A stretch of DNA of 56,293 nucleotides from Candidatus Uhrbacteria bacterium GW2011_GWF2_39_13 (GTDB taxonomy: Bacteria; Patescibacteriota; Patescibacteriia; UBA9934; GWF2-40-263): positions 1 to 56,293 of the forward strand of contig LBWG01000011.1 of assembly GCA_000993535.1 (NCBI GenBank), given 5' to 3'. Positions 1-56,293 of this stretch are shown here, piece by piece (position 1 is the first letter of the stretch; each line of letters starts with the position of its first letter). Made by a program: the position numbers and the translations under genes. Under the pieces are notes generated by a model. The model was not told the DNA's origin. It did not search any database and saw nothing but the letters and a program-made list of their open reading frames with translations.

Positions 1-2
1 AA

Positions 3-99
3 GATAAGACGCAAGAAGGTAATCAACTCGAGATGAGGTGGGTCTAGCCCCTTTGCAGGGGCTTTCCTGACGCTACCGGCTTTGCCGGTAGCTTGTTAC
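3..99 (+). repeat. Left copy of a 97-bp terminal inverted repeat
   Basis: Bases 3-99 are the exact reverse complement of 56197-56293. Inside are two consecutive hairpins: AGCCCCT-TTGC-AGGGGCT at about 47-64 and GCTACCGGC-TTT-GCCGGTAGC at about 71-91. The match ends at base 99/100. The paired hairpins resemble a REP-type intergenic repeat. Its presence at both contig ends suggests that assembly stopped in a sequence present at least twice in the genome. No gene is visible in 1-138. Confidence 0.9.
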
Positions 100-111
100 A
101 CAAAGACGTTT

Positions 112-140
112 TCAAAAAGAAAAGAGACCTCTAAGGTCTC
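112..140 (-). terminator. Intrinsic terminator of the GNAT gene
   Basis: A 7-bp stem GAGACCT/AGGTCTC with a 3-nt loop (124-140) is followed, on the minus strand, by a T-rich tract. The hairpin overlaps the UGA stop at 139-141, which also shows that UGA is a real stop here. Confidence 0.8.
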
Positions 141-1035
141 AGAAAAGTTCAAGTTCTTTCGCACAGAATCGTTTGAGGGACAAAAGTTGAGGAATAACGT
201 GCACGAGATCAAACGTAAGGGGTTTATCTGAAACAGGCGACCTATACAGACGCAACAAGTCTATGGGATTACCTGAAAGAGTACGTCCAAACCCAGGAAG
301 GATCCCAGCGAGACGAAACCCTTCCTGACGCAGATGAGCACAGATCTGTAGAGATTCAATCGTATTTAGAGGAACATCCACAAAATCTGAACCCTTAATT
401 CCATGGACGGTTTTACCGGACGTCTCTTGTAATTCCACAGGATGTGAAAACACTATTCTATTCCAAGGAGGATTTAAATGACTATGGTCAATAAAAAGCT
501 CCAAAGCGTGTCGGTCCTTGTCGTGTAAAAAGAGCTCTCGGTTTCCAAAACCTGTTCCTCCGTTTAAAGAGACAATCATGAGCACCAGACTCAACGGCTG
601 GGTTCCCAACACCTCTGGACGAATCCATGGATGAATAAAAGGAAGAATACCAAAAGGCTGGAAACCGAATTGGAGAAGATTTCTTTGACTTGCACAATCC
701 TCATAACACGTCACAGCTTCTGAAACGAGTGTTTTCACACCCATCTGACGTAAACGACGGATACGCTCTACCGTGAATGCCTTAGCAATTCCATATCCAC
801 GATAATTGGGATGAACAATCAGCCCACATAGTTCCCAGACATGCACATAATGTCCATAAACAACCGCTCGGGCAAAACCGATAATTCTCTGTGCTTCACA
901 CGCGACAAGATTAATCTGTTCTGGATTGATTATGCCTAGTTGATAGGGATATCCATGACCGTATTCCCCTGAAAAAAGCTGATTAATTCCTGGAATATCT
1001 GCCTGAACTGCCTCTCGAATCAGAATCTCACTCAT
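139..1035 (-). CDS. GNAT family N-acetyltransferase (extended C-terminus)
   Basis: Predicted cytoplasmic acetyl-CoA-dependent acyltransferase of 298 residues. The N-terminal half shows a GNAT fold with acetyl-CoA-binding motif A, VHPNYRGYGIAKAF, at residues 74-87 (the R-x-x-G-x-G/A pattern). Most single-domain GNATs are about 150-180 residues; the remaining 140 residues show no motif I recognise and may be a degenerate second GNAT-like domain. The ATG is supported by an AGGAGAG Shine-Dalgarno site about 6 nt upstream. It appears monocistronic, with its own terminator. The substrate cannot be told from sequence. Confidence 0.8.
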   Translation of the reverse strand: MSEILIREAVQADIPGINQLFSGEYGHGYPYQLGIINPEQINLVACEAQRIIGFARAVVYGHYVHVWELCGLIVHPNYRGYGIAKAFTVERIRRLRQMGVKTLVSEAVTCYEDCASQRNLLQFGFQPFGILPFIHPWIRPEVLGTQPLSLVLMIVSLNGGTGFGNRELFLHDKDRHALELFIDHSHLNPPWNRIVFSHPVELQETSGKTVHGIKGSDFVDVPLNTIESLQICAHLRQEGFRLAGILPGFGRTLSGNPIDLLRLYRSPVSDKPLTFDLVHVIPQLLSLKRFCAKELELF

Positions 1036-1082
1036 GGTTCTCTCTCCTGTGGAATGAATGTTTTGAAGAGATTTCAGTAAAA

Positions 1083-1113
1083 CAAAACGACCATCCCATA
1101 CTCGGGATGGTCG
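1083..1113 (-). terminator. Intrinsic terminator of ndk
   Basis: A 10-bp perfect stem CGACCATCCC/GGGATGGTCG (1088-1097 with 1104-1113) is followed on the minus strand by TTTTGTTTT. Confidence 0.8.
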
Positions 1114-1210
1114 TCGTCAATGACATTCAATTGACTATAACAAACACACCCCGCGCTGGCGGAAAAAAAAGAAGTGAAAAAAAGATGTGTTTATTAATTT
1201 CATAAAATGA

Positions 1211-1678
1211 TTAAACTCCCTCTCCAAAAATATAACGATCCGTGATTTTTTCGTAGTCGAACAATTCTTCTTCTTTGAAGAAGCGCTTAATTTCAGCGGA
1301 AGCATTCTCAACAGAATCCGAAGCGTGAATAAGGTTTGACGGCATGTTCATGGAAAGATCCGCGCGGATGGTTCCAGCATCGGCTTCGCGGGGATTGGTT
1401 GATCCTACGATTTTGCGCACTTCAGCGATCGCGTCATACCCTTCCAGCACCATGCCCACCACTGGTGTCTGCATCATGAACTGCTTAAGGCTCCCAAAGA
1501 ATGGCTTGCTGGAATGATGAGCGTAATGCTCATTCAACAGTTCATCGGTTAAACGAATAAATTTCATTGCTACAAACTTAAGTCCTTTTCGTTCAAAACG
1601 TCCGACGATTTCACCCAAGAGATCTCTTTGAAGAGCATCTGGTTTAAGAAGCACAAGTGTTTTTTGTTTGTCTGCCAT
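1211..1678 (-). CDS. ndk: Nucleoside diphosphate kinase
   Basis: Transfers the gamma-phosphate from ATP to nucleoside diphosphates through a phosphohistidine, balancing NTP and dNTP pools in the cytoplasm. The 155 residues cover the whole family. KPDA is at 12-15 and the catalytic histidine is His118 within NLIHASDS (usual form N-x-x-H-G-S-D). The glycine after the histidine is alanine here, a mild deviation. There is no clear Shine-Dalgarno site; an A/T-rich TAAAAT lies 6 nt before the ATG, so a leaderless transcript is possible. It lies downstream of the comEC operon on the same strand, 40 bp away. Confidence 0.96.
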   Translation of the reverse strand: MADKQKTLVLLKPDALQRDLLGEIVGRFERKGLKFVAMKFIRLTDELLNEHYAHHSSKPFFGSLKQFMMQTPVVGMVLEGYDAIAEVRKIVGSTNPREADAGTIRADLSMNMPSNLIHASDSVENASAEIKRFFKEEELFDYEKITDRYIFGEGV

Positions 1679-1718
1679 AGAAACATTTTATTATTTTTCA
1701 AAAAATATCATTAAATCA

Positions 1719-2627
1719 TTAAAAAGGCAAAGGATGAGATTCTACGATCGGTTCACCGCCGTAAGAGGTAAGGAGAACATCACCGTCTTGATCTGTTCGA
1801 AAAATTTGTACCTCCTGCTCTTGAAGTCGTTGTAAAATCGTTGGGTGAGGATGTCCATAGTCATTATCAGCTCCCAAAGAAAGAAACGCCATTTCGGGAT
1901 GAACCTGATTCAAAAACGACCAACTTGTAGACGTAAGACTTCCATGATGTCCGATTTTCAACACATCAATATCTCCGGATCTGGATCCAAAAATGGATTC
2001 TAACTCTTCTTCTGTGTCTCCAGTGAACAATATGCTTGTTTGACCGTAATCTAACTGGATGACAATAGAAAAGTTATTCCGAGATGTAGACGCTTCTCGA
2101 AGAAATAATTCATCTGGCCATAAAACAGTTAAACGCACATCTCCGATAACAAGTATTTCTCCTGCCTGAAGTTTTTTGTGAGAAAATTCTTCATCTGTCT
2201 TTAATTGAGATACAAACGCGTTATCAGGCTGGGTGTGAGCACGGACACCACTTTCATAGACAGTCCCAATATCATAACGATCCAATACACAAACCAAGCC
2301 TGTCACATGATCGGTATCTGCATGCGTTAAAATCATGGCGTTAATTGATCGATCCCATGGTGGAAGAATGCTTCCTAATTTTGTCAGAAGAGTATTATCT
2401 GGTCCGCCATCAATCAACCATTGTTCTCCTGTGGGAAATTCAATCAAAAAAGCATCTCCTTGACCCACATCCAACATCCACACGCGCAATGGTTGTTCAA
2501 CCCAAGGAATAAAAAACTGACTGTGATAAATCCATAACCCGATTGATAATCCAAAAACTGCGACAACAAGAATGATCGCTTGAAACGGTGCTGAAAAAAA
2601 ATGTTGTTTAGGTTTCGCGCGAGACAT
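1719..2627 (-). CDS. ComEC C-terminal-type metallo-beta-lactamase hydrolase, separate ORF
   Basis: 302 residues. One membrane segment (about 16-34) is followed by a metallo-beta-lactamase domain beginning RVWMLDVGQGDAFLIEF, with metal motif THADTDH at 101-107, a LFTGD motif and GHHGS. This matches the C-terminal domain of ComEC/Rec2, thought to degrade the non-transported DNA strand during competence. Here it is a separate gene overlapping the comEC channel gene by 20 bp. The ATG at 2627 is chosen; an upstream TTG at 2669 is possible but less likely. The overlap implies translational coupling. Confidence 0.85.
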   Translation of the reverse strand: MSRAKPKQHFFSAPFQAIILVVAVFGLSIGLWIYHSQFFIPWVEQPLRVWMLDVGQGDAFLIEFPTGEQWLIDGGPDNTLLTKLGSILPPWDRSINAMILTHADTDHVTGLVCVLDRYDIGTVYESGVRAHTQPDNAFVSQLKTDEEFSHKKLQAGEILVIGDVRLTVLWPDELFLREASTSRNNFSIVIQLDYGQTSILFTGDTEEELESIFGSRSGDIDVLKIGHHGSLTSTSWSFLNQVHPEMAFLSLGADNDYGHPHPTILQRLQEQEVQIFRTDQDGDVLLTSYGGEPIVESHPLPF

Positions 2628-4083
2628 ACCGACGATAAAACCAAAAAAGAAAAAAAGAGAAAGCGACAATGATTGCTAAAAGCCGACTATGGATTGGTTC
2701 AATAGAAGCAAAGGAAAGAGAACCAAATAGATTCACAACCGTAAGCATCACACAAGAAAGTGCCCATGCAGGAAGAAGGATCAATTGTGCAAATCCACCG
2801 AAAAAAAAGGCAACAAAGACTCCCACAAGAGTAAGTGCCATGGCATAGGGAACCAATGGAAGCACAAGAATATTGGCAAACGGAGCAACAAGAGACATCT
2901 GACCAAAATGCCAAAGAATCAAAGGAAGGGTGAGAAAAATCGCCGCAAGAGAGGCAGCAAAAGATTCGCGTAATCCAAAAAGCTCTGGAAGAAACTCAAG
3001 ATGCTCACTCAGAGGTTTGGCAAAAACAATCACAGCCACTGTGGCGACAAATGAAAGTTGAAATCCAACGTCAAAAAATAAAAGCGGATTCACGAATAAC
3101 ATCACGCTTGCTGTCAACAGAAACAAATTAAGCAGATACGCTTTACGAGAAACCCAACGTTCAACCACGATAAGAGATCCCATGATCCCCGCTCGCACCA
3201 CAGCAGCAGAAGCACCCGCAAGCACAACGTACACACATAACAAGACAAGGGTAAGAACAAGTCCACGGCGACGTCCAATCCCTGTGGAAAGAATGAAAGA
3301 AAGAAACGTAACCGAAAAAAGAGAAATATTAAATCCGGAAGCTGCCAGCACATGCGAAAGTCCTGTCTGTGTAAAATCTTGTTTTAAATCTGGAGAAAGG
3401 GCAGAAGAACCTCCAAACACCAAACCTACAAGAAACGCCGCATGTGGTTCAGGGATAAACTCTTGAAGATGTTCAATAAGTTTATTTTTAAATAAGAGAA
3501 GACTTCCTATCACAGACCACTGAGTCGATGGATGAACATCAATATAGAGAGGTTGATAACAAACAGCAAAAATTCCTTTTATGGCAAGAGAACGATCATA
3601 CGCAAAACCATTAAAAGGTTTAGGTTGTTCAACACGACAATTAAAAACCACTGTATCCCCAAATTGAATTTCGGGATAAAGCGGCGCCCACATAAGCAGC
3701 TTCCCTTCTCTTGTGTCATCCGCATAATGAACGTGATCGAGCACGACCCGTTGCGAGTCTGTGCGTTGTTCCACCTGAGCATCCACACGACCTTCAACCC
3801 GAATCGCAGAACTGGGCACAGAAGCTACAGAGGAAATAATGGGTGAAAGAGCGTAAGTGGAACGAAAGAGAGAAAAAAAGAAAAGGGCGAAGAGAATAAA
3901 GATGAATCGCCATTCACGATGCGGAAAAAAAATCCCCGCAATCAGGAATCCTGTAGCAAAACCCAGTAACCATGACCACCATCCAAAAGGAAAAAAAAGT
4001 CCTAAGACGACTCCAAAACAAAACACCGCCAGAGCACTGGCGAGTGTTTTAGAGGGACTTTTCAAAATCTCAAGAAGCGTCAT
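2608..4083 (-). CDS. comEC: ComEC/Rec2 competence channel (membrane part)
   Basis: 491-residue polytopic membrane protein. N-terminal membrane helices (about 12-75) are followed by an OB-like DUF4131 region (about 85-170) and the Competence domain with FVLGLVFG-like and HVLAASGFNISL signatures (about 215-480). It is predicted to carry single-stranded DNA across the inner membrane. The usual C-terminal hydrolase domain is encoded by the overlapping downstream ORF, so the classical ComEC is split. The ATG has a GGGAGGT Shine-Dalgarno and overlaps the 3' end of ugd by 14 bp. A pilB-type ATPase elsewhere in the window fits a type IV pilus or competence machine. Confidence 0.9.
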   Translation of the reverse strand: MTLLEILKSPSKTLASALAVFCFGVVLGLFFPFGWWSWLLGFATGFLIAGIFFPHREWRFIFILFALFFFSLFRSTYALSPIISSVASVPSSAIRVEGRVDAQVEQRTDSQRVVLDHVHYADDTREGKLLMWAPLYPEIQFGDTVVFNCRVEQPKPFNGFAYDRSLAIKGIFAVCYQPLYIDVHPSTQWSVIGSLLLFKNKLIEHLQEFIPEPHAAFLVGLVFGGSSALSPDLKQDFTQTGLSHVLAASGFNISLFSVTFLSFILSTGIGRRRGLVLTLVLLCVYVVLAGASAAVVRAGIMGSLIVVERWVSRKAYLLNLFLLTASVMLFVNPLLFFDVGFQLSFVATVAVIVFAKPLSEHLEFLPELFGLRESFAASLAAIFLTLPLILWHFGQMSLVAPFANILVLPLVPYAMALTLVGVFVAFFFGGFAQLILLPAWALSCVMLTVVNLFGSLSFASIEPIHSRLLAIIVAFSFFLFWFYRRYVSRET

Positions 4084-5398
4084 ACCTCCCCAAACCCACG
4101 CCCCGATAGATGAATCCTAACTGTTCCAAATGAAGATCTGCCAGATAATTACGTCCATCAAAAATATGTGGCTCCACCATCTGATCACGAAGCGTCTTAA
4201 AAGACACCTCTTTAAACTCAGGCCACTGCGTTAAGACAACCAGAGCGTCAGCCCCAGAGGCAGCGTCCATGGCCGTTGGTGCAAAAATAACGGTATCGGA
4301 TAACACACGCTTTGCGTTTTCCATCGCCTTTGGATCATACGCCGCGATCTCTGCTCCCTGGGCGCACAGCCTTTGAGCAATTTCAATGGCGGCAGATTCT
4401 CGCACATCATCGGTATCAGGCTTAAACGCCAAGCCCCATACGGCGATACGGCGACCCTTCACGTCTCCCAGCTCATCAACCAGACGCTTAAAAAAAGAAT
4501 CTCTCTGACGATTATTCACCTCAATGACAGCGGAAAGAAGCTTGAAAGAATAACCGTTGTGGCCTGAAAGCTGTTCAAGAGCGGAAACATCTTTTGGGAA
4601 ACAGGATCCTCCATACCCGATCCCTGCGTTGAGAAAATGTGGTCCGATACGGTGATCCAAACCAATACCTTGAGCAATATCTCGTACATCAGCTCCCACG
4701 CGATCAGCAAGATTTGCCATTTCATTGATAAAAGAAATTTTGGTGGCAAGAAAGGCGTTGGCAGCATATTTAATCAGTTCAGCCGACTCGATCGTAGTCA
4801 CAAGACGTACAGCTTTAATGCCTTCATGAAGACGATCAATGGTCGAAGCGGCAATCGCATCATCTGCGCCAATCACAATGCGATCAGACACAAGAAAATC
4901 TTGAAGCGCTGTTCCCTCTCTGAGAAACTCCGGAACAGAGACGATGTTGATCAAACCTGAGAGTTCCTCACGGTTTTTTTCTTGCATCGTCTTGCGAATG
5001 TGCGCCAATACCTTGCGATTGGTTCCAACAGGAACCGTACTTTTTACAACGATCACAGCCTCATGATCCAAACAAAAACCAATCTGTTGTGAAGCGGCAA
5101 ACAGTGCACTCAGATCTGCTTCCCCAGTACTCTTGGGAGGGGTCCCCACAGCCAGGACAATGATATCTGCCTGTCCAATCACGCTCTCGAGATCTGTGGT
5201 AAACATGATATTCCCAGAGCTTTGCACTTGTTTAAGAGCCTCCTGAAGACCTGGTTCATAAAAAGGCACTTCTCCCAAATCCAGACGAGCAATCTTTGAA
5301 GCATCAATATCCACACAAGCGACCTTGTGCCCTAATGTAGCAAAACCGACCCCTGTAGTAAGACCGACATAGCCGGTTCCAATCATGACAAGATTCAT
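4070..5398 (-). CDS. ugd: UDP-glucose 6-dehydrogenase family
   Basis: NAD-dependent oxidation of a UDP-hexose to its uronic acid, feeding surface polysaccharide synthesis. 442 residues, normal family length. The Rossmann motif GTGYVGL is at 7-13, VGTPP at about 84-88, and the catalytic cysteine is Cys266 in GYGGSCFPKD. The C-terminal UDP-binding domain is intact. UDP-ManNAc and UDP-GlcNAc dehydrogenases share this fold, so the exact sugar is not certain. First gene of an operon with comEC and the MBL hydrolase. Confidence 0.93.
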   Translation of the reverse strand: MNLVMIGTGYVGLTTGVGFATLGHKVACVDIDASKIARLDLGEVPFYEPGLQEALKQVQSSGNIMFTTDLESVIGQADIIVLAVGTPPKSTGEADLSALFAASQQIGFCLDHEAVIVVKSTVPVGTNRKVLAHIRKTMQEKNREELSGLINIVSVPEFLREGTALQDFLVSDRIVIGADDAIAASTIDRLHEGIKAVRLVTTIESAELIKYAANAFLATKISFINEMANLADRVGADVRDIAQGIGLDHRIGPHFLNAGIGYGGSCFPKDVSALEQLSGHNGYSFKLLSAVIEVNNRQRDSFFKRLVDELGDVKGRRIAVWGLAFKPDTDDVRESAAIEIAQRLCAQGAEIAAYDPKAMENAKRVLSDTVIFAPTAMDAASGADALVVLTQWPEFKEVSFKTLRDQMVEPHIFDGRNYLADLHLEQLGFIYRGVGLGRYDAS

Positions 5399-5478
5399 AG
5401 TAAAAAAAGCTTAGCAAAGAGAAGAGAAAGTTTCCAGACAACAAAAGATCCACAGGGTCGACACCACAGGGTCGAGGA

Positions 5479-5507
5479 TTGACGTAAAAGGCTTTATCTG
5501 CTATTTT
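5479..5507 (+). promoter_or_regulatory. Sigma70-like promoter upstream of the small ORF and ABC exporter
   Basis: TTGACG (5479-5484), a 17-bp spacer, TATTTT (5502-5507). It points toward the small ORF at 5541 and the exporter at 5733. Confidence 0.65.
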
Positions 5508-5540
5508 TTACCCTTAACTTTTTTAACGCCGAAACCCGTT

Positions 5541-5639
5541 ATGCTAAACCGCATCACATTTGGTTCTGGAGGAACAACCGGAGTTGTGGAAACAACTTCG
5601 GAACTGTCTTTTGTTTCGGCGCGGAATTTCAGTTTTTAA
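5541..5639 (+). CDS. Possible 32-residue leader peptide or small protein
   Basis: An ATG-initiated ORF begins about 27 nt after the predicted transcription start of the 5479 promoter and ends in TAA. The peptide begins MLNRITFGSGGTTG and is rich in Gly, Ser and Thr. No Shine-Dalgarno is visible, which lowers confidence. The coding segment also contains a hairpin (AGTTGT-GGAA-ACAACT, about 5582-5597). It is followed by a terminator-like hairpin and then an ABC exporter, so it could be an exported peptide, an attenuator peptide, or simply non-coding leader RNA. Not recognised as any family. Confidence 0.35.
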   Translation: MLNRITFGSGGTTGVVETTSELSFVSARNFSF

Positions 5640-5660
5640 GAGTTTACCTTGAAAAAATGA

Positions 5661-5695
5661 AATGCCTCGCTGTGCAAGCAAGGCATTTTTCTTTG
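5661..5695 (+). terminator. Terminator-like hairpin between small ORF and exporter
   Basis: Stem AATGCCT/AGGCATT (5661-5667 with 5681-5687), a short inner GCT/AGC pairing, then TTTTTCTTTG. It may end a small transcript or act as an attenuator for the exporter. Confidence 0.65.
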
Positions 5696-5732
5696 TTCTT
5701 TAGTTCTTTCCAAAAAACAACAGGAGGCCTTT

Positions 5733-7607
5733 GTGAAAGAAACAGAGAATTCTCACAAGGATTCATCAACGACCTTCAAGTACCTTAAGTCCATGAAAGA
5801 AACCTACGATATCCTGCGTTGGTGTTGGAAACAATTTGTGAACGAAAAATCCAATGGGTTTATCAAACGTATTTTCATCTGGGCCATACTCTCTCGCGTG
5901 GTGAGCCTGGTCTATCCCTGGCTGATGGGTCTGGGAATCGATGGTCTTTATCTTCACAACAAAACATACGCGATAGGCGCACTGGTTGGCATTTGGCTGA
6001 CCTACGTGATCGGGTCTCTCTTTGAGTGGCGGACGGGACATTTTACCGAACTCACACTTGGAGAGAACATGCGTATGGTTGAAAAAAGAATAAACGAACT
6101 GTTTTTCTCTAAAAATCTTGGACTTCACCTGGAAGAAGGCGGACTGCTCACCCAAGAAAATATGGAGAAGGGATGGAATCATCTAGACAGCGTACAAAAA
6201 GCTCTTCTCTTTGGAGGGATTGATTCGAGCCTTTCGCTCATCCTTTCTTTTGGAATGCTCACAATACTAAGCCCCGTGTGTGGAGTGATTATTTTTTTCA
6301 CTCTGATCGGAAACTTCTTTCTCTCGTTACGCCTAAATCGCTTTGTCACACAGCACATGGAACCGGTTGAATCCCTTTTCCGTAAACTTCACCGCAAACG
6401 CGGAGAACGATGACAGGGAGTCGAACGGGTCATCACCTGCGGCCGAGAACTGGAAGAAATCGAAGAAATGGATCAGGAACATGCGGTCGCCCTCAATGGC
6501 AATCGTGAAGTATGGCTCACTTATATCCGCGGAACCATTCCCCGATCGCTCTTAGCGGGATGTTCTGTAACTCTCGTAGGCCTGTATGCGGGATGGTGCG
6601 TCTGGAATAAGACAATGACCGTGTCAAATCTGATTCCCATTTTAACGTGGGCTGGAATGGCAAGCCAACAAATGCGTTTCCTGGCTCGTACAGAACGAGA
6701 AATCAATTGGTGCACGCCCAGCCTCAAATCCCTGCGCCATGCCTTAGGCCTTCAATCCCAATTTACAGAAACCGCACAGGCAGAAGAACTCGATGATGCA
6801 TGCGTGGAAATTGAATTTAAGGATCTTGGTCATTGCTACGATCACAAACGAAACGGACAAACCATCTCACCTGTAACGGTTTTGAGCGGATTATCCTTCA
6901 AGATTAAACCGGGACAAAAAGTCGCTTGCATCGGTCCAAGCGGGGCAGGAAAAAGCACGATCACGCGACTCATTCAGCGTTACATGGATCCCACGAAAGG
7001 ATCGATCCTCATTAACGGACATGACCTTCGAGACATTTCACTGCGTTCATGGCGCCGAATTATCGGGTATATTCCCCAACAGTCAAAAGTGTTTGAAGGA
7101 ACACTGCGCGATAATCTGCTCTATGGCTTGTCCGCACAGCAGCGCGCCGTTATTTCTGATGAAGAAATTCTCAGGACGATGAGTCTGTTGCGTGTAGACT
7201 TTGGTTCGCGTCTGACACACGGTTTGTACACCCGCGTTGGCCGCAATGGAATGAAACTCTCAGGAGGTGAAGCACAAAGAATCATGATTTGTGCAGCAAT
7301 CCTCAAGCGTCCAAAATTCATGATTATTGACGAGGCGACCAGCTCGCTGGACGCGGAAAATCAAGCAGCTGTGCAGTCTGGCATAGACCAACTGTTGACT
7401 CATCATGAGACCAGCGCAATCATAATTGCTCATCGTCTTTCGACGATTAAACGATGTGATCTGTTCGTTGTTCTCAAACCGATCGACTCTCTTTCTCCTG
7501 GAGAAAGCCAAATTGAATATATCGGCTCTAACCTGGAAGACGTCTTCAAAAACTCACCGATCTTTAATCGCCTAGCAGAACTAGAAGGAGTACGCATGAG
7601 CGCTTAA
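5733..7607 (+). pseudogene. ABC exporter (TMD-NBD half transporter) interrupted by an in-frame UGA
   Basis: One reading frame of 624 codons with a single UGA at 6411-6413. The upstream part (226 codons) starts with GTG behind a strong AGGAGG and carries most of the type-I exporter membrane domain. The downstream part holds the last membrane helices and a complete nucleotide-binding domain: Walker A IGPSGAGKST, signature LSGGEAQRI, Walker B FMIIDEATSSLDAE, and the H-loop IIIAHRLST. In context (GER-stop-QGVERV) the codon was probably TGG or CGA in the ancestor. UGA is a stop elsewhere in the window, so the gene is a recent pseudogene, a read-through case or a sequencing error. Everything else in the frame is intact, which argues for recency. 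Confidence 0.85.
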
Positions 7608-7617
7608 AACCTAAAAA

Positions 7618-7651
7618 CGAAACCGACCCTCTTGCAGAGAGTCGGTTTTTA
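7618..7651 (+). terminator. Intrinsic terminator of the ABC exporter
   Basis: Stem AACCGAC/GTCGGTT with an inner CTCT/AGAG pairing around a TGC loop, followed by TTTTT. Confidence 0.8.
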
Positions 7652-7658
7652 AATGTGT

Positions 7659-8140
7659 TCATATTTTCAGAGACGCTTCATCTTTAATTGGAACAAAACG
7701 GAATGTATAGAGATTATCTCCAGAAATTTCTTCCGAAACAGGACCTTCTACGTTGAAACGCACAACCGTTCCTGTCTTGTCTATAAAACGCATTTGTTCC
7801 AAAAAAGTTTTAACCATCGGTTTAGCAATAGCTTTCGCAGAAGTTTGACCACGACAATCCATAGTAATCGTTTTTGTATTCAATCGAGAATCACTGGCAA
7901 CATTTTGCATCAAAGTCATAAGCAAATGCCCTGCCGTGACTCTCCCTTTAGAAACCGTGGCTGTATCAGTGATATATATTTCATTCTGTCCTCTTTCAAA
8001 AGCAATTAAATAACCTAGATAATCAATTTTCCCTTTTGTTTGTTTAGTGCTGATAAATGCTAACGGTGGATAACCTCGATGTTCTGCTTGAAGACAGGAA
8101 GTATAAAGTTCTCTGGTAAGACGAATAAATCCAGTTACAT
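7659..8140 (-). pseudogene. Unknown protein, frameshifted at its start
   Basis: An open frame of about 155 codons runs from codon 2 after the ATG at 8140 down to 7659, but the ATG is followed directly by TAA. An ideal AGGAGG (8149-8154) sits 8 nt upstream of that ATG. Adding one base (ATG-GTA-ACT instead of ATG-TAA-CT) joins the start to the long frame, which suggests loss of one G from a GG pair. Alternatively a +1 shift at the UGA that ends the upstream ORF (codons AGG AGG UGA) would fuse both into one protein of about 520 residues. No family recognised; predicted soluble. Confidence 0.6.
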
Positions 8141-8145
8141 ACTGC

Positions 8146-9234
8146 TCACCTCCTGTATTTTGAAACGCGGCCTATTCCATCAAGAACAAGCAAAATACGC
8201 TTTTTTTCTGGAGTTTCTGTAAGGAGCGTCAACAGGCAGTGAATTTTTGAGGTTGTTTCTAAACCACTCGTTTGTAATGAATAATCCACTGCATCAAAAA
8301 TAGTATCTTCTGACATGCCTACTTCTGATGGTTTGGACCCAATATATGGTTCGAATTCTGCCAAATATTCTATTTCACCTGATGCTCTCAACATCTTTTC
8401 GTATAATGCTCTAATCTGTTCTGAAGGGACACCAGCACCCATGACAGTCGTTTGAGAAATGTTAAAAACAGTTTCTAGTCGTTCTTTTAATTGTTTAAAT
8501 TCTTCAAACAAAGGAGAGTCAGAACAAAGATCTGTATAGACCATCAAAATCACCTTTGGCAAGTCAATTATTTGAATAAGTGAGGAAGGAAAAAAAGGTA
8601 TATTTTTTAAAAGAGCGAATCGACCCTCAATCGTTTGAAGCCATGAATCGATTAACTGTCTCTGCTCTTCTCCTGAAAAAAATGTCCAAGGAATATTAGG
8701 CAGAAACTCCGATTGTATGTGTTCAGGCAAATCCGGTGTTGAATAAGATTTCCAACGCTTGGTTATCCAGTTAACAGAAAAAGTTTCTTGAACTTCTTTG
8801 GAGAGAGTAACGGGATTTAAAGAAAAGGCATCTGTAAACGTATCTAAAAATGGTTCATCTTGTCGCAACGAGTCAGGTAAACAAGCATAAAAATCATTTA
8901 ACTTAATATCAGGAACATCTGAAATTAAATGTAAAAATTCCATTTGTACCTCTTTCTCCAAAAGAGCACGCCAAAAATGCTCATCTGTGCCTGCATTTGG
9001 AAAAACATCTTTGATAAACGTCTCAAGAGTCGCATAAACATTTGTCCACTCTTGATAATCATGATCATAGTATTCACTAACAATCCATCGATACTTACGC
9101 ATCTTCATGACTGTTTTTTCACCAAATGTTTCTTTAAAAATCTCTTCAGGAGTCTGAGGGAGAGACTCTTCTGCTTCTTCTATTAATGTTCCTGTGTCTT
9201 GGTTAAAAAACTCACGTCTATATTTGTCTTTCAT
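8146..9234 (-). CDS. Unknown soluble protein
   Basis: 362 residues, acidic, no membrane segment or motif I recognise. The ATG at 9234 is preferred over a TTG at 9240; no Shine-Dalgarno is visible. It lies 15 bp downstream of the Nudix gene and just upstream of the frameshifted ORF, so all three probably share a transcript. Its last codons, AGG AGG UGA, double as the Shine-Dalgarno of the next gene. It might be the N-terminal part of a longer protein if frameshifting occurs there. Confidence 0.6.
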   Translation of the reverse strand: MKDKYRREFFNQDTGTLIEEAEESLPQTPEEIFKETFGEKTVMKMRKYRWIVSEYYDHDYQEWTNVYATLETFIKDVFPNAGTDEHFWRALLEKEVQMEFLHLISDVPDIKLNDFYACLPDSLRQDEPFLDTFTDAFSLNPVTLSKEVQETFSVNWITKRWKSYSTPDLPEHIQSEFLPNIPWTFFSGEEQRQLIDSWLQTIEGRFALLKNIPFFPSSLIQIIDLPKVILMVYTDLCSDSPLFEEFKQLKERLETVFNISQTTVMGAGVPSEQIRALYEKMLRASGEIEYLAEFEPYIGSKPSEVGMSEDTIFDAVDYSLQTSGLETTSKIHCLLTLLTETPEKKRILLVLDGIGRVSKYRR

Positions 9235-9249
9235 ATTCAAAAGTAAATT

Positions 9250-9816
9250 TTATCCGTAAATCATTTTATAGAATGACTGATGGCTTGGTTGATGATATCT
9301 GGCGCGAATACAGCGCTCGCGAAGACTTTCACAAACACGTTTTAGTTGATGTGAATCCACAAGCTCAATAAACTCATCAAAGGTAACAAAGAACAGTTCA
9401 ATGCGTTCCCCTGCATCCAGATGCTGTTCGCCCACTTTTTCACACTCTCGCGCGGCGTAAATAAAATTTTTCCAATCTACTTTATTAGAGCCGTCATAGG
9501 TGTCCAGATGTTTCCAGTGTTGTGAGGCATAACCTGTCTCTTCTAGCATTTCTCGCTTGGCTGCCTCAAGAGATTCCTCGCCTTCTTCTATCCGACCGCC
9601 AACCAAGGAAAGAAACCATACGTCTCTATCAGGCTGCTGCTGGCGTTGAACAATAATCTTTCCCTCAGGAGTGGTCGCAATAATTTCAACCGTGTAAGAA
9701 CGCCGGAGCTTTTCAAAAATCTCCTTGGTTCCATCGTACATTTCCTGTTCCCATTGATAGACGTCGAAAATCTGTCCCTGAAAAACGCGTTTTGCTTGCT
9801 CTGGTATTTCTCCCAT
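9250..9816 (-). CDS. Nudix hydrolase, ADP-ribose pyrophosphatase-like
   Basis: 188 residues with a complete Nudix box at residues 73-95 (starts GGRIEEGE, ends REMLEETG), the Mg-binding loop-helix-loop that cleaves nucleoside diphosphate-X compounds. The order of an N-terminal beta domain followed by the box matches the ADP-ribose or sugar-nucleotide pyrophosphatase group; substrate is inferred. The gene starts 3 bp after the leuS stop and is probably co-transcribed with it. Confidence 0.85.
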   Translation of the reverse strand: MGEIPEQAKRVFQGQIFDVYQWEQEMYDGTKEIFEKLRRSYTVEIIATTPEGKIIVQRQQQPDRDVWFLSLVGGRIEEGEESLEAAKREMLEETGYASQHWKHLDTYDGSNKVDWKNFIYAARECEKVGEQHLDAGERIELFFVTFDEFIELVDSHQLKRVCESLRERCIRARYHQPSHQSFYKMIYG

Positions 9817-9819
9817 AAG

Positions 9820-12129
9820 TTACTTTATGACGATATTTAAAATGCGACCTGGTACATAGACTATTTTTACGATCTCTTTTCCTTCAAGATATTTTTGAAT
9901 ATTTGCCTGAGCAAGGGCCGTTGTTCGTGCTGTCTGTTCATGAGCGTCAGGAGCAAGTGTAATCGTGGCTCTAGCTTTTCCATTAATCTGTACAGCCATT
10001 TCAACACAGGATTGGACCAGAAGTGAATCGTCGAATGTGGGCCAGGACTGTTCTTCTACAAGTCTAGTCTCGCCAATCATCTCCCAACATTCATTGGCAA
10101 GATGCGGAGCAAAAGGTCCCAAAACAATCAAACACTTTTTTAATTGATCATGTGTCATCATTGCTGCATTAAGATCATTAAACAATCGCATGAACGCAGA
10201 TACGGCAGTGTTAAATTTAAAAGATTCAATATCATCAGAAATTTTCTTCAGGTGAGGTTCGATCACTTTCCCAAGGTCCTGGGCTTGTGCTTGATTCCAC
10301 ACAGACACGTATTTCATGACCTTATCCAAAAACCGACGCACACCAATAAGTCCATTCAAACTCCATGGCACAGGCTCTTCAAACGGACCCATGAATAAAA
10401 TATACATCCGAAGCGAGTCTGCTCCGTACTCACGCACAATCTCATCTGGATTGACCACATTGCCTTTGGATTTACTCATTTTGGTTCCGTCTGCAGCCAA
10501 AACAAGTCCGTGACTATGGCGACGAGCATAGGGTTCGCTCACAGGTACATGTCCTTGATCAAACAAAAACTTATTCCAAAATCTGGAGTAAAGCAGATGC
10601 AATGTGGTGTGTTCCATTCCCCCATTATAGAGGTCTACCGGCATCCAATGTTTGAGTTTTTCTACAGAAGCAAACGTTTCGTTATTGTGCGGGTCAATAT
10701 AACGCAAGAAGTACCAACTCGATCCAGCCCAGTTTGGCATGGTGTCGGTTTCCCGTTTTGCAGGGCCGCCGCATTCAGGACAAATGGTGTTGATCCATTC
10801 GTCTATGGTTGCAAGAGGTGATTCACCCGTATCGGTTGGCTCATACTTTTCTACGTCAGGAAGCACAACAGGAAGCTGATTTTCTGGAACGCTCACCCAC
10901 CCACCGGTTTGTGGCGAACAGATCTCACAATGAACAAGTGGGATCGGCTCACCCCAATAGCGTTGACGAGAAAACACCCAGTCGCGAAGCTTATACGCAA
11001 CGGTTTTTTTACCTTTGGTGCGTTCAAGAACCTCATCAAAAGAAATTAGTGGTCTATCTAAAATAGGGAGTCCATATTGAACAGCAAACGCTCGATCGCG
11101 ATCATCATGTTGAGGCACAGCCATGACGGCGCCAGTGCCATATCCCATCAAAACATAATCCGCAATCCACACAGGGATTTTTTCACCGTTTGCTGGATTG
11201 ATCGCGTAACTACCTGTAAACACGCCTGTTTTTTCTTTCTCCTGCTTCCCACGTTCAATCTCTGTTTTCTGTGCTGTCTCATGTATATACCGTTCCACAA
11301 CACAGCGTTGACTATCCGTGATCAACTTCTCCACGAGAGGATGCTCTGGTGCTACCACCATGTAGGTCACACCAAAAATCGTATCAGGACGTGTAGTAAA
11401 CACTTTAAGCGATTCTTGCTTCCCATCCAAAAGAAAATCAATCTCAGCTCCTTCGCTTTTTCCAATCCAATGACGCTGTTGCACTTTAATTTTTTCAAGA
11501 TAATCAACGGTATCCAAATCCTGTAATAATCTTTCAGCATATTTGGTGATGGCAATCATCCATTGTTCCTTGTCACGTTTTTCAATCCGACCGCCGCAGC
11601 GTTCACACACACCATTAACGACTTCCTCATTCGCAAGACCTATCTTGCACGAGGTACACCAATTGATGGCCATCTTTGTTTTGTAGGCAAGACCTGCCTT
11701 AAAAAATTCCAAAAACATCCACTGCGTCCACTTATAATAAGCGGGATCTGTGGTATTCACTTCTCTGGACCAATCAAAAGAAAGTCCAAGACTCTTTAAC
11801 TGACGACGAAAGGTATCCGTATTTTCCCGCGTGATGTCTTGAGGTTTACGACCCGTTTTAATCGCATAATTTTCTGTTGGAAGACCAAAGGCATCCCACC
11901 CAATAGGATATAACACGTTATATCCTTGATGGCGGCGTTTTCGAGAAAGCACATCAAGCGCGGTATAGCTGCGCGGATGCCCGATGTGAAGACCAGCGCC
12001 TGAGGGATACGGAAATTCAATGAGGCAATAAAATTTTGGCTTATCCGTGCTTTCCTGCGCATGAAAAACAGAAGAGGTCTCCCACCGGTTTTGCCATTTC
12101 TTTTCAATTTCTTGATGGTTATACGACAT
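9820..12129 (-). CDS. leuS: Leucine-tRNA ligase
   Basis: Class I aminoacyl-tRNA synthetase charging tRNA-Leu. 769 residues, shorter than the roughly 860 of E. coli. HIGH signature at 48-51, KMSKS at 550-554, a zinc-like knuckle CTSC...CERC (about 160-178), and a CP1 editing region including AVPQHDDRDRAFA. The shortening lies in the middle of the protein. The start ATG is 8 nt from a TATGAT -10 box, so the mRNA is probably leaderless. A divergent promoter for the 12232 gene lies just upstream. Confidence 0.96.
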   Translation of the reverse strand: MSYNHQEIEKKWQNRWETSSVFHAQESTDKPKFYCLIEFPYPSGAGLHIGHPRSYTALDVLSRKRRHQGYNVLYPIGWDAFGLPTENYAIKTGRKPQDITRENTDTFRRQLKSLGLSFDWSREVNTTDPAYYKWTQWMFLEFFKAGLAYKTKMAINWCTSCKIGLANEEVVNGVCERCGGRIEKRDKEQWMIAITKYAERLLQDLDTVDYLEKIKVQQRHWIGKSEGAEIDFLLDGKQESLKVFTTRPDTIFGVTYMVVAPEHPLVEKLITDSQRCVVERYIHETAQKTEIERGKQEKEKTGVFTGSYAINPANGEKIPVWIADYVLMGYGTGAVMAVPQHDDRDRAFAVQYGLPILDRPLISFDEVLERTKGKKTVAYKLRDWVFSRQRYWGEPIPLVHCEICSPQTGGWVSVPENQLPVVLPDVEKYEPTDTGESPLATIDEWINTICPECGGPAKRETDTMPNWAGSSWYFLRYIDPHNNETFASVEKLKHWMPVDLYNGGMEHTTLHLLYSRFWNKFLFDQGHVPVSEPYARRHSHGLVLAADGTKMSKSKGNVVNPDEIVREYGADSLRMYILFMGPFEEPVPWSLNGLIGVRRFLDKVMKYVSVWNQAQAQDLGKVIEPHLKKISDDIESFKFNTAVSAFMRLFNDLNAAMMTHDQLKKCLIVLGPFAPHLANECWEMIGETRLVEEQSWPTFDDSLLVQSCVEMAVQINGKARATITLAPDAHEQTARTTALAQANIQKYLEGKEIVKIVYVPGRILNIVIK

Positions 12130-12137
12130 ACTAGAAG

Positions 12138-12167
12138 ATCATAACAAAAACAGCTTTTTTATGCCAA
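12138..12167 (-). promoter_or_regulatory. leuS promoter (leaderless)
   Basis: On the minus strand: TTGGCA (12162-12167), an 18-bp spacer, TATGAT (12138-12143), then 8 nt to the ATG. Confidence 0.65.
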
Positions 12168-12171
12168 ATAA

Positions 12172-12200
12172 TTGACGTTTTCTTCATATTCTTTTAAGTT
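12172..12200 (+). promoter_or_regulatory. Promoter of the 12232 gene
   Basis: TTGACG (12172-12177), 17-bp spacer, TAAGTT (12195-12200). It is back-to-back with the leuS promoter. Confidence 0.65.
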
Positions 12201-12231
12201 GTGCAGGTCAACTGAACCAAAAGGAGGTCAC

Positions 12232-13086
12232 GTGTACGATCTGTTCGTGTTCGATCATCGAGAATTCAGTCTTATAGATAACAGACGGGTCTTTCTTTCA
12301 GACGTCGCATTCACTGTTGCAGCCGATCTTGCCGCCAAGGCCCTGAATCCTTCGCTGCTCAAATCCATCGACAGCAGCAGTTCCATGGAGGATCATGTGA
12401 GAGTTGCTGATCAGTGGTTGGAACAAATTCTCAAACTCCAGATAGAGGAGTTTGCCTCTTTGGAACAATGCTTGGTAGAAGCGATTCTTCTGAATAAGGC
12501 CACGCTCAGCCTAACAAACCTGGGAGGTATAGGAACCTTTTGTGCATCCTTGGGAGCCATGATCCAACAACGGCTGACTCTCGTCTTTTCTGTAGTCGAT
12601 AAAAACCAGTGGTCACGCATTCAAAAAATGTACAAACTTCACGGAGTCGACGGTAATCAGTGGAAGCGACATATTGCCGGTGCAGATGCCGCCGCCTATG
12701 TTCTTATGACACTGGCCAATAGAGAGAATGCGAGAATTTTTCTTCCAAGCATCCTTGAAGATGTAAAAGATGGGATTGACTTGTTTTGGTTAGAGCGTCC
12801 ATTTCGAATCGCTGTGAGTGTAAAGTGCGTGCGTGGAAGCGAAATTCAGGCTTGGCACGTTACACAAGAACTCACACAAACGGCTCAAGCAGATATGAAT
12901 CGGCTATTGAGAGGCTTGTGTCAAATGACACAAGATGTTGAAATGGAACCCGTTGTAGTCCATGTAGGAAATGTGAATGGAGGTCCTCTTTTAAGAGGGA
13001 ACTTCAATGAAAACTGGCCTCAAGAGTTATTAGCTCAAATGCATCACCAGCGAAGACGCGGACTTCTGTCTTTGGTAGAAAATTAA
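12232..13086 (+). CDS. Unknown protein, monocistronic
   Basis: 284 residues beginning MYDLFVFDHREF. The GTG start is fixed by AAGGAGG 6 nt upstream and by a promoter inside the longer open frame. No signal peptide, membrane segment or motif recognised. The stretch LSLTNLGGIGTFCASLGAMI (about 104-123) is Gly-rich and hydrophobic. It lies alone between leuS and gdhA with its own promoter and terminator, typical of the accessory plus-strand genes here. Confidence 0.7.
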   Translation: MYDLFVFDHREFSLIDNRRVFLSDVAFTVAADLAAKALNPSLLKSIDSSSSMEDHVRVADQWLEQILKLQIEEFASLEQCLVEAILLNKATLSLTNLGGIGTFCASLGAMIQQRLTLVFSVVDKNQWSRIQKMYKLHGVDGNQWKRHIAGADAAAYVLMTLANRENARIFLPSILEDVKDGIDLFWLERPFRIAVSVKCVRGSEIQAWHVTQELTQTAQADMNRLLRGLCQMTQDVEMEPVVVHVGNVNGGPLLRGNFNENWPQELLAQMHHQRRRGLLSLVEN

Positions 13087-13090
13087 AGAA

Positions 13091-13140
13091 ATCTCTCATA
13101 AGAGATACGCACCGTCTCCAAACAGAGACGGTTTTATCTT
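13091..13140. terminator. Convergent terminators of the 12232 gene and gdhA
   Basis: Stem ACCGTCTC/GAGACGGT (13111-13132) followed by TTTATCTTTT serves the plus strand. A second small stem ATCTCT/AGAGAT (about 13090-13105) followed by TTTCTTT on the minus strand can serve gdhA. Confidence 0.7.
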
Positions 13141-14357
13141 TTCATGGCCTGTTGAAGACGTTCAAGAGCGATCACAAATGCTGCACGTCGTAAATCTGTT
13201 TGAAGACTTTGAGCTCGCTCAAAAATAAGCTCTGATTCTTGGTTCATAATGGTTTTCAGTTTTGCAAAAACCTCTTCTTCACTCCAGTGCTCCTTTTTCA
13301 AATTTTGTTCCCACTCAAACGTCGAGACCGTTACTCCACCAGCATTGGCCAAAATGTCAGGAACAACAGAAACTCCACGAGCAAATAATTGATCATCAGC
13401 TTCAGGGGTTGTAGGACCATTGGCAAGTTCAAAGACAACATGTGATTGCAGACGATCGACATTATCTTCTCGAATCTGATTTTCCAATGCAGCTGGAATC
13501 AACACATCACAGTTTTGATAAAGAAGCTCGTCTCTTTCAAACGTCTCACCTCCAGCAAATCCAGCCACGGATCCGGTCGTTTTTTTATGTTCACTCAAAG
13601 CCAAGACATCCAACCCTTCCGGATTACGGATCGCAGCCCTGGAATCAGACGTAGCAATCAATTTATGGCCAGCCTTTGTCCAAATATCTGCAGCGTGTTC
13701 GCCTGCATTTCCAAATCCCTGAATGACAACACGACAAACCTCTGGTAGTCCGAGTTTCTCTTGCAATGCTTCAAACACATAAAAACCACCCTGCGCTGTT
13801 GCTGTTGCTCGACCTTGTGATCCACCAAATTCAAGAGGCTTTCCTGTAATGACCGCGCCTGTGGTATCTCCCGTCACCTTTGCATATTCATCAGCCATCC
13901 ACGCCATGATTTCAGGCGTAGTATTCATGTCAGGGGCTGGAATGTCTTTATGTGGACCCACTACATCTACAAGAGTTTGCATCCACGTTCGTGATAACCG
14001 TTCAAGTTCTGTTTTTGAAAGTTCTTTTGGATTCACCATAATGCCTCCTTTTCCTCCACCCATTGGAATATTCACCACCGCACATTTGAGTGTCATCAAA
14101 AATGCGAGCGCTTTTACTTCTTCGATATCGGTCTCTTGATGATACCGAATACCTCCCTTATACGGTCCTCGAGCATTATTAAATTGCACACGATATCCTT
14201 CATAAACATTCAACATTCCATTGTCCATTTTGATAGGAAGAGAAACACGAATCTGACGATTAGGCTGCGCAATACGCTTCAAAAAATCAGGAGAAAAAGA
14301 AACAAGCTTTGTTGCTCGTTCAAGCTGAAAAAGAACATTTTGAAATGAATCATTCAT
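13134..14357 (-). CDS. gdhA: Glutamate dehydrogenase
   Basis: Reversible NAD(P)-dependent conversion of glutamate to 2-oxoglutarate and ammonia. 407 residues, hexameric small-type GDH. Substrate lysines lie in GPYKGGIRYH (Lys67) and LKCAVV (Lys91), with catalytic Lys103 in PMGGGKGG; the APDMNT loop follows. The Rossmann domain has GFGNAG. No other nitrogen-metabolism gene is nearby. Cofactor preference cannot be read safely. A clear Shine-Dalgarno is absent. Confidence 0.95.
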   Translation of the reverse strand: MNDSFQNVLFQLERATKLVSFSPDFLKRIAQPNRQIRVSLPIKMDNGMLNVYEGYRVQFNNARGPYKGGIRYHQETDIEEVKALAFLMTLKCAVVNIPMGGGKGGIMVNPKELSKTELERLSRTWMQTLVDVVGPHKDIPAPDMNTTPEIMAWMADEYAKVTGDTTGAVITGKPLEFGGSQGRATATAQGGFYVFEALQEKLGLPEVCRVVIQGFGNAGEHAADIWTKAGHKLIATSDSRAAIRNPEGLDVLALSEHKKTTGSVAGFAGGETFERDELLYQNCDVLIPAALENQIREDNVDRLQSHVVFELANGPTTPEADDQLFARGVSVVPDILANAGGVTVSTFEWEQNLKKEHWSEEEVFAKLKTIMNQESELIFERAQSLQTDLRRAAFVIALERLQQAMKR

Positions 14358-14391
14358 AGTCTTAAAACGGTATCATTTCTGTTAGTAAACA

Positions 14392-14424
14392 AAAAGCAAG
14401 GCTATGAATGCCTTGCTTTTTTCT
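14392..14424 (-). terminator. Terminator of trxBA (probably bidirectional)
   Basis: Perfect 11-bp stem AAAAGCAAGGC/GCCTTGCTTTT around a 7-nt loop, with T tracts on both strands. Confidence 0.75.
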
Positions 14425-14440
14425 CAAAGAAATATGGAAA

Positions 14441-15379
14441 CTATTCCTGATCAGCGAGCCAACGTTCAGCGTCCAGAGCTGCCATACATCCGGTTCCAGC
14501 AGCTGTGACCGCTTGGCGGTATTTGTGATCGGCAACATCACCCCCAGCAAAAACACCTTCCACACTTGTGACCGTAGATCCGGATCTGGTTACAATATAA
14601 CCCTTTTGATCAAGCTCAATCTGACCTTCAAAAATCTGCGTGTTAGGTTTATGACCAATAGCCACAAACAAACCATCAGCTTTCAACTCACTTACTTCGT
14701 TTGTTTGATTATTTAAAACTCGCACACCCGTCATCTTCGTCTCATATCCCAACACCTCTTGAACCTGTGTATTCCAAATAAATACAATTTTTGAATTTTT
14801 CATGGCACGCTCTTGCATAATCTTTGAAGCACGCAGTTGGTCCCGACGATGAACAATAGAAACCTTGGAAGCAAAGCGGGTCAGAAACAAGGCTTCTTCC
14901 AAAGCAGAATCACCTCCGCCCACGACCAAAATCTCTTTATCTCTAAAAAAGAATCCGTCACAGGTAGCGCAAGCACTCACTCCATGACCTTGATATCGCT
15001 GTTCACCAGGGATCCCCATCCACATGGCTTGTGCACCCGTACAAATAATAACCGTCTGAGCAAGAATCTGTTTCTCTCCAGTTGTTAATTTAAATGGACG
15101 AGCTGAGAAATCGACAGACGTAATGTCTTCAGAAACAATGCGTGTTTCAAAACGTTGTGCTTGTTTCTTAAATTTCTCCATCATTTCAGGACCCATCAAG
15201 CCTTCTGGAAACCCAGGAAAATTCTCAACTTCTGTGGTAAGCATGAGCTGTCCACCTGGTTGACCTCCAAGACGTTGACCTTCGAATAAAAGAGGTTTCA
15301 AATTTGCTCGAGCCGTATAAATAGCAGCGGTATACCCGGCAGGACCAGACCCAATAATAACAATGTTCTCAACATCCAT
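14441..15379 (-). CDS. trxB: Thioredoxin reductase
   Basis: FAD-dependent NADPH reductase of thioredoxin. 312 residues. FAD motif [10 protein letters not shown] (10-19), redox pair CATC at 137-140, NADPH motif [10 protein letters not shown], and the second FAD motif [17 protein letters not shown]. The gene starts 6 bp after trxA, giving a complete thioredoxin system in one operon. Confidence 0.96.
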
Positions 15380-15385
15380 ATTGCT

Positions 15386-15703
15386 TTAAAGATGGCGTTG
15401 AATTTTTTCTCGAAGCTGGTCGCGAGACATAGATCCGGAAAACTGATCAACCACTTGACCTCCTTTAAAAATAATAAACGTTGGAATAGAAAGGATATTA
15501 AATTTCTGAGCAATGGAAGAATGTTCATCTACGTTTACCTTTCCAACAATGACGTCCTCCATCTCCATAGCAAGTGACTCAACAATAGGTGACATCACCT
15601 TACAAGGACCACACCAAGGAGCCCAAAAATCAACCATAACTGGTTTTTGTGCTTGTAAAACAGAGGATTCAAAATTATCCGAAGTAAGAATAAGTTCCAA
15701 CAT
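15386..15703 (-). CDS. trxA: Thioredoxin
   Basis: 105-residue disulfide reductase with active site WCGPC at 30-34 and cis-proline in SIPTF. First gene of the trxA-trxB operon. A possible promoter (TTTACA, 16 bp, TTTAAT on the minus strand) would start the transcript within a few nucleotides of the ATG. Confidence 0.96.
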   Translation of the reverse strand: MLELILTSDNFESSVLQAQKPVMVDFWAPWCGPCKVMSPIVESLAMEMEDVIVGKVNVDEHSSIAQKFNILSIPTFIIFKGGQVVDQFSGSMSRDQLREKIQRHL

Positions 15704-15758
15704 AAAAATACAATTAAATGAATTGCCGATTCATTGTAAAATGCCTTTCCTATAAAGT

Positions 15759-15790
15759 AAAACATGACCTCTTTGCAGAGATCATGTTTT
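15759..15790 (-). terminator. Terminator of infB
   Basis: Stem AAAACATGA/TCATGTTTT with inner CTCT/AGAG pairing, directly after the infB stop, with a T-rich tract on the minus strand. Confidence 0.75.
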
Positions 15791-15792
15791 AC

Positions 15793-17823
15793 TTAACGTA
15801 AGCTAATTCCTTCAATTTTTAATTCTTTATTGATTCTATCTTCGGTATAAACCTCAAAAAAATCTCCTTCTTCTGGTTTGGTTTTCCCTTTATAACTCAT
15901 TCCTATTTCTTGACCGGCGTGAGCTTCTTTTAATTCAGATCTTCCAAGCTGGAGACTCTCAATAGAACCTTCACCCACATATTCTCCATTGCGAGAAATA
16001 CGCAATTTGGCTCCTCGAGTAATTTTTTCTCCTTTTACACGTCCACCGACAATCCAACCATGGTCTGTTTTCTTAAAATTCTTCAACACTTCAAATCTTC
16101 CTTGCTCTTCAATCACGGTTTCAGAAGGAAGACGCTTCTTTAATTCCTCGATCACATCTTCAAACAGTTTGTAAATAATCTTGTACTGGCGCAAATCCAC
16201 AGATTTATCGCGGGCCAATTCCTCTGCACCTCCGCCTGGACGTACATTGAATCCAATGACGATAGCATGAGAGGCTTCAGCTGTATTTATATCGGCATCC
16301 GTAATATTTCCTAATCCTTTTTGGATCACTTTCACCCCCACTTGTGGATGTTGAATTTTATCAAACATACCCAAAATGGCTTCAAGAGACCCGAGAACAT
16401 CCGCACGGATAATTAAATTTACAACCTGTTTAGCAACGTCCTCCTGACCTTCTTCTGACTCTTTGGTTATATGTTTGATCGAAGCCACTTCCTCGGTCGC
16501 CTTCAAAGAAAAATCCGTTGATTTGATTTTTTTGAGTTCTTTCACATCTACAGGAACTTCCATGACATCTCCAACGGTAGGAGCCAGTTTCCAACCAATG
16601 ATTTTAGCTGGTGTTGAGGGAGTCGACTCTTTTAAATCTTCTCCTTTCCAGTTTTGCATGGCACGGACACGACCGTAATGAAGAGATCGCACACCTAAAT
16701 CATCTCCTACACGCAAAGTTCCGCTTTGAACTAAGACGGTGGCAACAGGTCCTGTGCCTGGATTAAGGTTAGATTCGATCACTGTCCCAATAGCTCGAGC
16801 GTTTGGATTAGCTACAATATGCTCTTTTTCCATCTCTTCCACAATCAAGAGCACATCAAGGAGTTCTTCAACGTGTTGTCCTGTTTTAGCACTTAATGGA
16901 ACCATGACGATCTTACCACCCCAATCTTCTGGAATGACATCTAATTCAGAAAGTTGTGTTTTTACCTTATCGATATTTGCCCCTTCACGATCAATCTTAT
17001 TGAGTGCCACCACAAAAGGTAAATGGGCTGATTTGATAATATCAATAGCTTCTTTTGTTTGTGGTTGAACACCGTCATCTACAGCAACAACCAAAATGGC
17101 GATATCTGCCACTTTTGCTCCACGAGAACGCATAACCGTAAAAGCTTCGTGTCCAGGCGTATCAATAAACGTCAACTGTTTGCCTTTTCGTTCTACTTGA
17201 TAGGCACCAATATGCTGGGTAATCCCTCCCGCTTCTGTATCAATGACATTTGTTTGTCGAATAGCGTCGAGTAACTTGGTTTTACCATGGTCAACATGAC
17301 CCATCACCACAATCACAGGAGGTCGTCTTTGGAGATGCTCTGGATCTTCTGTCTGTGCTCGATTTCGAATTTTATCAACTCCTTCTGTATCCGTTTCTTT
17401 ATTTCCCTCTTCTTTTTGAGCTTTAAATCCCAAATCCTCAGCAAGAATAGAAGCTGTATCAAAATCAATACGCTCGTTAATAACAGCTAAAATACCGTTA
17501 CGCATCAATTCTTGCATGACTCGTGGAACAGGCATGTTGAGCACTGAAGCAAAATCACGAACCGTCATGACAGAAGGCAAAAGAATTGATTGACGTTCAG
17601 AATCTGGAATATCTCTTCGTGAAGTCAAAGTTTTTTGTTGTTGAACCTTCTCAGCCAGACGTTCTTTACGGCGCATTTCATTCCAAGCTTCTGTGATATT
17701 TTGAGCTTGTCGTGTATCGATTTTAATCGCCTTTTTTCCAACGCTAAAACCCAATTCCGGAAGTTTATTACGGAGTTCTTCTGGATGGACTCTTAATCGT
17801 CGAGCGAGCTCTGTGATGTTCAT
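15793..17823 (-). CDS. infB: Translation initiation factor IF-2
   Basis: GTPase that recruits initiator tRNA to the 30S subunit. The 676 residues begin [12 protein letters not shown], the IF2 N-terminal helical module, with a second IF2_N module around 85-135. G1 is GHVDHGKT at 175-182, G3 DTPGHE, G4 NKID; domains II-IV follow. The short N-terminus is common in reduced genomes. A TTG at 17892 would extend the frame, but the ATG at 17823 lies about 34 nt downstream of a good promoter and is preferred. In many bacteria infB sits with truB in one operon; here they are divergent neighbours. Confidence 0.95.
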
Positions 17824-17863
17824 GGAAATGGGGTTAAAAGGAAAAAAGGAAAAGTCTTTCGAG

Positions 17864-17892
17864 AGTTTAGCGAAAAATGAAGAATAGGTCAA
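17864..17892 (-). promoter_or_regulatory. infB promoter
   Basis: Minus strand: TTGACC (17887-17892), 17-bp spacer, TAAACT (17864-17869). Confidence 0.65.
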
Positions 17893-17906
17893 TGATTGTC
17901 AGAGAG

Positions 17907-17935
17907 TTGTCAGAGTTGATAATGCTGTTTAGAAT
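17907..17935 (+). promoter_or_regulatory. truB promoter (leaderless)
   Basis: TTGTCA (17907-17912), 17-bp spacer, TAGAAT (17930-17935), 9 nt before the ATG at 17945. A second TTGTCA occurs 10 bp upstream. Confidence 0.65.
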
Positions 17936-17944
17936 AAGACAACT

Positions 17945-18664
17945 ATGCAAGGTTTTCTTCTTATAAATAAACCAGCAGGTATGACCAGTCACGATGTAGT
18001 AAACCGCATCCGGAAATTCACCGGTGAAAAATGTGTTGGTCATGCAGGAACTCTAGACCCTTTTGCCACAGGATTACTGATCACTGGAGTCGGTCGTGGA
18101 GCAACCAAAGAAATGAATAGATTTGTAGGTTTAGATAAAACGTATGAAGCTGTTTTTATTCTTGGGGCTCAATCGGACACCGACGATAAGGACGGTCATA
18201 TTGAACCTGTTCCACTAAAAATTATCCCTCAAAACAGAGAAATTTTAGAAAAAATACTCTTACAGTTTACAGGAGAATTAGAACAAATTCCTCCAACCTA
18301 TTCAGCTATTAAAGTAGGAGGTAAAAAAATGTACGAAGCTGCAAGAGCAGGTAAACCCATTGAAGGAAAGCCAAGAAAAGTCACCATTTATTCTATTGAA
18401 TTGATAAATACTTCCACCGTCGCTCTTGGAGCTATGGTGGACAAGCCAACACTTTCCCTAAAAATCCACTGTTCTTCTGGAACTTATATTCGTGCCATTG
18501 CACGAGATCTTGGAAAAGTATTAGGAGGTGGAGGATATGTGGAAGAATTAAAACGTACTTCTATTGGACCGTTCTCTCTTGACCAATCTCATGAGCTTGA
18601 ATCTTTGAAAGAAACCGTCGAACAAGCCCTTATTCCTGTTGAAAAACTCATTGAGTGTCTTTGA
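17945..18664 (+). CDS. truB: tRNA pseudouridine-55 synthase
   Basis: Makes pseudouridine 55 in the T loop of tRNAs. 239 residues, slightly short of the roughly 300 in E. coli, as usual when the C-terminal PUA domain is absent. N-terminal KPAGMTSHD motif and catalytic aspartate in GTLDPFATG (about 37-45). The -10 box is 9 nt from the ATG, so no leader is expected. It ends in UGA. Confidence 0.95.
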   Translation: MQGFLLINKPAGMTSHDVVNRIRKFTGEKCVGHAGTLDPFATGLLITGVGRGATKEMNRFVGLDKTYEAVFILGAQSDTDDKDGHIEPVPLKIIPQNREILEKILLQFTGELEQIPPTYSAIKVGGKKMYEAARAGKPIEGKPRKVTIYSIELINTSTVALGAMVDKPTLSLKIHCSSGTYIRAIARDLGKVLGGGGYVEELKRTSIGPFSLDQSHELESLKETVEQALIPVEKLIECL

Positions 18665-18858
18665 CACGAGACCCTCTTGTTGATACTCTAATAAAAGAAT
18701 TATCCTAATGATTATTGTCTGGAAGATGCTCACGGATCTCGCGGAAAAAGCTTGTTTTATGCAACATTTTGAGTCTAACCTGTGCGTGTTAAAAACGATT
18801 TCCTTTTTAAGGATACGTTTGTTGTCGTAAAAAATTTTCCAAAAATCCGTAAAAAATG

Positions 18859-18882
18859 AGCTTCTCCAGAGTAGAGAAGTTT
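18859..18882 (+). promoter_or_regulatory. Hairpin abutting the rny start codon
   Basis: CTTCTC/GAGAAG stem followed by TTTT ends directly at the rny ATG. It looks like an intrinsic terminator or a cleavable leader hairpin. The rest of 18665-18858 is A/T-rich with no gene supported. Confidence 0.5.
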
Positions 18883-18883
18883 T

Positions 18884-20443
18884 ATGTTATTTCAAATTAT
18901 TTTAGTAATAGCCGCTATCCTTCTTGGAGGAGGATCCGGTTACGCACTGCGAAAAATTCAAAGCAAAAAATCAGCAGACCAATCGGAAAATCGAGCTGAG
19001 AAAATCCTTGCTGAAGCCAAAGCTAAACAACAAGAAATCTTACAAGAGACAAAAACACGCGAACAAGAAGTACTTATCCAGGCGAAAGAAAAGGCTCTAA
19101 AAATGATCGACGAAGCCAAACAAGATGAGCAAAGTCGACGCAGAGATCTTCAAGATCAACAGCGAAGACTAGAAAAACGTGAATCTCTCTTTGATCAAAA
19201 AATCCTCGAAGTTGAAGATAAAAAAACAAAACTGGAGGAAAAAACAAAAGAGATTGAAAACGTTAAACAAAAAATCACTCAAATAAAAGAAGAACAATCT
19301 GCAAAACTCCAAGAAATTGCAGAAATGAATAAAGAGCAGGCTGAACAAAAACTCCTCCGTACCATTGAGCAGGATTCTCAAGAATCCCTGATGAGTCGCT
19401 TGCGGAAGCTGGAACAAGACAACGAAGAAGAACTTGAAATAAAATCCAGAAAAATCCTTTCTTTGGCTCTCACCCGTTATGCCTCCTGTGTCTGTAGCGA
19501 TACCACCACCACAGCGGTAGAGCTTCCAAATGATGAAATGAAAGGACGTATTATTGGAAAAGAAGGACGTAATATTAAGGCCATTGAAACGCTTACGGGA
19601 ACAGAAATTATTGTTGATGATACTCCTGAACTGATTACCATTTCTGGTTTCTCCCCTATTCGTAGACAAGTCGCTAAAAGAGCATTAGATGAACTGATCA
19701 AAGATGGACGCATTCACCCAGCTCGTATTGAAGAAGCCATTGCAAACGCAAAAAAAACGATTGCAAAAGACTTACGAAAAGCGGGCGAAGAGGCTCTTTA
19801 TCAACTAGGAATCCCGGTTTCTTCCATTGATCCAAAATTGATCTCTATTTTGGGTCGCATGAAATACCGTACAAGTTATGGTCAAAACGCGCTTCAACAT
19901 TCCATTGAGGTCGGAACCATCGCAGGAATGATCGCGGAAGAACTGGGAGCCGATGTGTTTATCTGTAAAAAAGGAGGACTTTTCCATGATATTGGAAAAG
20001 CGGTAGATCACGATATGCAAGGGGCACACCCAGAGATTGGATACAACATCATGAAAAAATTCGGATTCCCTGAAGAACTGTGCTACCAATCCATTGCCCA
20101 CCACGAAGACCGTCCTCGAACCATTGAAGGAGCGGTGGTCAAAGCGGCAGATGCCATTTCAGGAGCTAGACCTGGTGCGCGTAAACAAAGTCTTGAACAA
20201 TTTATTCAGCGTATGGAAGAACTCGAGCGTACAGCATCCTCTTTTGAAGGAGTTGAGAAAGCTTATGCAATTCAAGCTGGACGAGAAGTGCGAGTGTTTG
20301 TTCAACCAGAAAAAATTGATGACCTGACCGCTTATCGATTGGCAAAAGATGTGGCAACCAAAATCGAAGCAGAACTTTCTTATCCAGGCGAAGTCAAAGT
20401 GACGGTGATTCGAGAGACGCGTGTTATCGAATTTGCAAAGTAA
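18884..20443 (+). CDS. rny: Ribonuclease Y
   Basis: Membrane-anchored endoribonuclease that starts mRNA decay. 519 residues: N-terminal membrane helix (about 2-22), a long charged coiled coil (about 25-195), a KH domain with GRIIGKEGRNIKAIE (about 222-236), then an HD domain with HDIGK and the phosphohydrolase metal residues, and a conserved C-terminal domain. All domains intact. An intrinsic-terminator-like hairpin lies at its start codon, compatible with autoregulation by cleavage or attenuation (inference). Confidence 0.96.
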   Translation: MLFQIILVIAAILLGGGSGYALRKIQSKKSADQSENRAEKILAEAKAKQQEILQETKTREQEVLIQAKEKALKMIDEAKQDEQSRRRDLQDQQRRLEKRESLFDQKILEVEDKKTKLEEKTKEIENVKQKITQIKEEQSAKLQEIAEMNKEQAEQKLLRTIEQDSQESLMSRLRKLEQDNEEELEIKSRKILSLALTRYASCVCSDTTTTAVELPNDEMKGRIIGKEGRNIKAIETLTGTEIIVDDTPELITISGFSPIRRQVAKRALDELIKDGRIHPARIEEAIANAKKTIAKDLRKAGEEALYQLGIPVSSIDPKLISILGRMKYRTSYGQNALQHSIEVGTIAGMIAEELGADVFICKKGGLFHDIGKAVDHDMQGAHPEIGYNIMKKFGFPEELCYQSIAHHEDRPRTIEGAVVKAADAISGARPGARKQSLEQFIQRMEELERTASSFEGVEKAYAIQAGREVRVFVQPEKIDDLTAYRLAKDVATKIEAELSYPGEVKVTVIRETRVIEFAK

Positions 20444-20460
20444 TGTATAGTAAAAATGAC

Positions 20461-20489
20461 TTGTCAAAGAGTGAAATCTCTGCTATTGT
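20461..20489 (+). promoter_or_regulatory. HU gene promoter (leaderless)
   Basis: TTGTCA (20461-20466), 17-bp spacer, TATTGT (20484-20489), 9 nt before the ATG at 20499. Confidence 0.7.
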
Positions 20490-20498
20490 TAGAGCAAT

Positions 20499-20789
20499 AT
20501 GAACAAAGCAGATTTAGCATCACTTATTGCAGAACAATTAAATGTCTCCAAAAAATTAGGAGAAGATTTCGTTGCTGCTCTTGAAGAGATTATTACGCGA
20601 GCCTTGGTGAATGGAGAAGAAGTTACGATTGCGGGATTCGGTACATTTAGTTCCCGTATGAGAAAAGGCCGTATCGGAGTCAATCCACAAAAACCTTCTG
20701 AGAAAATCAAAATTCCTTCAGTCCTTGTCCCAAAATTTAAAGCAGGAAAAGCATTGAAAGACACCCTCAAAGGCAAGCGAACTGTTTAA
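20499..20789 (+). CDS. HU family nucleoid DNA-binding protein
   Basis: 96-residue histone-like protein that binds and bends DNA as a dimer. N-terminal helix MNKADLASLIAEQLNVSKK, the GFGTF signature at about 47-51, and the beta-arm region RIGVNPQKP that intercalates into the minor groove. Monocistronic, with its own promoter and terminator. IHF is an alternative within the family, but the length and lone copy fit HU. Confidence 0.94.
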   Translation: MNKADLASLIAEQLNVSKKLGEDFVAALEEIITRALVNGEEVTIAGFGTFSSRMRKGRIGVNPQKPSEKIKIPSVLVPKFKAGKALKDTLKGKRTV

Positions 20790-20793
20790 GAAA

Positions 20794-20825
20794 AAAAACA
20801 ACCTCAGCAATGAGGTTGTTTTTTG
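20794..20825 (+). terminator. Terminator of HU gene
   Basis: Stem AACAACCTCA/TGAGGTTGTT, GCAA loop, followed by a T tract. Confidence 0.85.
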
Positions 20826-20840
20826 ATTTTGTATAAATGA

Positions 20841-20874
20841 AAACCCACTCTCGCTTAGTAAGAAGAGTGGGTAG
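20841..20874 (-). terminator. Terminator of the DMT permease gene
   Basis: 9-bp stem ACCCACTCT/AGAGTGGGT (20843-20872) with T-rich sequence on the minus strand. Confidence 0.7.
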
Positions 20875-20910
20875 ATGCTCTGTTTCGTTTATGGTTCCGC
20901 TTCAGTGGGT

Positions 20911-21783
20911 TTATGATAGGGCAACCATTGAAACACCAAAAACAATGATGAGAAGACCTGGCAACATTCGTCTCCAATCCTCCTTAAGTGCCTTGGCAGC
21001 AACGAAGAGAAGAACAAAGACAGACAAAGTGCGAAGAGTGTGTACATAGCTCCCCAAAGTAAACCTGAGTGCCTCGTACATACAGATAACTCCCAAGATC
21101 CAACAAAATCCTGTCTTTAAGAGAAGTCTTGCATTGTTATGGATCTCCCGTCGCCAATTACGATCGACGATAAGAGCAACAACGCTCATACAGGTTGCGA
21201 CCAATCCCATCTCAATGAGGAGAACAAGTGGTGGACTAGAGAGTCGGATCGCTCGACGTTGGAATGGAACGGCTACGGCGAAACAACAGAGCATAAGAAG
21301 GCCGAGCTTCGTCCCAGGATCGATAAAAAGTTTTCGAAAGGGTTCAAAGGGCCCTTCCTTAAATTTGTCAATCTTGAGGAGATAAGTCCCGACGACTGCT
21401 ACACCGACACCATACAGACCCAACGTATTGGGAGCATCCCCGTTGATAATCCATTCCCCAAACAAAACTGATATCGGTGCCAGCGCAATAATCCCTCCAA
21501 AAAGAGACAGATCGGTCTTTTTCATTCCGTAGTATAAGAGAAGAGTTATTGGGATATGCAAAACTGCCGAAACAGTCAACGCACTCCAAAACCCATTCTG
21601 TATCTGTGGAATCCCCTGGAACCACAAGAGTATGAGTCCTCCAGGAACTGCAAACCCCGCGTAGAGTACTGCGATCGGAGTTTCCACCCGGTTCATGCGA
21701 CGAACAAGCAAACCTCTTCCACCATCGGAAGCTCCCATGCAAAAAGCCATCATCACCAATAAACCGAATACATACCAGTTCAA
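20911..21783 (-). CDS. EamA-like (DMT superfamily) membrane transporter
   Basis: 290-residue inner-membrane protein with about ten hydrophobic segments in two repeats of five, the EamA/DMT layout used for metabolite or drug efflux. The second helix pair carries the usual LAPISVLFGEWIINGD stretch. The start is TTG, chosen because AGGAGG sits 6 nt upstream. It ends with AGGAGG-independent own terminator and has tandem promoters with repeat motifs upstream. Substrate unknown. Confidence 0.82.
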   Translation of the reverse strand: MNWYVFGLLVMMAFCMGASDGGRGLLVRRMNRVETPIAVLYAGFAVPGGLILLWFQGIPQIQNGFWSALTVSAVLHIPITLLLYYGMKKTDLSLFGGIIALAPISVLFGEWIINGDAPNTLGLYGVGVAVVGTYLLKIDKFKEGPFEPFRKLFIDPGTKLGLLMLCCFAVAVPFQRRAIRLSSPPLVLLIEMGLVATCMSVVALIVDRNWRREIHNNARLLLKTGFCWILGVICMYEALRFTLGSYVHTLRTLSVFVLLFVAAKALKEDWRRMLPGLLIIVFGVSMVALS

Positions 21784-21800
21784 AATGCACCTCCTCTTTT

Positions 21801-21883
21801 ATACTAGATCTGATATTTTGACAGTCAAAGGACGTGATAAATTAAACAAAAATACTAATTTTGTCAATAAATCCGTAAATCCG
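21801..21883 (-). promoter_or_regulatory. Tandem promoters and CGGATTT repeats of the DMT permease gene
   Basis: Proximal promoter on the minus strand: TTGACT (21823-21828), 16 bp, TAGTAT (21801-21806). Distal promoter: TTGACA (21862-21867), 17 bp, TAATTT (21839-21844). Two direct repeats CGGATTT (21869-21875 and 21877-21883), 8 bp apart, lie right upstream of the distal -35. A related repeat set lies upstream of the 23815 gene. Confidence 0.6.
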
Positions 21884-21971
21884 AATTAAATTGTCTATTC
21901 GTCTATACAGTGAATCCCTTGTCAAACGGAGATCTAACCCGATCTGACGCGATACTCTAAAATATCAACGA

Positions 21972-22003
21972 AAACGACCCTCCATGAGGAAGGTCATCTT
22001 TTT
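21972..22003 (-). terminator. Terminator of proS
   Basis: Imperfect hairpin with GACC/GGTC outer pairs (21976-21995) and T-rich tract on the minus strand, just after the proS stop. Confidence 0.55.
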
Positions 22004-23280
22004 TATCTATGTGAGGTTAATCGTTCTGGTGTTTGGAACCATTCTGTTACTTGTTCAACAATCTCTGAAATCTTGACCAGACGCGTATCTGTTTCATGTC
22101 GCTCTTTCCACTCAACAGAGTCTTCCGCAAGAGTCTTCTCAGAAAGAACCAAACGCAGTGGTAAACCGATAAGATCTGCATCAGCAAATTTTTCTCCTGG
22201 TCGAACATCACGTTCGTCCCACAATACTTCAATCCCTATCGCTTCCAGTGCATCGTGGATATCTGAAGCCGTTTCTTCCAGACGTGTCTGTACAGACTCA
22301 TCTTTTCCGAAAATCGTAATGAGCGACACATGAAAAGGAGCAACGGCTTTTGGCCAAAGAATCCCTTTTTCATCATGATGAACCTCGACGATGGATCCCA
22401 TCACGCGAGACGGTCCAATACCGTAAGAGCCCATGATCACTTTTTTCAATGTACCGTCAGCATCTGTCACTGTGAAATCAATAGCATCTGAAAAACGGGA
22501 TTCAAGAGGAAAAATATTTCCAACCTCGATGGTTTTTTTGATGTCATACGCATCTGCATTTTCCCAATCACTTTCCGCAATAACCTCTCGGTTAAACGCT
22601 TCGCCTGTTTTTTTATCAATGTACACGCGATCCTCTCCAGCCTCTGTTTCTACTTGGAACTCGTGGGAAAACCGTTTAGTAAAATCTCCCCCACTGGCTT
22701 TAACTACCAATGCATTCAACCCGCAGCGACGATACACATTCAGATAAGCTTGTTTGGACTTTTCGTAAAACTCTTCAAAACCCTCTTGCGTCAAATGAAA
22801 GCTATAAAGATCTTTCATAGAAAACTCACGACCGCGCAAAAGCCCTGATTTAGCCCGAGGTTCGTTACGAAACTTATCATTGATTTGATAAAGGAGAACA
22901 GGAAAATCTTTATACGAACGAACATATTCTTTTACCAACGGTGTGACCATATCCTCTGCTGTGGCGGCAAGCGCTAATTCTTTTCCTCCTGCCCCTTCCA
23001 ACTTAAACAAAACATCGATCCCCCATCGACCCGTATCTTCCCATACTTTTTTTGGAGTGAGCATCGGGATATTGATCTCCTGACCGCCAATAGCATCCAT
23101 TTCCTCACGAACAATTTGTTTGACCTTATCAAGCACACGTAACCCCAACGGAAGATATGTGTAAGCTCCTGCCATGAGTTGATGAATAAAACCACCTTGA
23201 GTAAGGAGTTTCGCATTGAAGCAATCGGCATCATGAGGTGCCTCTTTTGTTGTTTTTCCAAAAAGGTTTGAGTAACGCAT
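22003..23280 (-). CDS. proS: Proline-tRNA ligase, short form without editing domain
   Basis: Class II synthetase of 425 residues. Motif 2 region FRNEPRAKSGLLRGREFSMK and motif 3 GSYGIGPSRVMG are present, followed by the C-terminal anticodon-binding domain. E. coli ProRS is about 570 residues; the roughly 180-residue INS editing domain between motifs 2 and 3 is missing, as in several reduced or alphaproteobacterial lineages. No separate YbaK/ProXp editing gene is seen in this window. Confidence 0.94.
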   Translation of the reverse strand: MRYSNLFGKTTKEAPHDADCFNAKLLTQGGFIHQLMAGAYTYLPLGLRVLDKVKQIVREEMDAIGGQEINIPMLTPKKVWEDTGRWGIDVLFKLEGAGGKELALAATAEDMVTPLVKEYVRSYKDFPVLLYQINDKFRNEPRAKSGLLRGREFSMKDLYSFHLTQEGFEEFYEKSKQAYLNVYRRCGLNALVVKASGGDFTKRFSHEFQVETEAGEDRVYIDKKTGEAFNREVIAESDWENADAYDIKKTIEVGNIFPLESRFSDAIDFTVTDADGTLKKVIMGSYGIGPSRVMGSIVEVHHDEKGILWPKAVAPFHVSLITIFGKDESVQTRLEETASDIHDALEAIGIEVLWDERDVRPGEKFADADLIGLPLRLVLSEKTLAEDSVEWKERHETDTRLVKISEIVEQVTEWFQTPERLTSHR

Positions 23281-23301
23281 AGTCCATAAAGGTATTTAAA
23301 A

Positions 23302-23342
23302 ACCCCATCATAATCAGAGATTATCTCCAATCAAGATGGGGT
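23302..23342 (-). terminator. Terminator of the 23372-23815 gene
   Basis: Outer stem ACCCCATC/GATGGGGT with an inner TAATC/GATTA hairpin, followed on the minus strand by TTTTTAAA. Confidence 0.7.
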
Positions 23343-23371
23343 ACGTCTTTTCCACAAATAATTTAAAAGAC

Positions 23372-23815
23372 CTAAGAAGTAGGGTTAGAACAAAATCGAA
23401 CACAAGATCCACCACCATGCCCTGCCTGATACATAGGATATTTGGTCCCATCTATCTCGACTTCCAAAAGAAGAATGTCCGCATTACGAATGCGCAAAGC
23501 CACTTCGTCAGGAACAATCGTGCTGTAATGCAACTCAATGTCACCAAAACTTGGCTCGTGATCCTTGAAAAACTGAGCCAAAATCTGAGACGTTTGTGTT
23601 TCATTGATATAATGAACATCCCCGATCGCAAACCACAGGTAATCAGGAATTCCACCATTTCCCCATACTGCTTCTATCTCATTCTTTTTGATGGAATGGG
23701 ACGAAGAATCTCGCCAATTTTCCAGAGCGAGTATTTTTTGAACTTTCCTGTCATCAGGAGATTGAATGACAACGTACGTCTTGATCACGGATTTCTTGAA
23801 AGGAAACCAGCCCAT
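23372..23815 (-). CDS. Unknown protein
   Basis: 147 residues beginning MGWFPFKKSVIK. The ATG at 23815 is preferred because AAGGAG lies 10 nt upstream and because the longer frame runs through the promoter. No membrane segment. The C-terminus is Gly/Cys-containing (AGHGGGSCVRFCSN). Single-gene unit with promoter and terminator. Not recognised. Confidence 0.6.
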   Translation of the reverse strand: MGWFPFKKSVIKTYVVIQSPDDRKVQKILALENWRDSSSHSIKKNEIEAVWGNGGIPDYLWFAIGDVHYINETQTSQILAQFFKDHEPSFGDIELHYSTIVPDEVALRIRNADILLLEVEIDGTKYPMYQAGHGGGSCVRFCSNPTS

Positions 23816-23912
23816 CAAAAGACTCCTTCTATCCAGAGTTGAGACAACCGACTTTACCCAATTATAATCTCTCTTTTCAAAAAAAGAGAAGGGTAACGTA
23901 AAAGGACAGAGC

Positions 23913-23978
23913 ACATTATTCAAAAGAATCATTTTTGTCAATGAATCTGTAAGAATTGAATCTGTAAGAATCCGTAAG
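23913..23978 (-). promoter_or_regulatory. Promoter of the 23815 gene with three upstream direct repeats
   Basis: Minus strand: TTGACA (23936-23941), 17 bp, TAATGT (23913-23918). Upstream of the -35, three copies of the 11-mer GAATCYGTAAG (plus-strand reading) occur at 23943-23953, 23958-23968 and 23968-23978. They resemble the CGGATTT repeats at the DMT permease promoter and may be activator or repressor sites. Confidence 0.6.
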
Positions 23979-24061
23979 AAACCTCTCTTTCTGGACAAAA
24001 ATGACTTTCTTTGTTAATTTTCTTTGTTCTAATATTCATTTGCCAACCAAAGGAGGATTTC

Positions 24062-24430
24062 GTGTCGGAAGAAAAACGATTCCATGTTATCCGTGTTTCT
24101 GAGGACTATAAATTCGTTCTGGTCGTTTATTCGATCACAGGAAAACCGCCATGGGATCTCAAAAATTCGAATTCTGAACGTCCAGAGGATCTGACCTACT
24201 ATTGTTGTGACTATATAAATAAGGTATTTAAACCATGCTCCGAAAGCGCAGCTCTCCAAGCCTTCAGCGGGATCGCTGATGGAATGGGACACGCCAAGCT
24301 CCCTCCAGAACCATTCACGACTCTAGAGGAAATCGTTGCTTGGAGAGATGACCTGAAAAGTAAATTCACTATCGAATATCTAGAACATCTGGAACGATTG
24401 TCGAACACGACTTCTGAAAAAGAATCTTGA
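24062..24430 (+). CDS. Unknown small protein
   Basis: 122 residues beginning MSEEKRFHVIRV. GTG start fixed by AAAGGAGG 7 nt upstream. No membrane segment; two adjacent cysteines in YYCCDY. Monocistronic with a terminator. It lies head-to-head with the 23815 gene across about 60 bp of A/T-rich sequence. No family recognised. Confidence 0.6.
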   Translation: MSEEKRFHVIRVSEDYKFVLVVYSITGKPPWDLKNSNSERPEDLTYYCCDYINKVFKPCSESAALQAFSGIADGMGHAKLPPEPFTTLEEIVAWRDDLKSKFTIEYLEHLERLSNTTSEKES

Positions 24431-24448
24431 TCTTTGCTAAACGAAAAA

Positions 24449-24475
24449 CGTACCAACAGGTACGCTTTTTTTATT
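24449..24475 (+). terminator. Terminator of the 24062 gene
   Basis: Stem CGTACC-AACA-GGTACG followed by CTTTTTTTATT. Confidence 0.8.
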
Positions 24476-24488
24476 CTTTATTCAGCAC

Positions 24489-25367
24489 TCAACTCACCCG
24501 TTTCGCAAGATAGGCAAGCGGTTTGCCAACTTTGCGATGCCCTGGGATTTTTGGAAATACGATGACTCCCTCGTATCCCACTACAAATGGAGTGTTACCG
24601 TGATGTCCTAAAATCGTCCCTTGAGTAAAAGGTTCCCAGGATCGCTCACCAAAATCCTGTGCAAAAATAAACCCATCATCGGTTAAAATAACGGGTTCAG
24701 TAAGCTCATAACATTCATGTTCACAAATCGAAGATGTAACAATTCCCTCAACCAATCCTTGATCGATCAACAGATTGATGACGTTTTGTGTTACCTCATC
24801 TACCCGCGCTAAATCAGATGCTTGGCCAGTCTCATAACACATCCCGATTCCTCCATGAGCGTCTGTATATTCATCTGTGGTCATGGGTTCTCCTGCTAAC
24901 ACAGCTCCTGGATCTGATAACACTTTTTGGCAAGGAAACCACTTGTAAATCTCTTCGTGATAAGGAGAGTGTATGCAGGCGACAAATGGTTCTGAGGGTT
25001 TATTGGTCGCGTGAAGATCTACAACAATATCGCTTTTCTGCAAAACCGGAGCGATTTCCCTCGCACGAGAATCCTCATACACTCCTGTGGGTTCATTCAT
25101 CAAAAGACTGATGGGAAAGGAGCGATTTAAATCTAAAAATGGTTCACTTCCTCTCTCACCGATCTCAATAGCACGAGGATTTCCATGAACAAGATAAAGA
25201 GTACCAGTTTTTAATGCCAGATTCCCTGAATCAAGCATCGCTTTTAATTTCAACACGACCTCAACGCCTGTTCGTTCATTTCCATGAGTTCCTCCAATAA
25301 TGGTTATCGTTTTACCAGAAGTTTGACCATGAGTCTCCCAAATAAAGGGTAAAAATTCTTTCATCAT
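24489..25367 (-). CDS. Succinylglutamate desuccinylase / aspartoacylase family zinc hydrolase
   Basis: 292-residue carboxypeptidase-like (M14-type fold) amidohydrolase. Zinc motif GGTHGNE at 25-31, the DLNRSF motif (about 79-84) and DLHATN (about 117-122) with the third zinc ligand; a C-terminal beta domain follows. The family removes acyl groups from N-acyl amino acids. No arginine or aspartate catabolic genes are nearby, so the substrate is unknown. Start ATG at 25367 or the next codon (ATG-ATG). Confidence 0.82.
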   Translation of the reverse strand: MMKEFLPFIWETHGQTSGKTITIIGGTHGNERTGVEVVLKLKAMLDSGNLALKTGTLYLVHGNPRAIEIGERGSEPFLDLNRSFPISLLMNEPTGVYEDSRAREIAPVLQKSDIVVDLHATNKPSEPFVACIHSPYHEEIYKWFPCQKVLSDPGAVLAGEPMTTDEYTDAHGGIGMCYETGQASDLARVDEVTQNVINLLIDQGLVEGIVTSSICEHECYELTEPVILTDDGFIFAQDFGERSWEPFTQGTILGHHGNTPFVVGYEGVIVFPKIPGHRKVGKPLAYLAKRVS

Positions 25368-25501
25368 ATCTTTCAGAATACGCCAAACCTCAAGATAGAT
25401 CTATTTACATTTTCACCAATATGTGCTTAACTTTCTTCGGATTGTTTTGAATAAAAGGCAATTTGAGTCGTTCCTTTACACAAATCAACGAGGAAAATTC
25501 G

Positions 25502-27277
25502 ATGAAACAAGGATCGTTCGAAGTGTTCGGGGATGGAAGCTTGGGTTTGAAAGCTCAAGATTTGAATCAGTATGCGCCGCTTTTGGCGGATGTTGGATTG
25601 TCGGTTCCGGAAGGGTTCGTCATCGCCACAGGGATTTTCGATCGTCTAGTACAGGAAGAGAATTTCGAGGCAACGATTGGAAAATCCCAAACGGTCCCGT
25701 GTCCGAATTTCCTGCTGGCAATCAATACGATCATCTTGGAGAGTATGGAAACGGGTCGGTATTACGCCATTCGTTCTTCTGCGCTTTCCGAGCATGGCGG
25801 CACAGGCATCTATAAATCTACCTTTTTCCTTCGCACAGGAAAGATGGATGAGGATTTGAACGCATTGTGGCAGTGCCAGAGACAGGTGTATGCAAGCGAG
25901 TTTTCTCAAAACGCAAAAGCGTGGCGAGAGAAAGTACAAGGTTCTGTTGGTATGGCCATCCTCATTCAACCGGTTGCAGGTTTTTCTTTTGAAGAGTCTT
26001 TTTTGCCGGCTCTTTCAGGTGTGGCTTACACGTCTTACAAAGGACTCCCAACCGTTCGAGTTGTCATCGGTATGTGTACCAAAGCGGTCAAAGGCGATGG
26101 GCTCATTTATCACAAACCAAAAAATGTCCATCAGGATCCATTAGACAACATGTTGGTTTTTCAACGAGATTTGTGGGACCAGGATAAGGCGGATGTATTG
26201 ACCTATAACGGAATCAATCAGATTGACACTCAATATCCAGAAATCCATGGAGAGATTGCCCGCGGATTTAAGTCGTTCAACGGTCTGTTTGATCAGCTGA
26301 CAAAGCTACGAGCACATGGAGAATTTTATCTGGAGTGGACGATTGTAGGAAATCAAGTGTATGTGGTCCAGTGTTCGTCTCATGATGATCGGCTCCCGGA
26401 TGATCTTCCTGAAGTGGATGATGGACATTTCCTCCTGCTGGAGGGAACAGATGTACTGCATTTTGGTCGTGCACATTGTCGAGGAATCATCTATGTGCAT
26501 GAATGGACCGTTCAGACGGCTCATGCTCTTGAACATCTGAATAAACAAATCAAGGGATATCTGTTGATTGTCCCTCAAGAGGCTCTGTCTGGACTTGCTG
26601 TCTTTCAAAAAGATCCAAATCCATTTGAATTCCGGCATTTCAGCAACGCCCTTGTTGTGGTGGAAAGGCAACAAACATACACACCAAAACAAGTGGAAAA
26701 TATGAAGATGTTGAGAATGCTTGTGGCGGACCATTCCAACGGATATGGCGCTTCTCACTTTTCCGGCTTATGCGAAAACGCAGACATTTTGTTTATAGGT
26801 GGAACGTTTGATCTGTCGACACTTCATTCTTTGCCGGGCCGAGTGACATTTCCAAGAAATATTGGTTTGAGCATTTGGGATGTTGAAAGCGAGGTCATTG
26901 TCGATGTAAGGAAAGGGAAAGAAAATGGGAGGGTCTATGTCTCAAAAAAGGTGCACGTCTATCCGTTTTCTCCTTATCAGATAGAGAGATGGGCTCATAC
27001 TCTGAGAAAAGTCGCGATCACTCTCGATAATTCACATAAAGATGAATTGACCAAGCATTTTTATGCAGTTGTCTACGCCATGCCATTGGTAGATCATCCG
27101 ATAAATTTTGATTCGTTCAAACTTGATGAATCCAAACTCAACGATCACGGAGGAGTTCCAGGAATGATTCAAAGTCTGGACGCTGTGATTGAAAATGGAG
27201 GAAACCTTATCGAAATCAATATCTGGAATGCAGGTCTGGAAGAGTATCTCAAACTCCTGCGATCCAGTTTGGGGTAA
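25502..27277 (+). CDS. Orphan PEP-synthase/PPDK-like ATP-grasp protein
   Basis: 591 residues. The N-terminus resembles the pyruvate-phosphate dikinase / PEP synthase ATP-binding domain: LADVGLSVPEGFVI (28-41) and YYAIRSSALSEHGG (87-100, usually AVRSSATAED), then GEFYLEWTIVGNQVYVVQCSS matching the domain end. No phosphohistidine swivel motif (TSHxAI) or PEP-binding TIM barrel is visible, so it is not a full PEP synthase. Such truncated members can phosphorylate small molecules, but function here is unknown. ATG chosen with GAGGA 9 nt upstream. Confidence 0.6.
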   Translation: MKQGSFEVFGDGSLGLKAQDLNQYAPLLADVGLSVPEGFVIATGIFDRLVQEENFEATIGKSQTVPCPNFLLAINTIILESMETGRYYAIRSSALSEHGGTGIYKSTFFLRTGKMDEDLNALWQCQRQVYASEFSQNAKAWREKVQGSVGMAILIQPVAGFSFEESFLPALSGVAYTSYKGLPTVRVVIGMCTKAVKGDGLIYHKPKNVHQDPLDNMLVFQRDLWDQDKADVLTYNGINQIDTQYPEIHGEIARGFKSFNGLFDQLTKLRAHGEFYLEWTIVGNQVYVVQCSSHDDRLPDDLPEVDDGHFLLLEGTDVLHFGRAHCRGIIYVHEWTVQTAHALEHLNKQIKGYLLIVPQEALSGLAVFQKDPNPFEFRHFSNALVVVERQQTYTPKQVENMKMLRMLVADHSNGYGASHFSGLCENADILFIGGTFDLSTLHSLPGRVTFPRNIGLSIWDVESEVIVDVRKGKENGRVYVSKKVHVYPFSPYQIERWAHTLRKVAITLDNSHKDELTKHFYAVVYAMPLVDHPINFDSFKLDESKLNDHGGVPGMIQSLDAVIENGGNLIEINIWNAGLEEYLKLLRSSLG

Positions 27278-27285
27278 TAATATAG

Positions 27286-27318
27286 CGGACATTTTTAATA
27301 GAGATGTCCGTTTTTTAA
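27286..27318 (+). terminator. Terminator of the ATP-grasp gene
   Basis: CGGACAT/ATGTCCG stem (27286-27292 with 27304-27310) followed by TTTTTT. Confidence 0.85.
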
Positions 27319-27339
27319 TTCTTTTTTTGCTAATGGGCA

Positions 27340-28134
27340 CTAATTCCCAAAGGTCATAAAATTGGAACTTTCATATTTCTTAATGGCTCGGTTAAATACA
27401 TTGATTGAGACAATAAACCAACATAGAGCGAGAATGCTAACTAACAAAAGTTTTCCTAAAGAAACATCCCTCACTATTTCAACTGGTAAAGCACCAATCA
27501 AAAGTGATGGAATCGCGAAAGTAAAAATAAATCTCATCACTCCTTGAAAAGCACCCCCATGAAAGAGTGAGGGGGTTAAAAATAATTCAAACAAACCACT
27601 CGTTACAGAATTAGCATCTGTAAAGAAAAAACTCGTTGAATAAATAGCTATTGCTGCTGCCAAAAATAAAATCGTTGAAATGAAAACGAGTAATACTATC
27701 AGTAAAATTTGATAAAGAGTTGCGTGAATAAAAAAAGCATAAATTCCCAAACAGACAATCCCAAAAACGATATCACCAAGAGCGGAAACGCCAAAAGATG
27801 ATGTTGCAATTCTAACAAGGAGATTTTTTGGTGAAAGCATAAAGCGATCAAATGCTCCCGAAGCTGTATAATCTGCAAGTTTTCTTATTCCTGCTCCTGC
27901 AGAAAATACAATACCAAAACACACAGCAACGAAACCCTGTAAGCCAATAATATCGGCGACTGTCCAACCACCAATAACGCCAACAGATTTTACAAAAAAT
28001 CCCCATAAAATTATAAAAGCCGTATTGTTGATACTCATTCCGACAATATTCATCAAAAAACTTGTGCGAAGTTCCGCACTACTTTGAATATTCTTTTTTA
28101 TTGCGTATAACGCGAAATATAATTCTTTCATCAT
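27340..28134 (-). CDS. ABC-2 type permease subunit
   Basis: 264-residue integral membrane protein with six predicted helices, ABC-2/DUF990-like, starting MMKELYFALYAIKKNI. Pairs with the similar permease 4 bp upstream and the ATPase. The FMLSPKNLLVRI stretch matches the cytoplasmic coupling region of this family. Substrate unknown. Confidence 0.85.
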   Translation of the reverse strand: MMKELYFALYAIKKNIQSSAELRTSFLMNIVGMSINNTAFIILWGFFVKSVGVIGGWTVADIIGLQGFVAVCFGIVFSAGAGIRKLADYTASGAFDRFMLSPKNLLVRIATSSFGVSALGDIVFGIVCLGIYAFFIHATLYQILLIVLLVFISTILFLAAAIAIYSTSFFFTDANSVTSGLFELFLTPSLFHGGAFQGVMRFIFTFAIPSLLIGALPVEIVRDVSLGKLLLVSILALCWFIVSINVFNRAIKKYESSNFMTFGN

Positions 28135-28138
28135 AAAA

Positions 28139-28939
28139 TTATCCTCCGTTTACAGAGACTTTTTGCTTTGCTCTTTCAAACATAAAATAAACAACCAAGC
28201 CGAGCAAAACAATCCAGAATAATTGAATACCAACAAGTTGATACCAGTTTATCTGCCAAGTTTCGTAGACAGTGTGTGTGACAAATTGTGAAGCACCAAA
28301 TGGGCTCCATAAAGCAATCTTAAACATAAACGCTGGAAATAAAGCGACAGGAAGATATGAACCACCAAGAATCATAACCGCTTTATCTACAATCCAAAAA
28401 ACTGGGTTTATATCCTCTATCCAAAAAGATAAAAGACCAACGATTGAGTATAAAAATAAAGAAAGAATTGCTCCACAAATAAAAGTCAAAATCAATGTCG
28501 GTATAAAAATACTCATGGTCATTGTTGACGGAAGACCCATAATAAAAATCAAAGCGAGTGTTGCAAATATTGTTATGATGACAAAAGAATATATGCCCGA
28601 ACCAACTTGCCACCACATTCGATACGAAAGATAAGATATTGGTTTACTAAATAGCACCTCAATATTTCCCGTTTGAATATCTCTCATGATTTCCCCAGAA
28701 ATATCACGCAATCTCAATACTGAAAATGAGAAGTAGAAAAAAATACTCCACACGGCAAAAAGAAATGTTGTGCCATTTATTACGCCATCATTTAATTTGA
28801 AAACATACCCATACAAAATTAAAAGTATTCCACATCGTGCGATAACACCGATAGTATCTACAACAAGTTTATCAGGATATTGAATCCGATCTTTGACGAG
28901 TGTCTTTAGTATTTTAGTTGCTAGTCGAATCTCTTTCAT
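28139..28939 (-). CDS. ABC-2 type permease subunit
   Basis: 266 residues, six predicted helices. The ATG at 28939 (MKEIRLATK) is preferred over the longer frame because the remainder reads inside the ATPase gene; the two overlap by 26 bp. The coupling-loop stretch IEVLFSKPISYLSYR parallels the other permease, so the two form a heterodimeric channel (inference). Confidence 0.85.
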   Translation of the reverse strand: MKEIRLATKILKTLVKDRIQYPDKLVVDTIGVIARCGILLILYGYVFKLNDGVINGTTFLFAVWSIFFYFSFSVLRLRDISGEIMRDIQTGNIEVLFSKPISYLSYRMWWQVGSGIYSFVIITIFATLALIFIMGLPSTMTMSIFIPTLILTFICGAILSLFLYSIVGLLSFWIEDINPVFWIVDKAVMILGGSYLPVALFPAFMFKIALWSPFGASQFVTHTVYETWQINWYQLVGIQLFWIVLLGLVVYFMFERAKQKVSVNGG

Positions 28940-29912
28940 AAATATGCCTGATGACTGTTTCAAGGTCAGCGTTGTACACATCAATGTCCTCAACTTCAAA
29001 CAAGTCAAGCAATTTTTTCAAAGATTCCTGAACACTCATTTTGTTAATATCAACAACGACGGTAATTTTATTTTTATCTCTTGAGGAATAACTCATCCCT
29101 TCTGGAAGTTCAGGAAAATTATTGAAATGACTTAGTGCGACGAGATCAATATATTTTTCGTAGACAAACGTTTTCGCTAAATCTTGCGTAGGTAAATCTC
29201 TCATTACGACTCCGTGATTGATGACTATTGTTCTGTCGCAAAGAGATTCAATATCGCCGACATCGTGAGAAGTTAAAAACATCGTCGTATTTTCTTCCTT
29301 ATTTATTTTGAGCAACAAATCACGGAGCGATTTTTTTGCTACAACATCAAGTCCGATTGTCGGCTCATCCAGAAGGATGATTTTGGGTTTATGAATCAAA
29401 GAGGCTGCAACTTCTGCTCGCATACGCTGACCCAGTGAAAGTTTACGGACTGGTTGAGTCATGAATGAGTCAAGATCAAAAAGTTCTACAAGTTCGGCAA
29501 TTCTTTTTTTGATTTCTTTTTCGGGCATGTCATACATCACTCCAAAAAATTCGAGTGAATCCGTTAGTGGTAAATTTGGCAGAAGCTGCGAACGCTGACC
29601 AAAAACCGTACCGATTTGGTAAGCAAGTTTCTTTCGATCTTTTGTCGGGTCAAAACCGAGAATATTTACTTTACCAGAAGTTGGAAAAAGTATACCCGTA
29701 AGCATTTTAATCGTAGTAGATTTCCCTGCCCCATTGGGACCAATAAACGCTATACGCTCACCGTGTTTGACCGAAAAAGAAATGTCATTTACCGCTACAA
29801 TCTCTTTCGTTTCGGGCGAGAACAAATTTTTCAACCAACCCGAAGACGTATTTCTTACAGAGAAAGAAAACTTTTTTGTTAGGTTTGATACTATAATGGA
29901 ATTGGAATTCAT
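28914..29912 (-). CDS. ABC-2 exporter ATPase
   Basis: 332 residues. Walker A GPNGAGKST, Q-loop GQRSQL, signature LSLGQRMR, Walker B IILLDEPTIGLD, switch His in TSHD. First gene of a three-gene operon with two ABC-2 permeases, the layout of the DUF990-type exporters. The operon looks more A/T-rich than its neighbours, which could reflect acquisition. Cargo unknown. Confidence 0.92.
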   Translation of the reverse strand: MNSNSIIVSNLTKKFSFSVRNTSSGWLKNLFSPETKEIVAVNDISFSVKHGERIAFIGPNGAGKSTTIKMLTGILFPTSGKVNILGFDPTKDRKKLAYQIGTVFGQRSQLLPNLPLTDSLEFFGVMYDMPEKEIKKRIAELVELFDLDSFMTQPVRKLSLGQRMRAEVAASLIHKPKIILLDEPTIGLDVVAKKSLRDLLLKINKEENTTMFLTSHDVGDIESLCDRTIVINHGVVMRDLPTQDLAKTFVYEKYIDLVALSHFNNFPELPEGMSYSSRDKNKITVVVDINKMSVQESLKKLLDLFEVEDIDVYNADLETVIRHIYERDSTSN

Positions 29913-30033
29913 AACAAAATTATTTTAACATAAAATCCTTGTTGGAAACTCTGGTCTTCAATCTACAGCCAGTGGAATCCTGACATCGGGTCCATATTTC
30001 GTTTCTACAAAATTTTGATCCTTTGTCTTTACC

Positions 30034-30062
30034 AAAAACAACCACGATTCGTGGTTGTTTTT
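30034..30062 (-). terminator. Terminator of tRNA-Arg
   Basis: 10-bp stem AAACAACCAC/GTGGTTGTTT followed on the minus strand by TTTTTGG. Confidence 0.8.
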
Positions 30063-30063
30063 G

Positions 30064-30140
30064 TGGTGCGGGCGGCAGGGTTCGAACCTGCGACCCTCAG
30101 TTCCGAAGACTGATGCTCTATCCAGCTGAGCTACGCCCGC
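30064..30140 (-). tRNA. tRNA-Arg(UCG)
   Basis: 77 nt including encoded CCA. Acceptor GCGGGCG/CGCCCGC, discriminator A, anticodon stem TCAGT/ACTGA with loop CTTCGGA giving anticodon UCG, and T arm GCAGG-TTCGAAC-CCTGC. Confidence 0.95.
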
Positions 30141-30218
30141 ATACCACAAGGATCCTACGTGAAATATTGACGATCGTCAATATTTCTGGCATATTAGAGC
30201 TCGTTATATTGAACAAAT

Positions 30219-30293
30219 GCGTCGGTAGCTCAGGGGTAGAGCAGGAGACTCTTAATCTCTTGGTCGTGGGTTCAAATCCCACCCGACGCACCA
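30219..30293 (+). tRNA. tRNA-Lys(CUU)
   Basis: 75 nt including encoded CCA. Acceptor GCGTCGG/CCGACGC, anticodon loop CTCTTAA giving CUU, T arm GTGGG-TTCAAAT-CCCAC. Divergent from tRNA-Arg. Confidence 0.95.
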
Positions 30294-30297
30294 AAGA

Positions 30298-30331
30298 AAA
30301 AACAGCAGTTCACCTGCTGTTTTTTCTTTAT
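30298..30331. terminator. Bidirectional terminator between tRNA-Lys and rnc
   Basis: Stem AAAAAACAGCAG/CTGCTGTTTTTT, loop TTCAC; T tracts on both strands. Confidence 0.8.
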
Positions 30332-30338
30332 GACCAAA

Positions 30339-31034
30339 TTACCAACCTTTGGCTGCAATGCCTGCCTCTGCGGCTGCCACTTGAGCCTCTTGCTTGGACG
30401 TCCCTTTTCCAGATGCCACCTGTTCTTTTCCTAAAAAAATCCCTACTTCAAATTCTTTTTCGTGATCAGGCCCTGTTTCTGACAACACTTTATAAGAAGG
30501 AGTTATTCCTAAATGTTCTTGTGCTGCTTCTTGAAAACGACTTTTTGGGTCAATATATAAACGATTTTTTAAAATATTTGGAAGTTCTATAAGAACACGA
30601 TTTTCAATAAACTGTTTTACCGCGTCCCAACCAAGATCCAGATAAATCGCCCCGATAATAGCTTCAAAGGCATTAGCCAAAATGTATTTTCGTGCCTTCG
30701 AATTTTTATCTTTTGATTCCCCTTTTGAAAGATGGAGAAAAGATTCCACATCCAATTTGTCACAAAGCCCTGAAAGCATTTCTGAATTAACTAGCGCTGC
30801 CCGCCAATTAGTCAGTTCACCTTCTGGATTTTCATAATTTTGATAAAGATGTTCGGTGACAACAAGCTCTAGAACAGCGTCACCCAAAAACTCAAGACGT
30901 TCATTGTGACCAAGAGGAAAATCTGGGTGTTCATTTAAATAGGATCGATGAACAAGCGCCTGTCGTAGCGTATCGGTATTACGAAACGTTACACCAAGAG
31001 TTTGTTCTAGACCGGAAAAATCTTCTTTAGGCAT
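30339..31034 (-). CDS. rnc: Ribonuclease III
   Basis: Double-stranded RNA endonuclease for rRNA and mRNA processing. 231 residues: catalytic domain with signature NERLEFLGDAV at 44-54 and the second metal site in NAFEAIIGAIYLD, followed by a dsRNA-binding domain ending KGTSKQEAQVAAAEAGI. Thirty bp downstream of nusB on the same strand, so probably co-transcribed with it. Confidence 0.96.
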   Translation of the reverse strand: MPKEDFSGLEQTLGVTFRNTDTLRQALVHRSYLNEHPDFPLGHNERLEFLGDAVLELVVTEHLYQNYENPEGELTNWRAALVNSEMLSGLCDKLDVESFLHLSKGESKDKNSKARKYILANAFEAIIGAIYLDLGWDAVKQFIENRVLIELPNILKNRLYIDPKSRFQEAAQEHLGITPSYKVLSETGPDHEKEFEVGIFLGKEQVASGKGTSKQEAQVAAAEAGIAAKGW

Positions 31035-31063
31035 AAAAGTAACTCTAAATTAAATACAAAAAA

Positions 31064-31552
31064 CTATTTATTCTCGTTTACCTGGGTTTTTTCCTCCTCT
31101 TTTTTTTGTTTGTCAACCTCCTTAATTTCTCCATGAGAAATCATATCTTTATAAATAGCACCTAAAACCCCATTCACAAATCTTCCTGAAGCTTGTCCTC
31201 CAAAACCCTTGGACAATTCAATCGCTTCATTAATGGCAACTTTTGCTGGAATATTTTGTGCAAACTTGAGTTCAAAAATACCCAATCTCAAAACGTTTCG
31301 GTCAATAATCGTAATAGAATCAATAGGCCAATTTGAAGCAAATCGTTTAATAATTTCATCCAAATCGTTATGATGATTAACCACTCCAAGGATTAATTCA
31401 TCGATAAAACCCTCATCGTCAAATTTTGGGGCGAATTCCTCTTTATTAAAAGAGGTTATTTCGGCCAATTTCCCCCCCTCTGGCATTCCTAAAAAATCCC
31501 ACTGATAGAGTGATTGTAAAGCAATAGTACGTGAAAGATGTCTATTAGACAT
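31064..31552 (-). CDS. nusB: Transcription antitermination factor NusB
   Basis: 162-residue all-helical RNA-binding protein that works with NusE in rRNA antitermination. Starts MSNRHLSRTIALQSLYQWDF and has the conserved ELKFAQNIPAKVAINEAIELSKGFG-type core split over about 100-125. A Lys/Glu-rich C-terminal tail of about 20 residues is added. Confidence 0.93.
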   Translation of the reverse strand: MSNRHLSRTIALQSLYQWDFLGMPEGGKLAEITSFNKEEFAPKFDDEGFIDELILGVVNHHNDLDEIIKRFASNWPIDSITIIDRNVLRLGIFELKFAQNIPAKVAINEAIELSKGFGGQASGRFVNGVLGAIYKDMISHGEIKEVDKQKKEEEKTQVNENK

Positions 31553-31615
31553 AAAAAAGAGCTTAAAGAACGAATAACGAAACTATTTTAGCGTACATAA
31601 AAAGCATCGTAGAAT

Positions 31616-31915
31616 CTACGATGCCTTTTTCTTCTTCGGTTTAGGAAGGGTAGGTTTGGCAGAGACAACATCCTTATCATGCGTATGATCATCATGAACA
31701 GGTGCAGTCTTTGCTTTTTTAATGGTTCGACGTGTTTGTCTTGAAACATCAAGAACACTGTGGCCTTTATACATTCCACAAGACTTACAAGCACGATGTT
31801 GCTGGAGAGGTGCCTGACAGGTCTGACATAAACCAATAGTTTGTGCTGTTAAATGATCGTGCGAACGACGACGTCTAACAGCGGAACGGCTTTTCTTTCG
31901 CGCTGGTACAGGCAT
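31616..31915 (-). CDS. rpmF: Ribosomal protein bL32 with extended tail
   Basis: 99 residues starting MPVPARKKSRSAVRRRRSHD, the canonical bL32 start. The four-cysteine zinc knuckle is complete (CQTC...CKSC). bL32 is normally about 57-65 residues; here a His/Asp- and Lys-rich tail (HDDHTHDKD..., KPKKKKAS) follows. The ATG at 31915 is chosen over an upstream in-frame start. Confidence 0.93.
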   Translation of the reverse strand: MPVPARKKSRSAVRRRRSHDHLTAQTIGLCQTCQAPLQQHRACKSCGMYKGHSVLDVSRQTRRTIKKAKTAPVHDDHTHDKDVVSAKPTLPKPKKKKAS

Positions 31916-32015
31916 AGTGATTACAATAAATAACGCGAAGATATTACCAATAACCCTCTTTTCTGTCAATTCTCAAAGATTCTCGAAAATAAATTATCAA
32001 GGATGAAAACTAATT

Positions 32016-34499
32016 TTAGATCAGAACAACGCTTGCAACCGTGTCTCTCTCTTTTTTAAAACGCATAATACGCACCCCCTGTGTTGAACGACCTAAAACA
32101 GGAACTGATTTTTGTGGTGAACGAAGAACTTGACCAGCTTCTGAAACAACAAATAAATCATGATCGTCATCTGCTTGGATAATATAAGCCGAAACAATCT
32201 CTCCGGTTTTTTTGCTCACTTTTGCTGTTTTGATTCCTGAACCACCTCGTCTTTGCACTTTATACTCTTTCAATTCACTACGTTTTCCGTAACCGTTATG
32301 CATAACAACCATCAGTTGTGCTCCATTTTTAATACTTGCGTGTGAGACAACATCCATTCCCACGATTTGGTCATCGGCTTTGAGTTTCATTCCGCGTACG
32401 CCAGAGGCATTTCGTCCCATGGATCGAATATCTTCCTCTTTAAATCGGACAGCTTGACCTAAACGACTCACAAGAATCACTTCATCTTTTCCTGTGGTAG
32501 GACGAACCCATTGAAGGTTATCTCCATTGTTGAGCTTAATTACGATAAGACCTGAACGGCGAATATTCTCAAATTGATCGAGCTCTACCTTTTTGGCTGT
32601 TCCTTTATTGGTAACCATTAAAAGATATTTCATTTTCTCCATGTCCTCCATGGAAAACGTCGCGGACACGGTTTCTCCAGGAGCGAGCTGCAAAAAGTTT
32701 ACGATCGCTTGACCCTTGGCTGTGCGAGAAGCTTCTGGAACATCATAAGCTTTCAAACGAAACACGCGACCGCGTGTGGTAAAGAACATCAAATCTTTAT
32801 GAGTGGTAGTGGTAAACACTTGTTCAACCACATCATCCTCTTTTGTGGTAAGTCCTGTCACACCTTTTCCTCCACGATGCTGTGTTTTAAAGGTATCAGG
32901 CGGAATGCGTTTAATATACCCAGCTTTTGTGATCATGACCACGGTTTGTGTATCAGCAACGACATCTTCAATAGAAAATTCTTTGATCCCATGTTTAATA
33001 ATCTGTGTGCGACGCTCCTGTCCGTATTTATCACGCAACTCTTCAACTTCTTGAGCAATGACTCCCATCATTTTCTTTTCTGAATTCAAAATGAACTCAA
33101 GTTCTTTTATTAACGCTGTTTTTTCTTTTAATTCCTGTTCTACCCGCAATGTTTCAAGATTCGCCAACTGTTGCAGACGCATGTCCAAAATGGCGATAGC
33201 TTGTCGTTCAGAAAGACGAAATTGAGAAATAAGATTTATGCGTGCTTCATCCTTGTCCCTGGATTTTTTAATCGTTTTGATAATCTCATCAATTTTCAAA
33301 ATAGCGATTTTCAACCCCTCAAGAATATGTGCTCGTTCGGTTGCTTTCAGGAGATCAAACTCCGTCCGTCGTCGCACGACCTCTCGACGGTGTTTAATAT
33401 ATTCCTCCAACATCATCTTCAAATTCAACACACGAGGTTGAATTCCATCCACAAGAGCGAGCATATTGTAGTGGATCGTCTCTTGAAGTTGAGACGTCTG
33501 ATACAGGCGGTTCAAGACTTTCTTTGGATAGGCATCTTTCTTAAGTTCGACCACAATTCGCACACCGTCCTTAGACGATTCATCACGCAAATCTCGAATT
33601 CCTTCAATCTTTTTATCTCGGACGTTTTGAGCAATACGTATTAACAAATTCGATTTATTCACCTGATAAGGAATCTCCGTCACGATAATGGCAAAATTGC
33701 CTTTTTTATCCTCGACAATTTCTGTCTTCGCGCGGACAACGACTCCACCTTTGCCTGTGGCAAATGCTTGTTTAATGTCATTTGTGTTATACGCAATCGC
33801 TCCTGTTGGAAAATCTGGTCCTTGAACAATCTGTGACAATTCCTCAATGGAAGCATCTTTATTTTTAATTAAATAAAGAGCGGCATTAGCAATTTCCGTT
33901 AAATTATGGGGGGGAATGTTAGAAGCCATTCCAACAGCAATTCCAACCGTTCCATTGATGAGCAAATTTGGAAGTTTTGCTGGAAGTACCTTAGGTTCTT
34001 TATGCGTTCCATCAAACGTTGGCATAAAATCAACCGTATTCTTCTCAATATCAAGCAATAATTCCTCAGACAACTGCTCGAGTTTAGCCTCTGTATATCG
34101 ATATGCGGCAGCGGAATCTCCATCAAGTGATCCAAAGTTCCCTTGTCCTCGAATCAGCGGGTAACGCATGGAAAAATCTTGCGCCATACGCACAAGTGAA
34201 TCATACACGGCAGAATCTCCATGAGGATGATACTTTCCAAGCACGTCTCCCACGACTGCTGCACACTTTCTAAACTTTGCAGAAGATCGCAATCCCGTTT
34301 GCCACATGGAATATAAAATGCGTCGATGCACCGGTTTCAACCCATCACGAATATCAGGAAGTGCACGACCAACAATCACCGACATGGCATAGTCCAAATA
34401 AGAAGTCTGCATTTCTAAAACCAAACTCTGAGGTTGAATGGAATCTCGTTTTAATGGTTCTTCTGATTCTTGATCGTTTTTAGGTGTGTGTTTTGTCAT
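32016..34499 (-). CDS. gyrA: DNA gyrase subunit A
   Basis: 827 residues. Catalytic tyrosine Tyr135 in [10 protein letters not shown]; winged-helix region [18 protein letters not shown]-terminal beta-pinwheel with the GyrA box-like QHRGGKG, which favours gyrase over topoisomerase IV. No gyrB in the window. The ATG lies 5 bp after a TAA that would end the neighbouring upstream gene if structured element copy 1 were absent. Confidence 0.95.
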
Positions 34500-34553
34500 A
34501 ATAATTACTGAAGATTCTGTTTCTCTAAATCTTGTGAACTGGTTTGTTCTTGT

Positions 34554-34559
34554 TGTTGA
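34554..34559 (+). repeat. Target-site-like direct repeat of element copy 1
   Basis: TGTTGA, repeated at 34720-34725 on the other side of the element. The last two bases also form the outermost stem pairs. Confidence 0.65.
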
Positions 34560-34719
34560 GACCTCTGTAAAACTCGATGAGATTGCCTTGAACGGGCTGC
34601 CCGCCCGACCGTCGAGCGTTCGTTCGGGCGGGTCGAGTTCCGAGAACCCTATTCACATAGGGAGAACGGAATCGACGGGCGCCCGTGAAAGGCAAGATCA
34701 CGAGTTTTACAGAGGTCTC
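34560..34719 (+). mobile_element. Structured palindromic element, copy 1 (160 bp, inserted)
   Basis: Outer stem: 34558-34576 pairs perfectly with 34701-34719 (19 bp, ending in AAAACTCG/CGAGTTTT). Then an asymmetric loop ATGAGA/GATCA, stem TTGCCTT/AAGGCAA, tandem GA/GA, stem ACGGGC/GCCCGT, and two apical hairpins (CCCGCCCGA/TCGGGCGGG and TCGA-TTCCG/CGGAA-TCGA). Six-bp direct repeats TGTTGA flank it (34554-34559, 34720-34725). Deleting it with one repeat extends the neighbouring ORF by 17 codons to a stop just before gyrA. No protein is encoded. Confidence 0.85.
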
Positions 34720-35024
34720 TGTTGACGTTCTTTTTCTTGTTGATACCCCTTTTGAGCCTCTTCTAATGCCTCAGAAAATGTGGATTGTTTTTCTTCTACA
34801 GAGGATTCAACATTTTTCAGTTCATTGGAGGCTTTCTCTAAACCTTTGTCCATCTGTAAACGAATTCCAGGAAGACTCGATGAAACGACCTGACTAATGG
34901 TCACAATCCATCCCATTGCAACAATCACCACTCCTGCTGTTAAAAATACCCAGAACCACCTGCGCTGTTTTTGATTCATGGGACGCAATGAAATAGGTCT
35001 GGGCAAAGAACGACGTGCTCCCAT
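34707..35024 (-). CDS. Small membrane-anchored coiled-coil protein, C-terminus altered by element insertion
   Basis: 105 residues starting MGARRSLPRP one base after the upstream stop. One membrane helix (about 26-47) is followed by a Glu/Gln-rich coiled coil. The last codons (RPL-stop) lie inside element copy 1. Without the element the frame would continue as [18 protein letters not shown] and stop 5 bp before gyrA, so the protein has lost a natural tail of similar composition. Function unknown; topology is short cytoplasmic N-terminus with extracytoplasmic coiled coil or the reverse. Confidence 0.7.
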   Translation of the reverse strand: MGARRSLPRPISLRPMNQKQRRWFWVFLTAGVVIVAMGWIVTISQVVSSSLPGIRLQMDKGLEKASNELKNVESSVEEKQSTFSEALEEAQKGYQQEKERQQRPL

Positions 35025-35025
35025 A

Positions 35026-35676
35026 TTATCTCGTGAGAGAAACAATCAACATATCCTCTTCAGGAAGTTCTTTGCGGGTAAACTTATATTTATTGATATC
35101 TTCTCTTCGACAACTACCCAGTGCATTACAAAAGGCGTCAACGGTACCAAAATTCTCCTTCATGAGAGGAAGAGCATGCGTCATCGGAATGATGACTCGA
35201 GGTTCAATTTGAGAAATAACCTCAGAAGCAACCACTGGGTCCATGACCCGACCACCACCAACAGGAATCATAAGAACATCCACATGTTCCAACCGTCGAA
35301 GTTCATCATCGGTTAGCACACGATCCAATGCTCCTAAGTGAGCCAAACGCATCCCTTCCGCTTCAATGCGAAAAAGAAGATTAGGAATGGGAATACCTTT
35401 TACCTCACGTTTAAGAGGAGCAGCCAGACCAAAGATAAAAATACCTTTCACTTCAAATTCACCTGGCAAATCAATTGTGTAAGGTTCTCCCATAACAGCC
35501 TCAACATTATCCGCGTCTTCTTCGTTATGAGACACCAAAACGAGTTCTGCCTGTAAGGTCCTTGGAAAACGTAAACCTGTTGTATTTTGATAAGGATCGG
35601 TAACAATATGAACATCTCCATTTGGAGTTTTTGTGACGATTTCAAAAGAAGAAAGACCATTCCATGAGATTTGCAT
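35026..35676 (-). CDS. Metallo-beta-lactamase-fold protein with degenerate metal site
   Basis: 216 residues with the layout of UPF0173-like MBL-fold proteins: MQISWNGLSSFEI start, DPYQNTTGL strand, LVLVSHNEEDADN where active enzymes have H-x-H-x-D-H, then LPGEFEVKGI and AHLGALDRVL (usual AHLGD). Only some metal ligands remain, so catalysis is doubtful. One base separates it from the coiled-coil gene; the two are translationally coupled. Confidence 0.8.
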   Translation of the reverse strand: MQISWNGLSSFEIVTKTPNGDVHIVTDPYQNTTGLRFPRTLQAELVLVSHNEEDADNVEAVMGEPYTIDLPGEFEVKGIFIFGLAAPLKREVKGIPIPNLLFRIEAEGMRLAHLGALDRVLTDDELRRLEHVDVLMIPVGGGRVMDPVVASEVISQIEPRVIIPMTHALPLMKENFGTVDAFCNALGSCRREDINKYKFTRKELPEEDMLIVSLTR

Positions 35677-35712
35677 ACGGGTAAGATAATAACATGAAAA
35701 AAAACCAACAAC

Positions 35713-35750
35713 AATAAAATAAACGGGGTATCAACCCCGTTTATTTTATT
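35713..35750 (-). terminator. Terminator of the 36423 gene
   Basis: Stem AAATAAACGGGGT/ACCCCGTTTATTT around ATCA; strong T tract on both strands. It lies at the end of the minus-strand gene 35746-36423. Confidence 0.85.
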
Positions 35751-36423
35751 CCTCTGAAAAAAGATCTTTCCAGTATTCAATCTCTTTATTGATGAGTTCC
35801 AATTCAGGATCCGGTTCTGTCACAAGAAATCCCTCACGAAAACGAGCCGCTTTCCCTTTTATTTCGGCTCGCTGGTTTTCATCACCTCCTTGCACATAAC
35901 TTTCCAATTCATCAATTGTTTTTACCATGTCCTGAGCATATTTTTTCCATTTTTTGACAAGTTCATTATATGCTTGTACCTGATCTCCTACCTGTTTTTT
36001 TAACGATTCTGCCAACTTATCTTTAGCTACGAGAATACCGTCCTCAACCTGATAGCGTTGTTTTGGATCGAGCTGTTGTGTAAATAAATCACTTGAAACA
36101 AGCTCTTCTAATGAAACATCGGCGTCCAAATGAGGTTTAATCACACCCCTGACGGTTTCATCAACATGATCTAAAACCATTTGCTTCATTTGAGCTTCCG
36201 CATTGAAATGCGTTAACTCTTCATACGCTTTACGATAAGGATATTCCTTTAATCCGATCTCATAAAAAACTTTTTTAATAAAATCCTCATCGAGATTTTC
36301 ATTTTGCAGCAGTTCCTCATAAGCCTTTTGCGCTTCATCTTTAACCTCCTGAGGAAGCGTGGGCACAAAATGTCTAATGGCAAAATGAAATTCATCCAGC
36401 ATGGCCTTGTGTGGGTGGGACAT
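35746..36423 (-). CDS. Unknown soluble helical protein
   Basis: 225 residues starting MSHPHKAMLDEF, almost entirely helical and charged (Lys/Glu-rich). The ATG at 36423 is preferred: a longer frame upstream would run through structured element copy 3, which ends 9 nt before this ATG. No Shine-Dalgarno is visible between element and start. The element therefore forms the whole proximal 5' leader. Confidence 0.65.
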   Translation of the reverse strand: MSHPHKAMLDEFHFAIRHFVPTLPQEVKDEAQKAYEELLQNENLDEDFIKKVFYEIGLKEYPYRKAYEELTHFNAEAQMKQMVLDHVDETVRGVIKPHLDADVSLEELVSSDLFTQQLDPKQRYQVEDGILVAKDKLAESLKKQVGDQVQAYNELVKKWKKYAQDMVKTIDELESYVQGGDENQRAEIKGKAARFREGFLVTEPDPELELINKEIEYWKDLFSEE

Positions 36424-36431
36424 AACGTTTT

Positions 36432-36562
36432 GGAGATCTCTGCAAAACTCGCGATCTTGCGGCTTACGGGCACCCAGGCATCGCTTCAACGTCCGTTTTG
36501 GGACGTTTTCAGCGACTGCCAGCCCGTGCACCGCAATCTCATCGAGTTTTGCAAAGATCTCT
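36432..36562 (-). mobile_element. Structured palindromic element, copy 3 (variant, reverse orientation)
   Basis: Read on the minus strand it has the family core: AAAACTCG-ATGAGA-TTGCGG-TGC-ACGGGC ... GCCCGT-AAG-CCGCAA-GATCG-CGAGTTTT, with about 20 bp of outer stem (one C-A mismatch, one G-T). The tip differs from copies 1 and 2: one long hairpin (GGCA, TCGCT, ACGTCC stems) replaces their two. No flanking direct repeat is visible. It sits directly upstream of the gene at 36423. Confidence 0.75.
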
Positions 36563-36645
36563 TTAATAAAAAGATAGCTTTAATCGTTATTTAAATAAAT
36601 CGTCTTTATCCTATCAATAAACCAAATAATGGTCTAATAAAAAAA

Positions 36646-36683
36646 CACCGTAACCAATGTTGATTTCAACATAAATTACGGTG
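36646..36683 (-). terminator. Terminator of the 37824 gene
   Basis: Stem CACCGTAA/TTACGGTG with inner ATGTTGA-TTT-CAACAT hairpin, then a run of seven or more T on the minus strand. Confidence 0.85.
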
Positions 36684-36708
36684 CAATAAGTCACAAGAAC
36701 TAAGACAC

Positions 36709-37824
36709 TTACATACGAACGTACGCAAACCCATCTTCACTGCCAAACCTGTAATCAGGGATATCGTCGAAAGCATCAAGCCCACTAAACTCAGGTATAG
36801 AAACACCCCTGCGAACAATTGAGAGAAAGCTCGGATTGCCGCAAGAATCTTCGATGGATTCGTGCATGATAGCAATACTGGAAATTCCCATAGCCTTGAA
36901 TTCCTCATCCGAGTATTGATCGCGGATAAGGCAGGCGATCTGCGGATTCGGGATTGTGAGGTTCATCTCACTCGCCTTCTGACGGATGTTTTTGGTGATA
37001 CAATCGCTGCCTGGAAAAAGTATACTCTTCAGAATGGCGATTTCGTAGGTACCACTCATCGAGTTGAATTCCTTGGAACGAAGAAGGTATCTTGCCCAAT
37101 CGCTCACACAGAAGCCCTTCTTCTCCAGACGCTTGATCCATGCTTTGCCACTGGTCCCATTGGAGGTGACGGTGAGATAGATCACACCATCAACTTCGCG
37201 CCAACGTTTTTTGATCGGCTCAGGAACAACGAGCACTGCCACGCGACTCTGGTCGTACCAATCTTCGTAGAAGCTCTGGTAACCCCATTCCCACGCATTG
37301 CCGTTCCAGTACAAGTAACGAACGTACAGGTTATTATTTGAACCGCGATAAATCGTTCCCAAGAAGGAAGTAAAAAGGTTGTTCCCATTCTCATTGATTT
37401 TCCAATCTTCCGGAATTATCTCTGGATGAGCGAGGAGGTAATCCAGAACGCATGCGTTCAAAACCGAAATCTTTTCACTCTGAAGCTCTGTAAGGAGCTT
37501 GTTTCCTTTTATTCTCTTGCCGTTATTATGACTTGGCGAAAAGTGGAGTCCGAGCTTGGATGGATCAAGCTCGAGTATGCCGTGACCTTCATGGCTCTCA
37601 ATCTTCCATCCTCTCTGCTTCCACTCTTTAGGTAAACAATCGGACACAAGATTAACGAGATGCCTGATCTGGATGTTCCCCGTGCCACGGACGAGATGCA
37701 GAACTTCCGCAAGCAAATCACCTTGACCAAGCTTGTTTACATCTGCCTCGGTCCAGTTATTGCGAGCGAAGGCTATCTCGAGGTGGTGACCCAATCCCTG
37801 ACCCATCTTGAACTGGTCATTCAT
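36709..37824 (-). CDS. Unknown protein
   Basis: 371 residues starting MNDQFKMGQGLGHHLEIAFARNNW. ATG fixed by AAGGAG 8 nt upstream; longer frames upstream lack support. It looks like two parts: an N-terminal helical region (about 1-110) including LGQGDLLAEVLHLVRG, and a mixed region with many aromatic residues. I do not recognise a family. Its leader of about 300 nt contains structured element copy 2 in the opposite orientation. Confidence 0.65.
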   Translation of the reverse strand: MNDQFKMGQGLGHHLEIAFARNNWTEADVNKLGQGDLLAEVLHLVRGTGNIQIRHLVNLVSDCLPKEWKQRGWKIESHEGHGILELDPSKLGLHFSPSHNNGKRIKGNKLLTELQSEKISVLNACVLDYLLAHPEIIPEDWKINENGNNLFTSFLGTIYRGSNNNLYVRYLYWNGNAWEWGYQSFYEDWYDQSRVAVLVVPEPIKKRWREVDGVIYLTVTSNGTSGKAWIKRLEKKGFCVSDWARYLLRSKEFNSMSGTYEIAILKSILFPGSDCITKNIRQKASEMNLTIPNPQIACLIRDQYSDEEFKAMGISSIAIMHESIEDSCGNPSFLSIVRRGVSIPEFSGLDAFDDIPDYRFGSEDGFAYVRM

Positions 37825-37928
37825 GACGTGTTCTCCTTGGTTGTGCGACATGTTCCTATGAACTCGTCGCGCCAAAATGCCAGAGGGTTTCTGAAAAAAT
37901 CAGATTTACCGTAGCAAGAAACTGCCCT

Positions 37929-37936
37929 GTTTAGAG
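37929..37936 (+). repeat. Target-site-like direct repeat of element copy 2
   Basis: GTTTAGAG at 37929-37936 is repeated exactly at 38097-38104, bracketing a 160-bp body. Confidence 0.7.
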
Positions 37937-38096
37937 GTTGCCCCAAAACTCGATGAGATCAACTTGAACGGGCTGCCCGCCCGACCGTCGAACGTTCGTT
38001 CGGGCGGGTCGAGCTCCGAGAACCCTATTCAAAATAGGGAGAGTGCGGTCGACGGGCGCCCGTGAAAGTTGAGATCGCGAGTTTTGGGACAGCCTC
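37937..38096 (+). mobile_element. Structured palindromic element, copy 2 (160 bp)
   Basis: Outer stem 37934-37952 with 38078-38096 (19 pairs, one G-T, one mismatch). Loop ATGAGA/GATCG, stem TCAACTT/AAGTTGA, tandem GA/GA, stem ACGGGC/GCCCGT, and the same two apical hairpins as copy 1. From 37966 to about 38042 it differs from copy 1 by two substitutions and one loop change, whereas the stems below differ strongly but remain paired. Flanked by an 8-bp direct repeat. It lies between the divergent 37824 gene and the rpsA-like gene; 37825-38322 otherwise holds only promoters. Confidence 0.85.
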
Positions 38097-38140
38097 GTTT
38101 AGAGCGTCTTTTTGCTAGGGTAGATCAATCAAAGACCTGC

Positions 38141-38169
38141 TATTAAACCACAAAAGGTGGTTTTGTCAA
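38141..38169 (-). promoter_or_regulatory. Promoter of the 37824 gene with a palindromic spacer
   Basis: Minus strand: TTGACA (38164-38169), 17 bp, TTAATA (38141-38146). The spacer contains the inverted repeat AACCAC-CTTTTG-TGGTT type (AAACCAC-AAAA-GGTGGTTT on the plus strand), a likely operator. Confidence 0.6.
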
Positions 38170-38218
38170 TCATTTGAACATTTTCACACATTCTAAAAGA
38201 GATCTCTATTCATCCGCG

Positions 38219-38247
38219 TTGACAAACAAGACTCATCCTTCTACACT
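38219..38247 (+). promoter_or_regulatory. Promoter of the rpsA-like gene
   Basis: TTGACA (38219-38224), 17 bp, TACACT (38242-38247). The 5' leader of about 70 nt includes a G/C-rich segment (38274-38312) able to form small hairpins such as GGC-CGTCT-GCC, unusual in this A/T-rich leader context. Confidence 0.7.
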
Positions 38248-38322
38248 CTTTCTGTCATTAATTCACTTAATTCCGCGTGGATCCCCGGGCTTGGGCTCGG
38301 CCGTCTGCCGGCGTATTTTTAT

Positions 38323-39486
38323 ATGACACAGCCAATTTCGTCGTTTGAACAGCTTCTTCAGGAGGGAAATTATCTTAATCTTCCGCAAATAGGAGACGTT
38401 GTAACGGGAGTCGTGATCGGAAACGGTCGACGGGAAATTCGTATCGATATCGGAGGTATTTCCACAGGTGTCGTTCGTGGAAAAGAACTTTTTAATGAAT
38501 CTTCTGAATACGCAAACCTCGAACCAGGAACACAGGTTGAAGCAACTGTCATGGAACGAGAAAACGAAAACGGAGAAATGGAACTCTCCTTCCGTTTTGC
38601 TGGACAGCAAAAAGCGTGGGAGGAGATCCGTAGTCTGTTTACTACCGGTGAAACCATTGAAACCAAAATTTTGGAAGCCAACAAAGGAGGTCTTATTGTA
38701 CGGGTCAACACCGTCAATGGATTCCTTCCTGTTTCTCAACTTTCTCCAGAACACTACCCACGTGTCAGCGGCGGAGATAAGAACAAAATTCTTGAAAAAC
38801 TAAAAAGTTACGTTGGATCCAAAATGAAAGTGCGTGTCTTGGATGTAAATGAACCAGATGAAAAACTGATTGTTTCAGAAAAAGCGGTTTGGGAAGATCA
38901 GCAAAAAAATGTGCTCTCTCAATATAAAATAGGTGATACTGTCGAGGGTGAAGTTACTGCTCTTGCGGATTTTGGAGCGTTTATTAAATTTGAAGCGCTC
39001 GAAGGACTTGTTCACATCTCAGAAATTGCTTGGCAACGAATTGATCATCCACGCGATTTACTTAAAATAGGACAAACTGTCAAAGCAGAAATTATCGGAA
39101 TTGAAGGAAGTAAGATCTTTCTTTCCATGAAAAAACTCGTGTGTGATCCATGGCATAACGTGACTGAACGTTATAAAATTGGAGATACCGTAGAAGGAAC
39201 CGTGTTAAAAGTGAATCCTTTTGGACTCTTTGTTGAATTAGACGAGCAAATTCATGGACTTGCCCACGTCTCAGAGCTTTCTGATAAACCAGTAACCGAT
39301 GTCAATGAATACGCACAGGAAGGTCAACGCATGAAATTCAAAATCGTCTCCATTGAACCAGACGAACATCGTCTTGGACTCTCAATAAAAGCTCTCACTC
39401 AAAAAGAGGAAACAAAAACAGAAGAAAAAACTGAATCTACGGAAATGAAAGAGGAAACAACTCCATCAGAATCTGCTACGGTCTAA
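38323..39486 (+). CDS. rpsA: Ribosomal protein bS1-like, four S1 domains
   Basis: 387 residues with four S1 RNA-binding repeats at about 23-95, 108-190, 205-275 and 290-362; repeats 3 and 4 are the most typical (IGDTVEGEVTALADFGAFIKF, IGDTVEGTVLKVNPFGLFVEL). E. coli S1 has six repeats, Gram-positive and reduced genomes often four. A Glu/Thr-rich tail follows. It helps bring mRNA to the 30S subunit. Many genes here lack Shine-Dalgarno sites, so S1-like function or leaderless initiation would matter. Confidence 0.88.
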   Translation: MTQPISSFEQLLQEGNYLNLPQIGDVVTGVVIGNGRREIRIDIGGISTGVVRGKELFNESSEYANLEPGTQVEATVMERENENGEMELSFRFAGQQKAWEEIRSLFTTGETIETKILEANKGGLIVRVNTVNGFLPVSQLSPEHYPRVSGGDKNKILEKLKSYVGSKMKVRVLDVNEPDEKLIVSEKAVWEDQQKNVLSQYKIGDTVEGEVTALADFGAFIKFEALEGLVHISEIAWQRIDHPRDLLKIGQTVKAEIIGIEGSKIFLSMKKLVCDPWHNVTERYKIGDTVEGTVLKVNPFGLFVELDEQIHGLAHVSELSDKPVTDVNEYAQEGQRMKFKIVSIEPDEHRLGLSIKALTQKEETKTEEKTESTEMKEETTPSESATV

Positions 39487-39498
39487 GTTAGAAGAATA

Positions 39499-39527
39499 AA
39501 CGCCGATCCTTTCATTAGGTCGGCGTT
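39499..39527 (+). terminator. Hairpin after the rpsA-like gene
   Basis: Stem AACGCCGA/TCGGCGTT with one extra pair. No U tract follows, so termination is less certain. Confidence 0.45.
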
Positions 39528-39577
39528 CGTGTATTAGAGATCTCATTAGAATCAAGATTTCACTCATTATCGTTCTT

Positions 39578-41395
39578 ATGAAACCACTTTCAAAAAATAT
39601 TATTTTTGCTCTGATTGCTGTTTTGCTTATCTCAGCGATCTTTTCAGGATACACTCTTCAATCTGAAAAACCTGAAGAAATAAGCATGGCTGCATTGGTT
39701 GATGAAATTCAATCAGGAACTATAAAGGAAATAACGATTGAGGGATCCGACGTGTCTATTAGTCTTGAAGATGGGAAAAAACAAAAAACAAAAAAAGAAG
39801 CTTCCGTTTCTCTTTCAGAAGTATTGATTGATTACGGGGTTAATCCAGAACAACTCAAAGCAGCAGATATTACGGTAAAGGATCGTAGTACACGCTCCTA
39901 TATTTTGGGAGTGATCCTTCCCTCTTTGCTCCCTCTCTTTCTGCTTATTTTCGTCTTCTGGTTCATGTTGCGCCAAATGCAAGGAGCCAACAACAAAGCC
40001 ATGTCTTTTGGCATGAGCAATGCCCGTGAAATCAAAGACACAAAACAAAAAGTAACCTTTGTTGATGTGGCCGGTGATAAAGAGGCAAAAGAAGAGCTTG
40101 CAGAAATTGTAGATTTTCTAAAAAATCCTAAAAAATTCTCAGATCTTGGAGCCAAGCTCCCTAAAGGCGTTTTGCTTATGGGACGTCCTGGTACGGGAAA
40201 AACATTGCTCGCGCGTGCGGTTGCTGGAGAAGCAGGTGTCCCCTTCTTTCACTTGAGTGGTTCAGAATTTGTTGAAATGTTTGTGGGAGTAGGAGCAAGT
40301 CGTGTACGAGACCTTTTCAATCGAGCAAAAAAATCCGCACCTTGTATTGTCTTTATTGATGAAATTGACGCCGTAGGTCGTCAACGCGGAGCAGGATTAG
40401 GCGGAAGTCATGATGAACGTGAGCAAACATTAAACCAAATTCTTGTTGAAATGGATGGTTTTGATCCCAACATCGGAGTCATCGTGATGGCGGCTACCAA
40501 CCGTCCAGATGTGCTTGATCCAGCTCTATTGCGTCCTGGTCGTTTTGACCGACGAGTTATTCTTGATTTGCCAGACATTAATGATCGAGAAGCTATTCTT
40601 CAAATTCATGCAAAAAACAAACCACTAGATCCAGATGTAAACCTACGACGAGTGGCAGAACGCACTCCAGGATTTTCTGGAGCTGACCTCATGAATCTCT
40701 TAAATGAATCTGCTATTCGTGCGGCAAGACGCAATGATTCAAAAGTCCTACAAGAAGACGTGCTTGATTCAATCGAAAAAGTTCTTTTAGGACCTGAACG
40801 AAAAAGTTTCATCATGAACAAAGAAGAAAAGAAAATCACAGCCTATCACGAAGCAGGACATGCACTCATTGCCCATCTGCTTCCAAACAGTGATCCTGTC
40901 CACAAAGTTTCCATCATTTCTCGAGGATCTGCCGGAGGGTATACCTTAAAACTCCCTTCAGAAGACCGACGCCTGCACAAACGAGGAGAATTTATTGATG
41001 ATATGGCGGTGATGCTTGGAGGATTTATCTCAGAAAAAGAAACGTTCGGGGACGTGACCACAGGCGCCTCTGATGATCTTCGCAAATGTACAGGACTCGC
41101 ACGTGAACTTGTAACGCGATATGGCATGAGCGAAACATTAGGACCACGCGTATTTGGAGATCATCAAGAAATGGTGTTCTTAGGAAAAGAAATTCACGAA
41201 CAAAGAAACTACTCAGAAAAAACAGCGGAAGCAATTGATGCAGAAGTGGAAAAACTCGTGAATAGCGCCATGCAAACCGCTCGTGATATAATTCGAAAAG
41301 AAAAACTCTCTCTTGATAAAATTGCAAAAAAACTTCTCGAAGAGGAAACGATTGAAAAAGAAGCCTTTGAAGCACTCCTAGCAAAAACAACATAA
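39578..41395 (+). CDS. ftsH: ATP-dependent zinc metalloprotease FtsH
   Basis: Membrane-bound AAA+ protease for quality control. 605 residues: membrane helices at about 8-24 and 110-131, AAA domain with Walker A GRPGTGKT at 202-209, Walker [10 protein letters not shown], second region of homology ending RPGRFDRR, and zinc site HEAGH at 424-428. All catalytic features intact. Confidence 0.97.
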
Positions 41396-41398
41396 GAG

Positions 41399-41421
41399 AA
41401 AAATCTTTCAGAAAGATTTTT
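41399..41421 (+). terminator. Terminator after ftsH
   Basis: Stem AAAAATCTTT/AAAGATTTTT, CAG loop. The next gene follows closely, so it may act as an attenuator. Confidence 0.6.
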
Positions 41422-41433
41422 AAAGAGGATATT

Positions 41434-42447
41434 ATGAAAAAAAAATCCACAATGCTTTATCGCCCATTATTCCGTGAAGCTTGGCTTCTCACATGGCAAC
41501 GAAAAAGCTTGTGGATTTTTGGTATCTTTGCAGCTCTTATTTCAACTGGCGGTGTTATCGACACGGTAGGGGCTACGCTACAAAAAGTTGAACGCACAGA
41601 ATCGCTCCTGCATCAGCTCATGGATCATTCTTTTATTGGCTATCCCCTCGCTTCAGAATATATTCAACAACTGACCCTTTTGGGAACGCACCGTGTTGGT
41701 TTAATTCTATGTGTGATCACGATAAGTGTCGTGGCTCTTTTGATTATTTCTATTCTTTCACAAGGAGCTCTTCTTTTAGGAATTGGTTCCAAAGAACCCC
41801 AAGAACCTTATAGACTCAGACGCCTTGCTGGCAACCATTTCTGGTCACTGTTTATTGTTGGAATACTCAATAAAATTCTCATGAGTATTCTTACTCTCCT
41901 TATGATTCTTCCTTTGTGGTTGATCGCCGTATCAGGATCAACCATTGATGCCATACTCTTTTTTATCCTGATGTTAGTCTTTATTCCAATCTCAGTGATA
42001 ATAAACATCGTATACATGTTTACCATGATTCATATCGTGGAAAAAAATGCTCATCTATTGGATGCGATCCATCTTGGTTTCCAACTCTTTAAAAAACAAT
42101 GGGTTGCAACCATTGAATACGGTCTCATCCTCTTTTTCTTGGTGTTTGCGGCGGGTCTTGCCCTGTTATTTGCCTCAAGTTTACTTTTTATTCCTTATAC
42201 ACTTCTTTCTCCTATTGTATTATTAACAGGATCAACCGCGTTATTTATCACCATGAATGTTCTTTTTGCTTTTTTAATTTTCGTTGTCATCCTTGTATTT
42301 GGAGGAGTGTCTGTTACCTTCCAATACAGCGCTTGGTATGTCTTCTATAAACGAGGACAACACAAAATCCATGGGAAAAAACTATTTTCTAAAATTCTTC
42401 GATGGGTACAGGAAACCTTCCCACAAAAAAAGAGCGTGCAAGTTTGA
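41434..42447 (+). CDS. Unknown polytopic membrane protein
   Basis: 337 residues with about six hydrophobic segments (near 28-45, 90-110, 135-160, 170-195, 230-260, 270-300). Starts MKKKSTMLYRPLFREAW behind an AGAGGA Shine-Dalgarno. The architecture resembles DUF4013/glycerophosphoryl-diester-phosphodiesterase-type membrane domains, but I cannot assign a function. Confidence 0.75.
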   Translation: MKKKSTMLYRPLFREAWLLTWQRKSLWIFGIFAALISTGGVIDTVGATLQKVERTESLLHQLMDHSFIGYPLASEYIQQLTLLGTHRVGLILCVITISVVALLIISILSQGALLLGIGSKEPQEPYRLRRLAGNHFWSLFIVGILNKILMSILTLLMILPLWLIAVSGSTIDAILFFILMLVFIPISVIINIVYMFTMIHIVEKNAHLLDAIHLGFQLFKKQWVATIEYGLILFFLVFAAGLALLFASSLLFIPYTLLSPIVLLTGSTALFITMNVLFAFLIFVVILVFGGVSVTFQYSAWYVFYKRGQHKIHGKKLFSKILRWVQETFPQKKSVQV

Positions 42448-42458
42448 TGATTCCTGGT

Positions 42459-42490
42459 AAACTAGAGGAAAGAATTTCCTCTAGTTTTTT
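42459..42490 (+). terminator. Terminator immediately upstream of the pilB-type start
   Basis: 13-bp perfect stem AAACTAGAGGAAA/TTTCCTCTAGTTT plus T tract, ending 6 nt before the next ATG. Confidence 0.85.
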
Positions 42491-42496
42491 GTTGCT

Positions 42497-44230
42497 ATGC
42501 CAAATGATATCCAAAGTATTGAAGATCTCTTGAAGTATACAGGAGCACAAACCCCTCAACAGGTTCCTTCTTCAGGAGCACAACAAACCACTGTTGAAAA
42601 ATTTGACGAAAAAATGCAAGAAGTGCGACTCAAAGAAAAAGAAATAGAAGCTGCAACAATTGCAAAACAATTAGGCGTGTCCTACGTCAATCTCAAAGGT
42701 TTCCCTGTGTCCCCAGAAGCTCTTCGACTTATTCCTCAAGAAAGAGCACAAGTCCTTAAAACGGTCTGTTTTCTTTTTACGGGTTCAGACATCCGTCTTG
42801 CCTCCTTACATCCAGAAACGCAATCTGTTCAAGATCTTCTTTTTGAACTTCAAGAACGCTATAAAGCCAATGGGGGAATCTACAAAATCTCCGAAGAAAG
42901 TCTTCGAGTTGCTCTCAAAGCTTATGAAACGCTTCCAAAAATCAAACAAATCATTAAAGGAGTTAAGGTCACAGATGAAGAGTTGGAACATTTTAAACAA
43001 AAACTCATTCAATTTTCAGACATTCAAACCGTGATGGATAATGCTTCTGTAACAGATATCATCACGATTGTGATGGCAGCCGCCCTCCAATTTGGAACGT
43101 CTGATGTACACGTAGAAACTGAGCAAGAAAAAATTGCCGTACGGTTTCGCATCGATGGCGTGCTTCAAGAAGTGGCGACACTTCCCCATGATTTTTGGAA
43201 AAAAATTGTCTCTCGCATCAAACTCATCAGCGGTCTTAAGATCAATATAACAGATCGCCCTCAAGATGGACGTTTTACGATCTTTCTTAAATTAGGGGAT
43301 ACTGATGTGCGTGTTTCTACTATTCCCACAACCTGGGGAGAGTCTGTCGTAATGCGTATTTTAAAACCGGGTTCCATCAACGTAGAGTTTAGTCAGCTTG
43401 GATATCGCCCGCTTGCGGAAAAAAAACTTCTCAAAGAAATCCAAAAACCGCACGGCATGATCATGACCACAGGTCCTACAGGTTCCGGAAAAACAACAAC
43501 GCTCTATGCTGTGCTGCGTAAACTTAATACTCCTGGAGTAAAAATTATCACTCTGGAAGATCCGATCGAATACAAGCTCGAAGGCATCAACCAGTCCCAA
43601 ATCGATCACAGCAAAAACTACACATTCGCCGGAGGATTGCGTTCAATCCTTCGTCAGGATCCAGATATTGTCATGGTTGGAGAAATTCGAGATCTGGAAA
43701 CAGCCGAAGTAGCTATCAACGCCGCTCTTACAGGACACTTAATGCTCTCTACTTTGCATACCAATGACGCAGCCGGAGCCATCCCTCGCTTTATTTCCAT
43801 GGGAGTAAAACCCTTTCTTCTGGCTCCTGCTCTCAACGCGATTATTGGACAACGCTTAGCCAGAAAGATCTGTTCCTCTTGTAAAGAAGAAACAAAACTC
43901 AATCCTGAAGAATGGAGTTTTGTACGAAAAGTCGTTTCAGAAATTCCACCAGAGTCTGGAGAGACACAAACTCCGGAATCAGAATGGAAATTTTATAAAG
44001 GAAAAGGATGTAAAGTCTGTAATGAATCGGGATACAAGGGACGTATAGGAATCTATGAAATCCTTGTCATGAGCGAAGAAATTAAAGGATCTCTTTCTGA
44101 AACCATCTCTGAATATCAAGTACGCGCGCTCGCCAAGCAGCAAGGAATGACAACCATGCAACAAGACGGAATTCTAAAAGTGCTGGATGGAATAACAACG
44201 GTAAATGAAATTATTCGTGTAGCTGGATAA
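42497..44230 (+). CDS. pilB: GspE/PilB-type secretion or pilus ATPase
   Basis: 577-residue motor ATPase of type IV pili, competence pili or type II secretion. N-terminal domain (to about 150), then the ATPase: Walker A GPTGSGKTT near 326, Asp box, Walker B IVMVGEIRD, His box GHLMLSTLHTND, and a four-cysteine zinc site CSSC (about 459) with CKVC (about 504). The start lies 6 nt after a terminator hairpin and has no Shine-Dalgarno. With ComEC elsewhere in the window it fits DNA uptake. Confidence 0.9.
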   Translation: MPNDIQSIEDLLKYTGAQTPQQVPSSGAQQTTVEKFDEKMQEVRLKEKEIEAATIAKQLGVSYVNLKGFPVSPEALRLIPQERAQVLKTVCFLFTGSDIRLASLHPETQSVQDLLFELQERYKANGGIYKISEESLRVALKAYETLPKIKQIIKGVKVTDEELEHFKQKLIQFSDIQTVMDNASVTDIITIVMAAALQFGTSDVHVETEQEKIAVRFRIDGVLQEVATLPHDFWKKIVSRIKLISGLKINITDRPQDGRFTIFLKLGDTDVRVSTIPTTWGESVVMRILKPGSINVEFSQLGYRPLAEKKLLKEIQKPHGMIMTTGPTGSGKTTTLYAVLRKLNTPGVKIITLEDPIEYKLEGINQSQIDHSKNYTFAGGLRSILRQDPDIVMVGEIRDLETAEVAINAALTGHLMLSTLHTNDAAGAIPRFISMGVKPFLLAPALNAIIGQRLARKICSSCKEETKLNPEEWSFVRKVVSEIPPESGETQTPESEWKFYKGKGCKVCNESGYKGRIGIYEILVMSEEIKGSLSETISEYQVRALAKQQGMTTMQQDGILKVLDGITTVNEIIRVAG

Positions 44231-44233
44231 GAA

Positions 44234-44271
44234 AACGAAAAAGAGACCATTTAGATGGTCTCTTTTTCGTA
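44234..44271. terminator. Bidirectional terminator between pilB and tsaE
   Basis: 16-bp stem ACGAAAAAGAGACCAT/ATGGTCTCTTTTTCGT around TTAG; T tracts on both strands. Confidence 0.85.
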
Positions 44272-44682
44272 TTGAATTTCATGAACAGTCCCTACACAAG
44301 AAAATTGAATCTGATGGGTAGGGGTGACAAAATGTTGTGTATCTTTTTCTGGCCATTCAATGAATGCAATAGTATCAGAATGTCCCAACTCCTCTTCAAG
44401 AGCCAGCGTGTTTAACTCTGAAGAATTTTCGATACGATAAAGATCCACATGAAGAATCGTCTTGAGAGAACCATGATTGATGGGATATCGGTTCATGAGG
44501 GTAAACGTCGGACTTCGTACCATGCCTTCAAATCCAAAGTATTCAACCACTCCACGAACAAAAGTCGTCTTCCCTGTCCCTAATTCGCCTCTTAAAAAAA
44601 CGACATCTCCCCCATGAAGGGTTGCGGCAAATTGTGCAGCTGCTTGTTTTGTTTCTTGTTCGCTATGCGTTTGATACATCAT
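44251..44682 (-). CDS. tsaE: tRNA threonylcarbamoyladenosine biosynthesis ATPase TsaE
   Basis: 143-residue P-loop ATPase that cycles the TsaD-containing t6A enzyme. Walker A GELGTGKT at 32-39, HVDLYRIE motif, IEWPEK. The start ATG overlaps the UGA stop of tsaD, so the two are coupled. Confidence 0.95.
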   Translation of the reverse strand: MMYQTHSEQETKQAAAQFAATLHGGDVVFLRGELGTGKTTFVRGVVEYFGFEGMVRSPTFTLMNRYPINHGSLKTILHVDLYRIENSSELNTLALEEELGHSDTIAFIEWPEKDTQHFVTPTHQIQFSCVGTVHEIQYEKETI

Positions 44683-45710
44683 AAAGAAGTGAGGCTCATA
44701 TTGGGATCAGCGTGTAAACTTAGAGGATCAACAAATTCTTTCCGCTTTGCCTTGATGAGTCCTGCCACACCAATCATCGCCGCGTTATCTCCTGTAAAAG
44801 CCAAGGGAGGTGAATGAAAAGTGATATCAGAATGAAGCATTGAAAGTTTTTCTCTCAAAGTCTCTCTCAACAAACGATTTGCAGATACTCCTCCAGAAAG
44901 AATAACCGATTTAGGATGAGTTTGTTGTACAGCCTTGAGCGTCTTATGAACAAGCACATCAACAACCGCTTGTTGGAAACTCGCAGCAATTCCCGCACGC
45001 ACACTTGGATCCAATGTTCCCTGATGTTGAAACTCCTCTACACAAAGCCGTACCGCGGTTTTAAGTCCAGAAAAACTAAAATCCAAATTTGGGGAATCAA
45101 ACATAGGCCGAGGAAAATCTATCATTGTAGAATCTCCTTCCAGAGCGATTTTTGAAATCATAGGGCCACCTGGATAAGGTAACTCCAAAAGTTTTGCAAC
45201 CTTATCGAAAGCCTCTCCTGCCGCATCGTCTCTAGTCATTCCAAGCAACTGATACTCCCCATGATTTTTCATAAGGATAAGCTCTGTATGACCACCTGAG
45301 ACAAGTAAACAAACTGCTGGAAACACAGGCGGATGAGGAGTCTCAAGCCAGACAGAATACAAATGTCCTTCAAGATGATTCACAGCCACCAGCGGTTTAT
45401 GCCAACTCCAAGCAAGAACTTTTCCAAGTTCCACACCAATACGAAGGGCTGGAACAAGACCAGGGCCTGCCGTTACAGCAATAGCATCGATTCTCTTTCC
45501 GTCATGTGGAATCTCTAATTCTTGCATCAAAGGAAAAATCCAGGCGGCATGTTCTCGTGCAGCCACCTCAGGCACGACTCCCCCATATTGAGCATGGATC
45601 GTGGCTTGAGAGGAAACAAGATTTTTCTCAACCATAAAGCCGGCTTCATTCTGTGCGACAATAGCCAGAGAAGTTTCATCACAACTTGTTTCAATACTTA
45701 AAATACGCAT
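44679..45710 (-). CDS. tsaD: tRNA N6-adenosine threonylcarbamoyltransferase TsaD
   Basis: Transfers the threonylcarbamoyl group to A37 of ANN-decoding tRNAs. 343 residues, standard length. ETSCDETS start, metal-binding EHAAW region and NHLEGHLYS, SGGHTEL, and DDAAGEAFDK. Ends in UGA within ATGA overlap with tsaE. TsaB and TsaC are not in the window. Confidence 0.96.
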   Translation of the reverse strand: MRILSIETSCDETSLAIVAQNEAGFMVEKNLVSSQATIHAQYGGVVPEVAAREHAAWIFPLMQELEIPHDGKRIDAIAVTAGPGLVPALRIGVELGKVLAWSWHKPLVAVNHLEGHLYSVWLETPHPPVFPAVCLLVSGGHTELILMKNHGEYQLLGMTRDDAAGEAFDKVAKLLELPYPGGPMISKIALEGDSTMIDFPRPMFDSPNLDFSFSGLKTAVRLCVEEFQHQGTLDPSVRAGIAASFQQAVVDVLVHKTLKAVQQTHPKSVILSGGVSANRLLRETLREKLSMLHSDITFHSPPLAFTGDNAAMIGVAGLIKAKRKEFVDPLSLHADPNMSLTSL

Positions 45711-45799
45711 ATAATTTTGAACAAAAACATCTAAAGAGAGAGTATACTATAATTTCTTCTTTCTTTTTTTCTTTTTGCCCTTGCCTCCCCTAGGATTGA

Positions 45800-45827
45800 T
45801 TGACAAAATGGCTATTTCTGATATGCT
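45800..45827 (+). promoter_or_regulatory. Promoter of the 45876 gene
   Basis: TTGACA (45800-45805), 16 bp, TATGCT (45822-45827). Confidence 0.65.
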
Positions 45828-45875
45828 TCGACGTTCTTTTTTGAGAAACCCTCTGCTAAAAGAAAGGGGATCACA

Positions 45876-46274
45876 GTGGACGCAACAGAAAGGATCGTCA
45901 TCAAGATCGCGAAAGTAATTGGCTGGATGATCTTGATCGTTCTTGGAGCAGAAATAATCTGTTTCGCTCTGAGTCTACCCGTTTGGCTGACTATAAAAGC
46001 CGAACAAAGATACGAGGTGTATCCTCTCATCTCAAAAGAAACCATCTCTTTGAAAGAAGAGATGTGGGAAAACTACCAGCAGTTCCACGTTGCCTGTAGA
46101 GAACATGGGGATCTTTATGGTCCCGTGGAGAGACGCAAAGAACTCGCTCAGGAGGCAGGGTTCCGAATCTTCATCTCTCTCCTGTTTGGAACCAGCTATG
46201 CAACCCACAGTAAGTGGATCTGTGGAGCAAATGGAACCGTCAACATCAGAACGGATCTCAATCCGTTAAAATGA
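45876..46274 (+). CDS. Unknown small single-pass membrane protein
   Basis: 132 residues. One strong membrane helix (about 12-42) near the N-terminus; the rest is soluble with a few cysteines. GTG start with AAAGGGGA upstream and own promoter and terminator. Not recognised. Confidence 0.6.
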   Translation: MDATERIVIKIAKVIGWMILIVLGAEIICFALSLPVWLTIKAEQRYEVYPLISKETISLKEEMWENYQQFHVACREHGDLYGPVERRKELAQEAGFRIFISLLFGTSYATHSKWICGANGTVNIRTDLNPLK

Positions 46275-46287
46275 CTAACGAAATCTG

Positions 46288-46332
46288 GCACCAGAAGAGA
46301 GACATACACGTTTTTCTTCTGGTGCGTTTTTG
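46288..46332 (+). terminator. Terminator of the 45876 gene
   Basis: 10-bp stem GCACCAGAAG/CTTCTGGTGC with an 18-nt loop, followed by GTTTTTG. Confidence 0.75.
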
Positions 46333-46346
46333 ATTTGAGACATGAA

Positions 46347-46375
46347 TTGACCCTCATCCCTCAATGCAGTAGACT
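46347..46375 (+). promoter_or_regulatory. upp promoter
   Basis: TTGACC (46347-46352), 17 bp, TAGACT (46370-46375). Confidence 0.65.
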
Positions 46376-46415
46376 CAGTATGGTCAAGACACACCATAAA
46401 AGGTAAGGAGCAGCC

Positions 46416-47054
46416 ATGAGTACACATGTTCTTTCTGAAAATTTGGCCAAGGTTCTGCTGACACGTCTGCGTGAAAAAAACACCAACTCTCAAAAATTTC
46501 GTGAGACTCTCGATCAGTTGAGTTTGTTGCTGGCTATCAAGGCTACAGAGTATCTGGAGTACTATGAACTAGACATAGAAACCCCTCTGGAGGTAACACC
46601 AGGTACTTTCTTTGGAGACACCCCGGTCCTAGTTCCAATCATGCGAGCCGGAAGCGGCATGCTCAGAGCCTTCCAGACTTTCATGCCTAACTCCCTCGTC
46701 TGGCATATATCGATGAGTCGAAATGAAAAAACCTTTGAGCCTACATTCAAAGGTTCAACCATTCCAGAGATGGCTGATGAGGCAGCGTTCCCACTTATTC
46801 ATACGGGTTTCATATTGGATCCCATGCTTGCCACAGGAGGAAGTGCGAGCTTGGCGATTCAAATGCTCAAAGCTTGTGTGACAAAGATCATTTTTGTCGG
46901 AATTCTCGGAGCTCCCGAGGGAATAACGCGTCTGGAGCGTGAACACCCTGACGTAGAAGTCATCCTGGCAGGAATGGATCGTGAACTTAATAAACACGCC
47001 TACATCCTTCCAGGGCTCGGTGACGCGGGCGACCGCCTCTTTCCCACGCGATAG
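46416..47054 (+). CDS. upp: Uracil phosphoribosyltransferase
   Basis: Salvages uracil with PRPP to UMP. 212 residues, standard length. PRPP-binding loop DPMLATGGS at 135-143; RAGSGM region (77-82) that normally reads RAG; and the C-terminal PGLGDAGDR uracil-binding motif. A strong GTAAGGAGC Shine-Dalgarno precedes the ATG. Monocistronic. Salvage rather than de novo synthesis fits a reduced genome. Confidence 0.95.
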   Translation: MSTHVLSENLAKVLLTRLREKNTNSQKFRETLDQLSLLLAIKATEYLEYYELDIETPLEVTPGTFFGDTPVLVPIMRAGSGMLRAFQTFMPNSLVWHISMSRNEKTFEPTFKGSTIPEMADEAAFPLIHTGFILDPMLATGGSASLAIQMLKACVTKIIFVGILGAPEGITRLEREHPDVEVILAGMDRELNKHAYILPGLGDAGDRLFPTR

Positions 47055-47061
47055 TCTAATC

Positions 47062-47087
47062 CCTGCTGAAATAGCAGGTTTTTTCTT
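47062..47087 (+). terminator. Terminator of upp
   Basis: CCTGCT-GAAAT-AGCAGG followed by TTTTTTC. Confidence 0.85.
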
Positions 47088-47106
47088 TATCCTAGAGCTT
47101 CTATGG

Positions 47107-47134
47107 TTGACGAGAAAGGAAAAAACGATATACT
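47107..47134 (+). promoter_or_regulatory. Promoter of the 47220 gene
   Basis: TTGACG (47107-47112), 16 bp, TATACT (47129-47134). Leader about 80 nt. Confidence 0.65.
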
Positions 47135-47219
47135 TGCCCATCAACCTTTGAAAGGTTGAAACGTCAACAACTCATCTGAAAAGAAGATTCCAGCCCAATC
47201 AGGATCTCGAAAGGAATCT

Positions 47220-48431
47220 ATGAATAGCCACAGAAACGTTCTTTTTCTCTTCATCTTTCTTTGTTGTCTCATAACCAACCAGGGTCTAGCTCAAAAAGAC
47301 AAACCCTCTGAAACATCCAGAAAGATAGTAAAAATTCTCGTTTTTTGTTCAGACGCATTCGGTATCTGCCATCTCATCAATCAGGAACTGTTTGGACACC
47401 GATATTACACCGATGTTTCTTCCTTACCGTGGCAGTTGATTGATGTGATGAAAACAGAAAACGCTCCTCGAGTCGCCACCCATCAGGTACGCGTTCTTCC
47501 AACGTTCATAGCGATAAACGCAGACGGAAAAGCCATCCGTCGTCGAGAAGGCTACGCCAACAGAGAAGAAACAATTAAGTGGTTCCGAAGCCTCTCTTTT
47601 TCACAAGAAGATCTTGGAACAAACACAGCACACATGACGAGGGAGTTTGCAGAAAATAACCAGAAGGAAGCCGCCAAAAGATCTTTGGCGAATGCGCAAG
47701 AGGGTGTTGACTTGCGTATAGCGCGGTTCTTTCTGGAAAAACGCAGAGAAGATGCTCAGTGGCTTTTCGATCAAGCTGTTCCTAACATATGGACAGAAGA
47801 AGCCTTATCCCTCTTTCCAGATCTCTGGTCGTCAATAGACACGCCTTTTCTCCAAAGAACATCTGAACCCTTTACTCAAGCGTCTCTTCTGCTTATTGCA
47901 GCAGACGCGGCGAAACGAGAAAATAAAAAGGAACAGGCTAAAGAGTTATGGGAAAGATCGGTAAAAGTCATCCTTGATACCTGTTGGCTGGATATCCCAA
48001 AAAATGACCGCGCGTATGCGTGGTTGCTGGTTGATCTTTATAAGCGCTTAGAACGCTGGGAGGAAGCAGACCGGGTGCTGCAAACCATGATCACAGCATT
48101 TCCCAACGATCTGTTCTTTTCCGTGGCAAGAGTCCGGCTTCTGCTCTCTCAAGACGGACGCCAGGCAGAGGCGCTCGCTCTTGCACGACATCTCCACCAG
48201 ACGACAGTGCCACGAGATCATCTTTACCGACTCTGGACTGCTCGCGTGCTAGCCGAAACCTACACGGCAAACACTAGGAAACAGGATGCTATTATGGTTC
48301 TCACCCAAACCTTAGCGTCTGTAGAAACAGTGTCATTCCCTGATACGCCAACCGCACAAACGTGGCGGGAGTGGCAAAAAAAAACAAGAAAAATGTTAAG
48401 CCGTCTTCAAACATCTGAAATCGCTCCTTAG
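47220..48431 (+). CDS. Secreted thioredoxin-like protein with TPR-like C-terminus
   Basis: 403 residues with a signal peptide (about 1-24, cleavage after GLA). A thioredoxin-like domain follows: beta strand KILVFCSDAFGICHLI and, later, VRVLPTFIAINADGK with the cis-proline. The usual CxxC is replaced by a C-x6-C spacing (CSDAFGIC), so redox activity is doubtful. From about 150 onward helical repeats resemble TPR. AAAGGA Shine-Dalgarno. Probably an exported binding or scaffold protein (inference). Confidence 0.7.
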   Translation: MNSHRNVLFLFIFLCCLITNQGLAQKDKPSETSRKIVKILVFCSDAFGICHLINQELFGHRYYTDVSSLPWQLIDVMKTENAPRVATHQVRVLPTFIAINADGKAIRRREGYANREETIKWFRSLSFSQEDLGTNTAHMTREFAENNQKEAAKRSLANAQEGVDLRIARFFLEKRREDAQWLFDQAVPNIWTEEALSLFPDLWSSIDTPFLQRTSEPFTQASLLLIAADAAKRENKKEQAKELWERSVKVILDTCWLDIPKNDRAYAWLLVDLYKRLERWEEADRVLQTMITAFPNDLFFSVARVRLLLSQDGRQAEALALARHLHQTTVPRDHLYRLWTARVLAETYTANTRKQDAIMVLTQTLASVETVSFPDTPTAQTWREWQKKTRKMLSRLQTSEIAP

Positions 48432-48439
48432 CCTTTTGG

Positions 48440-48466
48440 ACAGTCCAATCAGGACTGTTTTTTAAA
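48440..48466 (+). terminator. Terminator of the 47220 gene
   Basis: ACAGTCC-AATCA-GGACTGT followed by TTTTTAAA. Confidence 0.85.
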
Positions 48467-48486
48467 TACATGTTTTTTAAATACAT
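48457..48486 (+). repeat. 15-bp tandem duplication
   Basis: GTTTTTTAAATACAT occurs twice in tandem (48457-48471, 48472-48486), overlapping the terminator U tract. Probably slippage. Confidence 0.8.
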
Positions 48487-48540
48487 TAAATCGGGAATTC
48501 GTCCTTTCCTATCGATTGACTTCGTAGGACTTCAAAACAA

Positions 48541-48590
48541 ACCACCAAAATGCTTGGTGGTTTTTAAAAAACAGCCATTGTATGGCTGCT
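48541..48590 (-). terminator. Tandem terminators of typA
   Basis: Two hairpins: CAGCCAT/ATGGCTG (48572-48588) and ACCACCAA/TTGGTGGT (48541-48561), each followed by T tracts on the minus strand. Confidence 0.8.
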
Positions 48591-48599
48591 TCTTTTTGT

Positions 48600-50420
48600 T
48601 TATTTAATGTTTTCACGCTTACGCTTTACAGAATCCAGAGTGGCTTTTCGGATACGTAAGCTCTTTGGAGTAACTTCTAAAAGTTCATCATCTCCAAGAA
48701 ACTCAAGACTGATCTCCAAGGTCATTTCACGAGGAGGTTGGAAAACGACAGAAGCTCCATCTCCTTTTGAACGCATATTACTCAATTTCTTTTCCTTACA
48801 AGGATTCACTTCCATATCTTCTGGACGAGAATTTTCTCCAATGACCATTCCAACATACACTTCTACACCAGGACCGATAAACATCTCTCCACGTTGTTGT
48901 AATGTGGCAAGTGAATATCCCATAGTCGTTCCGTTTTCCATAGAAATCATTGCTCCATGACTACCAGAAATGATCTCCCCTGCTTTTTCTCGATAACCCA
49001 ACAAAAACGTATTGAGGATCCCTTGACCTTTCGTATCAGTCAAAAATTCATTTCGATATCCAATAAGTCCACGAGTTGGAATTTCAAATTCAATAAAAGC
49101 TGTTCCATTCTCAACCAACATATCCTTCATTTCTCCTCGACGTTTACCCATTTTTTCAATGACGACTCCCGTAAAGCCTTCTGGACATTCAATAGAGACC
49201 GCTTCAAATGGTTCCATTGTAACTCCATTCTCTTGTTTAAAAATAACTTGGGGACGAGAAACTTGAAGTTCATACCCCTCACGTCGCATTTTTTCAATCA
49301 AAATAGCTAAGTGAAGTTCTCCACGCCCTGAAACAATAAACTGACTATCGCCTTCTCCTTTATCGATTTTAAGAGCAACGTCGTTTAATAATTCTTTTTC
49401 TAAACGTTCCTTCAAATGACGAGCCGTAGAAAATTCTCCTTCGTTTCCTGAAAAAGGAGAGGTATTTGTTCCAAAAGTCATTTTCACGGTCGGTTCTTCG
49501 ATCGTCAAAAGAGGGAGTGCCTTGCCTTCCACAGGATCAACAAGAGATTCCCCGATCTGAACATTTTCAATTCCAGCGATCGCGACAATTTCTCCGGCAG
49601 AAGCTTCAGGAACTTCTTTACGACCAAGTCCGGCATAAACCTGAAGGGAAGCAATGCGAGATAACTTTTCAACACCCTGACGATCAATGTGTTTAATTTG
49701 TGTTCCTTGTTTGATCACTCCATTGACCACACGACCTACCGCAATACGTCCTTTATAGTTATCGTAAAAGATGTTCACCACAGGAACCTGCAAAGGAGCC
49801 TGAACATCTCCTTCAGGACCTGAAATATATTCAACAACAGCATCCAACAAAGGGTCAATGTCCTTCATGCTATTGATGTCCGGTTGTGTTCCTGCAATCC
49901 CATTGATCGCTGAAGCATACAACACAGGAAAGTGGGCTTGTTCATCAGTGGCTCCAAGATCAATAAACAAATCAAATGTTTTGTCTAAAACCCAAGCAGG
50001 ACGAGCATCTTTTTTATCAATTTTGTTGATAACTAAAATCACACGATGTCCGGCCTCAAGAGCTTTCTTGAGAACAAACTTTGTTTGCGGCATAGGACCT
50101 TCCTTTGCATCTACAAGGAGCAAACAACCGTCCACTAAGTTCATGATGCGTTCTACTTCTCCACCAAAGTCAGCGTGACCTGGAGTATCAACAATATTAA
50201 TTTTCTTCCCCTTCCATTCAATAGAAGCATTCTTGGAAAAAATAGTAATACCACGTTCACGTTCCAATTCGTTGGAGTCCATGATCGTTGTTCCGGCAGC
50301 ATCAGCGTCACGGAAGGTATTGGATTGTTTTAAAAGCGCATCCACCAGTGTTGTTTTGCCGTGGTCAACGTGAGCAATAATAGCGATATTTCGAATATCG
50401 TCTCGTATGTGTTTGTTCAT
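48600..50420 (-). CDS. typA: Ribosome-associated GTPase TypA/BipA
   Basis: 606-residue translational GTPase related to EF-G, acting in 50S assembly and stress. G1 AHVDHGKTT (about 15-23), G2 with the ERGITI switch, G3 DTPGHADFGGEVER, G4 NKIDK; then domain II and the C-terminal domain unique to BipA. Complete. Confidence 0.96.
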   Translation of the reverse strand: MNKHIRDDIRNIAIIAHVDHGKTTLVDALLKQSNTFRDADAAGTTIMDSNELERERGITIFSKNASIEWKGKKINIVDTPGHADFGGEVERIMNLVDGCLLLVDAKEGPMPQTKFVLKKALEAGHRVILVINKIDKKDARPAWVLDKTFDLFIDLGATDEQAHFPVLYASAINGIAGTQPDINSMKDIDPLLDAVVEYISGPEGDVQAPLQVPVVNIFYDNYKGRIAVGRVVNGVIKQGTQIKHIDRQGVEKLSRIASLQVYAGLGRKEVPEASAGEIVAIAGIENVQIGESLVDPVEGKALPLLTIEEPTVKMTFGTNTSPFSGNEGEFSTARHLKERLEKELLNDVALKIDKGEGDSQFIVSGRGELHLAILIEKMRREGYELQVSRPQVIFKQENGVTMEPFEAVSIECPEGFTGVVIEKMGKRRGEMKDMLVENGTAFIEFEIPTRGLIGYRNEFLTDTKGQGILNTFLLGYREKAGEIISGSHGAMISMENGTTMGYSLATLQQRGEMFIGPGVEVYVGMVIGENSRPEDMEVNPCKEKKLSNMRSKGDGASVVFQPPREMTLEISLEFLGDDELLEVTPKSLRIRKATLDSVKRKRENIK

Positions 50421-50501
50421 AACGGCGCAAGAATACGCGAAAACAAACTTTTGGTCAATCTCAAATCATAAGTTCTCGATAGATTCATCAAGAAAAGAAG
50501 A

Positions 50502-51698
50502 TTAACGATTTACTTGGAAACAAAACGTCTTTAAATACTTTGATTCTGGGAAATAAATGCTTGTTGGATGATCCATAGACTGTCCCAACGCTGCCAGCGT
50601 TTCAAGACGGCAACCGGTCTGAATGCTTCCCCGACGAAGAAGAAAAATAAAATCTTCTTCAGATAAAAAGTGAGAACAACTAGAGGTAATCAGAACTCCG
50701 CCATCTTTTACAAGCCTCATCGCTGCACGATTCAAAAAGTGATAGGCCTTCTTCCCTTCCTCTGTATCGCGTCTGGATTTGATCAAAGCCGGCGGATCAA
50801 CAATGACCACGTCACAGGAGCGTTCAGGAGCCTGGCTCAAAAACTGAAATCCATCTGCCTTTTGGATATCGAAAACTCCTGCTCTCAAATCGTTAAGTTG
50901 CGCCTGCGCTAAGCATCCTTCTAAGGCGGTTTGAGAGGAATCAACGTTCAAGACCTTTTGCGCACCACTTTTCATCGCGACAATCCCTGCACTACCCGTA
51001 TAAGAAAAAACATTCAAAACCTTACCTCCTTTGAAAACAGAAGAATGTTCAAGAATCCATTGACGTAAATTTTTTTGATCAAGAAAAAATCCTGTTTTCT
51101 GTCCTGTGAAAGGTTCTGTGCTGAACATGACTCCATTTTCTAAAAAAGAAACGGCTCCGGGATCTTCTCCAAGATGGACCTTAACCACATCTTCTAATCC
51201 TTCCTCACTTCGGCTTGCGATATCGCTTCGTTCAATCAGAACGTTCGGGGAAAAAACAGCCACCAACGCCTTGACGATCTGATCACGCAAACGATCCAAG
51301 GCAGCCGTCGCAATTTGAAACACGATCGTCTCTTCATAACAATCAACAACAAGACCTGGGATTCCATCAGATTCTCCAAACACCAGGCGATATCCAGTCG
51401 TTAGTGTTCCAGGTCCAAATCCCATAAGTTTACGTCTGACAAGACACTGTCGCAGACGTCTCTCTAACCAAGAAGAATCAATCATCACCTCTTGGCGATC
51501 AAACACGCGTACCGCAATAGAACCATGGGAAGAATAACTTCCTGTGGCAATAATCTCTCCATTAAAATTCAACACATGAACAAAACTTCCATGAGGAACG
51601 GATTTTGATGATTTTTGAAGAGCTCCCGAAAAAATCCAAGGGTGACCAAAAATAACGGAAGATTCTTTTCCTTCTAACAAGGTAAGAGTTGGATACAT
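50502..51698 (-). CDS. Class I rRNA methyltransferase, RlmI-like
   Basis: 398 residues: N-terminal PUA domain (about 1-80), then a SAM-dependent methyltransferase with VLNVFSYTGSAGI (SAM motif) and DPPALIKSR plus VLITSSCSHF, typical of the m5C/23S RlmI group. Likely methylates a cytosine in 23S rRNA; the exact site is inferred from family only. Lies 19 bp from the next minus-strand gene, so they may share a transcript. Confidence 0.85.
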   Translation of the reverse strand: MYPTLTLLEGKESSVIFGHPWIFSGALQKSSKSVPHGSFVHVLNFNGEIIATGSYSSHGSIAVRVFDRQEVMIDSSWLERRLRQCLVRRKLMGFGPGTLTTGYRLVFGESDGIPGLVVDCYEETIVFQIATAALDRLRDQIVKALVAVFSPNVLIERSDIASRSEEGLEDVVKVHLGEDPGAVSFLENGVMFSTEPFTGQKTGFFLDQKNLRQWILEHSSVFKGGKVLNVFSYTGSAGIVAMKSGAQKVLNVDSSQTALEGCLAQAQLNDLRAGVFDIQKADGFQFLSQAPERSCDVVIVDPPALIKSRRDTEEGKKAYHFLNRAAMRLVKDGGVLITSSCSHFLSEEDFIFLLRRGSIQTGCRLETLAALGQSMDHPTSIYFPESKYLKTFCFQVNR

Positions 51699-51717
51699 AA
51701 CTGTTTTGTAGAGTTTG

Positions 51718-52644
51718 CTATTCGTTTACAGCAAGAGCACGTTCGTTTTCTTGAGATTTTTTAAAACCTTCGTCTAATTCCGTAATACAGGTGTTGAGCA
51801 GCGAGTGTAACCATTCTGGATAGGGTTGAAGTTGCACCCCGCGTTTATTTATAAGATCGGGTTCATTCACAAAACGACGAAGCCAGGCAATAGCCGCTTG
51901 ATGTGTTTGGTTTCCACGATGAGGAGCGCGTTGGGCTTGATATTTATCAAACAACACCGTCCAAATCTCTTTACGCTCCAATGGTCTCCCCAAAGACGGA
52001 ATCATTAATATCTCACTTGAAAGATCAACAAGACCATCGGGATTCACTCCTTCAAGGATATGATGCAAACTCGCAAGGACTTTCACTTCTTGAGAAATTT
52101 CGGTTTCGTTTTGTAAAAGTCCATAGGTCCACCCTGCATGCAGATTAAAAAAGGTACGCATGTTTGTATTTGGAGCAATCCCCATTGCTTCAAGAAGTTT
52201 AAAATGTTCTTCTCCCTCAAGCTTCAATTCTTTATTTATGTCGAAAAAATCATAAAGAGTAAAATCGCGGGGATTACCAGGTAAGCTCTTTGAAGATCCA
52301 TATATTTTGGCAATCAATTCTTTTTGTTCTTGTACGGCATCAATAGGTCCTGTTTTCCCAATATCTGTAAAAAGAGAGGCTTGTTGAATATGTAACCAAT
52401 CCATCACATCTAATCTTCTTTCAGAATCCATCAAATCAACACTATGTGTTAAAGAGGCACATTCAACTTCGTCCTCAAACGTTTGTTGTTCTTTCAATAA
52501 AAGACGAAAATGTTCTTGCAGCATGGGAGAAAAACGCTCAAAACGCAAACGAACATTCTGAAAAACCTCTCGCAAACGACGATCCATTCGCTCTTTCTCA
52601 AGCGAGATAACCACTGCGTGAGTTGATTCGTCTTCTAAAAACAT
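51718..52644 (-). CDS. HD-domain-like protein with degenerate motif
   Basis: 308 residues. The middle region resembles an HD phosphohydrolase: SLTHSVDLMD helix, LHIQQASLFTDIGKTGP (an HD-type HDIGK with His replaced by Thr), and LASLHHILEGVNPDGL (typical HH/HE-x-DG). The replaced histidine suggests altered or lost catalysis. Start MFLEDEST lies upstream of rlmI-like gene. Function unknown. Confidence 0.55.
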   Translation of the reverse strand: MFLEDESTHAVVISLEKERMDRRLREVFQNVRLRFERFSPMLQEHFRLLLKEQQTFEDEVECASLTHSVDLMDSERRLDVMDWLHIQQASLFTDIGKTGPIDAVQEQKELIAKIYGSSKSLPGNPRDFTLYDFFDINKELKLEGEEHFKLLEAMGIAPNTNMRTFFNLHAGWTYGLLQNETEISQEVKVLASLHHILEGVNPDGLVDLSSEILMIPSLGRPLERKEIWTVLFDKYQAQRAPHRGNQTHQAAIAWLRRFVNEPDLINKRGVQLQPYPEWLHSLLNTCITELDEGFKKSQENERALAVNE

Positions 52645-52705
52645 AACAATCTAAAAACCATTCAAATTATGATCAAAGTGTAACACACCCTCCTCAAATA
52701 AAAAC

Positions 52706-52766
52706 ACACCCTTAGCGTCAGGAATACATGCTCGTATTCTTGAAGCGCTATGGGTGTTTTTGTTTT
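52706..52766 (-). terminator. Long terminator hairpin of the kinase-like gene
   Basis: ACACCC...GGGTGT outer stem, AGCG/CGCT and TCAGGAATAC/GTATTCTTGA inner stems, with T tracts on both strands. Confidence 0.75.
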
Positions 52767-52775
52767 TAAAATTTT

Positions 52776-53873
52776 TTACGTTTCAAAAATCCAGCGGACG
52801 TTATGTTTTTTTAAAATAATCGCTTTAACCCGAGCCATGGAGACAATGATTTGGTCTGGATTAGAATATGGTTGTACACCATACTTTCGAATCTGTTCCC
52901 ATGCATGTTCAATCCAACCTACCTCATCAAAGTCATCGAAACCCATGATGGTTCCAACAAAGCTGTTAACTTCGTCTGCTGCTAAACGATAGGCTTCTTT
53001 CATTTCCTGAACCGACAATGGTTTCAATGTTTTTATTTCCCTATCACTCAGACGAGTTTCGGGCTTTCTTTGTCCTCCTGTAGGAAAGTAAGCCACGGGA
53101 TCAATCCAAACAACACTCCCATCATCACGCTCTCGAAAATTTGTTTTAGGAACACCTTGTGGATGAACCTTATCGATGTCTACATAATTCCAAAGTTCAA
53201 CTCCTTTACGTTTTTGTTCTTCTATATAATCTTCCGATATTGTCGCGGCAGCATAATAGGTGGATTCGAAATCTTCAGAGAACGTGGCTTCTTTTGGAAC
53301 GAATTCTACACAAGTCATTTGTCCTGAAGCAAACAAAAATTGTGGAAACTCCACTCCAAGTTTTTGAAATGAATCCTTGAGATCAAGTTGGAGGGATTGT
53401 ATTTGAAGCATTTCATTAATATAGGGTTGATGAACCTTACTGTAAGAGAGATGAATTTTGATAATGTATATCCGTTCATTTACCTGGAGTTTATAGACAA
53501 CAGACTGTGCGCCCTGACCCAAGTATTCCAGAGAACGACCCCGTCCTAGATCTAAACGTTTTTTTGGAATAACAAGATGACGATCTTCAAACGTTGGAGA
53601 AAGTTCTTGAAGGGCTCTATCAAGATTTTTTAAAATTCCTGAATTCTCCTTTAAAAATTGTTCTCCCACTTCTGAAACAAGAAGGGAAGATTTTGTTTCC
53701 TTGCCTTCACGATCACGGTAAGCAAGCTCTGGAGACGTAAAGACTCTATTTCCAAAACGATCGCGTTGTTTTTTACGGGCCTCCTGTTCTACATGCTGAA
53801 GAGGAGCGTCGGTCTTAATAAACGGTTTATCGTGCATATGTCCACCCTGAAATCGTTCTTGCCCTTCTCTCAT
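52776..53873 (-). CDS. Protein-kinase-fold-like protein
   Basis: 365 residues. From about 115: YLGQGAQSVVYKLQ (glycine-rich loop, 118-130) followed by IYIIKIH with the candidate ATP-binding lysine Lys139, as in kinase-like folds. The catalytic HRD-type motif is not clear; WIDPVAY could stand where DFG normally lies. This may be a pseudokinase. ATG 53873 or 53837 (the second has GGTGGA upstream). No recognised partner. Confidence 0.5.
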   Translation of the reverse strand: MREGQERFQGGHMHDKPFIKTDAPLQHVEQEARKKQRDRFGNRVFTSPELAYRDREGKETKSSLLVSEVGEQFLKENSGILKNLDRALQELSPTFEDRHLVIPKKRLDLGRGRSLEYLGQGAQSVVYKLQVNERIYIIKIHLSYSKVHQPYINEMLQIQSLQLDLKDSFQKLGVEFPQFLFASGQMTCVEFVPKEATFSEDFESTYYAAATISEDYIEEQKRKGVELWNYVDIDKVHPQGVPKTNFRERDDGSVVWIDPVAYFPTGGQRKPETRLSDREIKTLKPLSVQEMKEAYRLAADEVNSFVGTIMGFDDFDEVGWIEHAWEQIRKYGVQPYSNPDQIIVSMARVKAIILKKHNVRWIFET

Positions 53874-53936
53874 AAGATAACAATCCGGATATATTTTCTG
53901 TTTTTAAAATCTACGAAAATTTTCTTTCTTAAAATT

Positions 53937-54149
53937 CTAAGGAAGCGAATTTGCTCGGTCTTGCAGGCGTTGATCTGCTGAAGATTGATCTTGCTGATTT
54001 TGTTGAATTTTTGATTTAACGGCTGACTCAAAAAATCCACCTGAAAGCCCCAGAGCTGAGCCAATAGCACTTGGAAACCATCCTTGAGATCCTTCCGAGG
54101 CTTCACCTACGGAATGAATAACGGATTGGAGAATGTGAAAAAAATCCAT
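53937..54149 (-). CDS. Small unknown protein downstream of PrsW-like gene
   Basis: 70 residues beginning MDFFHILQSVIHSV. An N-terminal helix, a Gly/Ser-rich hydrophobic segment (IGSALGLSGGFF) and a Gln-rich tail. It starts 11 bp after the PrsW-like stop, so it is probably co-transcribed. A real gene is plausible but unproven. Confidence 0.45.
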   Translation of the reverse strand: MDFFHILQSVIHSVGEASEGSQGWFPSAIGSALGLSGGFFESAVKSKIQQNQQDQSSADQRLQDRANSLP

Positions 54150-54160
54150 AAAAGAAAAAA

Positions 54161-55150
54161 TTATTTTGATTGAATCTTTGTAGACTCTTCCCAAGCCAAT
54201 GAGTTAGCCGCCCGAAGATTTCTGGAAAAAGCAGAACCAGCGTCTACCCAATTCTTTTTTGCTTTAAGTGAATCCAAGAACACTTTTCCACTTTTCTTTA
54301 CGACCTCTTGCTCCTGAGGATGAGTTACAAAAAACTGACGAAGGTTGTTGATGTCTGTGCGTAAAATAAACACCAAAAAAACAAGAAAAATCCATGGGGT
54401 CAACATTCCTCCACCAAAAGAAAGAAGAGCAGTGGTTCCTGTTACATAATAAAAATTGGACAGAGCGTGTTCTCCTACAATCCACACAAATGCAAAGACA
54501 GGAACAATCCACCACCATGTTCGCTGTTTGTTTTTCAAAAAAAGACCAATCGCCGCTCCCATTCCAATAAGCCCCGTTGCGGCTGCGTGTCCCACATAAC
54601 CAAATTTCTCTCCATCAACATAAATCCCCAAAGCATCAGAAAAAAAGTAGAGATCACCAATATGAGGACCGTAAGTAAAAGGAAAGGAAACTCCCTGCCA
54701 AAAAGATTTCTCAAACAAACTAAATCCAGCACTACACATCACACAAAGAAACAGAACATCAGAAAAATTAAAAGGATTCTTTTTATCTCGATAAACAAAA
54801 AAGACGGGAATAAAGACTGGAAGAAATTTTAGTATTTCTTCCCCAACAGCAATAAGGGTTTCTCCAAAAATCGTATCATGAAAACCAAGCAGACCAACGA
54901 GATTCCAAAAAAGAATAGAACCCAATCCTGCAATCAGAATCCCTTGAAAAAAGAGTTGAAGTCCGTAACGAAAACTCACTGTTTTAGTAAAAAGAGTAAG
55001 AATAAAAATCTCAAACACGAACCATAGGTCAATCCAAACAAAGGAAGGATTTCTGATAAAAAACGTTGCGAACACAATCGTCGCTCCCAACATCATCAAT
55101 AAAGTCGATTTTTGGAAACGATCTAATATATTTTTAAAAGAAGTGGACAT
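54161..55150 (-). CDS. PrsW-like intramembrane protease family protein
   Basis: 329 residues with about nine membrane segments. Family motifs appear as AVGEEILKF (EExxK, Glu104-Lys108), GFSLFEK (FxxxE), GHAAATGLIG and GEHALSNF. PrsW-type proteins cleave anti-sigma factors or other membrane substrates. The C-terminal 60 residues are soluble. No anti-sigma factor is nearby, so the target is unknown. Confidence 0.75.
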   Translation of the reverse strand: MSTSFKNILDRFQKSTLLMMLGATIVFATFFIRNPSFVWIDLWFVFEIFILTLFTKTVSFRYGLQLFFQGILIAGLGSILFWNLVGLLGFHDTIFGETLIAVGEEILKFLPVFIPVFFVYRDKKNPFNFSDVLFLCVMCSAGFSLFEKSFWQGVSFPFTYGPHIGDLYFFSDALGIYVDGEKFGYVGHAAATGLIGMGAAIGLFLKNKQRTWWWIVPVFAFVWIVGEHALSNFYYVTGTTALLSFGGGMLTPWIFLVFLVFILRTDINNLRQFFVTHPQEQEVVKKSGKVFLDSLKAKKNWVDAGSAFSRNLRAANSLAWEESTKIQSK

Positions 55151-55177
55151 AAAAAATTTATCAAAAAAATAAATGAA

Positions 55178-55206
55178 TTAACGTCCTTTTTTAATAAAGC
55201 TTACAT
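55178..55206 (+). promoter_or_regulatory. Possible promoter of the 25-residue ORF
   Basis: TTAACG (55178-55183), 17 bp, TTACAT (55201-55206); about 64 nt of leader. Confidence 0.4.
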
Positions 55207-55276
55207 AAATACACTAAAAACAGCAATAAAGGGCTTAAAAGATCCCGAGGATCAAACAAACCGATAAGGAAGAAAG

Positions 55277-55354
55277 ATGAACATCCACCAATGGATTTAC
55301 ATCAATGGTGGAATGGCTGTGGTCTACAGCGACACCAAAGAACAAAACAGCTGA
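55277..55354 (+). CDS. 25-residue small ORF with complete expression signals
   Basis: ATG to UGA, 26 codons, beginning MNIHQWIYINGG. A perfect AAGGA Shine-Dalgarno lies 6 nt upstream, a plausible promoter further up, and an intrinsic terminator begins at its stop codon. This complete unit is hard to explain by chance. No homology known to me; aromatic-rich, no membrane helix. Confidence 0.55.
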   Translation: MNIHQWIYINGGMAVVYSDTKEQNS

Positions 55355-55391
55355 GGGTCTTCACAACAACGTGAATACCCTCTTTTTATTT
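55353..55391 (+). terminator. Terminator of the 25-residue ORF
   Basis: GAGGGT/ACCCTC with inner TTCAC/GTGAA pairing, followed by TTTTTATTTTT. Confidence 0.8.
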
Positions 55392-55495
55392 TTCTAACGA
55401 ATCTGCGATGACTTAACGTTTATCATCTCAAGATAAAGACGCTCTACTTCAGGAATGACTCCTTAAAGGAATATCCTTCATTGTAGAATATCACA

Positions 55496-55524
55496 TTGTC
55501 ACTGGTATAAGACGATGATACTAT
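55496..55524 (+). promoter_or_regulatory. Promoter of the coiled-coil gene (leaderless)
   Basis: TTGTCA (55496-55501), 17 bp, TACTAT (55519-55524), 8 nt before the ATG at 55533. Confidence 0.65.
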
Positions 55525-55532
55525 TTCTGCGT

Positions 55533-55796
55533 ATGAACAATGACGTCACAACAAACGAAATCTTGGAATTTCTGAAAGAAAACATGGTAACAAAAGATGA
55601 ATTTCGTGAGACACTCACTGAATACGCCACACGAAAGGATCTTATTGAATTCAGATCGGATATTTTAGAATCTGTTGACCGATTTGCGAAACTGCATGAA
55701 ACGCTCGACCAAGAACTCCTCATGCTCAGAAGCAAGTACAATCGTCTGGAAGAAAGACTGGAACTTATCGAAACAAAAATTGGCATCACGGTTTAA
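55533..55796 (+). CDS. Small coiled-coil protein
   Basis: 87 residues beginning MNNDVTTNEILEFLKENMVT, predicted to be one long coiled coil. The ATG at 55533 is chosen because the promoter's -10 box lies 8 nt upstream, implying a leaderless mRNA; the longer frame would start within the promoter. Function unknown; such short MVTKDEF-type coiled-coil proteins are common in small bacterial genomes (general knowledge, not a database hit). Confidence 0.6.
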   Translation: MNNDVTTNEILEFLKENMVTKDEFRETLTEYATRKDLIEFRSDILESVDRFAKLHETLDQELLMLRSKYNRLEERLELIETKIGITV

Positions 55797-55837
55797 TGCG
55801 TATCCAATTTACTTCTCATTTCTTTTTCCCAAAAAAT

Positions 55838-55890
55838 AAAAAGACGCATCAAATGACTGGTAGCGAAAAAGTCATGATGCGTCTTTTTGT
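55838..55890 (+). terminator. Terminator of the coiled-coil gene
   Basis: AAAAGACGCATC/GATGCGTCTTTT with an inner ATGAC/GTCAT pairing; T tract follows. Confidence 0.8.
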
Positions 55891-55921
55891 TTCGCCAACG
55901 GTAGCGTTAGCGAATATGATA

Positions 55922-56044
55922 CAAAATCTCCAAATTTGGATGGACCGCGAAGGGTTGCAGGCAAAAAATGGTTGAGGCGTATTTACATACGTCGAAACAA
56001 TTTTTTGCCGAAGCACAAGCGAGACACCAAATTTGGAGATTTTG
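55922..56044 (-). repeat. Long imperfect palindrome directly after tRNA-Glu
   Basis: 18-bp perfect arms, CAAAATCTCCAAATTTGG (55922-55939) and its reverse complement (56027-56044), enclose a 10-bp stem GGCAAAAAAT/ATTTTTTGCC and a tip CGTAT-TTAC-ATACG. On the minus strand it follows the tRNA-Glu CCA end with no gap, so it would be in the tRNA precursor. No gene is visible in 55891-56044. It may be a structured RNA, processing element or insertion. Confidence 0.7.
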
Positions 56045-56119
56045 TGGTGACCCCAGGGGGAGTCGAACCCCCCTTTCCAGGATGAAAACCTGGCGTCCTA
56101 ACCGATAGACGATGGGGCC
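56045..56119 (-). tRNA. tRNA-Glu(UUC)
   Basis: 75 nt including encoded CCA. Acceptor GGCCCCA/TGGGGTC, discriminator A, anticodon stem CCAGG/CCTGG with loop TTTTCAT giving anticodon UUC, T arm GGGGG-TTCGACT-CCCCC. Confidence 0.93.
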
Positions 56120-56196
56120 TAATCGGGAAACGGCAATATCATATGTAAAATAAGAACATTCGTCAATAAAAAAGGATGACAGAAAAGGATGATTTA

Positions 56197-56293
56197 GTAA
56201 CAAGCTACCGGCAAAGCCGGTAGCGTCAGGAAAGCCCCTGCAAAGGGGCTAGACCCACCTCATCTCGAGTTGATTACCTTCTTGCGTCTTATC
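56197..56293 (-). repeat. Right copy of the 97-bp terminal inverted repeat
   Basis: Exact reverse complement of bases 3-99, ending at the contig end. Confidence 0.9.

Follow-up and report, generated by a model that had tools for sequence, protein, structure and literature searches.

The elements analyzed here form a new MITE family whose mode of evolution is unusual. Three copies lie in the 34554-38101 region of the window, the whole stretch of 56,293 nucleotides from Candidatus Uhrbacteria bacterium GW2011_GWF2_39_13 (contig LBWG01000011.1). We hypothesize that DDE transposases from the IS5/IS1182/IS982 group mobilize the elements in trans and that, once inserted, their terminal arms are copied onto each other and drift together, which we regard as the probable explanation of the data presented below.

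The first-pass annotation had placed three elements in this region, and all three were found there (Table 1). The core sequences it quoted, the altered second stem and the altered pairs beside AAAACTCG were all correct on rereading, and the bodies of about 160 bp with short flanking repeats are those of copies 1 and 3. The nearly identical apex that it reported is real (94% identity over 87 nt), but it is common to the plus-strand copies 1 and 3 and not shared with copy 2. The 19-bp terminal arms are complementary to 100% in copy 1, 95% in copy 2, and 89% in copy 3, and none of the three copies contains a transposase frame. The predicted folding energy of copy 1 is -102.4 kcal/mol for RNA (z -11.8) and -65.1 kcal/mol for DNA (z -13.7), in either case far more stable than chance would give.

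Table 1. Coordinates of the three copies and their parts in the window
Feature	Position	Strand	Length	Remarks
Copy 1	34558..34719	+	162 bp	Class A ends, GAGACCTCTGT + AAAACTCG
Copy 1, P1 left arm	34558..34576	+	19 bp	
Copy 1, P1 right arm	34701..34719	+	19 bp	All positions pair with the left arm
Copy 1, left target duplication	34554..34557	none		TGTT
Copy 1, right target duplication	34720..34723	none		TGTT
Copy 2	36433..36561	-	129 bp	Class A-like ends, GAGATCTTTGC + AAAACTCG; apex unlike the others
Copy 3	37934..38096	+	163 bp	Class B ends, GAGGTTGCCCC + AAAACTCG
Copy 3, left target duplication	37929..37933	none		GTTTA
Copy 3, right target duplication	38097..38101	none		GTTTA

The same genome holds about 25 copies besides these three. 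A blastn search with copy 1 gave 41 matching stretches there, which resolve to about 26 copies, and a covariance model, the kind of search that the annotation had proposed, built here from 13 full copies, gave 38 matches, some palindromic copies being counted on both strands. In a set of Candidatus Uhrbacteria and relatives, 39 of 59 genomes contained model matches, up to 56 of them in genome G005, where the family reaches a copy number of 70. The family occurs in this group and almost nowhere else, with matches in only 4 of the 380 genomes of a phylum-wide sample (G000 and G002 among these 4), and its core pattern was absent from the viral contigs searched. An Rfam match, which according to the annotation would have spoken against an undescribed structured family, was found at neither gathering nor permissive thresholds, and a literature search covering a limited collection yielded no published description.

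The copies are 71-234 bp long, mostly 126-131 or 160-165 bp. They end in P1, a near-perfect terminal stem of 19 bp in which the outer 11 bp differ among copies and the inner 8 are near AAAACTCG; 94% of the P1 pairs are Watson-Crick (113 copies). Just inside P1 lies the best conserved part of the element, an asymmetric block that reads ATGAGAT on its left side and GATCG on its right and has GA/GA internal loops. The second stem, P2, has 7 bp and several subtypes, and the inner stem ACGGGC/GCCCGT is followed by a variable apex. The earlier picture of a conserved apex with variable ends has to be given up, as the ends fall into IS-type terminal-repeat classes and few parts vary as much as the apex. 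A divergent subfamily (L133, L139, L142, and L145 in G027; L094, L109, and L181 in G005) retains ATGAGAT/GATCG and has an entirely different P1, for example GTATTGTCTCTGAAAAAAG, with GCGCCGCGCTG as the second stem.

The family is mobile. Exact direct repeats of at least 4 bp stand beside 37 of 117 copies, with 5 expected, and the length of the target duplication varies with the class of P1 (4, 5, or 7-8 bp). Class A ends (GAGACCTCTGC) have a 4-bp duplication in 20 of 49 copies, where 0.9 would be expected, class B ends (GGGACTGTTCC, GAGGTTGTCCC, GAGACCGTTGA) mostly have one of 5 bp (6/28 copies, 0.3 expected), and class C ends (CTGTGAATTAC) have one of 7 bp in 2/12 copies and imperfect longer repeats at others. 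The orthologous sites of copies 1 and 2 are empty in G005, other loci have empty sites too, and because these empty sites have no arms, P1 belongs to the element. The annotation had taken the copies for non-autonomous mobile elements, and this reading was borne out: they are short and dispersed, with terminal inverted repeats, target duplications, empty sites, and, for class A, a parent IS. Hence, they are MITEs, which carry P1 along when they move. Copy 3 is missing at the orthologous place in G005 together with its surroundings, a block of about 1.6 kb (window 36627-38241) being replaced by about 40 bp. The block also holds a 388-aa open frame (36709-37875, minus strand), for which a Pfam search gave no family above the cut-off and which may encode a type of protein common in CPR genomes.

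Transposase genes with matching ends are present in close relatives. In G002, a genome of the window's own genus, an IS5-family gene (NF033581, E 1.5e-54) lies beside an identical class A end. The class A end is also found in other phyla, where it terminates other small elements, and in an Opitutae MAG it adjoins an IS5-family transposase gene. In G029, from the same family as the window, an IS5/IS1182-like gene is bounded by GAGACCACTGCAAAACTC on one side and by an imperfect partner on the opposite side. A class B-like end accompanies an IS1182-like fragment in G028, and a class C-like end accompanies an IS982-like fragment in G002. Judged by these neighbors, class A ends resemble those of IS5, and we tentatively call class B IS1182-like and class C IS982-like, the latter two assignments depending on partial genes located where contigs break off. 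The copy-rich genomes yielded no complete autonomous partner. Lone class A-C ends were also screened for a complete autonomous copy, and the two whose open frames were inspected had none. Other candidate drivers were rejected: PF13751 is present in 3 of 59 genomes and does not track copy number; G018, G022, G023, and G028 have 9-18 element matches and no match to Y1 (RAYT); and the ends of the IS982-family gene of G005 differ from class C. Elements of about 120-290 bp with GAGACCTCTGCAAAA termini and unrelated interiors (L236, L238, L249, L260, L263, L273, and others) occur in Planctomycetota, Verrucomicrobia, Patescibacteria, and other hosts; apparently, these are other MITEs of the same transposase group.

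Why do the two arms of a copy keep matching each other? In the 13 full copies, pairing holds in 97.4% of cells, and both partners have changed in 96 cells, compared with 29 in shuffles, which confirms that the stems change with pairing kept. This covariation is very strong, yet it should not be taken to prove RNA selection. Eight insertions are common to G000 and G005, and their 152 P1 pairs, which represent one species pair only, contain 25 double changes in which Watson-Crick pairing is retained, 11 changes on one side only, and 3 other doubles. Independent change would give 2.5 doubles and 52 singles, and 0 of 20,000 simulations reached 25. Leaving aside two indel loci, where the register is shifted, there are 11 doubles, 7 singles, and 2 other doubles, with 0.8 doubles expected. 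In the 60 bp flanking these insertions on either side, 11.7% of sites differ, and the rate of paired replacement in P1 is 10-16% at shared sites, so that paired replacement is about as fast as single-site divergence. That paired doubles arise as often as the flanks acquire single changes fits copying from arm to arm, and copying in one step explains these figures most simply. Among the copies compared between G009 and G027, there were no same-site pairs. Pairing exceeds 90% within P1 (it is lower at the last pair) and is about 25-35% directly beyond 19 bp, and the number of arm-arm mismatches is flat with distance from the end-class consensus. The copies compared in this way had been called with at least 14 of 19 pairs; of the 117 copies that the model detected with no limit of this kind, only 4 have fewer than 13 pairs.

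Paired changes could also arise in two steps through compensatory selection, if the hairpin works as an RNA (a 3' end structure or a tRNA leader) or as a DNA structure. The annotation had favored a selected RNA or single-stranded fold, and the extent of pairing, the strong covariation, and the constant placement and orientation next to tRNA genes and stop codons described below would fit such a function. The P1 mismatches point both ways. G-T mismatches are double the A-C mismatches on the motif strand (57:24, p 0.0003), in line with wobble intermediates; however, this excess is unchanged where the neighboring gene transcribes the opposite strand, and other mismatches (74) exceed G-T, in a count of copies called at at least 14/19 pairs, from which mismatched copies are hence trimmed. 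Wobble pairs thus do not dominate as they should in a selected RNA structure. Moreover, 13 of the 25 same-site doubles are transversions, for which there is no wobble intermediate, paired change keeps pace with single-site change in the flanks, and Rfam provides no match. Given the mismatch pattern and the frequency of paired change, we could not uphold a selected fold, and we consider compensatory selection unlikely.

Gene conversion would mimic a joint change of the arms if whole elements, including their ends, were replaced by other copies. Second-stem and apex subtypes are indeed common to several loci and differ at orthologous sites of G000 and G005 (L007, L196). This pattern suggests exchange between copies, and the interior has therefore probably been exchanged. 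The outer arms behave differently: the new arm resembles the old one and is peculiar to its locus (GGTATTCTTT to GGAATTTCTT; GTAAAACTTAT to GTAAATCTTCT), which argues that P1 was altered in place and not swapped and makes conversion an improbable source of the paired arms. It is scarcely credible that the core inserted in the loops of pre-existing palindromes, such as terminators, and that the outer stem is that of the target. The variation of outer stems from copy to copy would be explained in this way, but the outer stem ends constantly 19 bp from the core, the target duplications lie outside it, and the arms are missing from the empty sites, which refutes such insertion for the sites tested.

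Our preferred explanation is thus movement in trans combined with arm-to-arm copying. DDE transposases of the IS5/IS1182/IS982 group would recognize the 19-bp ends and move the element. After insertion, each copy is a long inverted repeat in which a mutation in one arm could be copied onto the opposite arm, and the arms would drift jointly with their pairing preserved; the likeliest mechanism of copying is a template switch at the replication fork (quasipalindrome correction). If the ends drift jointly, a copy could come to bear the ends of another transposase class. Pure arm copying does not predict the excess of G-T over A-C mismatches, and the arms are 90-120 nt apart, a distance longer than the arm spacing in most laboratory quasipalindromes.

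The position of the elements is biased. We surveyed 145 copies in G000, G005, G009, and G027, with coding genes called by a simple open-frame rule that makes single distances approximate. For 30 of the 145 copies, a tRNA gene lies no more than 7 bp away, and in 30/30 cases the right end points toward the gene, 24 contacting the 5' end in the same orientation and 6 the 3' end in the opposite orientation. As background, 0.23% of positions are within even 30 bp of a tRNA gene. In G005, which is nearly complete, 15 of about 40 tRNA genes are contacted by a total of 16 copies. Where the neighbor on the right is the 3' end of a coding gene, 35 of 57 copies stop within 8 bp of the stop codon, compared with 11 of 54 where such a neighbor is on the left. 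Copies with target duplications are biased in the same way (14 on the right versus 4 on the left), and the polarity therefore stems at least partly from insertion or very early selection. There was no excess of a -10 box to the left of tRNA-adjacent copies relative to shuffles. We tentatively suggest, as a possibility, that template switching keeps the ends palindromic and permits a change of transposase family while the right end settles at tRNA genes and stop codons.

Covariation is usually taken as proof of a selected RNA structure, and here mutation itself seems to be the source of paired change. A dispersed element provides many natural replicates and could serve to calibrate covariation tests and to measure template switching in nature. 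The joint drift of the ends suggests a route by which a MITE could change its transposase, and the way in which one particular end abuts tRNA genes and gene ends is an unexpected feature of the family.

How does the family compare with known systems? Integron attC sites are not a match, because their GTTRRRY/RYYYAAC core sites are not at the ends of these elements, which are GAGACCTCTGC and the other classes. Like REP/BIME sequences mobilized with RAYT (Y1), the family comprises numerous extragenic palindromes, often close to gene ends; unlike them, it has target duplications and DDE-type IS ends, and Y1 does not track its copy number. IS5, IS1182, and IS982 elements of genomes from the same genus or family have the same termini (exact for class A, similar for B and C) and differ in carrying a transposase gene. 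Monttinen and Loytynoja (2022, PMC8794818) described template switching that maintains hairpin stems in rRNA, and in E. coli, quasipalindrome correction has been studied with short reporters (PMC7202029). These hairpins share with our elements multi-base paired stem changes that lack intermediates, whereas here the hairpins are dispersed transposon ends and the target sites give the ancestral state. Closest are the IS-derived MITEs of bacteria (PMC10969869; MITEAba12, PMC6382973; QMITE2 of Coxiella; RU/ERIC), which are likewise short, non-coding, and present in many copies, with terminal inverted repeats, target duplications, a strong fold, and a parent IS with matching ends. In the passages searched of the MITE review (PMC10969869) and of the MITEAba12 paper (PMC6382973), there is no mention of contact with tRNA genes or of arms changing in pairs. 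What sets the present family apart from known MITEs is that one core is combined with several end classes matching different transposases, that the arms change together at one site, and that the right end lies against tRNA genes and stop codons.
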